Translations under genes and position numbers: made by a program
Shown here: positions 1 through 55,696 of the stretch, in pieces
Position numbering within the stretch: position 1 is the first letter of the stretch
Layout: every line of letters begins with the position of its first letter
Notes under the pieces: model-generated
Database searches by the model: none
Told to the model about the DNA's origin: nothing
What the model saw: the letters and a program-made list of their open reading frames with translations, nothing else
Source of the DNA: Burkholderiaceae bacterium
Lineage (GTDB): Bacteria; Pseudomonadota; Gammaproteobacteria; Burkholderiales; Burkholderiaceae_D
DNA: 55,696 bases
Direction: 5' to 3'
Assembly (NCBI GenBank): GCA_023653025.1
Contig: JAMNXS010000010.1
Span: 1 to 55,696 of the forward strand

Positions 1-3000
1 ACGGGTGGTACGGGTGGTACGGGCGGCACAGGCAATACCGGCACCGAGGCGCCGGGGCCGGTGCCGATCTCGGCGCGCGCCGGTTTCGTCGGTGTCGAAG
101 GACTCGCCGGCGCGCGTGTGCAGGTCCTGCATGATGCGAATGCCAATGGCAGGGCGGATGCAGGTGAAGGGACTTCTGCCGTCCTTACGACGCTCAGTGA
201 CGTCGCTGGCCGAGGCCAGTTCGAGATCCCCGGTGTCCTCCCCAGCCCGGCCTACGAGCCGTCGCGCAGCCTGCTGCAACTGACGTCCAGCGGCGGCACT
301 TCCCGCGTGTTCAGCGTGGCGGAACCTGTCACGGGGCCGGTGCAGTACATGGCTTACCTGACGAAACCCCCGGATCCGGACGCCACCCGATTCGATGCCG
401 TGCTGAGCCCGCTGAGCACGCTCGGCTCCCACCTGCTGCGCACGCAATTGCAGCAGGGCGTGCCCAAGGATTCTGACAGGACCGCGGCCTATGGCGAACA
501 CCTGACCTACGTTGCCGACGCTCTGGGTCTCTCGATGGCCGCCGACCGGCTGATATCGACCGCACCTTCCCAGGGACCGGTACAGCGCCTCATTATCGAG
601 CGCCAGCTAAACGCGCTGCTGGTCACGCTGGTGTCGCTGGACAGCGGCAAGGCCGACAGCAGCGCTGTCGGTTGGTCCGGCTCGATGACCGGCGACATCG
701 CAGCCCGCCTGGGTCACCTGATCGAGCAGCGTGGAAGCATCGATTTCACCGATCCGTCGCAACTGCAGAACGTGCTGGCGAGTGTCCTGCCCTTGTCGAT
801 ACCGGCTGCCCACCTGATTGCAAAGATGCTGGCGCCGCTGACGACAGCATTTGCGATGGCCGCCGACGGCGACTTCGCCGCATCGCAGGCGTCGCAGGAG
901 GTAGTGGATAATCTTGCACGGATCATGGCGGCGCGTCATGCGAACATGATGAACGGCACGCTCGATGACGCAGCGGTTCAGACGGCACTGGGCGCAGAGC
1001 TCGATGCGCTGTCCGCGTCGCTGGCACGCGCCATCCGTGATAGCGACCCCGCCACGCGGGTGATCGTCACCGGCATCAGCACCGGTACAGGCACCGCCGC
1101 CGTCCTCGACCGTAACGCCGACGGCAGACTGGACGCGCAGGACGAGGTCAACGGTGCCCGGGTGGCGGCCAACTTCGGACCCGGCGGCAATGCCGATCCG
1201 GCCGCCGGTCGCGTCGTGATGACTTACCATGTTCTTCCTAACGCGGCACAGCAGCGTCCTCCGTCGACACTGACAGCGGACGATCGCGTCGAGATCGCTG
1301 TCGATACGGCGAACCATGGGGGCAGCATCAATCAGAGCTGGTCGGCTTCCGACGCCAACCTGATGCTCAAGGCCGTGCAGGACAGGGGACTCGTCACCGA
1401 TCTATCGCTGGCGGCAAGGGGCAGGGGAACGAGTCTCCTCGCCAGCATCGGGCGTTTCGCCGACAGCAGCAGGCCGGCTGATCCGGTAACGGCGTCGCTG
1501 GGTGCGGTAACGCTGCTGGCAGCCGGCAGCGCCGCCAGCGCCGACGGTACCTTGGCGAGTACTCTGGATCTCAGGCTTGCGCTAGGCCCGTCCGCAATGG
1601 CCGGCAGCACGGCCGGCGGTCGCATCGCCGGCCCCTTGCGTATCCAGGCGGGTGGCACGCAGTCGCAGGCGAATGCGAACGTGCAATCCATGGTTGCGCT
1701 GGATACCGGCGACGTGGCGCTGGCCGCGACCGGGTTCAAGGCCCAAGCGAAAGCCGACCTCGCGTCCGGAGGGAGTGGCCTGCTGAAAATCGGACAGGCC
1801 GCGCTCGCGAGCCACTCGGCAGCCTCGCGCACGGAAATTACCTTGATGTCCGACGATGGCGGTGTGCGTACCGACCGCGGCATCTCGGCGCTGGCCTCAG
1901 GCACGGGCAGTACTTCGGTCGTCACCGTCCTGTCCGACGACGGTGCGGTTCGAATTGGCGCTGCCACTGCTGCCACGCTGACCGAGCGTGCGATCCATGT
2001 GGTCACCTCGGGCGATGCATGGCGGACCGCGCCCGGTTCGACCACCTTCAGTGTGAGCCGGACCAGTGTCACCATCATCACCGATGCCGGTGCGATCGCG
2101 GCGAGCGATGTCCATGTCATCGCCAGCGGAAGAAATGCCGGTGCGGAACTGACGATGCAATCGACGCAAGGTACGGTGCTGGTTTCCGGCGCTACCCGGG
2201 TGAGCGCCAGCGGCCAGGCTGCCACGGCGTCAGCGACCCTGAGCTCAGCCTCCCAGGTAACGGGCACTGCAGCGATAACCTTGACTGGACCGGTGACGAT
2301 CGATGCCTCTGGTATGGATGCCGTGGCCTTGCTCAACCTGACGACTTCCGCAGGTACATTGAAGGCAGACCGTAACGGGCAGCTGCGCGGCGGCGGTTAC
2401 GCCGCCGACGCCATGGCAACGCTGTCGGCAGCCGGCGGCATCGTGCTGGGCGGCAACTGGGAGCTGGCTGCCAGTGGCTACGCTGCACGTTCCGATCTGG
2501 TGCTTGAACAATTGGCCGACGGCCGGGCCGATCTGGGCATGGGCGCGGTTCAAGTGGTGGCCGGCGGTGCCCTGAGCACTGCGTCCGTCACGCTCCAGCG
2601 GGGTTCGGCAACCACCGGATCGATCGACATCGGCGCCCTGACCCTGAGGGCGGCGGCGAACCGTCTCGATGTGGTGAATCAGCCCGACCAGATCATCGTC
2701 CAGCTCAGGACGGCCGGACAAAATTTCACCGCCGACGGCGAGGTGCGCGTCACCGCTTCCGGGCGTAACAGTGCGGCCAGGCTGGTAGCTGGCAGCGCAT
2801 CGTCCGATGCCACAGTGACGGGGGCTCTGGTCCTGGAGAGCCTCGGCTCCAGCAGCCGCAGCCAAGCCACGATCGATGCCGGCAATGCGCTGGCTATCAC
2901 GCAGGGCCTGACGCTGAGCTCGCAGGGGCCGGGCGGCGTCGCCCTGCTGACACTCACCGCGGCGCACAGCCTCACGACCGGCGCGGCGTCGACGCCAGCG

Positions 3001-6000
3001 CTCGAGGGCAGCATTCGGGTCATTTCTCAGGGGATCAACAGCACGTCCCTGCTGCAGCTGCAGACCGACGGCGCCAGTGTACGCGTCGGGGGCAACGTGG
3101 AGCTTGAGCGCAAGGCACTGACCGGTCCAGTCGACCGCTCTACCCAGATGTCGACCTCCGAGAACACCGCCAGCATCGCCATCGATGGCCGTCTCGCCCT
3201 GCTGGCCGATGCGGCTGCGGTCGGTGGCAAACTGGCGGCCAGCCTGCATGTACGCTCGACGCTCGATGCGGCAGTGATCCCAAGCGGCAGCGTAGCGGAT
3301 GACAAGCTGGCGATCATCAAGACCGGCGGCGAGTTGCGTGTGGAGTCTGCCGGATTCAATACGCTGACCGAATTCCGGGCCAATTTGACCGGCCCCCGCG
3401 CGACGCTAACGACCGGCGGCGACTTCAGCGTCATCTCTACGCGCTCCGGTGACCTGAATGTACGTAATTACGGTGCGATGTCGGATGTCAAGCTAACCGG
3501 CGTGGAGACATCGCTGAAGATAGGCGGCGACTGGGTCGTGCAGAGCTCTCAGGCGCTTGGTATCGCGAAGTCGGGTTTCGTGCTCGACCTGAGAGGCGCC
3601 GCCGCAGGCGCGGTGACGGTCGGTGACGACATACTGGTGTCGGCGCAGGGTTACGGCACGCGCGCGCAGGCGACGCTGCTGGCGGAGAACGTCGCATCAT
3701 CTGGCTGGAACGTGACGGTGACCGATCGCTTCGATGTCAAGGCCTTTGGCCCCGGTGCCTTCGCCTCGCTGAATACGAATGCTCACGTGAGCGCCATCGG
3801 GGCCAGCATCATCGCCGATAGTGGCACCGGTTCGCCCGGAGGCGCTTATGCCGCGCTTACTGCCGGCACGCTCGCAGTCGGTTCACAAGCCCCGGTCTTT
3901 CTTGATGCGGTACGGTCGGGTGACATTGCGGTGCTGAACATGACGCAAGGCGCCGATGGTGCCAGCTACCAGCTCGGCTCTCCCGACAGTTCCGGAGCCG
4001 TTTATCTTAATACGGGCAAGTCCTTTGCGAAATTCATCGATATCGATTTCGCGAATGTCGGCCGTACCCACGTCGCCATCGGCGTCGAAGATCGCGACCT
4101 TAGCGCTGCCCAGGCTCGCACCAGCATGCTGACCATGGAAGGGCTCCGCCTCGGCCGGGACTGGCTCGTACTGACCGAAAGCCTTGCCCTCGAAAGCGCA
4201 TTCAAAGAGACTTTGTCGTTTCCGTCATCCAGCCTTGATCAATTCCTGACGAACGCCAGCAGCAAGCTTTCCGAGTCGGCGGGCATGCACTGGGGCTTCG
4301 TGAATTCCTCGGATCCCTTAGTCCGCGCTGGCTACTACTTGGCCTTCGATTACGACAAGAATGGACTCACTGGTCTCGTTTACCTCGGCGACGTACCGAA
4401 TTTGCCAACCACCGCATTCACCATTCCCTCCGGCACCGGCTTCAATCCCTACACGCCCACTCGTATCGAAGTGCTGGATGGCCGCTCCGAAACCAATTCC
4501 TCAGACAGCGTGGTTCGAGCCGATGTCGTACTGGAAGCAGCCGTTGTCGAGAAACGCCAGCTCGTATTCGACTCCACGAACGCAATGGTCTTGCTGAACC
4601 GCCTCGATATCGACGCAGATCATATGGGCATAGCGGAGGTCACGCTTTCCGGTACAGCGAATGCTGAATCGACCGTTGTGATTGCAAGCCAAACGCTGGT
4701 GGATGCCAGCGGCACGAAAAGCGCTTCGTCGCTGAGTGTGACATCGAGAGCTCGAACGAACCAGACAGGGCAAGGCGTGGTGGACTTGGGTACCGGGATA
4801 ACCGTCCGGGCTTTGGGCGACCAGTCATCCAGCACGGCCAATCTGTCGGGAGATAAGTACCTTGTGGCGATGAATGGCAATCTCAACGTGGAGGCTGTCG
4901 GCACCGAGAGCGTGGCCTCGCTGCGGATGAACACCTCCTCATCGACTGCCGTGTCTTTGCTCCCCGTCGATGGTCTCTTCGCGCACGCTTCCGGGCGGCT
5001 TGCGAAAGCGGAATTCAGCTTTGCGAGTGCATCAAGCGAAGCCAAAGGCAACTTCACGGTGAACGGCAGGCTCTCGGCCAAGGCATCGGTAGAAGCGGCG
5101 GAGTCCGTGGTGACAGTGGATGCCCGCTACGGCACGATCAAGATCGGCAATGTCGAAACCTTTGCCGAGATGGCAGGCGCTCGGGCGACGACCACTCTCG
5201 GCAACCCCGACCTCGCACTGCAACAGGAGTCATACATCGAGATCGGGCAGCTGCTGACGCGTGCCTCCGGCGCAGAAGCCCGGGCAAAAACATCACTAAC
5301 AGCCACGTCGTTGATCGGCGTCGGCAACCTCACTGCCGAGGCGACCGGTGACGTGAGCAAAGCGGATATCGAGATGCTGTCCGTATTCGCTCCCGCCGAC
5401 CTCGGCGCGATCCGCGTGACGGCCGCCGGCGTCGATGCCCATGCCGGTGTCAAGGTCAAACTGGGCTTCCTGGATAAACAGACGATTTCAGGCGAGGTAG
5501 ACGGCACTCTGGTCGCCATTGGTTTTGAGCCCGTTGTGTACGGCAGGGGCTCCGTCACGGTCACGGGTGGTACGCAACTTTTGGCGTCCGGGTTCGAGGC
5601 CGATGCCAAACTGGATTTGCGAGCACTGGGAGGTAATGTCACGATCACGGGCGGTAATTTATCCGTGACTGCAGCCGGCGCCAAGACCGAGGCATCAGCC
5701 GTTGCCGAAGCGGGTACCGTCGACGTCTACCAGGTGGGTATGCAGAGCTCAACAGTGATTGCCGTCGCAGGCAGGGTCGCCGTTGAAGGAAGTGCCTTGG
5801 CTCGTGCGGTGGGTGACCATGGTCTGGCAAAAATTTCTATCAAATCGAATGGGAGCGAAGCAAAGATCGCGCGCGACCTCGTGCTCAGTGCTGAGGCTAA
5901 CCATGCTGTTGCCTTCGCAGACATCATTTCTTTTTCGGTGGATGACGCGCGCATAGCCGGCACGAGCTTGCCGGATGCGCCGGTTCGCGTGGGCGGCTCA

Positions 6001-7527
6001 GTTTCCGTGAGCGCTTCCGGTGCCCAATCCGCCGCATCTTCGTTGCTATTCTCCGGGCGAGGGCAGGTCAACATTGGTGGCGCCCTGAGCGTCGAGGCGG
6101 CGGGCGGCAATGCAAGCAGCGCGGTAACGCTGGACGCACGCCATGGCACGATCAAGACAGGCGGGGAAGCTCTCGTTGCTGCCATCGGGTCCGCCAGTCA
6201 GGCCAGGCTTGTCGCCAAGACCGGTGCCCCGGCAGCCGCAATTCCAGACGAGGGCAGCATCAGTTTTGACAAAGGACTGGCGTTGCTGGCGTCGGGCAGC
6301 AGTTCGCTGGCCAATGCTGAAATCAAGGCGGATTCGAACGGCAAAGTTGCTGTTGGCGGCGCGTTGAAGATCGGCGCGCACGGCGACCAGTCCAGCGCGT
6401 CGCTGACGTTGTCGGCTGCCGGTGCCGACACGGGCGGCACCGGGGGCGCGACGCTGGTGAGGGCGCTCGCCGTCACCGGACCGTTGGAAGTCGAGGCAAC
6501 GGCTGCGGCTGCGGTCGCCAGTGCGCAGCTGGAGGCCAGCAGCGGTTCGTGGTCGACTCAAGGTATCGCATTGCTGGCTTTGGGAGCGACGAGCGAGGCG
6601 CGGCTGGATGCGAGCAAATTCACTTCGGCGGTCATCAGTGGCAATTTGCGCGTGCTCGCCACCGGCGACGGGGCCACGGCGGAGGTGACGCTGAAGGCGA
6701 CGGACTCCGATCTCTCGCTGACCGGTGGTGCGGTGCTGCTGGCCTCGGGAGATGGCAGTACGGCGAAAGCTACCTTGACTGCGAGCGCAGGCAAGGTGGT
6801 GATTGGCACCGATGTCAATGTGGGCTCGCTCGGTGAGGGCAGCCTCGCGAGCCTGATCATCGAGCAACGCACGACGAGCGATGTGTCGCTGGCCGCAAGC
6901 CTCCGGCTGACGGCGGACAGTGGCGTCAATTCCGCCGTCGGTGCCACGGCGCGCGCCGAGCTCGCGCTGGGCAAGCTGGGCTTGGCAGAGACTGATCTGT
7001 CGATGGATGCCGTGCAGGTCGGCGACAAGGCCGGCGCATCGCTGCAGCTCAACGCCGCCGGTGGCAAGCTTCAACTCGGCGGCGAGGGACAGGCCGGCAC
7101 GGCCGAACTAAACCTGCTGGGCAGGCATCTCGTCGACGACGTGTCGATATCCTTCGAGGGCAGTGCCGGGAAAGCCGTGATCAACCTGCAGGGACAGGAT
7201 GTGAATGCCACCACCGCGGGCAGCATCGGGCTGGTCGAGATCGACGGCTTCCGCATTGCGCAGGACGTGATCCGGTTCCACTCGGAGGGCAGGCCCATGA
7301 CGACCGTGGACTCCGGCCAGGGCACCGGCGAAGCGGCCTTCCGCAGCGAAGCGCTCGCCTACTTTGCCGATACCGCGGTGGGCAGAGGGCTGTTTGCCGA
7401 GAGCGTCGGCGATTCGATGTATGTCGCCTACGATTACGATGGCAACGGGATCGACGGCATCGTCGTCCTCGACGACGTCACGCTGACCCAGTTCCGCCAG
7501 TACCTGACCACTACCGGCCTCGGCTGA
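1..7527 (+). CDS. Giant repetitive surface/secreted protein, 5'-truncated
   Basis: The frame is open from base 1, so the gene begins upstream; at least 2508 codons are visible. The visible N-terminus is a Thr-Gly-Gly linker. Two Asp/Asn-rich calcium-loop-like motifs follow: DANANGRADAGE near nt 133 and DRNADGRLDAQDE near nt 1108. Most of the rest is a degenerate repeat of about 30-40 residues with alternating Ala/Ser/Gly/Thr and GG turns, of the form L-x-A-S-G-x-x-A-x-A-x-L-x-A followed by V-x-x-GG, as expected for a beta-strand-repeat or beta-helix adhesin. There are essentially no cysteines. A module ending YYLAFDYDKNGLTGLVYLGDV-like (nt about 4030-4400) recurs at the very C-terminus as MYVAYDYDGNGIDGIVVL (nt about 7250-7500). 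The C-terminal form resembles tails of type I-secreted RTX-like or 'bluetail' surface proteins; secretion by that route is inference. No function beyond a surface/adhesin role can be claimed. Confidence 0.8.
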   Translation, partial: TGGTGGTGGTGNTGTEAPGPVPISARAGFVGVEGLAGARVQVLHDANANGRADAGEGTSAVLTTLSDVAGRGQFEIPGVLPSPAYEPSRSLLQLTSSGGTSRVFSVAEPVTGPVQYMAYLTKPPDPDATRFDAVLSPLSTLGSHLLRTQLQQGVPKDSDRTAAYGEHLTYVADALGLSMAADRLISTAPSQGPVQRLIIERQLNALLVTLVSLDSGKADSSAVGWSGSMTGDIAARLGHLIEQRGSIDFTDPSQLQNVLASVLPLSIPAAHLIAKMLAPLTTAFAMAADGDFAASQASQEVVDNLARIMAARHANMMNGTLDDAAVQTALGAELDALSASLARAIRDSDPATRVIVTGISTGTGTAAVLDRNADGRLDAQDEVNGARVAANFGPGGNADPAAGRVVMTYHVLPNAAQQRPPSTLTADDRVEIAVDTANHGGSINQSWSASDANLMLKAVQDRGLVTDLSLAARGRGTSLLASIGRFADSSRPADPVTASLGAVTLLAAGSAASADGTLASTLDLRLALGPSAMAGSTAGGRIAGPLRIQAGGTQSQANANVQSMVALDTGDVALAATGFKAQAKADLASGGSGLLKIGQAALASHSAASRTEITLMSDDGGVRTDRGISALASGTGSTSVVTVLSDDGAVRIGAATAATLTERAIHVVTSGDAWRTAPGSTTFSVSRTSVTIITDAGAIAASDVHVIASGRNAGAELTMQSTQGTVLVSGATRVSASGQAATASATLSSASQVTGTAAITLTGPVTIDASGMDAVALLNLTTSAGTLKADRNGQLRGGGYAADAMATLSAAGGIVLGGNWELAASGYAARSDLVLEQLADGRADLGMGAVQVVAGGALSTASVTLQRGSATTGSIDIGALTLRAAANRLDVVNQPDQIIVQLRTAGQNFTADGEVRVTASGRNSAARLVAGSASSDATVTGALVLESLGSSSRSQATIDAGNALAITQGLTLSSQGPGGVALLTLTAAHSLTTGAASTPALEGSIRVISQGINSTSLLQLQTDGASVRVGGNVELERKALTGPVDRSTQMSTSENTASIAIDGRLALLADAAAVGGKLAASLHVRSTLDAAVIPSGSVADDKLAIIKTGGELRVESAGFNTLTEFRANLTGPRATLTTGGDFSVISTRSGDLNVRNYGAMSDVKLTGVETSLKIGGDWVVQSSQALGIAKSGFVLDLRGAAAGAVTVGDDILVSAQGYGTRAQATLLAENVASSGWNVTVTDRFDVKAFGPGAFASLNTNAHVSAIGASIIADSGTGSPGGAYAALTAGTLAVGSQAPVFLDAVRSGDIAVLNMTQGADGASYQLGSPDSSGAVYLNTGKSFAKFIDIDFANVGRTHVAIGVEDRDLSAAQARTSMLTMEGLRLGRDWLVLTESLALESAFKETLSFPSSSLDQFLTNASSKLSESAGMHWGFVNSSDPLVRAGYYLAFDYDKNGLTGLVYLGDVPNLPTTAFTIPSGTGFNPYTPTRIEVLDGRSETNSSDSVVRADVVLEAAVVEKRQLVFDSTNAMVLLNRLDIDADHMGIAEVTLSGTANAESTVVIASQTLVDASGTKSASSLSVTSRARTNQTGQGVVDLGTGITVRALGDQSSSTANLSGDKYLVAMNGNLNVEAVGTESVASLRMNTSSSTAVSLLPVDGLFAHASGRLAKAEFSFASASSEAKGNFTVNGRLSAKASVEAAESVVTVDARYGTIKIGNVETFAEMAGARATTTLGNPDLALQQESYIEIGQLLTRASGAEARAKTSLTATSLIGVGNLTAEATGDVSKADIEMLSVFAPADLGAIRVTAAGVDAHAGVKVKLGFLDKQTISGEVDGTLVAIGFEPVVYGRGSVTVTGGTQLLASGFEADAKLDLRALGGNVTITGGNLSVTAAGAKTEASAVAEAGTVDVYQVGMQSSTVIAVAGRVAVEGSALARAVGDHGLAKISIKSNGSEAKIARDLVLSAEANHAVAFADIISFSVDDARIAGTSLPDAPVRVGGSVSVSASGAQSAASSLLFSGRGQVNIGGALSVEAAGGNASSAVTLDARHGTIKTGGEALVAAIGSASQARLVAKTGAPAAAIPDEGSISFDKGLALLASGSSSLANAEIKADSNGKVAVGGALKIGAHGDQSSASLTLSAAGADTGGTGGATLVRALAVTGPLEVEATAAAAVASAQLEASSGSWSTQGIALLALGATSEARLDASKFTSAVISGNLRVLATGDGATAEVTLKATDSDLSLTGGAVLLASGDGSTAKATLTASAGKVVIGTDVNVGSLGEGSLASLIIEQRTTSDVSLAASLRLTADSGVNSAVGATARAELALGKLGLAETDLSMDAVQVGDKAGASLQLNAAGGKLQLGGEGQAGTAELNLLGRHLVDDVSISFEGSAGKAVINLQGQDVNATTAGSIGLVEIDGFRIAQDVIRFHSEGRPMTTVDSGQGTGEAAFRSEALAYFADTAVGRGLFAESVGDSMYVAYDYDGNGIDGIVVLDDVTLTQFRQYLTTTGLG

Positions 7528-7530
7528 GCG

Positions 7531-7569
7531 CGTCGTTCATGTACGCAGCTCATGTCCGTAGCTCATGCG
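7531..7569. repeat. Imperfect 13-bp tandem triplet
   Basis: Three consecutive 13-mers (CGTCGTTCATGTA, CGCAGCTCATGTC, CGTAGCTCATGCG) lie directly after the giant gene's stop and run into the last codons of the HTH gene on the other strand. This is probably slippage; no function is evident. Confidence 0.5.
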
Positions 7570-7850
7570 CGTTGCCTGACCCTGAGCGGGCTGAAATGCC
7601 TGCGCGTATCGCCCATCATCCGGCGCAGTTCGCGGATCGGTATGTCGGTCGCGTCATGAATCGCCAGCAAAATCTCGCCGCTGACGGCGAGGCGTCTGTG
7701 TCGGACCTTACTGATCACCGACGGCGACAGGCCGACCTCGCGCGCCAGCGCCGAGCTGCTGCGCACCCCAAGCCGGATAATCAGTGCATCGAGCAGTTTC
7801 TCCGGCTGGTAACGGGGTGGGTGTTCATTCTGTTGTTCATTCTTTTCCAT
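7563..7850 (-). CDS. Small helix-turn-helix protein
   Basis: The protein has 95 residues. Residues of the form SSALAREVGLSPSVISKVR near positions 31-49 look like a Cro/CI-type helix-turn-helix: helix, turn at GLS, then a recognition helix with the S-x-x-S-K-V pattern. The rest of the fold follows, ending in IRELRRMMG. The start at 7850 is chosen because GGAGG lies six bases upstream; an upstream in-frame extension lacks such a site. The gene follows the zinc-ribbon gene on the same strand with 32 bases between them. It is probably a DNA-binding protein with unknown target. It lacks a sensor domain, so an adaptor or small phage-type regulator role is possible. Confidence 0.75.
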   Translation of the reverse strand: MEKNEQQNEHPPRYQPEKLLDALIIRLGVRSSSALAREVGLSPSVISKVRHRRLAVSGEILLAIHDATDIPIRELRRMMGDTRRHFSPLRVRQRA

Positions 7851-7882
7851 GCGGTCCTCCGTGGGGGCGGGAACGTGCGGTC

Positions 7883-8158
7883 TCAGTCGAAGATCTCGCT
7901 GAGCCACGATTTCTGCTTGTGGTAGCGTTTCGGGCCGGGATACGACTGCTCGTAGCCGCGCGGCGGCCAGGCAGCGTCCTGACGACGCTCGGCACTGGGG
8001 GGCGCCGCTTGCGGAGCCTGTGCTGCCGCGCGGTCGAGCAACTTGTCGAGCTCACCCCGATCCAGCCAGACGCCGCGGCAGTTCGGGCAATAATCGATTT
8101 CCACGCCCTGGCGCTCGGTCATTACGAGCCGGGTGTCGGGACAGGTCGGGCATTTCAT
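7883..8158 (-). CDS. Zinc-ribbon (zf-TFIIB family) protein
   Basis: The protein has 91 residues. The N-terminus is a compact zinc ribbon: CPTC at residues 3-6 and CPNC at 24-27, followed by RGVWLDRGEL, the hallmark of the zf-TFIIB domain family (PF13453). The C-terminal half is low-complexity Ala/Pro/Arg and ends in an Arg/Lys-Tyr-rich tail (KRYHKQKSWLSEIFD). The start is set by GGAGG eight bases upstream. It lies 29 bases after the Bax-inhibitor-1 gene on the same strand, so the two are probably co-transcribed. Zinc binding is well supported by the cysteines; the partner and pathway are unknown. Confidence 0.85.
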   Translation of the reverse strand: MKCPTCPDTRLVMTERQGVEIDYCPNCRGVWLDRGELDKLLDRAAAQAPQAAPPSAERRQDAAWPPRGYEQSYPGPKRYHKQKSWLSEIFD

Positions 8159-8187
8159 CCGGGTTTCCTCCGTCGGGTCAGTCGATG

Positions 8188-8910
8188 TCATTCGCTCGAG
8201 CCACCGAAGCCGAACAGGTGCAGCAGGCTGGTGAACAGGTTGAACAGCGATACGAACAGGCTGACCGTGGCCAGCACGTAATTGGTCTCGCCACCGTTGA
8301 CGATCATGCTGGTTTCGAACAGGATCAGGCCGGCCGACAGCAGCGCCACCATAGCCGATACCGCCAGTGCGAGCGCGGGCATCTCGAAGAAGATGGCGGC
8401 AAGGCCGGCGAGGATGGCGACGATCATTCCGGCAAACAGCATGCCGCCCATCCAGCTGAAATCCCGCCGCGTGGTCAGCACCCAGGCCGACAAGGCGAGG
8501 AAAATCGCTCCGGTGGCGGCCAGCGCCATCGCGATCGTGGTGCCGCCGCCCGGCAGGCTCAGCGTGCGCGACAGCAGCGGGCCCAGCGTGTAGCCCATGA
8601 AGCCCGTCAGCGCGAACACGGCAGGCAGCGCCCAGCCGCTGTTCTTGAGCTTGTAGATGGCAAACAGCAGGCCGAAATAGCCGACCAGCGTCAGGATGAT
8701 TCCCGGCGCCGGCAGGGCCAGCGACGTGCTCAAGGCCGCCATGCCGGCAGCGAACAGCAGCGTCAGCGACAGCAGTGCGTAAGTGTTGCGCAGCACCCGC
8801 TGGGTGTCCGACGGGAGCGCCGTGAAAACGTCCGCGCGTCCGGTGCCGGCGATCCCGGCGCGGGGGCGGGCAGCTACCAGGGTTTTCGGTTTTTCCAAGG
8901 TGTCCTCCAT
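8188..8910 (-). CDS. Bax inhibitor-1/YccA family membrane protein
   Basis: The 240-residue protein has a short cytosolic N-terminus and about seven hydrophobic segments from residue 42 on (NTYALLSLTLLFAAGMA, PGIILTLVGYFGLLFAIY and so on). The order and length match the BI-1/YccA family (TMBIM), including TGFMGYTLGPLL after the third segment and the late FETSMIVNGGETNYVLATVSLFVSLFNLF signature. E. coli relatives (YccA, YbhL) are inner-membrane proteins; YccA is an FtsH substrate and inhibitor. A calcium-leak activity is known only for some homologs. It is the first gene of a three-gene minus-strand group with the zinc-ribbon and HTH genes. No strong Shine-Dalgarno is seen before the start, but no alternative Met fits better. 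Confidence 0.9.
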   Translation of the reverse strand: MEDTLEKPKTLVAARPRAGIAGTGRADVFTALPSDTQRVLRNTYALLSLTLLFAAGMAALSTSLALPAPGIILTLVGYFGLLFAIYKLKNSGWALPAVFALTGFMGYTLGPLLSRTLSLPGGGTTIAMALAATGAIFLALSAWVLTTRRDFSWMGGMLFAGMIVAILAGLAAIFFEMPALALAVSAMVALLSAGLILFETSMIVNGGETNYVLATVSLFVSLFNLFTSLLHLFGFGGSSE

Positions 8911-9036
8911 GACTGGAAAGTGGCAAATGCGCCACGAAAGTGCCGAGCCGGCACGCTCAAATCATGGGGATGGCAACGCTTCTATTAAAGCAGATTGTCT
9001 CAGACTAAAAATTCGTAAAAAACTGCAAGAGAGACG

Positions 9037-9114
9037 CCACTGCGAGATGCCACTGCGAGCAGCCGCTGCGAGAGGCCGCTGCGAGCAGCCGCTGCGAGAG
9101 GCCGCTGCGCTGCT
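9037..9114. repeat. 13-bp tandem array, six units
   Basis: Six consecutive 13-mers follow the consensus CCRCTGCGAGNNG, with the variable positions alternating AT/CA/AG/CA/AG; the last unit is degenerate. The array sits in the 289-base gap between the divergent BI-1 and glycosyltransferase genes. There are no spacers of differing sequence, so it is a simple minisatellite, not a CRISPR. Confidence 0.85.
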
Positions 9115-9199
9115 CGCCGAGTCCGTGCCGTCTCGTTTAACAGTCGACATGCGACCGCCTATCCGTTAGCGTCACGGGTTTTGCGATGAAAGGAAATTG

Positions 9200-10759
9200 A
9201 TGCAGTCCGGAATGAACGGTAGCCCCCGGTTGCCGATCCTGCTTGCGCTGTATGTCGCGGGCTGGATGTTGGCGCAGAGCCTTGCGGCGTCCAACCTCGA
9301 CGGCTATGCCGACATGCTGGAAAACTATGCATGGGGCCAGACCCTGGCCTGGGGGAGCTTCAAGCATCCGCCGCTGGTCGGCTGGATCGTCGGCCTCTGG
9401 TTCCGGCTGTTTCCGGCGCACGACAGCCTGTATTTTCTGCTGTCGTATTCGGCGGCGGCGGTCGGCCTGCTCGGCATTCACCGGCTGGCCGTGGCGACCG
9501 GCCTGGGCAGGTTGGCGGCGGCAGCGGTGTTGCTACAGATGTTCGCACTGCCTTACGGCACGCTGGCCGCCAAGTTCAACGCCAATACCGTGCTGCTGCC
9601 GCTCTGGCCGTGGGTCGCGTATGCGTGGTGGTCTTGTGTTCATGGCGAACGCCGGTCGTGGTCGATGCCGCTCGTGCTCGGCGCGACGGCGGCGCTGGCC
9701 ATGCTCGGCAAGTATTACAGCGGCGTGCTGCTGCTGGCGCTCGGCCTGCTGACCGTGGCCCTGCCCGAAGGGCGGCGCTGGCTGGGCACCGGCAAGCCGT
9801 GGCTGGCGCTGGGCGTGCTGCTGGCCTTGCTGCTGCCGCATCTGGCCTGGCTGGATTCGCATGACTACGTGACTTTCCGCTACCTCGGCGAACAGGGCGG
9901 CGAGGGCGTGGCGTGGGCGCAGCTGCTCAAGTTCATTGCCGCGCCCCTGCTGTACTGGGGCATTGCGCTGGCCGTATGCGTGGCCTGGTTCCACGACCGC
10001 CGTGTGCGCTGGTGGCGCCGGATCATTCTGGCCTGGCAGCCGCGCGGCTGGGGCGACGCCTTGTTCTGGGTCGCGATGCTGCCCTACGGGCTGACCTTGC
10101 TGTTCGGACTGTCGGGCATGGTCGAGTTGTCGTTGCCGTGGGCGATTCCGATCGGTTTCGGTTTTCCGCTCCTGTGGCTGCGCAACCTGTCGAGGCTCGA
10201 TGCCGGCACCGACGCCGGTGCAGGTGCAGGCGCAGATACCGGCGGTCCGCTACCGCTGCGCCAGTCGCTCGTCATTTTGCTGTCGCTCATGTTCGCCGGC
10301 GGCCTCGCCGAGGGCGTGCGCGTGGCGCTGCAGGGCGGTGAGATTGCCTATCTTCCGCGCCGCGAGGCCGCGCGCGAGCTGTTGTCCCGTTGGGATGCGC
10401 TCCATCCGGCCCGGCGGCCGGCCTGGGTTGGAGGGCTGTGGGCCGAGAATGCAGCCCTCGCTTTTTACGGCGACCCGGGCCTGCGCGTGATTCCCGGCAT
10501 GCCCGACGAGTTCCCGGCCAGCCTGGACCGCACCCTGGCCGCACGCTGGTCGGCCGAGCCAGGCCTGTTTTACTGCCCGCCGGTGGCGCGCCATCCCGGC
10601 GCACAGGCCGAATGCGAAGCCGACGCCCTGCGCTGGCTGCAGGGGCAGGGCCTGCCGGTGCAGAAGATTGAGTTCGACGCCAGCCGCTCCGGATGGCGCT
10701 TTCCGCGCGCCCGGCCCTTGCGCCATACCGCCTTTGTGGTCCTTCCTCAGTCGCGGTGA
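9200..10759 (+). CDS. GT39/ArnT-like membrane glycosyltransferase (PMT_2)
   Basis: The 519-residue integral membrane protein has roughly ten or more hydrophobic helices and a soluble C-terminal domain from about residue 385. The first periplasmic loop reads LDGYADMLENYAWG, then FKHPPLVGW, the arrangement of acidic residues and PPL-x-x-W found in dolichyl-phosphate-mannose or undecaprenyl-phosphate-sugar transferases of the PMT_2/ArnT type. Such enzymes move a sugar from a polyprenyl phosphate donor to lipid A, glycan or protein in the periplasm; the acceptor here cannot be told. ATG 9200 is preferred over the TTG one codon earlier, with AAAGGA seven bases upstream. A short Ala/Gly/Asp repeat (DAGTDAGAGAGAD) lies around residue 335, in a loop. 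Confidence 0.85.
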   Translation: MQSGMNGSPRLPILLALYVAGWMLAQSLAASNLDGYADMLENYAWGQTLAWGSFKHPPLVGWIVGLWFRLFPAHDSLYFLLSYSAAAVGLLGIHRLAVATGLGRLAAAAVLLQMFALPYGTLAAKFNANTVLLPLWPWVAYAWWSCVHGERRSWSMPLVLGATAALAMLGKYYSGVLLLALGLLTVALPEGRRWLGTGKPWLALGVLLALLLPHLAWLDSHDYVTFRYLGEQGGEGVAWAQLLKFIAAPLLYWGIALAVCVAWFHDRRVRWWRRIILAWQPRGWGDALFWVAMLPYGLTLLFGLSGMVELSLPWAIPIGFGFPLLWLRNLSRLDAGTDAGAGAGADTGGPLPLRQSLVILLSLMFAGGLAEGVRVALQGGEIAYLPRREAARELLSRWDALHPARRPAWVGGLWAENAALAFYGDPGLRVIPGMPDEFPASLDRTLAARWSAEPGLFYCPPVARHPGAQAECEADALRWLQGQGLPVQKIEFDASRSGWRFPRARPLRHTAFVVLPQSR

Positions 10760-10871
10760 GTCCGCCGGTGGCTGCGTGATACCATCCGCCGGCCGCTCGC
10801 CCCGGCCGGATGGGGCTTGATCCTGACCCATCCGAGAAGACAAGAAGACGACAAGACGACTGGAGGTCCCC

Positions 10872-11408
10872 ATGGCTTTTACCACCGAATCCCATCCCGG
10901 CGTGAGCGCTGACATCCCCGCCGCCTCGCGCGGCTTCGTGTTCAACCATTCGATGCTGCGCGTGAAAGATCCGGCAGTAGCGCTGGACTTCTACACGCGC
11001 ATCATGGGCATGCGCGTGCTGCGCAAGCTCGATTTCCCCGAGATGAAATTCTCGCTCTACTTCCTCGCCCGGGTCGAAGACGCATCGCAGGTGCCGGAGG
11101 AAGCCGGCGAGCGCACCGCATGGACGTTCAGCCAGCAGGGCATACTGGAACTGACGCACAACTGGGGCACCGAGAGCGACCCTGAATTCAAGTACCACGA
11201 CGGCAATGCTCAGCCGCAGGGCTTCGGCCACATCTGTTTCTCGGTGCCGGATCTGGCCGCCGCCGTCGCCTGGTTCGATTCCAACGGCGTCACTTACGTG
11301 AAGCGCCCCGAGCAGGGCAAGATGCGCGACGTCGCCTTCATCAAGGATCCGGACGGCTACTGGATCGAGATCGTCCAGCCCGATTTGCTCAAGCAGCTCG
11401 GCCGCTGA
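10872..11408 (+). CDS. gloA: Lactoylglutathione lyase (glyoxalase I)
   Basis: This enzyme converts the methylglyoxal-glutathione hemithioacetal to S-lactoylglutathione in the cytosol. The 178-residue protein is the longer form (about 175-185 residues), with the insertion between the two beta-alpha-beta modules (EDASQVPEEAGERTAWTF) seen in human and Pseudomonas GloA; this form is typically zinc-dependent, whereas the short E. coli type uses nickel. Metal ligands fall where expected: His26 (NHSMLRVKDP), Glu93 (ILELTHNWGTE), His120 (GFGHICFSVPD) and Glu166 (DGYWIEIVQPD). AGGTCCCC lies just before the start. It stands alone, next to the formaldehyde pathway, which also consumes glutathione adducts. 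Confidence 0.95.
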   Translation: MAFTTESHPGVSADIPAASRGFVFNHSMLRVKDPAVALDFYTRIMGMRVLRKLDFPEMKFSLYFLARVEDASQVPEEAGERTAWTFSQQGILELTHNWGTESDPEFKYHDGNAQPQGFGHICFSVPDLAAAVAWFDSNGVTYVKRPEQGKMRDVAFIKDPDGYWIEIVQPDLLKQLGR

Positions 11409-11691
11409 GGCATCGCCCGCCGGTCCGCGCCGCTGGACCGGCCGTTCGTCAATCCCCTTCAGGTCGTCCGGATTTTTTTGCGCCGCACGCCCGCCGCAAT
11501 GCCCCCCGCGCCGGCCATTTTCCGGTCGCCTGCCAACTTTTCGTGCTGTGACGCCGCATCAATCCTGGCCGCGAACCGCTATGCACCCGCCGGCCGCCGG
11601 TTTACTCTTTCTCGTCGGGCCCGCACCCGCGGTCATTGCCGCACTCTGCCCTGCCCAAACCAAACCCAAACCCATAGAGGAGACATCGACG

Positions 11692-12798
11692 ATGAAGACC
11701 CGGGCAGCAGTCGCATGGAAGGCGGGGGAGCCGCTGACGATCGAGGAACTCGACCTGGACGGACCGCGTGCGGGCGAGGTCATGATCGAGGTCAAGGCAA
11801 CCGGCATCTGCCACACCGACTGGTACACCTTGTCGGGAGCCGACCCCGAGGGCATTTTCCCGGCCGTGCTCGGCCACGAGGGTGCCGGCATCGTGATCGA
11901 GGCGGGGCCGGGCGTGCGCAGCGTGAAGACCGGCGACCATGTGATTCCGCTCTACACGCCCGAATGCCGGCAATGCAAGTTCTGCCTGTCGCGCAAGACC
12001 AACCTGTGCCAGGCCATCCGCGCCACCCAGCGCAAGGGACTGATGCCCGATGGCAGCGCGCGTTTCAGCCTCGATGGCAAGCCGGTCTTCCATTACATGG
12101 GTACGTCGACCTTCTCGAACTACATCGTGCTGCCCGAGATCGCCGTAGCGAAAATCCGCGAGGATGCGCCATTCGACAAGGCCTGCTACATCGGCTGCGG
12201 GGTGACCACCGGCGTCGGCGCGGTCGTGTTCTCGGCCAAGGTCGAGGCTGGCGCCAACGTGGTCGTATTCGGCCTCGGCGGCATCGGCCTGAACGTGATC
12301 CAGGCCGCGCGCATGGTCGGCGCGAACATGATTGTGGGCGTCGACATCAACCCGCAGCGCGAGGCCATCGCGCGCAAGTTCGGCATGACTCACTTCGTCA
12401 ACCCGAATGCCGTTGATAACCTGGTCGACCATCTGGTGCAACTGACCGACGGCGGCGCGGATTACTCGTTTGAGTGCATCGGCAACGTGAAGGTCATGCG
12501 CGCTGCGCTCGAGTGCTGCCACAAGGGCTGGGGTCAGTCCTTCATCATCGGCGTGGCGGCCGCCGGCGAGGAAATCAGCACGCGCCCGTTCCAGCTGGTC
12601 ACAGGCCGCCAGTGGAAGGGCTCGGCCTTCGGCGGCGCACGCGGACGCACCGACGTGCCGACCATCGTCGACTGGTACATGGAAGGCAAGCTGAACATCG
12701 ACGACCTGATCACGCATACCCTGCCGCTGGAACGGATCAACGAGGGCTTCGACCTGATGAAGCGCGGCGAATCGATCCGCTCCGTCGTCCTGTACTGA
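11692..12798 (+). CDS. frmA: S-(hydroxymethyl)glutathione dehydrogenase (class III ADH)
   Basis: This 368-residue enzyme oxidises S-hydroxymethylglutathione, formed spontaneously from formaldehyde and glutathione, to S-formylglutathione with NAD. The catalytic zinc site shows Cys40 (GICHTDWY) and His62 in GHEGAG. The structural zinc lobe has Cys92, Cys95, Cys98 and Cys106 (CRQCKFCLSRKTNLC). A Rossmann GLGGIGLNV follows, then the class-specific TGRQWKGSAFGGARGR. The frame stays open upstream to 11548, but that part is unlike the family; GAGGAG before 11692 and the family N-terminus MKTRAAVAWKAGEPL fix the start. fghA follows after 10 bases, so the two steps of formaldehyde oxidation are co-transcribed. 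The 282-base gap before it holds no recognisable gene. Confidence 0.96.
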   Translation: MKTRAAVAWKAGEPLTIEELDLDGPRAGEVMIEVKATGICHTDWYTLSGADPEGIFPAVLGHEGAGIVIEAGPGVRSVKTGDHVIPLYTPECRQCKFCLSRKTNLCQAIRATQRKGLMPDGSARFSLDGKPVFHYMGTSTFSNYIVLPEIAVAKIREDAPFDKACYIGCGVTTGVGAVVFSAKVEAGANVVVFGLGGIGLNVIQAARMVGANMIVGVDINPQREAIARKFGMTHFVNPNAVDNLVDHLVQLTDGGADYSFECIGNVKVMRAALECCHKGWGQSFIIGVAAAGEEISTRPFQLVTGRQWKGSAFGGARGRTDVPTIVDWYMEGKLNIDDLITHTLPLERINEGFDLMKRGESIRSVVLY

Positions 12799-12808
12799 AG
12801 GGCCGGCC

Positions 12809-13657
12809 ATGATCGAGCGTATCAGCGAGCAGCGCTGCTTCGGCGGCGTGCAGGGCTATTACCGCCACCAGTCACGCGTGACCGGCCTGCCGATGCGCTT
12901 TTCGGTATTCCACCCGCCCAGCGAGAGCCACGAGCGGGTGCCGGTGCTCATCTGGCTGGCGGGTCTCACCTGCACCGAGGAGACCTTCATGATCAAGGCC
13001 GGCGCGCAGCGGCTGGCCGCCGAATGCGGGATCATGCTGGTGGCGCCCGACACGAGCCCGCGCGGTACCGGCATAGCCGGCGCGACCGGCGACTGGGAGT
13101 TCGGCGAGGGCGCGGGCTTCTGGCTGGATGCGGAAAAGGCGCCGTGGTCCGCCCATTTCCGCATGGAGAGCTATTTGCTCGACGAATTGCTGCCGCTGGT
13201 ATTCGACCAGTTCAATGACGATCACGACCGGCTCGGCATCTTCGGGCATTCGATGGGCGGGCATGGTGCGCTGACGCTGGCATTCCGCCATCCGGGCCGC
13301 TTCCGTTCGGTGTCGGCGTTCGCGCCGATCTCGTCGCCCTGCCGCTGCCCATGGGGGAGGAAAGCCTTCTCTGCTTACCTTGGCGACGATGCCGCCGACT
13401 GGGCTCGGCATGACGCGGCCGAACTGATCCGCGCGCGCGGCGCACCGCTGTTCGACGACATCCTCGTCGACCAGGGGAGCGACGACAAATTCCTGCACGA
13501 CCAGCTGCTGCCACGGGAGCTTGAATCGGCCTGCCGCGATGCCGGACAGCCGCTGACGCTGCGGATGCAGCCGGGCTACGACCACAGCTACTACTTCATC
13601 CAGAGCTTCATCGAAGACCACCTGAGATTCCACCGGCGTGCGCTGGCGGCCGGCTGA
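12809..13657 (+). CDS. fghA: S-formylglutathione hydrolase
   Basis: This cytosolic alpha/beta hydrolase (esterase D family, 282 residues) splits S-formylglutathione to formate and glutathione, the second step after FrmA. The nucleophile is Ser148 in GHSMGG. The oxyanion-side motif is WLAGLTCTEETF (residues 49-60). The acid and base are in DQGSDDKFL and GYDHSYYF near residues 226 and 260. The PDTSPRGTG loop is typical of the family. It starts 10 bases after frmA. Its stop lies three bases from the stop of cysB on the opposite strand, leaving no room for a terminator between the convergent genes. Confidence 0.96.
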   Translation: MIERISEQRCFGGVQGYYRHQSRVTGLPMRFSVFHPPSESHERVPVLIWLAGLTCTEETFMIKAGAQRLAAECGIMLVAPDTSPRGTGIAGATGDWEFGEGAGFWLDAEKAPWSAHFRMESYLLDELLPLVFDQFNDDHDRLGIFGHSMGGHGALTLAFRHPGRFRSVSAFAPISSPCRCPWGRKAFSAYLGDDAADWARHDAAELIRARGAPLFDDILVDQGSDDKFLHDQLLPRELESACRDAGQPLTLRMQPGYDHSYYFIQSFIEDHLRFHRRALAAG

Positions 13658-13660
13658 GCA

Positions 13661-14584
13661 TCAGCGCCGCCAGCTTACCGCCGCGGCCAGCTCGTCCAGC
13701 GACAGTTTTGGCGCCAGCTGCCGGATGAAATCGACCGCATACTCGCGCAGGAAAGCGCCGCGCCGCACGGCGACCCGTGTGACATTGGGGGCAAACAGAT
13801 GGTTGGCGCGGATGGCCTGCAAGCCCTTCGGCAGCTGCTCCGCCGCCATCGACGCGACGAGGCCCACGCCGAGATCCATCGCGACATACTGCTGGATGAC
13901 GTCGGAATCCATCGCGGTCAGCACGACGTCGGGCACGATCTGCTTCGCGCCGAAGGCGTCATCGATGTGGCTGCGGCCGGTGAAGCCCTGGTCATAGGTG
14001 ATCAGCGGATAGCTGGCCAGATGGTCGAGCGTGACCCGCTTGCGCTCGAGCAGCGGATGGCCGTCGGGCACCACGATCACATGGTGCCACTCGTAACAGG
14101 GAAAGGACACCAGCCCGTCGAAGCGCGACAGGCCTTCGGTCGCGATGCCGATGTCGGCCTTGCCCGACAACACCCATTCAGCGATGTGCTCGGGCGCGCT
14201 CTGCTGCAGCGCGATCCGCACCTGCGGGAAGGCGGCGCGGAAGCGCTGCACGGCCTTCGGCAGCACGTAACGGGTCTGCGTGTGGGTCGCGGCCACCGAT
14301 AGCGTGCCGGTGGTCTGGCCCGAGAAAGTCTCGCCGGCGCGCTGCAGGTTCTCGGCCTCGAGCAGCAGCCGCTCGACGATCTGCAGCACTTCCTTGCCGG
14401 GCTCGGTCAGCCCCGTCAGGCGCTTGCCGTTGCGCTCGAAGATGTCGATGCCGAGTTCTTCCTCGAGCTCGCGGATCTGGCGGCTGACGCCGGGCTGCGA
14501 CGTGAACAGGGCATTCGCGACTTCGGTCAGGTTGAAACCGCGCCGTACCGCTTCTCGCACCGACCTCAATTGCTGGAAATTCAT
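13661..14584 (-). CDS. cysB: CysB-type LysR regulator of sulfur assimilation
   Basis: The 307-residue protein has an N-terminal winged HTH (MNFQQLRSVREAVRRGFNL, then LFTSQPGVSRQIRELEEELG at about residues 27-46) and a long LysR effector domain. The RQIRELEEELGIDIFERNGKR stretch, TQTRYVLP around residue 100 and TAMDSDVIQQYVAMDLGVGLVA are characteristic of CysB/Cbl, which sense O- or N-acetylserine, thiosulfate or sulfate and activate sulfate uptake genes. It is the last gene of the cysT-cysW-cysA run (24 bases after cysA, same strand), so the regulator is transcribed with the transporter it probably controls. CysB versus Cbl cannot be fully separated by sequence alone. Confidence 0.93.
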   Translation of the reverse strand: MNFQQLRSVREAVRRGFNLTEVANALFTSQPGVSRQIRELEEELGIDIFERNGKRLTGLTEPGKEVLQIVERLLLEAENLQRAGETFSGQTTGTLSVAATHTQTRYVLPKAVQRFRAAFPQVRIALQQSAPEHIAEWVLSGKADIGIATEGLSRFDGLVSFPCYEWHHVIVVPDGHPLLERKRVTLDHLASYPLITYDQGFTGRSHIDDAFGAKQIVPDVVLTAMDSDVIQQYVAMDLGVGLVASMAAEQLPKGLQAIRANHLFAPNVTRVAVRRGAFLREYAVDFIRQLAPKLSLDELAAAVSWRR

Positions 14585-14608
14585 CGCGGCCTCCGTGTCA
14601 TCAGCGCG

Positions 14609-15676
14609 TCAGACGGCTTCATCGAGGAAGACGCGCACGCGCTTGGGCTTGACATGCACGGTCGCGCCCGGCTTCAGGTTCAGCTTTGCGAACTGCTCGG
14701 TCGGCAGCACGGCCTCGATCAGGCTGCCGTCGTCGCTGCGTTCGAGCTCGAGCTGGGCGAGCGGTCCGATCGCATGCGCGCGCTTGAGCTCGGCCAAGAT
14801 GCCCTCGCCATCCGGCGTGTAGGGCACGATATCGAGCTCATGCGGCCGCACATAGCCGACACCGGCCGCGTCGCGCGCATGGCTGTGGTCGGGCACCGGC
14901 AGCGAGGCGTCGCCGGCGGCCAGCACGCCCTCGTGCACGCGGCCATGGAACAGGTTCACGTTGCCGAGGAAGCCGTAAACAAAAGGCGTAGCCGGATGGT
15001 TGTAGACCTCGTCCGGCGCGCCGACCTGCTCGACCTTGCCGCGGTTCATCAGTACGACGCGATCGGCCACCTCAAGTGCTTCCTCCTGATCATGCGTGAC
15101 GAAGATGCTGGTCACATGCAGCTCGTCATGCAGGCGGCGCAGCCAGCGCCGCAGCTCCTTGCGCACCTTCGCATCCAGCGCGCCGAAAGGTTCGTCCAGC
15201 AGCAGCACGCGCGGCTCCACCGCCAGCGCGCGCGCCAGCGCGATGCGCTGCCGCTGTCCGCCGGAGAGTTGCGACGGGTAGCGGTCGGCCAGCCAGTCGA
15301 GCTGCACCAGCGACAGCAGCTGCATCACCTTCTCGCGTATCTCCTTTTCCGACGGGCGCAGGTGACGCGGCTTGACGCGCAGGCCGAAGGCGATGTTCTC
15401 GAATACGCTCAGATGTTTGAACAGCGCGTAGTGCTGGAACACGAAGCCGACCTGCCGTTCGCGCACGTGGCGCACCGACGCATCTTCGCCATCGAGTATC
15501 ACCTGGCCGCGATCGGGCTGCTCGAGGCCGGCGATCACGCGCAGCAGCGTGGTCTTGCCGCAGCCGGACGGGCCGAGCAGCGCCGTCAGTTCGCCGGTCG
15601 GGAAGTCCAGCGACACATTGTCCAGCGCGACGAAGTCGCCGAAGCGCTTGCCGATATTCCTGACTTCAATGCTCAT
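14609..15676 (-). CDS. cysA: Sulfate/thiosulfate ABC transporter ATPase
   Basis: This is the ATP-hydrolysing subunit of the CysTWA-Sbp importer, 355 residues, at the inner face of the inner membrane. Walker A is GPSGCGKTT (residues 35-43), the signature LSGGQ (137-141), Walker B VLLLDEP (157-163), and the switch His follows in VTHDQEEA. The C-terminal 110 residues form the TOBE-like regulatory domain ([13 protein letters not shown]). The start at 15676 ([12 protein letters not shown]) is supported by GAGGAG eight bases upstream; the open frame before it is not family-like. Its start overlaps the end of cysW by 11 bases, implying translational coupling. Confidence 0.96.
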
Positions 15677-16580
15677 GATGCATCTCCTCGCGGGCGCTGT
15701 CGGTCTCGTGACGGACGCGCCATTCAATGAAAGACTTCAGGGCCAGCGTGACCAGCGCCAGCAGGGCCAGCAGCGAGGCCACGGCGAAGGCAGCTGCAAA
15801 GTTGTACTCGTTGTACAGGATCTCGACCTGCAGCGGCATCGTGTTGGTCTCGCCGCGGATGTGGCCGGACACCACCGACACCGCGCCGAACTCACCCATC
15901 GCCCGCGCATTGCAGAGAATGACGCCGTACAGCAGGCCCCAGCGGATATTCGGCAGCGTCACATGCCAGAAGGTACGCCAGCCGGAGGCACCGAGCACCA
16001 GCGCGGCTTCTTCTTCCTCGGTACCCTGCGACTGCATCAGCGGGATCAGTTCGCGCGCGACGAAGGGGAAGGTCACGAACACGGTGGCCAGCACCATGCC
16101 GGGTACTGCGAACAGGATCTGTATGTCATGCTCCATCAGCCACGCGCCGAACCAGCCGTGCGCGCCGAACAGCAGCACATAGATCAGGCCCGAGATTACC
16201 GGCGAGACGGAGAAGGGCAGGTCGATCAGCGTCAGCAGCAGGCTCTTGCCGCGGAACTCGAACTTCGCGATCGCCCACGACGCGGCCACACCAAAGACCA
16301 GGTTGGCCGGCACGGCGATGGCGGCAATCGTCAGCGTCAGCTTGATCGCATGCCAGGCATCGTCGTCGACGATGGCGATGAGGTAGGCGTCCCAGCCCTT
16401 CTTCAACGCCTCGGTGAACACCACCGCCAGCGGCACCAGCAGGAACAGGAAGGCGAAGGCCAGCGCGATGCCGATCAGCAGCAGGCGCACCCATGCCGGC
16501 TCGGAAGTCGCCGCCGGCACATAGGGCGGCTCGATGCGCGCCACTGCCGGCGGCGCGAGCGGGGAGGCGGCGGCGCTCAT
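15666..16580 (-). CDS. cysW: Sulfate ABC transporter permease CysW
   Basis: The 304-residue inner-membrane permease has six helices and the EAA loop ([25 protein letters not shown]), which couples to CysA. The tail [22 protein letters not shown] is typical of CysW. The start is placed at 16580, with AGGAGG four bases before ATG; a Met 33 bases upstream is open but has no such site. Its ATG overlaps the cysT stop in the form ATGA, so it is coupled to cysT. Confidence 0.95.
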
Positions 16581-17440
16581 CGTGCCTCCTTGCTGCTGCG
16601 CTTGCGCATCCATGCCTGCAGCAGGTTGATCGCGAACAGCATCACGAACGATACCGACAGCATCACCACGGCAATCGCCGTCGCGCCCTGGTAGTCGTAT
16701 TGTTCGAGCTTGGTGATGATCAGCAGCGGCGTGATTTCTGACACCATCGGCATGTTGCCAGCGATGAAGATCACCGACCCATATTCGCCGGTGGCGCGTG
16801 CGAAGGCCAGCGCGAAGCCGGTCAGTGTCGCCGGCAGGATGGCCGGGAGGATCACCTTCGCGAACGTCTGCAGGCGCGACGCGCCGAGGCTGGCGGCGGC
16901 TTCTTCGAGCTCGCGCTCGGCTTCCTCCAGCACCGGCTGCACGGTACGCACGACGAAGGGCAAGCCGATGAACACCAGTGCAATCGCCACGCCGATCGGC
17001 GTGAACGCGATCTTGACGCCATAGGGCTCGAAGACCTGGCCGATCCAGCCCTTGCCCGAGTACAGCGCCGTCAGTGCGATGCCGGCGACGGCGGTCGGCA
17101 GCGCGAACGGCAGATCGACGAAAGCATCGAGCAGCTTCTTGCCCGGGAATTCATAGCGTACCAGCACCCACGCGAGGATGCTGCCGAAAACCGCATTCAC
17201 CGCCGCGGCCGCCAGCGCGGCGCCGAAGCTCAACCGGTAGGAGGCGACCACGCGCGGCGAGCTGACCGTGGACCAGAACGCGTCCCAGGTCATGGCCAGC
17301 GTGTTGAAAACCAGCGCCGACAGCGGAATCAGCACGATCAGTGACAGGTACAGGATAGAGAAGCCGAGCGACAGCGAGAAGCCTGGCAGCACGCGCGTAC
17401 CTCGTTGCCGGGCCGGCGCGGCGAAAACAGCGGAGCTCAT
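16577..17440 (-). CDS. cysT: Sulfate ABC transporter permease CysT (CysU)
   Basis: The 287-residue inner-membrane permease pairs with CysW. The N-terminal [21 protein letters not shown] is the usual first helix of CysT. The EAA loop is [21 protein letters not shown], and [19 protein letters not shown] is the family signature. It is the first gene of the cysT-cysW-cysA-cysB run on the minus strand. The upstream gap of 408 bases separates it from sbp and holds a dispersed double-hairpin repeat and an AT-rich segment near 17460-17530 that probably contains its promoter. Confidence 0.95.
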
Positions 17441-17501
17441 GGGACTTTTATGGTTTTTCTGGCGGTGGAGGGCGCATTATTGAAAAGATTTGTTATGAAT
17501 A

Positions 17502-17509
17502 GAACGAAT
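17502..17509. promoter_or_regulatory. Possible CysB site upstream of cysT
   Basis: The octamer GAACGAAT in an AT-rich stretch 60 bases before cysT is repeated upstream of sbp at 18907. Two sulfate-uptake promoters sharing it suggests a CysB-type activator site, but CysB sites are poorly conserved and this is only a pattern match by eye. Confidence 0.3.
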
Positions 17510-17560
17510 TTTTGGGTATTTCTTTAGAAGGTTTTTGCATAAAGAAGGTCAAGAGGCATT

Positions 17561-17592
17561 GCGGATTTCCGCAGCGGCTGACTCCGCCCAAC
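17561..17592. repeat. Partial arm of the dispersed hairpin repeat
   Basis: GCGGATTTCCGCAGCGG followed by CTGACTCCGCCCA is a diverged single arm of the repeat family found complete at 17622. It lies 30 bases before the full copy, so this gap carries one and a half elements. The 408-base gap 17441-17848 holds no credible gene. Confidence 0.5.
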
Positions 17593-17621
17593 CGATCGAT
17601 GGAGGTCTCGGGTGCGTTGAT

Positions 17622-17711
17622 GGCGGATTTCGCTGCGCTCAATCCGCCCTACGAGTCGACCGTGTTCAGGCTTGATACGTAGGGCGGAGTGAGCCGCAGG
17701 CGAAATCCGCC
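17622..17711. repeat. Dispersed double-hairpin repeat, copy 1
   Basis: The left arm GGCGGATTTCGCTGCGCTC-AATCCGCCCTACG (17622-17653) faces an inverted right arm CGTAGGGCGGAGTGAGCC-GCAGGCGAAATCCGCC (17678-17711). Each arm can fold alone (GGCGGAT/ATCCGCC) and the pair can fold together. The same element recurs at 23289, 38204 and 53370, with a solo arm at 27914. It lies between sbp and cysT. Confidence 0.85.
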
Positions 17712-17848
17712 GCAACCTCGCCGCACAATAAAACTGCCGTCCCCGGGAAAACCCGTCGCCGGCGCAAGGGAAAGGAGTCTATGTCGATAAATCAGACAGC
17801 GAGCTGACAGCGTGCCACGATAGAGCCCTCACTCCGGCCAGCGCATGC

Positions 17849-18850
17849 CTACCTGGCGGTATAGAGTCGGTCGAACAGTCCGCCGTCGGCAAAGTGGGCC
17901 TTCTGCGCCTTGGCCCAGCCGCCGGCCACTTCGTCTATGGTCAGCAGCTTCAGCTTCGGGAATTGCGACGCATACTTCTTCGCGACCTTGTCGTCGGTCG
18001 GTCGGTAGTAGTTCTGCGCCGCGATTGACTGTCCCTCCTCCGAGTACAGGTAGTGCAGGTAAGCCTCGGCCAGCTTGCGCGTGCCGCGTCGATCGACCAC
18101 CTTGTCGACCAGGGCCACCGGCGGCTCGGCCAGGATGCTCAGCGACGGGACGATGATCTCGACCTTGTCCGGCCCCAGTTCCTTGATCGCCAGCAGCGCC
18201 TCGTTTTCCCAGGTGATCAGCACGTCGCCGATGCCGCGCTCGACGAAGGTCGTGGTCGAGCCGCGCGCGCCGGAGTCGAGCACCGGCACGTTCTTGTAGA
18301 CCTTGCCGAGAAAATCCTGCGCGCTCTTCTCGCTGCCGCCCGGCTGCTTCAGCGCATAGCCCCAGGCTGCCAGGTAGTTCCAGCGGGCGCCACCCGAGGT
18401 CTTCGGGTTTGGCGTGATGACGGCGATGCCGGGCTTGGCGAGATCGTTCCAGTCCTTGATGCCTTTCGGGTTGCCCTTGCGGACGAGGAAGACGATGGTG
18501 GAGGTAAAGGGCGCGCTGTTGTGCGGCAGGCGCTTCTGCCAGTCTTTCGCGATCAGGCCGCGCTGCGCGATCTCGTCAACGTCATAGGCCAGCGCCAGCG
18601 TGACCACGTCGGCCGCGAGGCCATCAATCACGGCACGCGCCTGCTTGCCCGAGCCGCCGTGCGACTGCTTGAGCTTGGCACCCTCGCCGACCGCCTTTTT
18701 CCAGTGCGCGGCAAACGCCTTGTTGAAGTCCTGGTAGAGCTCGCGTGTCGGATCATACGAAACATTCAGCAGCGAGACCTCCGCCGAGTGCAGCGGCAGC
18801 GACCCGGCTGCCAGCAGCGCCAGCGCGGCGATGATTTTTTTGAACGGCAT
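17849..18850 (-). CDS. sbp: Sulfate-binding periplasmic protein
   Basis: The 333-residue solute-binding protein delivers sulfate to CysTWA. It has a Sec signal peptide ([23 protein letters not shown], cleavage near residue 23). The sulfate-pocket motifs are present: [47 protein letters not shown] and [19 protein letters not shown]. These match Sbp/CysP of Proteobacteria. It lies upstream of cysT on the same strand but is separated by 408 bases with a hairpin repeat, so it may have its own transcript with adjustable read-through. A GAAC-N6-GTTC site lies 57 bases upstream. Confidence 0.95.
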
Positions 18851-18906
18851 GTTGTGCTCCCTGGTGGTTCGGAACGGCGCAGCTTAAGTTTCTGCAAACC
18901 TGATGG

Positions 18907-18920
18907 GAACGAATAAGTTC
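18907..18920. promoter_or_regulatory. Possible CysB site upstream of sbp
   Basis: GAAC-GAATAA-GTTC forms a short inverted repeat in the AT-rich leader of sbp, and its first eight bases match the octamer before cysT. It is a candidate activator site in the gap shared with the divergent acyl-CoA ligase gene. Confidence 0.35.
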
Positions 18921-19049
18921 GTACTTCCTTATGCGTTTTTTGTTCGGATCGGCGGACGCTGCCGGTTTTGAGCCTACAATTTCGGCTTTGCGCCGACGAA
19001 GCCCGCGCCGGCTGGCCAGCGTGCGACCGGCAAGACAACGGAGACAGGC

Positions 19050-20687
19050 ATGACAGATTTCACCTCGGGGCTGGAACGCCGCGACGTCAACTTCGCACCG
19101 CTGACGCCGCTCGACTTCATTGCGCGCGCGTCGGATGTCTATGGAGAGCGGCTGGCCGTGGCCTACGGCCCGGTGCGTCGCAACTGGCGCGACACTTACG
19201 CCCGCACGCGGCGCCTGGCCAGCGCGCTGGCCGGGCGCGGCATCGCGAAGGATGACACGGTGGCCGTACTGCTGCCGAATATCCCCGAGATGGTCGAGGC
19301 GCATTTCGGCGTGCCGATGGCCGGCGCCGTGCTCAATACGCTCAACACCCGGCTCGACATGGCCGCGCTGCTGACCATGCTGCGTCACGGAGAGGCCAAG
19401 ATGCTGGTCGCCGATACCGAGTACCTGCCCGTGGTCGAGGAGCTGCGCCGGGAGTTGCCCGGGCTGCAGGTGATCGGCGTGAAGGATGCACAGGCCGACA
19501 CGCCGCCCGTCCCCGGACACTGGGTCGATTACGAGGCCCTGATGACCGAGGGCGATCCCGCTTTCGACTGGCAGCCGCCGGCGGACGAATGGGACGCGAT
19601 CGCGCTGAACTATACGTCCGGCTCGACCGGCGATCCGAAGGGCGTGGTCTACCATCATCGCGGCGCGACCCTGAACGCGATCTCCAACATCCTCGAGTGG
19701 GACATGCCGAAGCATGCGGTTTACCTGTGGACGCTGCCCATGTTTCACTGCAACGGCTGGTGCTTCCCGTGGACGCTGGCAGCGCGGGCGGGCGTGAATG
19801 TCTGCCTGCGCAAGTTCGATGCGCAGCAGGTGCTGGCACTGATCGCTCAGGAGAAGGTCACGCATTACTGCGGCGCGCCGATCGTGCAGAGCGCACTGGC
19901 CAATGCGCCGGCCGAATGGCGCGAAGGCATAGACCACAAGGTATCGACGATGGTCGCCGCTGCGCCGCCATCATCCACGATGCTGGCGCAGATGACGGCG
20001 ATGGGCTTCGACATCACGCATGTCTACGGACTGACCGAGGTGTACGGCCCGGCCACCGTCTGCGCGAAGCAGGAGGACTGGACCGCGCTGCCGCTCGGCG
20101 AACAGGCGCAGATGAATGCGCGGCAGGGCGTGCGCTATCACTTGCAGCAAGCGGTGGCGGTGATGAATCCCGATACCCTGCAGCCGGTACCGGCCGATGG
20201 CGAGACACTGGGCGAGATCATGTTCCGCGGGAACATCTGCATGAGGGGCTACTTGAAGAACCCGCGCGCGACCGGCGAGGCTTTCGAAGGCGGCTGGTTT
20301 CACACCGGTGACCTCGCGGTAATGAACCCGGATGGCTACCTGCGCATCAAGGACCGCAGCAAGGACATCATCATCTCCGGCGGCGAGAACATCTCGAGCA
20401 TCGAGATCGAGGACGTGCTGTACCAGCATCCGGCGGTGGTCGCTGCCGCCGTCGTCGCCGCGCCGGACCCGAAGTGGGGCGAGGTGCCGTGCGCGTTCAT
20501 CGAGACGCGCGAGGGCTCCAAGCTGACGAAGGAGGATGTCGTCGCGCACTGCAGGACACTGCTGGCCGGCTTCAAGGTGCCGAAGATCGTGATCTTCCGG
20601 GAACTGCCTAAGACATCGACCGGAAAGATACAGAAATTCATCCTGCGCGAAGAGGCGGGCTCGGCGACAGCGATCGACCGCGGCTGA
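19050..20687 (+). CDS. Fatty acyl-CoA/methylmercaptopropionyl-CoA ligase-type AMP-forming synthetase
   Basis: The 545-residue ANL-superfamily enzyme activates a carboxylate with ATP to an acyl-AMP, then to acyl-CoA. The phosphate loop is YTSGSTGDPKGV (residues about 189-200). The acyl-pocket motif MFHCNGWCFPWTLAA, the A5 motif VYGLTEVYGP and the hinge RIKDRSKDIIISGGENISS are all present, and the catalytic lysine lies in STGKIQKF near the C-terminus. The CNGWCFPW sequence is typical of the AlkK/DmdB branch (medium-chain or 3-methylmercaptopropionate ligases). The substrate cannot be fixed from sequence. It is divergent from sbp and convergent with the MFS gene, so monocistronic. Confidence 0.88.
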   Translation: MTDFTSGLERRDVNFAPLTPLDFIARASDVYGERLAVAYGPVRRNWRDTYARTRRLASALAGRGIAKDDTVAVLLPNIPEMVEAHFGVPMAGAVLNTLNTRLDMAALLTMLRHGEAKMLVADTEYLPVVEELRRELPGLQVIGVKDAQADTPPVPGHWVDYEALMTEGDPAFDWQPPADEWDAIALNYTSGSTGDPKGVVYHHRGATLNAISNILEWDMPKHAVYLWTLPMFHCNGWCFPWTLAARAGVNVCLRKFDAQQVLALIAQEKVTHYCGAPIVQSALANAPAEWREGIDHKVSTMVAAAPPSSTMLAQMTAMGFDITHVYGLTEVYGPATVCAKQEDWTALPLGEQAQMNARQGVRYHLQQAVAVMNPDTLQPVPADGETLGEIMFRGNICMRGYLKNPRATGEAFEGGWFHTGDLAVMNPDGYLRIKDRSKDIIISGGENISSIEIEDVLYQHPAVVAAAVVAAPDPKWGEVPCAFIETREGSKLTKEDVVAHCRTLLAGFKVPKIVIFRELPKTSTGKIQKFILREEAGSATAIDRG

Positions 20688-20707
20688 CCGGCGCGCGCGC
20701 CGGTCAG
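20684..20707. repeat. Perfect 24-nt GC palindrome between convergent genes
   Basis: CTGACCGGCGCG is followed directly by its exact reverse complement CGCGCCGGTCAG. It covers the stop codon of the acyl-CoA ligase gene and lies 11 bases from the stop of the convergent MFS gene. There is no T tract on either side, so it is not a classical intrinsic terminator but could block 3' exonucleases or aid termination in both directions. Confidence 0.6.
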
Positions 20708-20717
20708 CGGTGGCGGC

Positions 20718-22019
20718 TTATTTGTTGACCAGCCTTGCCGGCACCGACAACGTCAGCAGGGTGCCGACCACCATCCCGCAGGCCAGCAGGTAGACGCCTG
20801 CATCGGTCGAGCCGGTGGCTTCCTTCAGCCAGCCGACCGCATACGGGCTGGCGAAGCCGGACAGGTTGCCCAGCGAGTTGATCAGCGCGATGCCGGCTGC
20901 GGCGCCGGCGCCGGCGAGGAAGGAAGTCGGCAGGCTCCAGAACAGCGGCAGCGTGGTCATGATGCCGGCGAGACCAAGCGTGAGTGCGGCAATGGCCAGC
21001 GCAGGATCCTTCGCGAAGATCACCGACAGCGCGAGGCCGACGGCGCCCAGCAGTCCCGGTATCGCCACATGCCAGCGCCGCTCGCCCGAGCGGTCCGCGC
21101 TCTTGGCGACGACCAGCATCACGACCACCGACACGCCGTACGGAATCGCCGAGATCAGGCCGACATCGAGCGGGTCGTTGTAGCCCATGCCCTTGATGAT
21201 GGTGGGCAGCCAGAACGAGACGCCGTACAGGCCCATCACGAAGCTGAAGTAGATGGCGGCCATCAGCCAGACGCGGCCCGAACCCATCACCGACAGCACG
21301 GATTCCTCTTCCTTCTGCGCCGCTTCGGCGGCAATGTTGCGGACCAGCAGCGCGCGTTCGTCATCGTTCAGCCATTTGGCATCGGCGATCCTGTCCTTGA
21401 GCATGACAATCACCACCACGCCGAGTGCGACGGCGGGCAGGCCCTCGAGCAGGAACATCCATTGCCAGCCGCTCCAGCCGTTCAGTCCATGCGCATGCTT
21501 CATGATTGCGCCCGACAGCGGGCCGCCGATCACACCCGACAGCGCGATACCGGTCATGAACATCGCCGTCATGCGGCCGCGCCGCTGCGCCGGGTACCAG
21601 TAGGTCAGGTAGAGGATGATGCCGGGGAAGAAGCCGGCCTCGGCCACGCCCAGCAAGAACCGCAGCACATAGAACGAGGTCGGCGTCGTCACAAACATCA
21701 TCGCCGACGACAGCAGCCCCCAGGTGATCATGATGCGGCCGATCCAGACGCGTGCGCCGACCTTGTGCAGGATGATGTTGCTCGGCACCTCGAACAGGAA
21801 ATAGCCGATGAAGAAGATGCCGGCGCCGAGTCCGTAGACGACATCGGAAAAGCCCAGCTCCCCCATCATCTGCAGCTTGGCGAAGCCGACGTTCACCCGG
21901 TCGAGGTAGGCGATGACGTAGCAGATCAGCAGCAGCGGCATCAGGCGCCACGCGACCTTGCGATAGGTCGCCTCTTCGAAGGCGTGTGGATCGGTAACCG
22001 CGGTAGCAGTGGCTTGCAT
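20718..22019 (-). CDS. MFS transporter, anion:cation symporter (ACS) type
   Basis: The 433-residue inner-membrane carrier has twelve predicted helices. ICYVIAYLDRVNVGFAKLQM in the first helix, the MFS loop motif after helix 2 and FLLGVAEAGFFPGIILYLTYWYPAQRRGRMTAMFM are characteristic of the ACS family, which takes up organic anions such as tartrate, glucarate, phthalate or allantoate with protons. The frame stays open far upstream through the antisense of serC, but GGAGA seven bases before 22019 and the family N-terminus set the start. The substrate is unknown; neighbouring genes give no clear hint. Confidence 0.9.
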   Translation of the reverse strand: MQATATAVTDPHAFEEATYRKVAWRLMPLLLICYVIAYLDRVNVGFAKLQMMGELGFSDVVYGLGAGIFFIGYFLFEVPSNIILHKVGARVWIGRIMITWGLLSSAMMFVTTPTSFYVLRFLLGVAEAGFFPGIILYLTYWYPAQRRGRMTAMFMTGIALSGVIGGPLSGAIMKHAHGLNGWSGWQWMFLLEGLPAVALGVVVIVMLKDRIADAKWLNDDERALLVRNIAAEAAQKEEESVLSVMGSGRVWLMAAIYFSFVMGLYGVSFWLPTIIKGMGYNDPLDVGLISAIPYGVSVVVMLVVAKSADRSGERRWHVAIPGLLGAVGLALSVIFAKDPALAIAALTLGLAGIMTTLPLFWSLPTSFLAGAGAAAGIALINSLGNLSGFASPYAVGWLKEATGSTDAGVYLLACGMVVGTLLTLSVPARLVNK

Positions 22020-22142
22020 GAACAGGTCTCCGTGATGCGATTGTCGTGGGCGCTTCTCCGGGCGCGCGCCGATTGTAGCCGATAGGCCTCGGTTCCCCGC
22101 TTTCGCACAGCCAAAGTGGGCATTTGTCCGGCTGCGATGTCC

Positions 22143-22148
22143 TATAAT
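22143..22148 (+). promoter_or_regulatory. Putative -10 box of serC
   Basis: A perfect TATAAT lies 43 bases before the serC start. No good -35 hexamer is found at 16-18 bases; TTGTCC is 13 bases upstream, which is too close. It is the best promoter candidate in the gap. Confidence 0.35.
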
Positions 22149-22190
22149 CCGGAGCCTGTTCATCCGACCCCGGCCCCGGGCTGCCATTCC

Positions 22191-23270
22191 ATGCGAGTCT
22201 TCAATTTCAGCGCCGGCCCGGCCGCGCTGCCCGAACCGGTGTTGCGGCGCGCCGCCGACGAGATGCTCGACTGGCAGGGCAGCGGCATGGGCGTGATGGA
22301 GATGAGTCACCGCGGCAAGGAGTTCACGGCCATCGCCGCCAAGGCCGAGGCCGACTTCCGCGCGCTGCTGCAGATTCCCGCGAATTACCAGGTGCTGTTC
22401 CTGCAAGGCGGGGCGCTGGCGATGAATGCGCTGATCCCGATGAACCTGCTCGGTACGAAGACCTCCGCCGACTACGTGAACACCGGCGAGTGGTCGAAAA
22501 AATCGATACAGGAGGCGCGCAAGTACTGCCGCGCCAACGTGATCGCCTCGGCCGAGGACCGCAACTTCACTTATGTGCCGCCGCAGTCCGCGTGGACGCC
22601 CGACCCCGATGCGGCCTATCTGCATATCTGCACCAACGAGACTATTGGCGGCGTCGAGTATTTCTGGACGCCGGATGCCGGCGACGTGCCGCTGGTGGCC
22701 GACATGTCGTCGCATATCCTGTCGCGCCCGATCGACGTCGCGCGATACTCGGTCATTTACGGTGGCGCGCAGAAGAACATCGGTCCGGCCGGCCTGACCT
22801 TCGTCATCGTGCGCGACGACCTGCTCGAGCGCGCGCTGCCGATCACGCCGTCGGTGTTCCACTGGAAGGAGCAGGCTGCCGCCGGCTCGATGCTGAACAC
22901 GCCGCCCACCTACGGCATCTATATCGCGGGCCTCGTCTTCGAATGGCTGCTCGCGCAGGGCGGGCTGGCAGCGATCGAGCGCCGCAATATCGCCAAGGCC
23001 ACGCTGCTCTACGACTGCCTCGACGGCAGCGGCTTCTACGCCAGCCCGGTCGACCCGGCCTGCCGCTCGCGGATGAACATCCCGTTCTTCCTGCACGACG
23101 CCGGTCTCGACGCAGCCTTCCTCGCAGGTGCGCGCGAGAACGGTCTCGTGCAACTGAAGGGACACCGCGTCGTCGGCGGCATGCGTGCATCGATCTACAA
23201 CGCGATGCCGATCGAGGGTGTGCAGGCGCTGGTCGATTACATGAAGGAATTCGAGCGCATGTACGGTTAG
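22191..23270 (+). CDS. serC: Phosphoserine aminotransferase
   Basis: This PLP enzyme (359 residues, class V aminotransferase fold) makes 3-phosphoserine from 3-phosphohydroxypyruvate and glutamate, and also serves pyridoxal phosphate synthesis. It begins with the family hallmark [15 protein letters not shown]. The PLP lysine is Lys195 in [25 protein letters not shown] and the closing [20 protein letters not shown] complete the match. The start at 22191 gives the usual N-terminus; upstream codons are not family-like. Here serC stands alone: serA, pheA and aroF neighbours seen in other betaproteobacteria are not in the window. A dispersed double hairpin follows its stop by 18 bases and may end the transcript. 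Confidence 0.96.
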
Positions 23271-23288
23271 CGGCGGCGCTTTTCAGCT

Positions 23289-23364
23289 GGCGGATTTCGC
23301 TGCGCTCTACCCGCCCTATGCTTTCCCACGGGCATAGGGCGGGTAGAGCGCAGCGAAACCCGCC
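23289..23364. repeat. Dispersed double-hairpin repeat, copy 2
   Basis: The arm GGCGGATTTCGCTGCGCTC-TACCCGCCCTATG (23289-23320) is inverted as GCATAGGGCGGGTAG-AGCGCAGCGAAACCCGCC (ending 23364), with an 11-base loop. It follows serC closely and precedes an unrelated gene, so it may act as a 3' end stabiliser or terminator. Confidence 0.85.
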
Positions 23365-23475
23365 CTCCCTCGGAGCCGTGGAATTTATCGCCCGCTTCTC
23401 CACTCCAATCCGGAAGTCTTGCCCGCTGCCACGGCAGCGAGGTACCTGTTCGCCTGAATGTCTTCCGGAGTGCCC

Positions 23476-24198
23476 ATGCAGTCTTCCTTTCCGCAAGCCT
23501 CGCCGACCGAAGCCCACGAACCCAGCCTGCACGAACGGCAACGCCGCGAGTTGCTGCAGGCGCTGGCGCCCGCCGGACAGCGGCCGGTGGCGGAGCTGGC
23601 CGAGATGTCGGATGCGGAGCGCTGCAAGTGGCTGTTCTGGAACCTGCACGAGAATCTCGACGAGATACGGTTGATGGAGCCGACGCTGCAGGCGCGCGTG
23701 ACCAGCATGCAGTTCACCGTGGTCGACGGGTCACCGTTGTCGGCCAATGCGACGCTCGAGAAGCGGCTGGATCTGGCCTGCAAGTGGACGCTCGAACTCA
23801 GCTATCCCGGCTACCCGGAGGAGATCACGCACTCGGTGGGCGACGGCTGGATCAATCTGGTGGTGGCCGAGCAGGCGCCTGCCTATCTCACGGTCGCGCA
23901 CGGCCAGAAGGCCTATCTCGATGCCGACCACAGCACCTATCCGAACCAGTTGTACCTCGAAGGCTGGGTGACGAACGGCGTCTGGCAGGAGATGCGCCAG
24001 CATCTGTCGAATTCGAATCCGACCTGCCGCACCGACGTGGTCCTGCTCGACAATGTGCTGTTCCCGGTGAAGAACGGCTTCGATTTCGTCAACGGGCCGC
24101 CGGGCGCGATCGGCGTAGTGAACATGGAGTTCCGCGCCTTCTCGCATCCGACCGAGCGCCGCATGAGCCGCCGCGGCGAACCGCGCCGCCGGGGCTGA
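23476..24198 (+). CDS. Protein of unknown function
   Basis: The 240-residue soluble protein has no signal peptide or membrane helix. I do not recognise the family. An acidic, helical N-terminal part (LHERQRRELLQALAPAGQ, then WLFWNLHENLDEIRLMEP) leads into a beta-rich domain with many aromatic residues (KWTLELSYPGYPEEITHSVGD, then PNQLYLEGWVTNGVWQEM), and an Arg-rich tail (RRMSRRGEPRRRG). Only two cysteines fall in the core. ATG 23476 is chosen over 23458 because GGAG lies five bases upstream of it. A tiny ORF starts one base after its stop. Third-position GC is high throughout, as for a real gene of this genome. Confidence 0.7.
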   Translation: MQSSFPQASPTEAHEPSLHERQRRELLQALAPAGQRPVAELAEMSDAERCKWLFWNLHENLDEIRLMEPTLQARVTSMQFTVVDGSPLSANATLEKRLDLACKWTLELSYPGYPEEITHSVGDGWINLVVAEQAPAYLTVAHGQKAYLDADHSTYPNQLYLEGWVTNGVWQEMRQHLSNSNPTCRTDVVLLDNVLFPVKNGFDFVNGPPGAIGVVNMEFRAFSHPTERRMSRRGEPRRRG

Positions 24199-24199
24199 C

Positions 24200-24310
24200 A
24201 TGCACCGCGCGCCTGTCCCGTCGCCGGACGACGAACCCTACGAGGATGAGGTACCGCAGCCGGTGCCGCAGGAAGAGCCGGTGCCGGACCCGAACCCGGA
24301 AATTGGCTGA
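24200..24310 (+). CDS. Tiny acidic proline-rich ORF
   Basis: This 36-residue ORF begins one base after the stop of the unknown gene at 23476 (TGA-C-ATG). Its composition is Pro/Glu/Asp-rich, with PVPQEEPVPDPNPEIG at the end. Tight spacing suggests translational coupling, and the Pro-Glu repeat is unlike random high-GC frames, which favour Arg and Ala. There is no separate ribosome site beyond the preceding coding sequence. It ends six bases before the convergent MATE gene. It could be a genuine small protein or chance. Confidence 0.45.
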   Translation: MHRAPVPSPDDEPYEDEVPQPVPQEEPVPDPNPEIG

Positions 24311-24316
24311 CCCTTT

Positions 24317-25693
24317 CTACTCGCTTTCGCGCAGCCGTTGCACGCGGCGCATGTACCAGACCAGCGCCACGGCCACCAGTGCGAGGCTGATGCTGTTGCC
24401 CAGCCAGAAGCCGGCCGCGCCGGTCAGCAGCGGCGGCGTGCCGCCGAACACGTCGAAGCCCAGCAGGTAACCGCCGCCGAGGCCGATGCCCCACAGCGCG
24501 ACCGCATACATCAGCGTCGGCACGGTCGCCACCTTGTAGGCGCGCAGCACGAAGGCCGCGCCCACCTGCACCGAGTCGAACAACTGGTAGAAGGCGATAA
24601 AGAAGAACAGCGGCAGCGCCGCCGCCGTGACGCCGGCATCGGGCGTATACAGGCCGATGATCTGCGCACGTGCGACCCACACTGCCGCGCCCACGGCGAC
24701 CGCGAGCGCGGTACCGAGCCGGATGCCGGCGTTGCCGGCAAAGCGCGCGGCCTGCAGCCGGCCGGCGCCGATTTCCTGCGCGACCAGCGTGCCGGTCGCG
24801 CTGGCGATCGACAGCGGCAGCATGTAGAGGACGGTGCCGAAGTTGGCGGTGATCTGGTGTCCGGCCAGTGCCTCGCTGCCCAGCCGCGAGATGAACAGCG
24901 CCATGAACGTGAACGCCGTCACCTCGATCAGGTAGGACAGGCCCATCGGCACGCCCAGCCTCAGCAATGCCGCTTGCGCCGGCCACGACGGGCGCGTCAG
25001 GCCGCGCCCGAAGATCGCGAACTTTTCGTAGAACACGCCGCGCCGGACAATGATCCAGCCTGCCAGCAGCGCGCCCCAGGCGGCGATGCCGGTGGCGATC
25101 GCGCAGCCAGGCGTGCCGAGTGCGGGGACGCCGAGGCCACCGAAGATGAACAGCGCGTTCAGCGGTATCTTCAGCAGCAGCGCGGCCAGTTGTATCGCCA
25201 TCACCATGCGCGGACGCGAGATCGCCGTGTTCAGCGACGCATAGACGCGAAAGCCCAGCGTCGCCGGCAGGGCGAGCGCCAGCAGCGCCAGATATTCGCG
25301 CACCTGCCGGTCCAGCTCCGCAGGTGCGTCGGCAATGTCGAGCAGGAAGCCGGGAAAGCAGAGCAACGCGCTGCCGAGCGCCGACAGGAAAATCGCCAGC
25401 CACGCCCCCTGCCGCACCTCCTCGCCGATGGCCTCGAATTTTTTCGCGCCATACAGCTGGCCGATGACGGGCGACAGCGCCTGCATGACGCCCGACAGGC
25501 CGACGAAGATGCTCACATAGACCGACGCGCCGAGGCCGAGCGCCGCCAGCGAGGTCGGCGAATGGCGCGCCGTCATCATCGTGTCGACCACGCCATTGGC
25601 AATCACCGCCAGCTGCCCGATGAGTATCGGCCAGGCCAGCGCGGCAACGCGCGCGGTGAACGAAGGCCCCGGCGCGCCGCCGGCGGGCTTCAT
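24317..25693 (-). CDS. MATE-family efflux transporter (NorM-like)
   Basis: The 458-residue inner-membrane antiporter has twelve helices in two homologous halves. ALAWPILIGQLAVIANGVVDTMM and the VYVSIFVGLSGVMQALSPVIGQLYGAKK segment in the first half, repeated as GVPMGLSYLIEVTAFTFMALFISRLG and QITANFGTVLYMLPLSIASATGTLVAQEIGAG in the second, are the MATE signature. Members expel cationic drugs or dyes with Na+ or H+. The start overlaps the stop of the upstream ArnT-like gene in the form ATGA, so the two are translated together; whether that means a lipid-linked function is not clear. Confidence 0.93.
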   Translation of the reverse strand: MKPAGGAPGPSFTARVAALAWPILIGQLAVIANGVVDTMMTARHSPTSLAALGLGASVYVSIFVGLSGVMQALSPVIGQLYGAKKFEAIGEEVRQGAWLAIFLSALGSALLCFPGFLLDIADAPAELDRQVREYLALLALALPATLGFRVYASLNTAISRPRMVMAIQLAALLLKIPLNALFIFGGLGVPALGTPGCAIATGIAAWGALLAGWIIVRRGVFYEKFAIFGRGLTRPSWPAQAALLRLGVPMGLSYLIEVTAFTFMALFISRLGSEALAGHQITANFGTVLYMLPLSIASATGTLVAQEIGAGRLQAARFAGNAGIRLGTALAVAVGAAVWVARAQIIGLYTPDAGVTAAALPLFFFIAFYQLFDSVQVGAAFVLRAYKVATVPTLMYAVALWGIGLGGGYLLGFDVFGGTPPLLTGAAGFWLGNSISLALVAVALVWYMRRVQRLRESE

Positions 25694-27399
25694 CGTCCGT
25701 CCCGGCGATAGAGCCGGAAGAATTCATGCCGGTCGGATGCGCGGCGGCCCTGCCACAGCAGTGTCAGTTGCCCCTCGACTGCCCTGAGCTGCCCGCCCTT
25801 CTTGCGCAGGCCGGTGTCCTGTACCAGCAGGAAGTCGCAGCGGCTGTCGTCATCGCGCGCGAACTTCACCGCACCGAGGTAGGCGAAGGAGGCGCGCTGC
25901 GCCGGCCCGACGCCATCGGTCTGCACGCAGCGGTAAGAGGAGGGCAGGGCAGCGGCAATCTTGGCAGCCACCGGCGCGTAGCTCTGGCTGTAATTCAGCC
26001 ACGGCAGCCACAGCGTCATCAGCAGCAGCCAGCACAGCACCAGCCCGCCGGTCGACAGCACGACCGCGCGCCACAGCACCGGCGGGCGGCGCCCGAGCCG
26101 CCACTGCAGCAGCAGGATCCAGCCCGCCGTGCCGGCCATGGCCAGCAGGAAAGCGAAGCCGCTGAATTCGGGCTGGAAGCCGGGGGCGAGCTTGAAGGCA
26201 TTTTTCGCCAGCTGCGCCGGCCAGCCGGTCTGCTTGGCGATCCAGCCGAGCCAGATGAAGGCCGCGATCGCGGTCAGCGTCATCACGGAGAACCAGTCGA
26301 TGGCGTTGATCGCACCGCGTTTCAAGGTTGGCAGGCCGAACGTGGCCAGCACAGCCAGCGGCGGCAGCAGGGCCAGCAGCACGGTGATTTTCAGGCCGGG
26401 AACGAACATCGCCAGCACGCCCAGCAGCACGACGCCGGCCGCCGGCATCAGCACGTGCAGCATCGGCTGCGCGCGCCAGGCCCAGACTGCCCACAGGGCA
26501 ATGGGCCAGGCCGGCCATGCGAACCAGACGAGCGTCTTGCCGAGTTCACGCAGGCTGCCGGCCGTCGGCGCCGTGACCTGCTGCAGCGATGCGGCCAGCC
26601 AGTCGCCCGGCCCGTCGGCCGCTACCAGCGCCTCGCGGGCGAGCAGCCAGCCCGCGGGTATCAGCAGGGTCGCCGGCAGCGTCACGGCCAGCAGCCGCAG
26701 GAGGAGGTGGCGGAAATGCAGCGCGGCCAGGCCGGCGAAGGCCAGCAGCAGCACCGCAGGCAGCAGCCAGTGGCCGGCCAGGGCCAGCAGGCCGAGTGCA
26801 ACGCCGAGGCCGGCTGCCGGGCGCGTGCCGGGCTTGTCGAACAGCGCGGCGGCCGCGTAGAAGGCCGTCGCCACCAGCGCCACGACCAGCGCCGGCGCCG
26901 CGGTCTCGTGGCTGCGCAGCAGCAGGCCGAGGCAGGCGACATAGATCAGCAGCGCGCCGTCGCCCAGTGTGCGGCCATAATCGAGCGCCGCCGGCTGGCC
27001 GCCGAAGGCCAGCTTCAGCGGTTGCGCCTCGCCGCGACGGCCGAGCACGAACGCCGTGCGCCAGACGGCGGCGGCACCGAGCGCGAAGAAGACGAGGATG
27101 GACAAGCGGGCTGCGAGCGCATCGCCGGCAATGCCGCCGAACAGCCGGATGAGCAGGGCGCCAATCCAGTAGGTCAGCGGCGCCTCGCCCGGCATCGGCA
27201 GGCCGACGATGTTCGGCACCAGCCAGTCGGCCAGCGAGCCGTGCGCCATCGTCCACATGATGCCGAAGCCGGCCGCATCATCGGTCTTCCACGGATCGCG
27301 GCGGATGATGCCGGGCAGGATGTACAGCAGGCACATCGCCGCCAGCCCCCAGCGCGGCAAGGCGTGCGTGGCGGCGGCGGGCAGGCGTACGGGTTTCAT
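25690..27399 (-). CDS. ArnT-like glycosyltransferase (GT83/PMT_2)
   Basis: The 569-residue membrane protein has about twelve helices and a C-terminal soluble part. The first loop has RRDPWKTDDAAGFGIMWTMA and then GEAPLTYWIGAL, equivalent to the acidic pair and P-L-x-Y-W of ArnT-type transferases that use undecaprenyl-phosphate sugars to modify lipid A. The C-terminal domain (SYRCVQTDGVGPAQRASFAYLG, then RCDFLLVQDTG) matches the betaproteobacterial ArnT-like group. The acceptor is unknown. It overlaps the MATE gene by four bases. A second, only distantly similar glycosyltransferase lies at 9200. Confidence 0.85.
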   Translation of the reverse strand: MKPVRLPAAATHALPRWGLAAMCLLYILPGIIRRDPWKTDDAAGFGIMWTMAHGSLADWLVPNIVGLPMPGEAPLTYWIGALLIRLFGGIAGDALAARLSILVFFALGAAAVWRTAFVLGRRGEAQPLKLAFGGQPAALDYGRTLGDGALLIYVACLGLLLRSHETAAPALVVALVATAFYAAAALFDKPGTRPAAGLGVALGLLALAGHWLLPAVLLLAFAGLAALHFRHLLLRLLAVTLPATLLIPAGWLLAREALVAADGPGDWLAASLQQVTAPTAGSLRELGKTLVWFAWPAWPIALWAVWAWRAQPMLHVLMPAAGVVLLGVLAMFVPGLKITVLLALLPPLAVLATFGLPTLKRGAINAIDWFSVMTLTAIAAFIWLGWIAKQTGWPAQLAKNAFKLAPGFQPEFSGFAFLLAMAGTAGWILLLQWRLGRRPPVLWRAVVLSTGGLVLCWLLLMTLWLPWLNYSQSYAPVAAKIAAALPSSYRCVQTDGVGPAQRASFAYLGAVKFARDDDSRCDFLLVQDTGLRKKGGQLRAVEGQLTLLWQGRRASDRHEFFRLYRRDGR

Positions 27400-27461
27400 C
27401 CGGCGGGCAGGATCGGTGGAAGCGGTCGGGGCGGCTTGCAGGTATTTTGCCGCAAGCCCAA

Positions 27462-27488
27462 CAAAAATGCCGCTCCAGGCGGCATTTT
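27462..27488 (-). terminator. Intrinsic terminator after rpmE
   Basis: On the minus strand ATGCCGC-CTGGA-GCGGCAT is followed by a T run (TTTTTGTT), 20 bases beyond the rpmE stop. The 7-bp GC-rich stem with U tract is a standard intrinsic terminator. Confidence 0.85.
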
Positions 27489-27507
27489 CAGGAGGTCAGG
27501 CAGCAGA

Positions 27508-27774
27508 TCAGCCGGCAGCCTGGGTCTTCGAACCGACCTTGCCGAACTTCTGGCGGAACTTGTCGACGCGACCGGCGGTATCGACGATCTTGTGCTTGCC
27601 GGTGTAGAACGGGTGCGACTCCGACGAGACTTCGATCTTTACGAGCGGGTAGTCCTTGCCCTCGAAGTTGATCGTTTCCCGGGTCTGGATGGTCGAGCGG
27701 GTGATGAATTTGAAATCGGCGGACAGGTCGTGCACGACGACTTCGCGGTAATCGGGATGGATGCCTTGTTTCAT
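27508..27774 (-). CDS. rpmE2: 50S ribosomal protein L31 type B
   Basis: The 88-residue protein of the large subunit starts [21 protein letters not shown] and contains [24 protein letters not shown], the universal L31 core. It has no cysteine at all, so it is the zinc-independent C- type (YkgM/RpmE2); in organisms with both types the C- form replaces the zinc form under zinc starvation, but here it sits beside rho like a housekeeping copy. It has its own likely promoter at 27874-27903 and a terminator just downstream. Confidence 0.95.
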
Positions 27775-27873
27775 GTCAGTCTCGCTATCGTTGGGTAGCC
27801 AATCGCCACTTCGTCGGTCCGTACAGCCTCTTGACCCGGTTGGCGGTCACTTGCCCGTTTAAGGGAAGCGCGG

Positions 27874-27903
27874 ATTATATAAGTAAATCAATGGCTTGGG
27901 CAA
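27874..27903 (-). promoter_or_regulatory. Putative sigma-70 promoter of rpmE
   Basis: On the minus strand TTGCCC, an 18-base spacer and a perfect TATAAT lie about 100 bases before the rpmE start. The AT-rich -10 stands out in this GC-rich sequence. Its -35 is weak. Confidence 0.45.
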
Positions 27904-27913
27904 GGGTGATGAC

Positions 27914-27940
27914 GGCGGGTTTCGCTTCGCTCTACCCGCC
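27914..27940. repeat. Solo arm of the dispersed hairpin repeat
   Basis: GGCGGGTTTCGCTTCGCTC-TACCCGCC is one arm without its inverted partner, 19 bases after the rho stop. It still folds alone (GGCGGGT with ACCCGCC). It shows the element can exist as a half. Confidence 0.75.
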
Positions 27941-27959
27941 ATTGATACCCCGAAGGAGA

Positions 27960-29225
<1,266 letters not shown>

Positions 29226-29291
29226 GGTCAGGTGCCGCGTCGTGCGGGCCAAAAGGTGGGGGAGGGAACTGCGTTGGGCAGGGAGGGAACA

Positions 29292-29317
29292 GGCGGCAGC
29301 GCGGGCGCGCTGCCGCC
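29292..29317. repeat. GC-rich hairpin between trxA and rho
   Basis: GGCGGCAGCGCG and CGCGCTGCCGCC form a 12-bp perfect stem with a two-base centre, eight bases past the trxA stop and 67 bases before the rho ATG. There is no T tract. It may stabilise the trxA mRNA 3' end or take part in attenuation ahead of rho, which is autoregulated by premature termination in E. coli. Confidence 0.55.
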
Positions 29318-29325
29318 GCAAACCA

Positions 29326-29652
29326 TCAGAGGTTGCCGTCGATGAAGGCGGTAAGCTGGCCCTTGGCCAGCGCGCCGACCTTCTGGGCGGCCGGAACGCC
29401 GTTCTTGAACAGGATCAGCGTCGGTATGCCGCGGATGCCGAACTTGGCCGGCACGGCCTGGTTCGCGTCGACATCCATCTTCGCGATCTGCAGCTTGCCG
29501 TCGTATTCCTTCGCGACTTCCTCGAGAATGGGCGCGATCATCTTGCAGGGGCCGCACCATTCGGCCCAGAAATCGACCAGCACAGGCTTGTCGGACTTCA
29601 GCACGTCGGCCTCGAAGGAACTGTCGGAAATGTGTTTGATTTTGTCGCTCAT
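29326..29652 (-). CDS. trxA: Thioredoxin
   Basis: This 108-residue cytosolic disulfide reductase has the active site WCGPC at residues 32-36 in [15 protein letters not shown], the buried Asp27, and the cis-Pro loop [14 protein letters not shown]. Its length and order match E. coli TrxA. The frame is open for nearly 100 codons upstream, but GAGGA seven bases before 29652 and the family N-terminus fix the start. The trxA-rho order is common in proteobacteria. Confidence 0.97.
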
Positions 29653-29916
29653 GTTGTCCTCAACCGGAGGTGTTGATCGATCCCGCCTTGTTGTCGATGC
29701 CTGAATCGGCTTGCGCGCCGCCTGCACTGCTCTGGCACACCGGAGTGTGTCGCACGTCGTCGGAAGGGAGTGAATGCAGGAGGGGTCGCGGCGGAAGTCG
29801 GGTGAATCATACCTGATTTTCCCGGCCTGTGGTCCTTTCACCGGGAAGGCTTGCGCCGTCGCATACAATGCCGGAAAAAACCCTCCCCGTTTCCCCGGGG
29901 CCGTCCCCGCGCCACG

Positions 29917-32577
29917 ATGTCCGAACTTCCGCACCCGATTCCTCCCGGCCCCGACTTCTGGGCCGGGGTCGCCCGGCGGCTGCTGGCCCGGGGCGGCAGC
30001 ACGGCGGACCTGTCCGAACGGCTAGTGCTGGTGCCCACCTATGCCCACATCGCCCTGCTGCGCGATGCCCTGTCGGCCGAGCTCGGCGGCAGCTTCATTC
30101 CGCCGCAGATCCGCACTCTCGATTCCTGGCTCGAGCAGCAGCCGCCGGATGCCGACGCCGGTCCGCCGGCCACGCCGACCGAACGCCTGATGACGCTGTA
30201 TGCGTCGCTGCGCGACATCGGCTGGCTGAAGAAGCTGTTCGCCGCGCGCCGCAATACCGACCTGCTGCCGCTGGCCCAGACCCTGATCCAACTCGGCGAC
30301 GAACTCGGCGCGGCCCTGCTGCCGGCGGCCCTCGCGCAGCCTGACGAAGCCGAAGACCGCTGGCGCGCCGCGCTAAGGCAGCTCTCGCCGCGCGCCGCGG
30401 CCTTGCTGTCGGACGAAGCGCAACTGGTCTGGCAGCTGTGGCAGGTCGAGCGCGACGAGCGCGATCCCGGGCTGGCGCGCCACCGCGCGCTGCAGCGCGC
30501 GGCCGCGGCCGCCCCCTGCCCGCTGGTCTGGTGCTCGCCGTGGGAGCCGGATGCGCTCGAGCAGGCCTTCCTCGAGCGCTGGGCGCAGCAGCAGCCGGTC
30601 GAGATGATCGCGATCGACTGGTCGGCCGCTGCGCTGCCGGGACTGCTGGCGGCCGCCTGGCCCGAACTGCTCGACGACGGCAACGCGCCCCCGCTGCCGC
30701 TCCGCCTGCCGGAGGGACTGCTGCTGCTCGAGGCCGCCGGCATGGAACATGAGGCACAGGCCGCGGCGCAGACCATCGTCGACTGGCTGGCGCAGGGCGT
30801 GCAGCGCATCGCGCTCGTCCCGCAGGATCGCGTGGTCGCGCGGCGGCTGCGCGCGCTGCTCGAGCGCGCCGGCATCGTTGTCGCCGACGAGACCGGCTGG
30901 AAGCTATCGACCACCCGCGCGGCGACCGCGCTGAATACGTGGATCGAACTGGTGGCCTCGCGCGGCGACCCGGAGCGCCTGTTGGATTTCCTGAAATCTC
31001 CGTTCATCGCCCATCCGGCGCTCGCCGACCCTGCGCAGCGCGGTGCGCTCGAGGCCGCGCTGGTCGGTGCCGGCGTGGGCGCGGGCTGGGAGGCGCTGGC
31101 CCGCGCACTTGCCGAGCAGCCGCAGGCGCAGGGACTGGTCGAAGCAATCGCGCGCGAGGCCCATCGTTATGCCGCGCGCAAGCCGGTCGCGGCCTGGGTC
31201 GATGCGACGCTGGCCGCCTTCGATGCGCTCGGCAGCGCGGCCGCGATCGCGCAGGACAAGGCCGGCGCGCAGGTGCTGGAGATGCTGGGCAAGCTCGCGC
31301 GCGACTGCGAGCGCCTCGAACCTCCGTTTTCGCTCGGCGAATGGCGCGTGCTGCTCGACCTGCAGATGGAGCAAACGGTCTTCGTCGCGCCGCATGACGA
31401 CCGCCGCGTCGTCATGGTGCCGCTCAACGGCAGCATGCTGCGCGACTTCGACGCAGCCATCGTCGTCGGCGCCGATGCCGAGCATTTGCCCTCGCGCCCG
31501 GCCGAGGTACTGTTCTTCGCCAACTCAGTGCGTCGCGAGCTCGGCCTCGAGACGCGCGAGAGCCGGCAGCGGCAGCAGTTGCGCGAGTTTGCCTCGCTGC
31601 TGCTCGGCTGCCGACGCGTCGTACTGTCGTGGCAGGCCCGGCGCGACGGCGAGCCGGTCGCGCCCAGCCCGTGGATACAGCGGCTCGAACTGGCGCTCGA
31701 GGCCGCGCGCCTGCCCCGGCTGCCGCGCCACCAGCCCCGGCTGGCCCAGGTCCTGCTCGAGCCCGCGCCAGCGTCGATGCCGGCGCCCGCGGCGGCCGCG
31801 CTGCTGCCATCCAGTCTGTCGGCCAGCGGCTACAACAGCCTCGTGGCTTGTCCCTACCAGTTCTTCGCGTCCCGCATGCTCGGGCTGCGCGCAGCGGACG
31901 AGCTGAGCGAGCTGCCCGAGAAGCGTGACTACGGCGACTGGCTGCACCAGATTCTGCAGCGCTACCACGAGGCGCTGGCGCTGTCGCCGGTGCCGCGTGA
32001 GCAGCGCGGCGCGCTGATGGCCCGCATCAGCGACGACACCTTTGGCCCGGTGCTGACCCGCAACCCGGCCGCGCTCGGTTTTGCCGCGCGCTGGGCCGCC
32101 AGGCGCGACGCCTATGTCGCCTGGGCCAACGACCTGGAAGACGACGGCTGGTCGTTCGCCTTCGGCGAGGAGCGCATGACGCACCCGCTGGCATGGGAGG
32201 GCGGCGCGCTGCGCCTGATCGGCTCGCTGGACCGGGTCGACCGCAATGCCGCCGGCGAGGCCATGGTGCTCGACTACAAGACTTCCCGCCGCACTGCGCT
32301 GCAGGACCGCTTGAAGCGGCGCGAGGATCACCAACTGCCGTTCTATGCGCTGCTGCTCGATCCGGCACCGCTGCGCGCCGCCTACGTTGCGATCGACGAA
32401 GAGACGCCGGCCACCGTGGAGGCAGAGCAGCTCGACGCCTGGCGCAGTGCGCTACACGCACAGATCCGGGACAACATGGCGGCCATCTCTGCCGGCGCGC
32501 CGCTGCCTGCCTCCGGTCATGCCGGCAGCTGCGCGTGGTGCGCGATGCGCGGCCTGTGCCGCAAGGGGGCATGGTGA
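29917..32577 (+). CDS. AddB-like Fe-S PD-(D/E)XK nuclease
   Basis: The 886-residue protein begins with a helicase-like fold lacking clear ATPase motifs ([28 protein letters not shown]-type segments) and ends in a RecB-family nuclease. The nuclease shows GSLDRVD (Asp772), VLDYKTS (Asp786, Lys788) and QLPFYALLL. Four cysteines are arranged as in AddB and Cas4: Cys645 (ACPYQFF) upstream of the nuclease and Cys872, Cys875 and Cys881 (C-x2-C-x5-C) at the C-terminus, predicting a 4Fe-4S staple. With the next gene it would form an AddAB-type complex for resecting double-strand breaks. The start ATG 29917 is a family-guided guess; TACAAT at 29864 may be the -10 box. Its stop overlaps the helicase start. 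Confidence 0.85.
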
Positions 32578-35500
32578 GCGCCGGGCCCGTCTCGCTGATG
32601 GCCAACGGTCGGGCCGTCGATGCCGATGGCTTCGTCCAGCTCGCCTGCGATCCCGCGCGCTCGGTGCTGGTCGAGGCCTGTGCCGGCAGCGGCAAGACCT
32701 GGTTGCTGGTGTCGCGCATGCTGCGCCTGCTGCTCGACGGCGCGCAGCCCGGCGAACTGCTGGCCATTACCTTCACCCGCAAGGCAGCCGGCGAGATGCG
32801 CGAGCGCCTCGTGCAGCTGTTGCGCGAGCTGGCGCTCGAGCCTGACGACGCGAAGGTCGCCGATGCACTGGTGCAGCGCGGTCTGGCGCCGGAGCGCGCG
32901 CGCGCCGCGCTGCCCGCAGCCCGCAGCCTGTATGCGCGGGTGCTGGCCAGCCCGCACGGACTGTCGGTCGATACCTTCCACAGCTGGTTCATCCGCCTGC
33001 TGCAGATCGCCCCCCTGTCCGCCGGCGTGCCGCATGGCGCGGCGCTCGACGACAGCGCCGCCGAGATCGCGGACGCGGCCTGGCTGCGCTTTATGCAGTC
33101 GCTGAACCAGCCCGACCATGCATCGCTGCGCGCGGCGCTGATGATCGTCTACGACATCGCCGGCGACTGGAGCGGCAAGGAACTGGTCGACGCCTTTCTT
33201 GCCAAGCGCGCTGAATGGGAAATCGCGCGCCAGCATGGCGATCCGCTGCAGGCGCTGCTCGATCTGTGCGGCGACGACGCTCAGCGCGATGCGAGGCTGT
33301 CCTTGTGGGACGACGCGGCGCTGACTGCGCGCATCGCGCGCATGGCGCGCCTGCTCGGCGCCGGCGCGGGTAAGCAGCAGGAAGCCGCCGTCGCCATCGA
33401 AGCCGCGCTCGGCACGGGGCCGGGCCTCGAGGCTTTCGACGCGCTGTGTGCCGCCTTTCTCACGCAGAAGGGCGAGCCGCGCTCGATGAAACTGACCAAG
33501 TCGCAGATGTCGGCGCTGTCGCCCGACGAGCAGGATGCGTTCATGAGCGAATGGTCGGCGCTGGCCGGGGCGATGGTGCTGCTGAAGCGGCGCAGCGCCG
33601 AGCTGGCGGTGCGCCGGCTGAACGAAGCGATGTTTGCCATCGGCGAAGCCGTGATCGGGCATGTCGATGCCATCAAGGCCGAGCGCAGGACGATGGATTT
33701 TGCCGACCTCGAATTGCACGCATGGCGGCTGCTGACCAGCGCCGAGCTGGCAGCCTATCTGCACGCCCGCATCGACGCCCGCTACAAGCACATCCTGATC
33801 GACGAGTTCCAGGACACCAACCCGCTGCAATGGCAGATCGTGCGCGCCTGGCTCGACGCCTACGACGGAGATGGCCAGCGTCCGAGCGTGTTCATCGTCG
33901 GCGACCCCAAGCAGTCGATCTACCGCTTCCGTCGCGCCGAGCCGCGCGTGTTCGATTCGGCGCGCGCGCTGCTGATGGAACAGCAGGCAGCCGACCTGCG
34001 CACCAGCATCACGCGCCGTAACGGCCGCCGCATCGTCGAGGTGCTGAATGCGGCGATGCAGGGCAATCCGCTGTATGCGGCACAGGACACGCTGGCCGGC
34101 GCCGAGGGCGCGGTGTGGCGGCTGCCGCTGGCGGTTGCCGACGCGCCCGCCGCTTCCGGCGGCGGCATGGATGAAAGCGCGGGCGCAGACGAAGGCTGCT
34201 TTGCGCTGCGCGACCCGTTGCGGGCCTTCCCCATCGAGGAAGAAGACCTGCGGCGTCAGCGCGAGGGCGCACTGGTCGGGCGCGCATTGCGACAGGCGCG
34301 CGCGCTCGGACCGGACGGCCAGCCCCTGCCATGGTCGCAGATGATGATCCTCGTGCGCAGCCGCACCCATCTCGCCGGCTACGAGCGCGGCTTGCGCGAG
34401 GCAGGCGTGCCCTTCGTATCCAGCCGCGCCGGCGGCCTGCTCGATACGCTCGAGGCGCTCGACCTGATCGCGCTGCTGCGCTGGCTGACGATGTCGGGCG
34501 ACGACCTCGCGTTCGCGCAGGTACTGAAATCGCCGATTGCGGGCGCGACCGACGACGATCTGATCGCGCTGGCCGCGCGCGCCGGCGAGGGCAGCTGGTG
34601 GCAGCGGCTGCTGAACATGACTGGCGAGGGCGCCGGTTCGCCGGCGCTGTCGCGCATCCGTCCGCTGCTGGAGAGCTGGGTAAAGGTGTCGCAGCATCTG
34701 CCGGTGCACGACCTGCTGGACTGCATCGTCCACGAGGGCGAGCTGATACAGCGCTATGCGCAATGCGCGCCGGCCGAGTCGCGCGCACAGGTGCTGGGTA
34801 ATCTCGAAGCCTTCCTTGCGCTATCGCTCGAGCTGGATGCGGGGCGCTACCCCAGCCTCGTGCGCTTCCTCGACCACCTGCGGCGCAAGCAGCGCGGCAG
34901 CGAACAGGACGCGCCTGACGAGGCCGATATCGACGCTGCGTTCGATGCGGTGCGCATCCTGACCATTCACGGCGCGAAGGGTCTCGAGGCCGAGGTGGTG
35001 GCGATCATGGGCGCGAACCACAGCGACGCGGGCAAGGACAAGGCCGGCATTCTTTGCGACTGGCCGCAGGATGCGATCGCGCCCACGCACTTCTCGGTGT
35101 TCGGCAGGTCGTCCGAGCGTGGCCACGCACGCTCGCGGCTGTTCGAGCAGGAGGAAGCCTTCCGCGTGCAGGAGAACTGGAATCTGCTGTATGTCGCGGC
35201 CACGCGCGCCCGGCGGCTGCTGATCGTCAGCGGCGTGCACGATACGCGTGCAGGCGGCGTCAAGCCCGGCAGCTGGTACGAGCGCCTGCAGGAGGTGGAC
35301 GAATTCGTCCCCGACGAACTTCCGGGCGCCGCCGGCGCCGCCGGCGCGGCGTTCGCGCTGACGCTGTTCCGTCCGCAGGCCATGTCTGCGCCGCCGGCGC
35401 GCGATCGTAGCGAGGACACCGAGGCCACACTCGAGGGCAAGCGCCTGCACGCGCTGATGGAGCGGCTGACGAATCCGGGCCTGTGGCCGGTGAACATGCC

Positions 35501-35900
35501 GCCCGTGCCCGTCGTCGCTCGCTGGCTGGGTTGTGCGGAGAGCGAGGCGGAGGTCGCCTGCGCGCAGGCGACCTGCATTTTGTCGCAGCCGGCTTTGCAG
35601 CGTTTCTTCGATCCGTCCCAGCATGTATTCGCGCGCAACGAGATGGAACTGGTCCATCGCGGCGAACTGATGCGCGTGGACCGGCTGGTGATGTTCGACG
35701 ACGCGCTGTGGATACTCGACTACAAGCGCAACCTCTACGAGTGGCAGCAGTCAGACTATCAGCAGCAGCTTGCACGGTACCGGAATGCCTGTCTGGAACT
35801 GTTCAGCGGAAAGCCGGTATCGACCGCACTGATCACTGTCGATGGACAGTTGTGGGTGGCCGACGGCGACGGCGGCGATGCCGCACGCTCGGTGGCCTGA
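32571..35900 (+). CDS. AddA-like UvrD-type helicase-nuclease
   Basis: The 1109-residue SF1A helicase has a C-terminal nuclease. Walker A is ACAGSGKTW (residues 36-44), motif Ia ITFTRKAAGEM, motif II DEFQDTNPLQW, motif III IVGDPKQSIYRFRRA, motif V LTIHGAKGLEAEVV and motif VI NLLYVAATRARRLLIV. The C-terminal RecB-type nuclease carries GELMRVDRLV and WILDYKRN near residues 1031-1053, with a following Q-x-x-x-Y (QQQLARY). This is the AddA/RecB plan. AAGGGGG precedes ATG 32571, which overlaps the nuclease stop by seven bases; GTG 32574 would also fit. The pair probably forms one repair machine; a Chi-like site cannot be inferred. Confidence 0.88.
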   Translation: MVSAGPVSLMANGRAVDADGFVQLACDPARSVLVEACAGSGKTWLLVSRMLRLLLDGAQPGELLAITFTRKAAGEMRERLVQLLRELALEPDDAKVADALVQRGLAPERARAALPAARSLYARVLASPHGLSVDTFHSWFIRLLQIAPLSAGVPHGAALDDSAAEIADAAWLRFMQSLNQPDHASLRAALMIVYDIAGDWSGKELVDAFLAKRAEWEIARQHGDPLQALLDLCGDDAQRDARLSLWDDAALTARIARMARLLGAGAGKQQEAAVAIEAALGTGPGLEAFDALCAAFLTQKGEPRSMKLTKSQMSALSPDEQDAFMSEWSALAGAMVLLKRRSAELAVRRLNEAMFAIGEAVIGHVDAIKAERRTMDFADLELHAWRLLTSAELAAYLHARIDARYKHILIDEFQDTNPLQWQIVRAWLDAYDGDGQRPSVFIVGDPKQSIYRFRRAEPRVFDSARALLMEQQAADLRTSITRRNGRRIVEVLNAAMQGNPLYAAQDTLAGAEGAVWRLPLAVADAPAASGGGMDESAGADEGCFALRDPLRAFPIEEEDLRRQREGALVGRALRQARALGPDGQPLPWSQMMILVRSRTHLAGYERGLREAGVPFVSSRAGGLLDTLEALDLIALLRWLTMSGDDLAFAQVLKSPIAGATDDDLIALAARAGEGSWWQRLLNMTGEGAGSPALSRIRPLLESWVKVSQHLPVHDLLDCIVHEGELIQRYAQCAPAESRAQVLGNLEAFLALSLELDAGRYPSLVRFLDHLRRKQRGSEQDAPDEADIDAAFDAVRILTIHGAKGLEAEVVAIMGANHSDAGKDKAGILCDWPQDAIAPTHFSVFGRSSERGHARSRLFEQEEAFRVQENWNLLYVAATRARRLLIVSGVHDTRAGGVKPGSWYERLQEVDEFVPDELPGAAGAAGAAFALTLFRPQAMSAPPARDRSEDTEATLEGKRLHALMERLTNPGLWPVNMPPVPVVARWLGCAESEAEVACAQATCILSQPALQRFFDPSQHVFARNEMELVHRGELMRVDRLVMFDDALWILDYKRNLYEWQQSDYQQQLARYRNACLELFSGKPVSTALITVDGQLWVADGDGGDAARSVA

Positions 35901-35990
35901 GGGCTGCGAAACATCGTGCGAAACTGGCAAGCGCGCAGGGCGCTGCACTCATCCGTTACATGAAGATTGGATGACAAGCCCCTGAATGTA

Positions 35991-36020
35991 TTGACGGAAA
36001 TTCCGGCCCCCGACTATAGT
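35991..36020 (+). promoter_or_regulatory. Promoter of the zapB-like/zapA pair
   Basis: TTGACG, an 18-base spacer and TATAGT end six bases before the ATG at 36026. Transcription would start at or within two bases of that ATG, so the mRNA would be leaderless. Confidence 0.6.
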
Positions 36021-36025
36021 GCCGC

Positions 36026-36241
36026 ATGATTTCCGATTTCACTTCCCTGCTCGAAAAAACCAGGCAGCTCGCCGAGTTGTCGCAGGCGCTGCGCAACGAG
36101 AATGCCGCGCTGCGCGGCGAACTCGCGACGCTGTCGGAAGATCATGCCCGGCTGGAAGCGAGAATGAAAGAGGCACACGATCGCGTCGCCCTGCTGATCG
36201 ACAAGCTGCCCGTGCCGGCGCATGACGGAGAGTCCGCATGA
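36026..36241 (+). CDS. ZapB-like/TIGR02449-type coiled-coil protein
   Basis: The 71-residue protein is almost wholly predicted coiled coil, with a heptad pattern through LLEKTRQLAELSQALRNENAALRGELATLSEDHARLEARMKEAHDRV. Small coiled-coil proteins of this kind directly precede zapA in many beta- and gammaproteobacteria and are thought to act at the Z ring like ZapB. Its stop overlaps the zapA start as ATGA. No Shine-Dalgarno precedes the ATG; the promoter location suggests a leaderless message. Confidence 0.85.
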   Translation: MISDFTSLLEKTRQLAELSQALRNENAALRGELATLSEDHARLEARMKEAHDRVALLIDKLPVPAHDGESA

Positions 36242-36549
36242 CCACGCTCGACGTGACCATCATGGGCCAGCCCTATCGGCTCGCCTGCAAGGAGGGGGAG
36301 GAACTCGCGCTGAAGCAGGCGGTCGCTTTTCTCGACGAGCGCATGTGCGCGATCCGCGACGCCGGCAAGGTCAAGGGCACCGATCGGATTGCCGTGATGG
36401 CGGCGCTCGGCATGGCAGCCGACTTCCTCGCCGCACGCGCGGGCGACGGACCGTTTGCCGCCGAATCGATGGCCGATGTGCGCGAGAAGATTACCGTCAT
36501 GCATGCGCTGCTCGACGGCGCGCTCGCGCCGCAGGAACGCCTGTTCTGA
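36238..36549 (+). CDS. zapA: Cell division protein ZapA
   Basis: This 103-residue cytosolic protein binds and bundles FtsZ at midcell. The N-terminal strand-rich head (LDVTIMGQPYRLACKEGEE) is the ZapA hallmark, followed by LKQAVAFLDERMCAIRD and an Ala/Met-rich helix (DRIAVMAALGMAADFLAAR). Its length matches E. coli ZapA (109). It is coupled to the upstream coiled-coil gene by a four-base overlap and followed by the 6S RNA gene, the same order as in gammaproteobacteria. Confidence 0.95.
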   Translation: MTTLDVTIMGQPYRLACKEGEELALKQAVAFLDERMCAIRDAGKVKGTDRIAVMAALGMAADFLAARAGDGPFAAESMADVREKITVMHALLDGALAPQERLF

Positions 36550-36622
36550 CTGCGTGGCGGCACACGCGGAACAGCGCCGGAATGTCCTCTCGGTTCGCGC
36601 GTCGATTGGTGCGTCAAACCCG

Positions 36623-36650
36623 TTGACATGCAGGCGCGATGCGGTAGACT
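36623..36650 (+). promoter_or_regulatory. Sigma-70 promoter of 6S RNA
   Basis: A perfect TTGACA (36623-36628), a 16-base spacer and TAGACT (36645-36650) lie directly before the predicted 6S RNA 5' end. It is one of the strongest promoter matches in the window. Confidence 0.75.
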
Positions 36651-36655
36651 GAGCA

Positions 36656-36828
36656 CTCCTGCCGTGTACGCGTTTGCCATATATTCCTTGAACCATTTAC
36701 GTGCATTGGCTGTGGGATTCGTTCAGTAGGCGTGAACGTCGCTCGTCCGACGATCCCAATATTGAACTACTGCGGCCACCTTGAACCGTCAGGTTCGGGA
36801 TGCCGGCACAGCGGCACAGGCGGGACTC
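36656..36828 (+). ncRNA. ssrS: 6S RNA
   Basis: 6S RNA mimics an open promoter and traps sigma-70 RNA polymerase in stationary phase. The location after zapA is the classical one. The 3' half contains GCGGCCACCTTGAACC, then GGTTC, close to the E. coli 6S segment CACCTTGAACCAAGGGTTC. The 5' end TCCTGCCGTGT pairs with the 3' end GCACAGGCGGGA through about 11 pairs with one bulge, forming the closing stem, and the region between can form the long interrupted rod. A strong promoter precedes it and an intrinsic terminator follows. Ends are estimated to within a few bases. Long ORFs drawn across this region are chance. Confidence 0.85.
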
Positions 36829-36834
36829 TTTTCC

Positions 36835-36870
36835 GGCGGTTGCAATCGATGTTGCAACCGCCTTTTCGTT
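36835..36870 (+). terminator. Intrinsic terminator after 6S RNA
   Basis: GGCGGTTGCAA and TTGCAACCGCC form a perfect 11-bp stem around a six-base loop, followed by TTTTCGTTT. It lies seven bases beyond the 6S RNA 3' end and 45 bases before the EVE gene. Confidence 0.85.
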
Positions 36871-36915
36871 TGCGCGGTCGTCCGCGCCCTCTGTTGCGCC
36901 GCACTCAACAACAAC

Positions 36916-37383
36916 ATGCGCTACTGGCTGATGAAATCCGAGCCCGACGAGGCGAGCATCGATCACGCGCTGGCCGCGCCGGACCGGACCCTGCCCTGGA
37001 CCGGCGTGCGCAACTACCAGGCACGCAATTTCATGCGCGACGACATGCGCATCGGCGATGGCGTGCTGTTCTATCACTCCAGCTGCGCGGAGCCCGGCAT
37101 TGCCGGCATCGCGGAAGTGGCGAGCGGCTGTTATCCGGATCCGACGCAATTCGACCCGGCGAGCCCCTATCACGACCCGAAATCCACGCGCGAGCAACCG
37201 CGCTGGCTGCTGGTCGACGTGCGCGCGCTGCAGAAAACCCGCCTGATTCCGCTGCCCGAGTTGCGTTCGCATCCGGCGCTGGCGGGGATGCAGATGCTTC
37301 GCCGCGGCAACCGGCTGTCGATCACGACAGTGTCGGCTGACGAGTGGGAGTTCATCGTCGGGCGCCTCGCGCAGGGCGCCTAG
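36916..37383 (+). CDS. EVE-domain protein (PUA-like)
   Basis: The 155-residue single-domain protein opens MRYWLMKSEPDEASIDHAL and contains TLPWTGVRNYQARNFMRDDMRIGDGVLFYHSSC, the signature of the EVE domain (PF01878, human THYN1 relatives). EVE domains share the YTH/PUA fold and recognise modified bases in RNA or DNA; the cellular role of the stand-alone bacterial form is not settled. The start follows the family N-terminus; no Shine-Dalgarno is seen. The permease gene begins on the last base of its stop (TAGTG). Confidence 0.92.
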   Translation: MRYWLMKSEPDEASIDHALAAPDRTLPWTGVRNYQARNFMRDDMRIGDGVLFYHSSCAEPGIAGIAEVASGCYPDPTQFDPASPYHDPKSTREQPRWLLVDVRALQKTRLIPLPELRSHPALAGMQMLRRGNRLSITTVSADEWEFIVGRLAQGA

Positions 37384-38186
37384 TGGATGCCTTGCTGGCT
37401 GTCGCGCTGCTCGCGCTCGGCAGTTTCACCGGTTTTGCCGCCGGCCTGCTCGGCGTTGGCGGCGGCATGCTGACCGTGCCCTTCATCACGATGCTGCTGT
37501 CAGCGCGCGGCTTCCCGCACGAACTGGTCGTCCATGTCGCGATCGCCACCTCGCTAGGCATCATCCTCTTCACGTCGATCTCGTCGGTGCGCGCTCACCA
37601 CCGCCATGGCGCGGTGATGTGGCCGGTGGTGAAGCGGCTGGCGCCGGGCATTCTGGTCGGCTCGTGGATCGGTCCGTGGATCGGTGCGCAGATTCCGTCG
37701 GCGGCGCTGGCGCTGTTCTTCGCGCTGTTCATCAGCTTCTCGGCTACGCAGATGCTGGCCGACCGCAAGCCGAGGCCCTCGCGCGAACTGCCGGGCACGG
37801 CTGGCATGCTGAGCATGGGGCTGGCCACCGGCACGCTGTCGGGCCTGGTCGGCGCGGGCGGCGGCTTCATCTCCGTGCCGTTCATGGCCTGGTGCAATGT
37901 AAGCATCCACAACGCAGTCGCCACCAGTGCGGCGCTTGGCTTTCCGATCGCGCTGGCGGGCACGCTGTCGAACGTGGTGGTCGGATTGCAGCAGCCGGAC
38001 CTGCCGGCGGGGACACTGGGTTTCGTCTACCTGCCGGCGATGGCCCTGGTGTCGTCAGCCGCCGTGCTGACCGCGCCGCTCGGCGCGAGGGCGGCGCATG
38101 CGCTGCCGGTGAGGAGCTTGAAGCGGGTGTTTGCGGTGCTGCTGTACGGGTTGGCGGGGTATATGCTGGTCAAGGGTATGGGTTGA
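37383..38186 (+). CDS. TauE/SafE (TSUP) family anion permease
   Basis: The 267-residue inner-membrane protein has about eight helices in two similar halves: SFTGFAAGLLGVGGGMLTVPFI near the start and GLATGTLSGLVGAGGGFISVPFM in the middle carry the duplicated G-G-G motif of the family. Members export sulfite, sulfoacetate or related anions; the substrate here is open. Start GTG 37383 shares its G with the TAG stop of the EVE gene; the open frame before it is not family-like. A double-hairpin repeat and a tandem array follow. Confidence 0.9.
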   Translation: MDALLAVALLALGSFTGFAAGLLGVGGGMLTVPFITMLLSARGFPHELVVHVAIATSLGIILFTSISSVRAHHRHGAVMWPVVKRLAPGILVGSWIGPWIGAQIPSAALALFFALFISFSATQMLADRKPRPSRELPGTAGMLSMGLATGTLSGLVGAGGGFISVPFMAWCNVSIHNAVATSAALGFPIALAGTLSNVVVGLQQPDLPAGTLGFVYLPAMALVSSAAVLTAPLGARAAHALPVRSLKRVFAVLLYGLAGYMLVKGMG

Positions 38187-38203
38187 CGGAGGACTGTCGG
38201 GAA

Positions 38204-38292
38204 TGGCGGGTTTCGCTGCGCTCTACCCGCCCTACGGCAAGAGGACAGCCCATGCTCAAATCGTAGGGCGGATAGAGCGCAGCGAAATCCGC
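38204..38292. repeat. Dispersed double-hairpin repeat, copy 3
   Basis: The left arm GGCGGGTTTCGCTGCGCTC-TACCCGCCCTACG (38204-38235) and the inverted arm CGTAGGGCGGATAGAGCG-CAGCGAAATCCGCC (38261-38292) are separated by 25 bases. It lies between the convergent permease and matB genes, and a 12-bp tandem array continues directly from its right edge. Confidence 0.85.
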
Positions 38293-38388
38293 CGTCAATC
38301 CCGCCGCCAATCCCGCCGCCAATCCCGCCGCCAATCCCGCCGTCAGTCCCGCCGTCAGTCCCGCCGTCAGTCCCGCCGTCAATCCCGC
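38293..38388. repeat. 12-bp tandem array, eight units
   Basis: Eight consecutive units of GYCARTCCCGCC run from the right end of the hairpin repeat to within a few bases of the matB stop. Variants cluster (one GTCAAT, three GCCAAT, three GTCAGT, one GTCAAT), as in recent slippage. The unit resembles the end of the hairpin arm (AAATCCGCC), so it probably grew from the repeat. Boundaries are good to about one base. Confidence 0.85.
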
Positions 38389-38392
38389 CGCA

Positions 38393-39937
38393 TCACCCCC
38401 CAAACCGCTCTCTCAGCACATTCTTCTGCACCTTGCCCATCGCATTGCGCGGCAACTCGTCGACCACGTGTACGCGCTTGGGAACCTTGAAGTTCGCGAT
38501 CCGCGCCTTCAGTGCCCCGATGACGGCCGGCTCCAAAATCGCCGCGCCGTCGCGCGGCACGACGATGGCCGTCACGGCTTCGCCGAAGTCCGGGTGCGGT
38601 ATGCCGATCACGGCCGATTCGAGCACGCCCGGCAGTTCGTCGAGCACGCTTTCGATTTCCTTCGGGTAGACGTTGTAGCCGCCGGAGATGATCAGGTCCT
38701 TGCTGCGACCGACGATCGACAGGTAGCCGTCGGCATCGAAGCGACCAACGTCGCCGGTCCTGAAGTAGCCGTCGGCGGTGAACTCTTCGGCGGTCTTGTC
38801 CGGCATCTGCCAGTAGCCCCTGAACACGTTCGGGCCCTTCACCTGGATGTCGCCGATCTCGCCGCTTGCGCAGTCCTTTCCTTCCGCATCCACGACGCGC
38901 ACCGATACGCTGGGCAGCGCCGGACCGACAGTGCCGGCGCGGCGTTCGCCCTCATACGGGTTCGAGGTCAGCATCGCGGTCTCGCTCATCCCGTAGCGCT
39001 CGAGGATGGTATGGCCGGTCCGTTCGGCGAACTCGGTGAAGGTGTCGGCCAGCAGCGGCGCGGAGCCGGAGACGAACAGGCGGATATTCGCGCATGCGTC
39101 GCGCGTGAAGTCCGGGTCCGACAGCAGCCGCACGTAGTAGGTGGGCACGCCCATGAAGACCGTGCTGCGCGGCAGGCGGCCGATGACGGCGCCGCTGTCG
39201 AACTTCGGCAGGAAGATCATCTTGCTGCCGTTGTAGAGCGCGCCATGGGCGGCGACGAACAGGCCGTGGATGTGGAACAGCGGCAGCGCATGCAGCAGCA
39301 CGTCACCCGGCTGCCAGCGCCATGCGTCGTGCAGCACGGCGATGTTCGAGGCGAGGTTGCCGTGCGTGAGCATCGCGCCCTTGCTGCGGCCGGTGGTGCC
39401 GGACGTGTACAGGATGGCTGCCAGGTCGTCGGCGTCGCGGTGCACGGTGTCGAAAGTGTCCGGGAAGTGCACGGCGCGCGCGAGCAGCGAGCCGCTGTTG
39501 CGGCCCTCGGCAGGCGCGTCCAGCGTGTAGACATGCGAGACGCCGGACGAGAACGCGATCTGCGCGACCCAGCCGAAATCGGTCGGCGAGCAGACGACTG
39601 CCGCCGGTGTGGCGTTGCCGATGAAGTAGGCCATTTCGTCGGCGCGATACGCAATGTTCAGCGGCAGGTAGACCAAGCCGGCGCGCACGGTCGCCAGATA
39701 GAGCATCAGCGCCTCGGCCGATTTCTCAACTTGCACGGCAATGCGCGAGCCGGCCGGCAGCTTCAGGCTGGCGAGCAGGTTCGCGATCTTTGCGCTGCCG
39801 CGCTCGAGATCGCGCCAGCTGTAGTACCGGCCGTCGGCCGTCTCGAGCCAGCAGTCGTCGAGGTCGGCCGGGAAGCGGGAGCGGAACAGTGCGTACAGGT
39901 TGGCGTTCGGCGTGCTGGCGGTGGATCCGGCGGTCAT
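38393..39937 (-). CDS. matB: Malonyl-CoA synthetase (malonate-CoA ligase)
   Basis: The 514-residue AMP-forming ligase makes malonyl-CoA from malonate, ATP and CoA. The phosphate loop is [14 protein letters not shown], followed by [17 protein letters not shown], the motif typical of Mat[23 protein letters not shown] and [18 protein letters not shown] are in place, and the catalytic Lys is in [12 protein letters not shown]. Close relatives act on methylmalonate or other short diacids, so specificity is inferred. Its start overlaps the lgt stop by four bases (ATGA), an unusual pairing of lipoprotein and malonate genes. No malonate decarboxylase gene is in the window. Confidence 0.88.
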
Positions 39938-40749
39938 GTCTGCGGGCTGGGTTCGTTGGTTTTTCGGGAATGGGCGACGGCCAGCAGCACGATCCCGAGC
40001 GCAATCATGGGCAGCGACAGCAGCTGCCCGGCCGACAGGACCCAGCCGCCGAGATCGACTTCGTAATCCGGCGTGCGGAAGTATTCGGTGAAGAAGCGCG
40101 CCAGACCGTAGCCGGCGGCGAACACGCCGCTGACCGCGAGGTAGGGACGCGGCTTACGCGCGTACAGCCAGAGGACGACGAACAGCAGCACGCCATCGAT
40201 CAGCGCCTGGTAGATCGGCGACGGATGGCGCGGCAGGCTGTCGATGTTCGGCCAGATCATGGCCCACGGCAGCGACGCATCGGCGACCCGGCCCGGCAAT
40301 TCGGCGTTAATGAAGTTGCCGAGGCGGCCGGCGGCATAGCCGAGCGGTACCAGCGGCGCGATAAAGTCCATCACGTCCATCCAGCGGCGACCGCGCCGCC
40401 GCGCCCAGACAGCCATCGCGAACAGCACACCGAGGAAGCCGCCGTGGAAGGACATGCCGCCCTTCCAGACCGCAATGATCTCGGCCGGATTCGCGAAGTA
40501 GTAGGACGGGTGGTAAAACAGCACCTCGCCGAGGCGCCCGCCGATCACCACGCCCAGCACGCCGTAGAACAGCAAGTCGTCGATATCGTCGGCACGCCAG
40601 CCGGCGGCAGCCATGTGCGGCTGGCGCGCGCGCAGGCGGCCGAGCAGGATCACCTGCACGAAGGCGACGAGGTACATCAGGCCGTACCAGCGCACGGCCA
40701 GCGGCCCGATCGCGAGCGCGACCGGGTCCGGCATCGGGTGGATCAGCAT
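39934..40749 (-). CDS. lgt: Prolipoprotein diacylglyceryl transferase
   Basis: This 271-residue inner-membrane enzyme transfers diacylglycerol from phosphatidylglycerol to the lipobox cysteine of prolipoproteins, the first step of lipoprotein maturation. The signature [14 protein letters not shown] covers residues 141-154, with Arg142 at the essential position, and [11 protein letters not shown] carries His102. About seven helices are present. The start 40749 ([23 protein letters not shown]) is the family N-terminus; it overlaps the end of the LysR gene by seven bases and its own stop overlaps matB. Confidence 0.96.
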
Positions 40750-41648
40750 GTGGTGTTCTTTCGCATCTGGTCTAGGAAGGCAGCCAGCACCGGCGACGCA
40801 TTGTCCCTGCGCCACGCGAGTCCGACTTCCACCGTCGGCGCGGCGTCTTTCAGCTCCCGGTATTCGACGCCCGGGCGCTTCAGGTTGGAGACGGATTGTG
40901 GCACAAGGGCGATGCCCATGCCCGCGGAAACGAGGCTGACGATGGTCTGCATCTGTATCGCTTCCAGACCGACCTGCGGCGACAGGCCGGCGCGCCCGAA
41001 CATGTCGAGGATGAGGTCGTGCAGACGCGGCGCGATGCGGCGCGGGAAGATGATCAGCGGCAGCTGCGTGACCTGCGCCAGCGCAACCGCTTTCGGCCGC
41101 CCCGGGATGCTGCCCTCCGGAAGCGCCAGCATCATCGACTCGGACAGCACCGGCAGATAGTCGAACTCGCTTTTGAGCTTGTCGGGCAGCGGCGGGATCA
41201 GGAAACCGACATCGAGCGCGCCGCCGGCCAGCAGGTCGAGCTGCACGTCGGTCGTCGCCTCCTGCAGCCGGATGGCGACTTCCGGGCAGCTGCGCCGGAA
41301 TTCGCGCAGCGCCGGCGGCAGCACGCTGTAGTCGGCGATCGAGATGAAGCCGATCGACAGCCGGCCAAGCGCGCCGGCCGCCGTCTTCTGCACCAGTGCC
41401 GGCAGCTGGCCCACCTGCTGCAGGATGCGCAGGGCCTCGGGCAGCAGCGCCTCGCCGGCCGCGCTCAGCGCGACCGAGCGTCGCGTGCGCGCGAACAGCG
41501 GCGCGCCGAGTTGCGCCTCGAGCGCCTGTATCGATTGCGACAGCGGCGGCTGCGTCATGTGCAGCCTGCGCGCCGCCCGGCCGAAATGCAGCTCCTCGGC
41601 CACGGCGACGAAGTGGCGCAGCTGGCGCAATTCGATGGGCGACGTCAA
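40743..41648 (-). CDS. LysR-type transcriptional regulator
   Basis: The 301-residue regulator has an N-terminal winged [47 protein letters not shown] (two segments), and an effector domain with [11 protein letters not shown] and the late [13 protein letters not shown]. No ATG fits the family N-terminus; TTG at 41648 with AGGA six bases upstream does ([12 protein letters not shown]), so a TTG start is called. The long open frame upstream runs over the intergenic palindrome and is not coding. It is divergent from ilvD across a perfect 13-bp inverted repeat and overlaps lgt at its end. Target genes may be ilvD, its own operon, or both. Confidence 0.85.
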
Positions 41649-41667
41649 TTGATATCCTAAAAAAATC

Positions 41668-41701
41668 AATACCCTGTCAATAATATATTTGACAGGGTAT
41701 T
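41668..41701. promoter_or_regulatory. Perfect palindrome in the LysR/ilvD gap
   Basis: AATACCCTGTCAA (41668-41680) and TTGACAGGGTATT (41689-41701) are exact inverted repeats separated by TAATATAT. Each arm contains TTGACA, a consensus -35 hexamer on both strands. It lies 20 bases from the LysR start and 57 from the ilvD start, in the usual place for a LysR recognition site. Confidence 0.6.
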
Positions 41702-41757
41702 CGTCGCAAGGCAAGGTGACGCCGGTTCCATATCCACCCCCTTTGTCCGGAGACATC

Positions 41758-43431
41758 ATGGCCGCCAACGATCGTTCCAAGCACATTACCGAGGGCGTTG
41801 CCCGCAGCCCCAACCGCGCGATGTATTACGCGATGGGCTACCAGAAGGCTGATTTCAGCAACCCGATGATCGGCATCGCGAACGGTCATTCGACGATCAC
41901 GCCGTGCAACTCGGGGCTGCAGAAGTTGGCCGATGCCGCGATCGCGGCCACCCGCGACTCGGGCGCCAACCCGCAGGTGTTCGGCACGCCGACGATCTCC
42001 GACGGCATGTCGATGGGTACCGAGGGCATGAAGTACTCGCTGATCTCGCGCGAAGTCATTGCCGACAGCATCGAGACCTGCGTACAGGGCCAGTGGATGG
42101 ACGGCTGCGTCGTCATCGGCGGCTGCGACAAGAACATGCCGGCCGGGATGATCGCGCTGGCGCGCACCAATGTCCCGGGCATCTACGTCTACGGCGGCAC
42201 CATCAAGGCCGGCAAGTGGAAGGGCGAGGACCTGAACATCGTGTCGGCGTTCGAGGCCGTCGGCCAGTTCACCGCCGGCAAGCTGTCGCAGGAAGACTTC
42301 GAGGGCATCGAGCGCAATGCCTGCCCGTCGACCGGCTCCTGCGGCGGCATGTACACCGCCAACACCATGTCCTCGTCGTTCGAGGCGCTCGGCATGTCGC
42401 TGCTGTATTCGTCGACGATGGCCAACCCGGATGAAGAAAAGGTGCGCTCGGCCGAGGAGTCGGCGCGCGTGCTGGTGCAGGCCGTGAGGAACAACCTGAA
42501 GCCGCGCGACATCATCACGCGCCAGTCGATCGAGAACGCGGTCGCCGTCATCATGGCCACCGGCGGTTCGACCAACGCCGTGCTGCATTACCTCGCGATC
42601 GCGCATTCGGCCAATGTCGAGTGGACCATCGACGACTACGAGCGCATGCGCAAGAAAGTGCCCGTCATCTGCAACATGAAGCCGTCGGGCAAATACCTGG
42701 CGACCGACCTGCACGCCGCCGGCGGCATTCCGCAAGTGATGAAGATCCTGCTCAACGCCGGCCTGCTCAACGGCGACTGCATGACCATCACCGGCAAGAC
42801 CCTGGCCGAGGAACTGGCGCACGTGCCTGACCAGCCGCGCGCCGACCAGGACGTCATCATGCCGATCGAGAAGGCGATCTATCAGCAGGGCCACCTCGCC
42901 ATCCTGAAGGGCAACCTGTCGCCCGAAGGCTGCGTGGCCAAGATCACCGGCCTGAAGAACCCGGTCATCACCGGCCCGGCGCGCGTGTTCAACGACGAGC
43001 AGTCGGCGATGGACGCCATCCTGGCCGACAAGATCCAGGCCGGCGACGTGGTCGTGCTGCGCTACCTCGGCCCGCGCGGCGCGCCGGGCATGCCGGAGAT
43101 GCTGTCGCCGACCTCGGCGCTGGTCGGCAAGGGCCTTGGCGAGTCGGTCGGCCTGATCACCGACGGCCGCTTCTCGGGCGGCACCTGGGGCATGGTGGTC
43201 GGCCACGTCTCGCCGGAGGCGGTCGTCGGCGGCACCATCGCGCTGGTGGAAGAGGGCGACTCGATCACGATCGACGCGCACCAGTTGCTGATCCAGCTGA
43301 ACGTGCCGGATGAGGAAATCGAGCGCCGCCGCCTGGCTTGGACGCCGCCGGCGCCGAGGTACACGCGCGGCGTGCTGGCCAAATTTGCCAAGTTGGCATC
43401 ATCGGCATCGAAGGGCGCCGTCACCGACTGA
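41758..43431 (+). CDS. ilvD: Dihydroxy-acid dehydratase
   Basis: The 557-residue Fe-S dehydratase forms 2-oxoisovalerate and 2-oxo-3-methylvalerate, the third step of valine/isoleucine synthesis. Cluster ligands are Cys50 (TPCNSGLQ), Cys123 ([10 protein letters not shown]) and Cys195 ([16 protein letters not shown]); the C-terminal [20 protein letters not shown] is the substrate-lid motif. Length and spacing fit the 557-residue IlvD group. GGAGA six bases before 41758 sets the start. Some homologs act on sugar acids, but the family-typical motifs favour IlvD. Confidence 0.95.
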
Positions 43432-43476
43432 ACTCCGGCCGCCGGACCTGCGCGCATTGTGTGAGCGAGTGTAACC

Positions 43477-43502
43477 ATTGCTGGCCGTCCGCGGCCGGCA
43501 AT
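43477..43502 (+). terminator. Possible terminator after ilvD
   Basis: ATTGCTGGCCG and CGGCCGGCAAT form an 11-bp stem (one G-T pair) with a TCCG loop, 45 bases past the ilvD stop. The following GTTATGTT is only moderately T-rich, so strength is uncertain. Confidence 0.45.
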
Positions 43503-43575
43503 GTTATGTTCGGCACTGAGCAGGTTGGCAAATTGGGGTTACAATCCTGCCGCTTTATTTTTTACGGAGAGACAA

Positions 43576-43884
43576 ATGAAACGTATCCTGGTAGCCGCAG
43601 CAGCGATCGCTGCGCTGGGTTCGAACGCAGCATTCGCCAGCGAGCAGCTGGCCAAAGAGAACAACTGCCTTGCCTGCCACGCAGTAGACCAGAAGCTGGT
43701 CGGCCCGGGCTTCAAGGAAATCGCGGCCAAGTACAAGGGCGACAAATCCGCCGAAGGCAAGCTGGTAACCAAGATACAGAAGGGCGGCAGCGGCGCCTGG
43801 GGTGCTATCCCGATGCCGGCCAACCCGCAGGTCGACGACAACGAGGCGAAATCCCTCGTCAAGTGGATCCTGTCGCTGAAGTAA
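43576..43884 (+). CDS. Periplasmic monohaem cytochrome c (c551/c5 class)
   Basis: The 102-residue protein has a signal peptide (MKRILVAAAAIAALGSNAAFA, cleaved near residue 21), a single CLACH haem site with KLVGPGFKEIAAKY after it, and the axial methionine in AIPMPANPQ, the pattern of cytochrome c551/c552. It carries electrons in the periplasm, for example to cytochrome oxidases or nitrite reductase. GGAGA precedes the start and TACAAT at 43540 may be the -10. It is monocistronic, ending at a strong bidirectional terminator. Confidence 0.94.
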   Translation: MKRILVAAAAIAALGSNAAFASEQLAKENNCLACHAVDQKLVGPGFKEIAAKYKGDKSAEGKLVTKIQKGGSGAWGAIPMPANPQVDDNEAKSLVKWILSLK

Positions 43885-43898
43885 TCGCTTCCGCGTCC

Positions 43899-43935
43899 AA
43901 TGAAAAAACGCCCCGGGGGGGGGCGTTTTTTCATT
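43899..43935. terminator. Bidirectional intrinsic terminator
   Basis: AATGAAAAAACGCCCC and GGGGCGTTTTTTCATT are exact 16-base inverted arms around a five-G centre. The T and A tracts serve both strands, ending the cytochrome gene and the convergent LivK-type gene. Confidence 0.92.
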
Positions 43936-43998
43936 GACGGGCCCGGCAGGACTTGCGGGCAGAGCCGGACGCTGCGCGCTGTCCGGAGCCGGACCCGG

Positions 43999-45138
43999 CT
44001 ATCGCACGACCGCGATCTGCGAGCGCTTTCCGCCCCTGAATGTGTAGAGCGTCAGCGTGCCGTTCTTCATGTCGCCGCGCGCATCGAACTCGATGACGCC
44101 GGTCACGCCCTGGTAGCGGGTCTTCGCGAGCTCGGGCAGGTACTTGCCCGGCTCGGTCGAGTTTGCGCGCTGCATCGCATCGACCATCACCATCGTCGCA
44201 TCATATACATAGGGCGCGTACAGCTTCACGTCGGCCCCGAACTTCTTCTTGTAATCGGCCCGGAAAGTGTCCATCACCTTTTTCTGGCTTTCCTCGACGC
44301 CGCCGGCTTCCGCGCAGACCACCTGCTCGTCGCCGAGGCCCGCGCCGGCCAGAGACGGCAACTGCTCGGTGCAGATACCGTCGCCACCCATGAACTTCGC
44401 AGCGATGCCGAGCTGCTTCATCTGGCGCAGCATCGGCCCGCCGACGGCATCCATCCCGCCGAAGAATACCAGCTCCGGACTCTTGCCCTTGATCGCGGTG
44501 AGGATCGCATTGAAGTCGGTCGCCTTGTCGTTCGTGTACTGGCGGCTGACGACCTGGATGCCGGCGGCCTTGGCCGCCTTCGCGAACTCGTCGGCGACAC
44601 CCTGCCCGTAGGCGGTGCGGTCGTCGATGATCGCGACCGTTTTCAGCTTCAGCGGGCCGGCGGCATAGCGGCCCAGCGCACCGCCCAGCTGCTCGTCATT
44701 GGCCACGACGCGGAACGCGCCCTTGTAGCCGCGCTGCGTGTACTTCGGGTTGGTCGATGACGGCGAGATTTGCGGAATGCCGTTCGTGTTATAGATCGTC
44801 GAGGCCGGCATCGTGGTGCCCGAGTTCAGGTGCCCGATGATGCCGTTCACCTTGGCGTCGACCAGTTTCTGCGCCACGGCCGTCGCCTGCTGCGGGTTCG
44901 CCCCGTCATCCTCGGCCAGCAGCTGGAACTTCAGCTTTTTGCCGGCTATCGTCAGCCCCTTCGCGTTCAGCGCGTCGATTGCCATTCGCGCTCCGTTTTC
45001 ATTGTCCTTGCCGAGGTGTGCGATCGGCCCCGACAGCGGCGCCACATGGCCGATCTTCACGATCTGTTCCTGCGCGCCGGCGGCCGATGCTGCGGCGAGC
45101 AGCACGATCAGGGGCAGGACGGGGGTACGAGAGCGCAT
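43999..45138 (-). CDS. LivK-type branched-chain amino acid ABC binding protein
   Basis: The 379-residue periplasmic solute-binding protein (Leu/Ile/Val-binding family, PF13458) has a signal peptide MRSRTPVLPLIVLLAAASAAGA. The mature start VKIGHVAPLSGPIAHLGKDNENGARMAID and the NGIIGHLNSGTTMPAS, PQISPSSTNPKYTQRGY and DDRTAYGQGVADEF motifs are characteristic of LivJ/LivK. GGAGG precedes the ATG. No permease or ATPase genes (livHMGF) are adjacent, so it is an orphan binding subunit in this window. The ligand could be another amino acid. Confidence 0.92.
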   Translation of the reverse strand: MRSRTPVLPLIVLLAAASAAGAQEQIVKIGHVAPLSGPIAHLGKDNENGARMAIDALNAKGLTIAGKKLKFQLLAEDDGANPQQATAVAQKLVDAKVNGIIGHLNSGTTMPASTIYNTNGIPQISPSSTNPKYTQRGYKGAFRVVANDEQLGGALGRYAAGPLKLKTVAIIDDRTAYGQGVADEFAKAAKAAGIQVVSRQYTNDKATDFNAILTAIKGKSPELVFFGGMDAVGGPMLRQMKQLGIAAKFMGGDGICTEQLPSLAGAGLGDEQVVCAEAGGVEESQKKVMDTFRADYKKKFGADVKLYAPYVYDATMVMVDAMQRANSTEPGKYLPELAKTRYQGVTGVIEFDARGDMKNGTLTLYTFRGGKRSQIAVVR

Positions 45139-45229
45139 GGAGATCCTCCGGAATGGGTGAGCGAGGCGTCGGGATGAAATTCAGCGTTGAAGGTTAACCA
45201 AGTCGTGCCGATGTGGCAATCTCCGGCAT

Positions 45230-45254
45230 AAAAAACGGGGCACGCGGCCCCGTC
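45230..45254 (-). terminator. Intrinsic terminator after dadA
   Basis: On the minus strand ACGGGGC-CGCGT-GCCCCGT is followed by TTTTTTA, 30 bases past the dadA stop. This is a clear Rho-independent terminator. Confidence 0.88.
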
Positions 45255-45282
45255 CGTTGTTGTGCCGGCGATGTCCTGTCGG

Positions 45283-46599
45283 TCAGCCGCGCGCCGGCAC
45301 CGAGATCAATGCGGGCGATGGCCGCTCGCGCGGCACGCCGATGAACTCGAAATCCACGTCGGGCCGACGTCCGGAAACGATATCGGCAATCGCGCGTCCC
45401 GACCCACAACCCATCGTCCAGCCCAGCGTGCCATGGCCGGTATTCAGAAACAGATTCGATATCCGTGATTTGCCGATGTAAGGCACATTCGACGGCGTCA
45501 GCGGTCGCAGTCCGGTCCAATAGATCGGGCGCTCGAAATCGCAGGCGTCGGGGAACAGCTCACGCGTGCGGCGAGTGATCGCTTCGCAGCGCACGCTGTT
45601 GAGGTCGCGCGTGTAGCCGTTGAGCTCGGCCGTGCCGGCGACGCGCAGCCGGTCGCCAAGGCGCGAAATCACCAGCTTGTGGCCGTCGTCGGTGAGCGAG
45701 ACGGTCGGCGCGCGAGCCGCGTTGGTCACCGTATAGGTGGCCGAATAGCCCTTGCCCGGGTACAGCATCAGGCGTATGCCCAGCGGCTGCAGCAGCGGCT
45801 GCGAGTAGCTGCCCATCGCGACCACGAAGGCATCGGCACGCAGCACCTGGTGGCGGCCATGGTCATCAATCAGTTCGACGCCGGTGACGCGGGCTGCCGC
45901 GCCGCTGCCTTCGTGCAGCAGGCGGGTGACGCTGTGGCCGAAGCGGAAGGCGACGCCGGCATCGGTACAGCGCTGCGCGAGGCCGGTGGTGAACTTGTAG
46001 ATGTCGCCCGACTCGTCGGTGGCGGTGTAGTCGCCGCCGACGATCTTTTCGCGAATGGCGGCCAGCGCCGGCTCGATGCGCACGACGTCGTCGGCGGCTA
46101 TCGTCTGGCGCGGACAGCCGAGTTCGCGCATCAGTCGCGCCGCCGGCAGCGATTGCCGGAACTCGTTCTCGTCGGTGTAGAAATGCAGGATGCCGCGCGT
46201 CTCGCAGTCGTAGGCGATGCCGGTCTCGGCGCGCACAGCCTGCAGCGTCTGGCGGCTGTACTCGGCGATGCGGACGATCTGGCGGATGTTGTGTGCCGTG
46301 CGGCCCGGCGTGCATTCGCGCAGGAACTGCAGGCCCCAGCGCCATTGCAGCCATTCGGGGCGCAGGCGGAACAGCAGCGGCGCATCTTCGCGGCCCAGCC
46401 ACTTCAGCAGCTTCAGCGGCGCCGACGGATTCGCCCACGGCTCGGCATGCGAGACCGAAATCTGCCCGCCGTTGGCAAAGCTCGTCTCCTGCGCAGGGCC
46501 GGGCTGGCGCTCGATGACGGTGACCTCATGGCCTGCTTTCTGCAGAAACCATGCGGAAGCGGTGCCGATGATGCCGGCACCCAGTACGATGACTTTCAT
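45283..46599 (-). CDS. dadA: D-amino acid dehydrogenase
   Basis: The 438-residue flavoprotein oxidises D-alanine and other D-amino acids to 2-oxo acids and ammonia, passing electrons to the respiratory chain from the inner face of the membrane. The FAD-binding VIVLGAGIIGTASAWFLQKAGHEVTVIER starts at residue 3, ETSFANGGQISVSHAEPWANP is the DadA signature, and the C-terminal WTGLRPLTPSNVPYIG with LNTGHGTLGWTMGCGSG closes the FAD site. It lies 48 bases after the DUF2486-like gene and could be read from the folD operon. Confidence 0.93.
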   Translation of the reverse strand: MKVIVLGAGIIGTASAWFLQKAGHEVTVIERQPGPAQETSFANGGQISVSHAEPWANPSAPLKLLKWLGREDAPLLFRLRPEWLQWRWGLQFLRECTPGRTAHNIRQIVRIAEYSRQTLQAVRAETGIAYDCETRGILHFYTDENEFRQSLPAARLMRELGCPRQTIAADDVVRIEPALAAIREKIVGGDYTATDESGDIYKFTTGLAQRCTDAGVAFRFGHSVTRLLHEGSGAAARVTGVELIDDHGRHQVLRADAFVVAMGSYSQPLLQPLGIRLMLYPGKGYSATYTVTNAARAPTVSLTDDGHKLVISRLGDRLRVAGTAELNGYTRDLNSVRCEAITRRTRELFPDACDFERPIYWTGLRPLTPSNVPYIGKSRISNLFLNTGHGTLGWTMGCGSGRAIADIVSGRRPDVDFEFIGVPRERPSPALISVPARG

Positions 46600-46647
46600 G
46601 AATTCAGTCCTGTCGATGGCGGCAAGGTGAGCATACCGCGGTTGGCG

Positions 46648-47052
46648 TCAGGATTGGTGGGAGGACAACTGCCGCATTTCCTCTGCAACTGCGCGTCGGA
46701 CTTCGTCTTGCAGCCGCTGTTCCAGCAATCCGCCGACTTCGTACGCGACTTGGGCTGAAAGTTCCCGTGCGGCAGTCTGCGCCGCAGCCGGCAGCGCATT
46801 CGTCAGCGCACCGAGCAGCTCGGCCTGCAGTCGTGCGCCCATCGCCTGCGGCAGATGCTCGCGCAGCGCGGCCTCCACCAGCACGGGTATCTGCAGCGAC
46901 AGTTCGCTGGTCAGCCGCGCACCGAGCGCCTGTGCCATCTGCTCGAGGGCATACGGACCGGCCGCGGCTGTCCTGACGCTGCCCGCGGGCGCAGCCGGGT
47001 CGTTGATGACATCGGTTAGGACGGGAATGTCGAGGTCGTCTGCGTTCATCAT
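46648..47052 (-). CDS. DUF2486-like small protein
   Basis: The 134-residue protein opens MMNADDLDIPVLTDVINDP, the 'IPVLTDVV' N-terminus seen in DUF2486 proteins of Burkholderiales. The rest is a long Ala/Leu/Glu-rich helix set (LEQMAQALGARLTSELSLQI, EEMRQLSSHQS at the end), probably coiled coil. No catalytic motif is visible. Its ATG overlaps the holC stop (ATGATGA allows two starts). Function is unknown; the constant neighbourhood with holC suggests a link to replication or to the operon's shared control. Confidence 0.75.
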   Translation of the reverse strand: MMNADDLDIPVLTDVINDPAAPAGSVRTAAAGPYALEQMAQALGARLTSELSLQIPVLVEAALREHLPQAMGARLQAELLGALTNALPAAAQTAARELSAQVAYEVGGLLEQRLQDEVRRAVAEEMRQLSSHQS

Positions 47053-47468
47053 TTTTCGGCGACAAAGTGGGTCAGCGGATAACCGCGCTGCTGATATTGC
47101 CGGTAGCGCTCGCGCCCGGCCGCCAGGTCGGCATCGTCGGTAGACACGATTTCGAACATGCGCTCGAAGCGCGCAAAATGCCCGGGCGTTTCCATCGACA
47201 GGTTGACCAGTACCTGATGGTGTGGCAACGCCTGCCCAGGGTCGCCGCAGAGGATTACCGGCGTGCGCGCTGCCAGTTCGTCATCGGCTGCCACATGCGG
47301 AATGAAGTCCTGCTCGGAAAAGGTCCACAGCGCGTCGTCGAAGGCGGCAAGCTGCGTGTCGTCGCCATGCACCACGACCTTCATGCTGGCCGCGCGCGCC
47401 TTGCGCACGAGACGGCAGGCATAGAAGATCTTGTCGGGAACTTTGCTATGGAAGTCGATGCGGGTCAT
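47049..47468 (-). CDS. holC: DNA polymerase III chi subunit
   Basis: The 139-residue chi subunit links the clamp loader to single-strand-binding protein. MTRIDFHSKVPDKIFYACRLVRKA is the family N-terminus, with DDALWTFSEQDFIPH, VILCGDPG and VLVNLSMETP in order, and RYRQYQQRGYPLTHF at the end. It overlaps prlC at its start and the DUF2486-like gene at its end, each by four bases. Confidence 0.95.
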   Translation of the reverse strand: MTRIDFHSKVPDKIFYACRLVRKARAASMKVVVHGDDTQLAAFDDALWTFSEQDFIPHVAADDELAARTPVILCGDPGQALPHHQVLVNLSMETPGHFARFERMFEIVSTDDADLAAGRERYRQYQQRGYPLTHFVAEK

Positions 47469-49528
47469 TGGCCGGCCTGATTCATCCCATTATGCCTGAG
47501 CAGGGCATCGATGCTCGGCTCGCGGCCGCGGAAGGCCGTGAAAGATTCGAGCGCCGGACGCGAGCCGCCGACCGACAGAATCTCGCGGTGGAAGGCCAGT
47601 CCCGTCTCGGCCAGCCGGTTCGGGTCGCCCTGCGCCTCTTCGAATGCGCCATAGGCATCGGCGGACAGCACCTCGGCCCACTTGTAGCTGTAGTAGCCGG
47701 CCGCATAGCCGCCGGCGAAAATGTGCGAGAACGAATTCTGGAAGCGGTTGAACGCCGGCGGCACGACCACGGCGACGCGATGGCGGACTTCGGCCAGCAC
47801 CTCGGCCACGGTCTTGCTGCCGCGCGGTTCATGGTCGTAGTGCAGGTGCATGTCGAACAGCGAGAACTCGACCTGGCGCAGCATCTGCAGGCCCGACTGG
47901 AAATTCTTGGCAGCGATCATCTTGTCGTACAGCGCGCGCGGCAGCGGCTCGCCCGTCTCGGCATGCGCGGTCATGTGCTGCAGCACGTCCCATTCCCAGC
48001 AGAAGTTCTCCATGAACTGCGACGGCAGCTCGACTGCGTCCCATTCGACGCCGGCGATACCTGCCACGCCGAGTTCGTCGACGGCAGTCAGCATGTGGTG
48101 CAGGCCGTGGCCGAACTCGTGGAACAGCGTGATCACTTCATCGTGCGTGAAGCAGGCCGGCTTCTTTACGCCATCGACGACGGCCGGCTCGGTGAAATTG
48201 CAGGTCAGGTAGGCGATCGGCGTCTGCACGTCGCCCGGCAGGTTCTTGCGGCCGCGCGCATCGTCCATCCACGCGCCGCCGCGCTTGCCATTGCGCGCAT
48301 ACAGGTCGAGGTAGAACTGGCCGACCAGCCGGCCTTTCTTTTCTATCCGGTAGAAGGTCACGTCCGGATGCCAGACCGGGCCGGCGTCGGGCCGGATCTC
48401 GACGCCGAACATGTTCCGGATCAACCGGAACAGGCCGGCCACCACGTTCGGCTCGGGGAAGTACTGCTTTACCTCCTGCTCGGAAAACGCGTAACGCTGC
48501 TCACGCAGCTTTTCCGATGCATAGGTGATGTCCCAGGCCTGCAGGTCGTCGAGGCCGAGTTCGGCCTGTGCGAATGCACGCAACTCGGCGAGGTCGTTTT
48601 CGGCGAACGGACGGGCGCGGCGGGCGAGGTCGTCGAGGAAGGCGATGACCTGCGCCGGTGAACTGGCCATCTTCGGCACCAGCGACACCTCGGCGAAATT
48701 GGCATAACCGAGCAGCCGCGCTTCTTCGTCGCGCAGCTGCAGCAGCTCGACGATGTTGGCCGTGTTGTCCCACTCGGGCTTCGCTCCCAGCTCGGACGCC
48801 TTGGTCGCGTTGGCCCGATAAATGGTTTCGCGCAGCGCGCGGTCGTCCGCGTACTGCAGGATCGGAAAGTACGATGGAAAATGCAGTGTGAAGCGCCAGC
48901 CCGGCTTGCCCTCGCGCTCGGCCGAGACCCGCGCGGCCTGTTTCACGTCGTCCGGCAGGCCGGCCAGCCGCGCCTCGTCGTCGACCATCAGCTCATAGGC
49001 ATTGGTGGCGTCGAGCACGTTCTCCGAGAAGCGCGTCGCCAGCGCGGCCTGCTGCTCCTGGATCTCGGCAAAGCGAGCCTTACGGTCGTCCGGCAGTTCG
49101 GCACCGCCGAGGCGGAAGTCGCGCACCGCGTTGTCGACGATTTTCCTGCGCGCCGCCGACAGCGTGTGGTATTCCGGGCTTGCCTGCAGCGCCTTGTACT
49201 TGTCGAACAGCTTCAGGTTCTGGCCGAGTTCGGTCCAGAACTCGGTGACCTTCGGCAAATTCTCGTTGTAGGTCGCGCGCAGCTCTGGCGTATCGACGAC
49301 GGCATTCAGGTGACCGACCACGCCCCACGCGCGACCGAGCCGCTCGGTGACGGCTTCCAGCGGCACGACGAACTGCTCCCAGCTGACCGGTGCCTCCGGC
49401 GCCTCGAGTTGGGCCACCACGCGGCGCGCGTCGTCCAGCAGCTGCGCCACGGCCGGCGTGACGTGCGCCGGCGAGAACAGGTCGAAACGGGGAAGGTCGG
49501 TGAAGTCGAGCAGGGCGTTGTCGGTCAT
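47465..49528 (-). CDS. prlC: Oligopeptidase A (M3 metallopeptidase)
   Basis: The 687-residue cytosolic zinc peptidase degrades oligopeptides such as cleaved signal peptides. The zinc motif HEFGH lies at residues 470-474 in TLFHEFGHGLHHMLT, with the third ligand in GIAGVEWDAVELPSQFMENFCWE. Length is close to E. coli PrlC (680). The start at 49528 (MTDNALLDFTDLPRFD) follows the family; upstream codons are Arg-rich and not coding. It lies 11 bases after folD and overlaps holC by four bases. Confidence 0.96.
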   Translation of the reverse strand: MTDNALLDFTDLPRFDLFSPAHVTPAVAQLLDDARRVVAQLEAPEAPVSWEQFVVPLEAVTERLGRAWGVVGHLNAVVDTPELRATYNENLPKVTEFWTELGQNLKLFDKYKALQASPEYHTLSAARRKIVDNAVRDFRLGGAELPDDRKARFAEIQEQQAALATRFSENVLDATNAYELMVDDEARLAGLPDDVKQAARVSAEREGKPGWRFTLHFPSYFPILQYADDRALRETIYRANATKASELGAKPEWDNTANIVELLQLRDEEARLLGYANFAEVSLVPKMASSPAQVIAFLDDLARRARPFAENDLAELRAFAQAELGLDDLQAWDITYASEKLREQRYAFSEQEVKQYFPEPNVVAGLFRLIRNMFGVEIRPDAGPVWHPDVTFYRIEKKGRLVGQFYLDLYARNGKRGGAWMDDARGRKNLPGDVQTPIAYLTCNFTEPAVVDGVKKPACFTHDEVITLFHEFGHGLHHMLTAVDELGVAGIAGVEWDAVELPSQFMENFCWEWDVLQHMTAHAETGEPLPRALYDKMIAAKNFQSGLQMLRQVEFSLFDMHLHYDHEPRGSKTVAEVLAEVRHRVAVVVPPAFNRFQNSFSHIFAGGYAAGYYSYKWAEVLSADAYGAFEEAQGDPNRLAETGLAFHREILSVGGSRPALESFTAFRGREPSIDALLRHNGMNQAGQ

Positions 49529-49539
49529 GATCCTGGGTT

Positions 49540-50394
49540 TCAGTGGTTGGCTGCGCGCTCGGCGGCTTCGATCGTGTTCACGAGCAGCATGGTAATGGTC
49601 ATCGGCCCGACGCCGCCGGGCACGGGCGTGATCCAGCCGGCCACTTCGGCGCACGGGCCGTAATCGACGTCGCCGCACAGCTTGCCGGCATCGTCGCGGT
49701 TCATGCCGACGTCGATCACCACCGCACCGGGCTTGACCATGTCGGCCGTCACGATGTTCCTCTTGCCGGTGGCGACGACGAGAATATCGGCGTCGCGCGC
49801 GTGATGGCCGAGGTCGCGCGTCTTCGAGTTGCAGATGGTGACGGTGGCCCCGGCCTGCAACAGCAGCATCGCCTGCGGCTTGCCGACAATGTTCGATGCG
49901 CCCACGACCACCGCGCGCGCGCCGCGCACCGGATAGTCGATCGACTCCAGCATCTTCATCACGCCATACGGCGTGCAGGGCCGGAACAGCGGCTGGCCCG
50001 TCATCAGCAGGCCGGCGTTGCTGATGTGGAAACCGTCCACGTCCTTCTCGGCGGCGATCGCCTCGATCACTTTGTTCGCATCGATATGCTGCGGCAGCGG
50101 CAGCTGTACCAGGATGCCGTTGATCTTCGGATCGTGGTTCAGCGCATCGACGCGCGCCAGCAATTCGGCCTCGGTCAGGCTGGCGTCGTATTTTTCGAAC
50201 ACCGAATGAATGCCGTTTTCCTCGCAGGCCTTGATCTTGTTGCGCACATAGACCTGCGACGCCTGGCTGTCGCCAACCAGGATCACGGCCAGCCCCGGCT
50301 GGTGGCCTTTCGCGGTCAGGGCAGCTGCACGTTGAGCGACTTCGCCGCGCAACTGGCGCGACAACGCGTTTCCATCAATGATTTTTGCGGGCAT
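49540..50394 (-). CDS. folD: Bifunctional methylene-THF dehydrogenase/cyclohydrolase
   Basis: The 284-residue enzyme interconverts 5,10-methylene-, methenyl- and 10-formyl-tetrahydrofolate with NADP. Motifs: [14 protein letters not shown] with the catalytic Lys, [40 protein letters not shown] and the closing [16 protein letters not shown]. It heads the folD-prlC-holC-DUF2486 run; TATAAT on the minus strand at 50429-50434 is a possible -10 box. It also links to one-carbon metabolism that could take up formate from the FrmA-FghA route, an inference only. Confidence 0.96.
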
Positions 50395-50513
50395 GGGTTG
50401 TCTCTGATTTTTGTTGGGGGGATCTCCGATTATAAGTGGGAGCGCTGAGCCGCGCTCCGGGCCGGCGGCGCTGGAGTAAGTGCGTCCGGGAGTGCGTCTT
50501 TTTCGTCAATTTA

Positions 50514-50524
50514 TCATATTATGA
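50514..50524. promoter_or_regulatory. AT-rich palindrome upstream of aceE
   Basis: TCATA-T-TATGA stands out in GC-rich DNA 17 bases ahead of the aceE -35 box. It could be an operator for a GntR-type or other regulator; no protein can be assigned. Confidence 0.3.
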
Positions 50525-50540
50525 AATCGTGTATCGCAGT

Positions 50541-50568
50541 TTGAAAAACAATGAAGTCCTGCTACACT
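50541..50568 (+). promoter_or_regulatory. Putative promoter of the pdh operon
   Basis: TTGAAA, a 16-base spacer and TACACT lie 95 bases before aceE. It is the best sigma-70 match in the 268-base gap between folD and aceE. Confidence 0.55.
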
Positions 50569-50662
50569 CGGCCCCATTGAACTCCCGCCAGATTCCGCTG
50601 TAAGGTGGATCTGCCGGCTTCCCCCGGACAACGGCCACGACAAGAATCCAGGAGACTTCATC

Positions 50663-53359
<2,697 letters not shown>

Positions 53360-53369
53360 TGGTTTGCGC

Positions 53370-53447
53370 GGCGGGTTTCGCCTTCGGTTCTACCCGCCCT
53401 ACGGACCGGGGGATTCGTAGGGCGGGTAGAGCAAAGCGAAACCCGCC
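53370..53447. repeat. Dispersed double-hairpin repeat, copy 4
   Basis: The arm GGCGGGTTTCGCCTTCGG-TTCTACCCGCCCTACG (53370-53403) is inverted as CGTAGGGCGGGTAGAGC-AAAGCGAAACCCGCC (53416-53447), loop 12 bases. It lies 11 bases after the aceE stop, inside the pyruvate dehydrogenase operon, where it could set the ratio of E1 to E2 message. Confidence 0.85.
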
Positions 53448-53558
53448 GGATCATCGACTGCAGTCCGAAACCGCCACGAACAACACCAACGCTAGCCATC
53501 ACCCAGCCATGCATCCCGGCACCCTCTCCCCGGCGGCCGGAACACGGAGAAAACAACA

Positions 53559-54869
53559 ATGAGCCTCATGGAAATCAAGGTCCCGGACATCGGTGATTTC
53601 AAGGAAGTGGAAGTCATCGAATTGCTCGTCAAGCCGGGCGACACAGTCAAGGCCGAACAATCGCTGATCACGGTCGAGTCCGACAAGGCCAGCATGGAGA
53701 TCCCGAGCAGCGCTGCCGGCATCGTCAGGGAGCTGAAGGTCAGCATAGGCGACAAGGTGGCGGAGGGATCGCTGGTGCTGCTGCTGGAGGCGGCTGACGT
53801 TGCTGCCGCGCCGGCGCCGGCGCCGGCTCCCGCTTCTGCACCTGCACCTGCCTTTGCCGCCGCACCCTCCGCCGCACCCTCCGCAGCGCCCGCCGCAGCG
53901 CCTGCCCCGGTGCAGGCGGCTGCGCCGGTAGCCGCTGCACCGGCCGCCGACGGCCAGAAACCGCATGCGTCGCCGTCGGTGCGCAAGTTCGCGCGCGAAC
54001 TGGGAGTGGACCTGTCGCGCGTGACCGGCTCCGGCCCGAAAGGCCGCATCCTGACCGAAGACGTGCAGGGCTTCGTCAAGGGCGTGATGGCCAGCGGTTC
54101 GGCCGCACCGGCTGCCGGCGGCGGGGCGGCGCTCGGGCTCTTGCCGTGGCCGTCGCTGGACTTCTCGAAGTTCGGCGAGACCTCACTCGAGTCGCTGTCG
54201 CGCATCAAGAAGATCAGCGGCCCGAACCTGCATCGCAACTGGGTGATGATCCCGCACGTGACACAGTTCGACCAGGCTGACATCACCGAGCTCGAGGAAT
54301 TCCGCAAGAGCGCCAACGAGTCGCTGGCGAAATCCGGCGTCAAGCTGACCATGCTCGCCTTCGTGATCAAGGCCAGCGTTGCCGCGCTGAAGAAATTCCC
54401 GGCGTTTAATTCCTCGCTCGACGCGAACGGCGAGAACCTGATCCTCAAGCACTTCTACCACATCGGCTTTGCTGCCGACACGCCGAACGGCCTCGTGGTG
54501 CCGGTCGTGAAAAACGCCGACCAGAAAGGTATCGCGCAGATCGCGAAGGAAATGGGCGAGCTGTCCGGGCAGGCGCGCGAAGGCAAGCTCAAGCCGGCCG
54601 ACATGCAGGGTGCGACCTTCACCATCTCGTCGCTGGGCGGCATCGGCGGCACGTCGTTCACGCCGATCATCAATGCGCCGGAAGTCGCGATCCTCGGCCT
54701 GTCGAAGTCCGAGATCAGGCCGGTCTGGGACGGCAAGGCTTTCGTGCCGCGCCTGATGCTGCCGATGTCGCTGTCCTACGACCACCGCGTGATCGATGGC
54801 GCGCTAGGCGCACGCTTCACCGTGTACCTCGCCGAGGTGCTGGCCGACCTGCGCAAGACCCTGCTGTAA
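53559..54869 (+). CDS. aceF: Pyruvate dehydrogenase E2 (dihydrolipoyl acetyltransferase)
   Basis: The 436-residue core protein of the complex has a single lipoyl domain (residues 1-80, lipoyl Lys43 in [11 protein letters not shown]), an Ala/Pro-rich flexible linker (about 84-130), a peripheral-subunit-binding domain ([18 protein letters not shown], then [11 protein letters not shown]), and the catalytic domain with His409 and Asp413 in [13 protein letters not shown]. coli AceF has three lipoyl domains, so this is the short form. GGAGAA lies 10 bases before the start. The gene is followed after eight bases by the BPH-type hydrolase. Confidence 0.96.
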
Positions 54870-54877
54870 GGCTGGCG

Positions 54878-55447
54878 ATGACAACCTGCGTCGTCGTCCG
54901 CAAGGACGATCAGATAGCGATCGCCGCCGACTCGTTGGTGACCTTTGGCGACACTCGGCTTTCGCACGCCTACGAGACGAACGAAAAGATCGTCGAGATC
55001 AACGGCTCGTACCTGTCGCTCTCCGGCTCCACCGCGCACTTCCCGGTGATGAAGAAGCTGCTGGCCGACATGGACGACGAGTGCAGGCTCGGCTCGCGCG
55101 ACGAGGTGTTCGATACCTTCACGCGCGTACACCAGATCCTGAAGGACAAGTACTTCCTCAACGTCAAGGAGGAAGAGGACGATCCCTACGAGTCGTCGCA
55201 GATCACCACATTGATCGCCAATCCGCACGGCATCTTCGGCGTGTACTCGTATCGCGAAGTATTCAGCTTCGACCGCTTCTGGGCCATTGGCAGCGGCAAG
55301 TGCTTCGCGCTAGGCGCGATGTATGCCGCCTACGAACGCGAGTCGTGCGCGCACGCCATTGCGGAGATCGGCGTGCACGCCGGAGCGGAGTTCGACAAGA
55401 ACTCGGCGCTTCCTTGCCGAACGATCAGTTTTCCGATGAAAAGATAA
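54878..55447 (+). CDS. Proteasome/HslV-like Ntn hydrolase, BPH type
   Basis: The 189-residue protein resembles HslV and proteasome beta subunits: MTTCVVVRKDDQIAIAADS aligns with HslV MTTIVSVRRNGHVVIAGDG. Removal of Met would expose Thr2 as the N-terminal nucleophile; Asp18 (AADSLVTFGDT) and Lys37 (NEKIVEI) sit at the partner positions, and GSGKCFALGAMYAAYE matches the IGSGG-type segment of HslV. This matches the betaproteobacterial proteasome homologue (BPH), known as a tetradecameric double ring. It lies eight bases after aceF and 11 before the lipoyl-E3 gene, so it is part of the pdh operon. No HslU-, Clp- or ARC-like ATPase is in the window. Substrate and activity are unknown. Confidence 0.85.
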   Translation: MTTCVVVRKDDQIAIAADSLVTFGDTRLSHAYETNEKIVEINGSYLSLSGSTAHFPVMKKLLADMDDECRLGSRDEVFDTFTRVHQILKDKYFLNVKEEEDDPYESSQITTLIANPHGIFGVYSYREVFSFDRFWAIGSGKCFALGAMYAAYERESCAHAIAEIGVHAGAEFDKNSALPCRTISFPMKR

Positions 55448-55458
55448 CGGAGCCCCTC

Positions 55459-55696
55459 ATGAGCCTCATCGAAATCAACGTACCCGACATCGGTGACTTC
55501 AAGGAAGTCGAAGTGATCGAGCTGCTGGTCAAGCCCGGAGACACCATCCAGCCGGAGCAGTCGCTGATCACGGTCGAATCCGACAAGGCCAGCATGGAAA
55601 TCCCGGCCTCCGCCGGCGGCGTGGTCAAGGAGCTGAAGGTCAAGCTCGGCGACAAGGTGTCCAAAGGCTCGCTGCTGCTGCTGCTCGAGGCGACCG
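55459..55696 (+). CDS. lpdA: Lipoyl domain of dihydrolipoamide dehydrogenase (E3), 3'-truncated
   Basis: Only 79 codons are in the window. They encode a lipoyl domain, [19 protein letters not shown] then [11 protein letters not shown] with the lipoyl Lys43, about 80% identical to that of AceF by eye. In betaproteobacteria the third pdh gene is a lipoyl-E3 fusion, which is the likely identity; a second E2 cannot be excluded because no FAD-binding sequence is reached. GGAG precedes the ATG by eight bases. Confidence 0.8.
   Translation, partial: MSLIEINVPDIGDFKEVEVIELLVKPGDTIQPEQSLITVESDKASMEIPASAGGVVKELKVKLGDKVSKGSLLLLLEAT

Follow-up and report, generated by a model that had tools for sequence, protein, structure and literature searches.

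Does a proteasome-like hydrolase encoded inside a pyruvate dehydrogenase (PDH) operon serve PDH, or does the operon simply provide its gene with a steady expression supply? The question is raised by a gene located at positions 54878-55447 (forward strand) of the window, i.e. the whole stretch of 55,696 nucleotides analyzed here, which was initially annotated as a BPH-type relative of HslV and the proteasome whose physiological link to PDH was open. The question was posed and partly answered in 2018. Structures of BPHs (Betaproteobacteria proteasome homologues) have been solved, the accessible part of the literature gives no substrate, and operon neighbors constitute the main published clue. 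In the accessible portion of Fuchs 2018 (PMC5777263), three prevailing contexts are named, i.e. argG, the PDC operon (C. metallidurans) and Hsp33, and are tied to stress by the authors. The same portion reports that pull-downs with the tagged C. metallidurans BPH contained neither PDC subunits nor HslU. Both the placement of BPH in a PDH operon and the pull-down with PDH subunits suggested by the initial annotation have therefore been in print since 2018, the latter with no PDC subunits found.

The BPH gene and its operon

The reading frame 54878..55447 (forward strand) starts with ATG and encodes a proteasome-like N-terminal-nucleophile hydrolase of 189 aa, recognized by Pfam, phmmer and Foldseek, whose N-terminal sequence is MTTCVVVRKDDQ. 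It is preceded on the same strand by aceE (50663..53359), encoding a pyruvate dehydrogenase E1 of the homodimeric type (898 aa; TIGR00759, 1465.1 bits against a cut-off of 859.9; Pfam PDH_E1_M), and by aceF (53559..54869), encoding the dihydrolipoyl acetyltransferase E2 (436 aa; TIGR01348, 651.1 bits against a cut-off of 552.1) with its lipoyl, E3-binding and catalytic Pfam domains. It is followed by the start of lpd, the lipoyl-domain E3 (55459..55696, forward strand). The contig stops at 55696, so that E3 is visible over just 79 codons from its start; these match Pfam Biotin_lipoyl. The end of aceF at 54869 is separated from the BPH start by 8 nt, and the BPH end from the E3 ATG at 55459 by 11 nt, in agreement with the gaps originally reported, and the contiguous aceE-aceF-BPH-lpd cluster stands as described. 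In a congener (L087), aceF, BPH and lpd follow each other in the same order and the lipoyl-E3 is complete at 589 aa. The frame is a genuine gene, conserved in this congener and matching its family well beyond chance.

Gaps were scanned in 50 PDH-linked loci, where the E2 end could be located in 39 and the E3 start in 49. They are short and some genes overlap (-4 nt), a geometry compatible with co-transcription and coupling. The predicted Shine-Dalgarno energies range from -12.1 to +1.2 kcal/mol for BPH (50 loci) and from -10.3 to -0.4 kcal/mol for E3 (49 loci, mostly near -5.8). The stoichiometric expression with PDH that had been claimed is not an observation, the predicted strength of the BPH ribosome site varying widely over the 50 loci.

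Two other regions of the window deserve mention. Positions 1-7527 (forward strand) carry a 2508-codon reading frame, open at the contig start, that yielded no Pfam match (E up to 1e-6) and no NCBIfam match (E up to 1e-5); a Thr-Gly-Gly run and aspartate-rich motifs resembling calcium sites within its first 500 residues suggest a large surface protein. At 29851-35900 (forward strand), overlapping genes encode a PD-(D/E)XK nuclease and a UvrD-type helicase, which we take to resemble an AddAB-like recombination pair.

Family assignment

The assignment to the BPH family, already proposed from the sequence, was confirmed in several ways. The best phmmer match among PDB sequences is Cm-BPH (5ovu, E 2.7e-78), followed by 5ovs (8.5e-41); the next one, an HslV, is found at 0.042, so that strong matches are limited to the two solved BPHs (5ovu; 5ovs/5ovt). 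The Pfam Proteasome profile scores 27.3 bits against a cut-off of 22.4. An AlphaFold2 monomer model, computed from an alignment of 30 sequences (that of the window and those of 29 other loci), reached a pLDDT of 83.4. When submitted to Foldseek, ranks 1 to 6 were all occupied by BPH chains, with 5ovu at the top (TM 0.88, 62% identity) and Td-BPH next.

Other identities were considered and rejected. The HslV profile (TIGR03692) scores 24.1 bits, far below its cut-off of 157.75, and the hslV gene of the same genome adjoins hslU on contig C7, the BPH gene being located on C18. The archaeal 20S proteasome beta profile (TIGR03634) scores 22.2 bits against a cut-off of 224. Nor is there any sign of a catalogued defense system: with E values up to 1, no PADLOC profile matched, and the top hit among PHROG families is described as 'peptidase HslV family' (2.7e-17). 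An HslU-like gene was also searched in the vicinity of 171 BPH loci, HslU being the sole query class, and a single weak match (E 1e-5) was obtained; the region following E3 in the genome of the window lies beyond the contig. The window BPH is an ordinary BPH in an already known operon setting.

Active site and pore loop

Residues were counted in an alignment of 122 BPHs, leaving out six distant homologues (L255, L258-L262). The predicted nucleophile Thr2 (codon 54881..54883, forward strand), which becomes Thr1 once Met is removed, is a threonine in 103 rows and a serine in 19, and a threonine in all 50 PDH-linked rows. Asp18 (54929..54931) and Lys37 (54986..54988), on the same strand, are present in 122/122 rows. 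The three residues are intact, as first noted, and match the Thr-1, Asp-17 and Lys-37 active site given for Td-BPH in the accessible portion of Fuchs 2018 (PMC5777263). The window BPH displays the complete BPH signature, counted at window positions 2, 18, 37, 50 and 139 of the 122 rows: Thr1 directly after Met without a propeptide, together with the equivalents of Asp17, Lys37, Gly50 and Ser139. Ser1 is taken as a mark of BPHs from outside Betaproteobacteria, a rule to which two BPHs may be exceptions: L174 (genome G380), from the order of the window, is a Ser1 BPH and L256 (G185), from outside this order, a Thr1 BPH.

Asp18, Lys37, Gly50, Lys89, Glu105 and Arg126 are invariant in the 122 rows whatever the gene context, as are Gly118, Gly138, Gly140, Gly146, Ala162 and Pro179. 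Glu105 belongs to an acidic pore loop (residues 96-109, VKEEEDDPYESSQI, 55163..55204, forward strand) and is followed by Ser106, kept in 96% of the rows. This stretch contains a mean of 5.41 to 6.7 acidic residues across five context groups; with an average of 5.82, the 50 PDH rows possess the long acidic pore loop as well. The AlphaFold2 confidence is low at blocks 91-110, the pore loop region, and the loop of Td-BPH is partly disordered according to the available part of the structural report (PMC5777263).

These invariant residues bear on an alternative in which BPH is not a general protease, acting instead as an amidase, transpeptidase or ligase of narrow specificity whose acidic pore loop grips one conserved peptide or ligand. 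Lys89, Glu105 and Arg126 are shared by all 122 BPHs and the HslV of the same genome differs at all three columns, with Arg at those of Glu105 and Lys89 and Gly at that of Arg126 (rough 5-row alignment). In the accessible portion of PMC5777263, BPHs acted neither on casein nor on a broad set of peptides in spite of a free Thr1 to which epoxomicin binds, and the BPH-related connectase is a ligase according to the part of PMC8665760 at hand. Conversely, the closed barrel and the proteasome-like epoxomicin adduct (PMC5777263, same portion) suit a peptidase, and this alternative comes without a candidate ligand. We regard it as unlikely. The label 'peptidase' is nevertheless unproven, since both BPHs assayed in that portion showed no proteolytic activity (PMC5777263).

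Gene contexts across lineages

BPH matches were found in 44/370 genomes of the class, 152/399 of the order and 85/294 of the family, counts in which the genome of the window and a small number of remnant or broken genes are included. Contexts were assigned by tblastn of family representatives within 1500 nt of BPH. The resulting 171 loci comprise 93 PDH, 23 Hsp33, 17 Arg, 15 Rib and 23 other contexts; the set is uneven, as it contains the best 80 named matches to an alignment headed by the window protein, all 80 of which are PDH-linked. E2 is located upstream and E3 downstream of BPH in 92 of the 93 PDH-linked loci, the remaining one ending 4 nt past the match. The picture is more varied among 64 loci of the order outside the family, picked to cover every family with a BPH match: 11 are PDH-linked, 23 lie beside Hsp33, 16 are of the Arg type and 14 are found in other contexts. 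At the family level, with samples of 1 to 4 loci per family, 28 families of the order carry BPH and just 7 of these have it beside PDH (f1, f2, f169, f175, f184, f185 and f196). In the sampled loci of the other 21, it is located beside Hsp33, ArgG/YajQ or other genes. Tabulation of the neighborhoods thus goes against the PDH-specific physiological link put forward initially.

This distribution also has to be set against a quality control role, in which BPH would degrade PDH subunits once damaged (e.g. by oxidation or carbonylation) or excess E2 and E3 left unassembled, and its operon position would match supply to demand. The short gaps and the constant placement between E2 and E3 in PDH-linked loci are in its favor, and carbonylation of the PDC is discussed as a possible link in the accessible part of Fuchs 2018 (PMC5777263). 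In that same part, however, carbonylation patterns were unaltered by BPH and the pull-downs were devoid of PDC subunits (PMC5777263), and the 21 families with BPH elsewhere point in the same direction. Together with the losses described below, these elements make the quality control role quite improbable, and a PDH-specific role of BPH in general is unlikely.

Further contexts became apparent in this survey. In the Arg context, yajQ (DUF520) is found less than 200 nt after BPH in 15/17 loci (L173, L174, L178, L180, L192, L197-L199, L207-L209, L211, L212, L216 and L217), argG-BPH-yajQ being a recurring order. In the Ser1 group, from genomes of the class outside the order, 15/16 loci (L231-L244 and L246) display BPH between ribD and ribE, behind nrdR, mostly followed by ribBA and ribH; gene identities were confirmed by Pfam on L239. 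The nrdR-ribD-BPH-ribE arrangement is a recurrent context additional to the three named in the accessible portion of Fuchs 2018 (PMC5777263). A riboflavin context was found neither in that portion nor by a literature search joining BPH, proteasome, HslV and riboflavin. Finally, G802, a metagenome-assembled genome of the family, carries two BPH genes (L264 and L265) on different contigs, which are 73% and 77% identical to that of the window over nearly their full length; the pair could stem from two copies of the operon or from mixed binning.

Entry into the PDH operon

The number of times BPH entered the PDH operon was considered from trees of BPH and RpoB; the former were built without an HslV outgroup and consequently have no HslV root. 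In a quick tree of 122 rows, the PDH rows require one change, with a group support of 50. When f185 was constrained with the Hsp33 rows, the log-likelihood was 11.24 higher (p-AU 0.683). In a more careful tree of 90 rows, from which nine long or divergent rows had been removed and in which 27 of the 50 PDH rows were used, a branch supported at 100/98 separates all 27 from the other rows, and the f185-with-Hsp33 alternative was marginally rejected (p-AU 0.0485). The RpoB tree covers 29 of 30 genomes, one having no RpoB match. The 10 PDH-linked genomes group together, weakly with f185 (62/41), and 8 of them, f185 excluded, group at 99/98. Next to this group, a clade holds 10 of the 11 Hsp33-linked genomes (100/99), the eleventh being placed elsewhere. 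In a tree of 24 rows, i.e. five fewer, four of them PDH-linked, the PDH group is supported at 81/69; the 62/41 of the 29-row tree is the value retained here.

Gene context goes with the clade. These trees are most simply explained by vertical inheritance and one move of BPH into the gap between aceF and lpd, and the PDH neighborhood used as a clue to BPH function may accordingly reflect a single phylogenetic event. A second, independent entry in f185 is possible; if it took place, it would favor a functional tie between BPH and PDH, and it constitutes a further argument for the quality control role outlined above.

Losses within the genus

Among 21 genomes of the genus of the window, aceF was found in 19. 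A full BPH follows it in 10 (one of them cut by a contig end), a remnant in three and none in the remaining six. The three remnants consist of BPH codons 163-189 alone (27 codons, 3' end) between aceF and lpd; in the six genomes devoid of BPH, lpd starts 18-110 nt past aceF. The aceE gene is kept upstream of aceF, and the E3 start is retained, in all 9 genomes without a full BPH. The same situation extends to more distant relatives, as lpd directly follows aceF in 20 of 23 BPH-lacking genomes from the family or the order in which an aceF locus was present.

The aceF (E2) tree of the genus requires 4 changes in BPH state, and at least three sorts of residual stretches are found at the BPH-less sites. 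The breakpoints of the remnants L247, L248 and L249 (genomes G940, G1006 and G994) are common to the three, yet these genomes do not form one clade in the aceF tree. Considering the sorts of leftover stretches and the 4 changes, the loss of BPH in this genus occurred either by several deletions or by fewer deletions combined with some gene exchange.

An obligate PDH accessory protein can be rejected, as BPH is absent or a remnant in 9/19 congeneric genomes with aceF. More broadly, the repeated disappearance of BPH from PDH operons of the window's own genus, with the PDH genes kept, argues against the PDH-specific link and against PDH quality control, and these natural deletions make the operon neighborhood a weaker indication of a tie to PDH. 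The survey also supplies related genomes that either have or lack BPH within this operon. A mild tie to PDH, by expression or function, is possible, because BPH in this branch is seen either in the aceF-lpd slot or gone.

The remnants in congeners and the patchy presence in the family (the 85/294 genomes mentioned above) could also designate the window BPH as a vestigial passenger that was once a protease, is being lost and serves no present function in this organism. The comparison with L087 opposes this explanation: the two proteins are 87% identical, with a dN of 0.072 and a dS of 0.707 (dN/dS about 0.1), and dN/dS is lower still in the other BPH pairs with an estimable dS; in wider pairs, no ratio was obtained owing to saturation of the synonymous sites. 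BPH, where present, is under purifying selection. A dN so far below dS speaks against a decaying passenger in the organism of the window, the active-site residues are intact, and this explanation is very improbable.

Proposed role

The reading that we favor, with a probability of roughly 70%, is that the window BPH works as a threonine peptidase independent of ATP, its gene residing in the PDH operon for steady expression. An ancestral BPH gene would have moved between aceF and lpd in the ancestor from which this branch of the order descends; as a consequence, the aceE-aceF-lpd transcript probably serves for BPH translation. Removal of Met1 would expose Thr1, which is exposed in other BPHs according to the published work. 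As the ring published for other BPHs suggests, the protein would assemble into a tetradecameric double ring with 14 threonine active sites facing an inner chamber. No ATPase would be needed for the entry of peptides or of chains that are unfolded locally, and the long acidic pore loop, in which Glu105 is invariant, would hold them. The operon position would amount to a steady expression supply, with no implication of PDH as a substrate or partner.

The alternative of a narrow-specificity enzyme can be phrased at the same scale. One conserved peptide or ligand would be read by Glu105-Ser106, Lys89 and Arg126, and BPH would perform one job across lineages, unrelated to its neighbors, while its gene moves among housekeeping operons (PDH, Hsp33, ArgG-YajQ and, in the Ser1 branch, nrdR-ribD-BPH-ribE) chosen for steady expression. 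This extended form is likewise rather doubtful next to the ATP-independent peptidase favored here. Features common to all sampled BPHs, i.e. the pore loop, Lys89, Glu105 and Arg126, are a better lead to function than the neighboring genes.

Comparison with known systems

The HslV (ClpQ) of the same genome, encoded on contig C7, matches the HslV family over the full model length and shares an N-terminal Thr with the window BPH. It differs by its 20% identity to the latter (rough alignment), by its adjoining hslU gene and by pore-loop columns devoid of an acidic stretch. Cm-BPH (Cupriavidus metallidurans Rmet_1198, PDB 5OVU) belongs to another genus, and no difference in kind was found between this protein and the window BPH at the 62% identity of their Foldseek alignment. 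Td-BPH (Thiobacillus denitrificans, PDB 5OVS/5OVT) is alike in fold and active site, with 38-40% identity in Foldseek alignments; its gene is located in the argG context according to the accessible portion of Fuchs 2018 (PMC5777263), whereas that of the window BPH is found in the PDH context.
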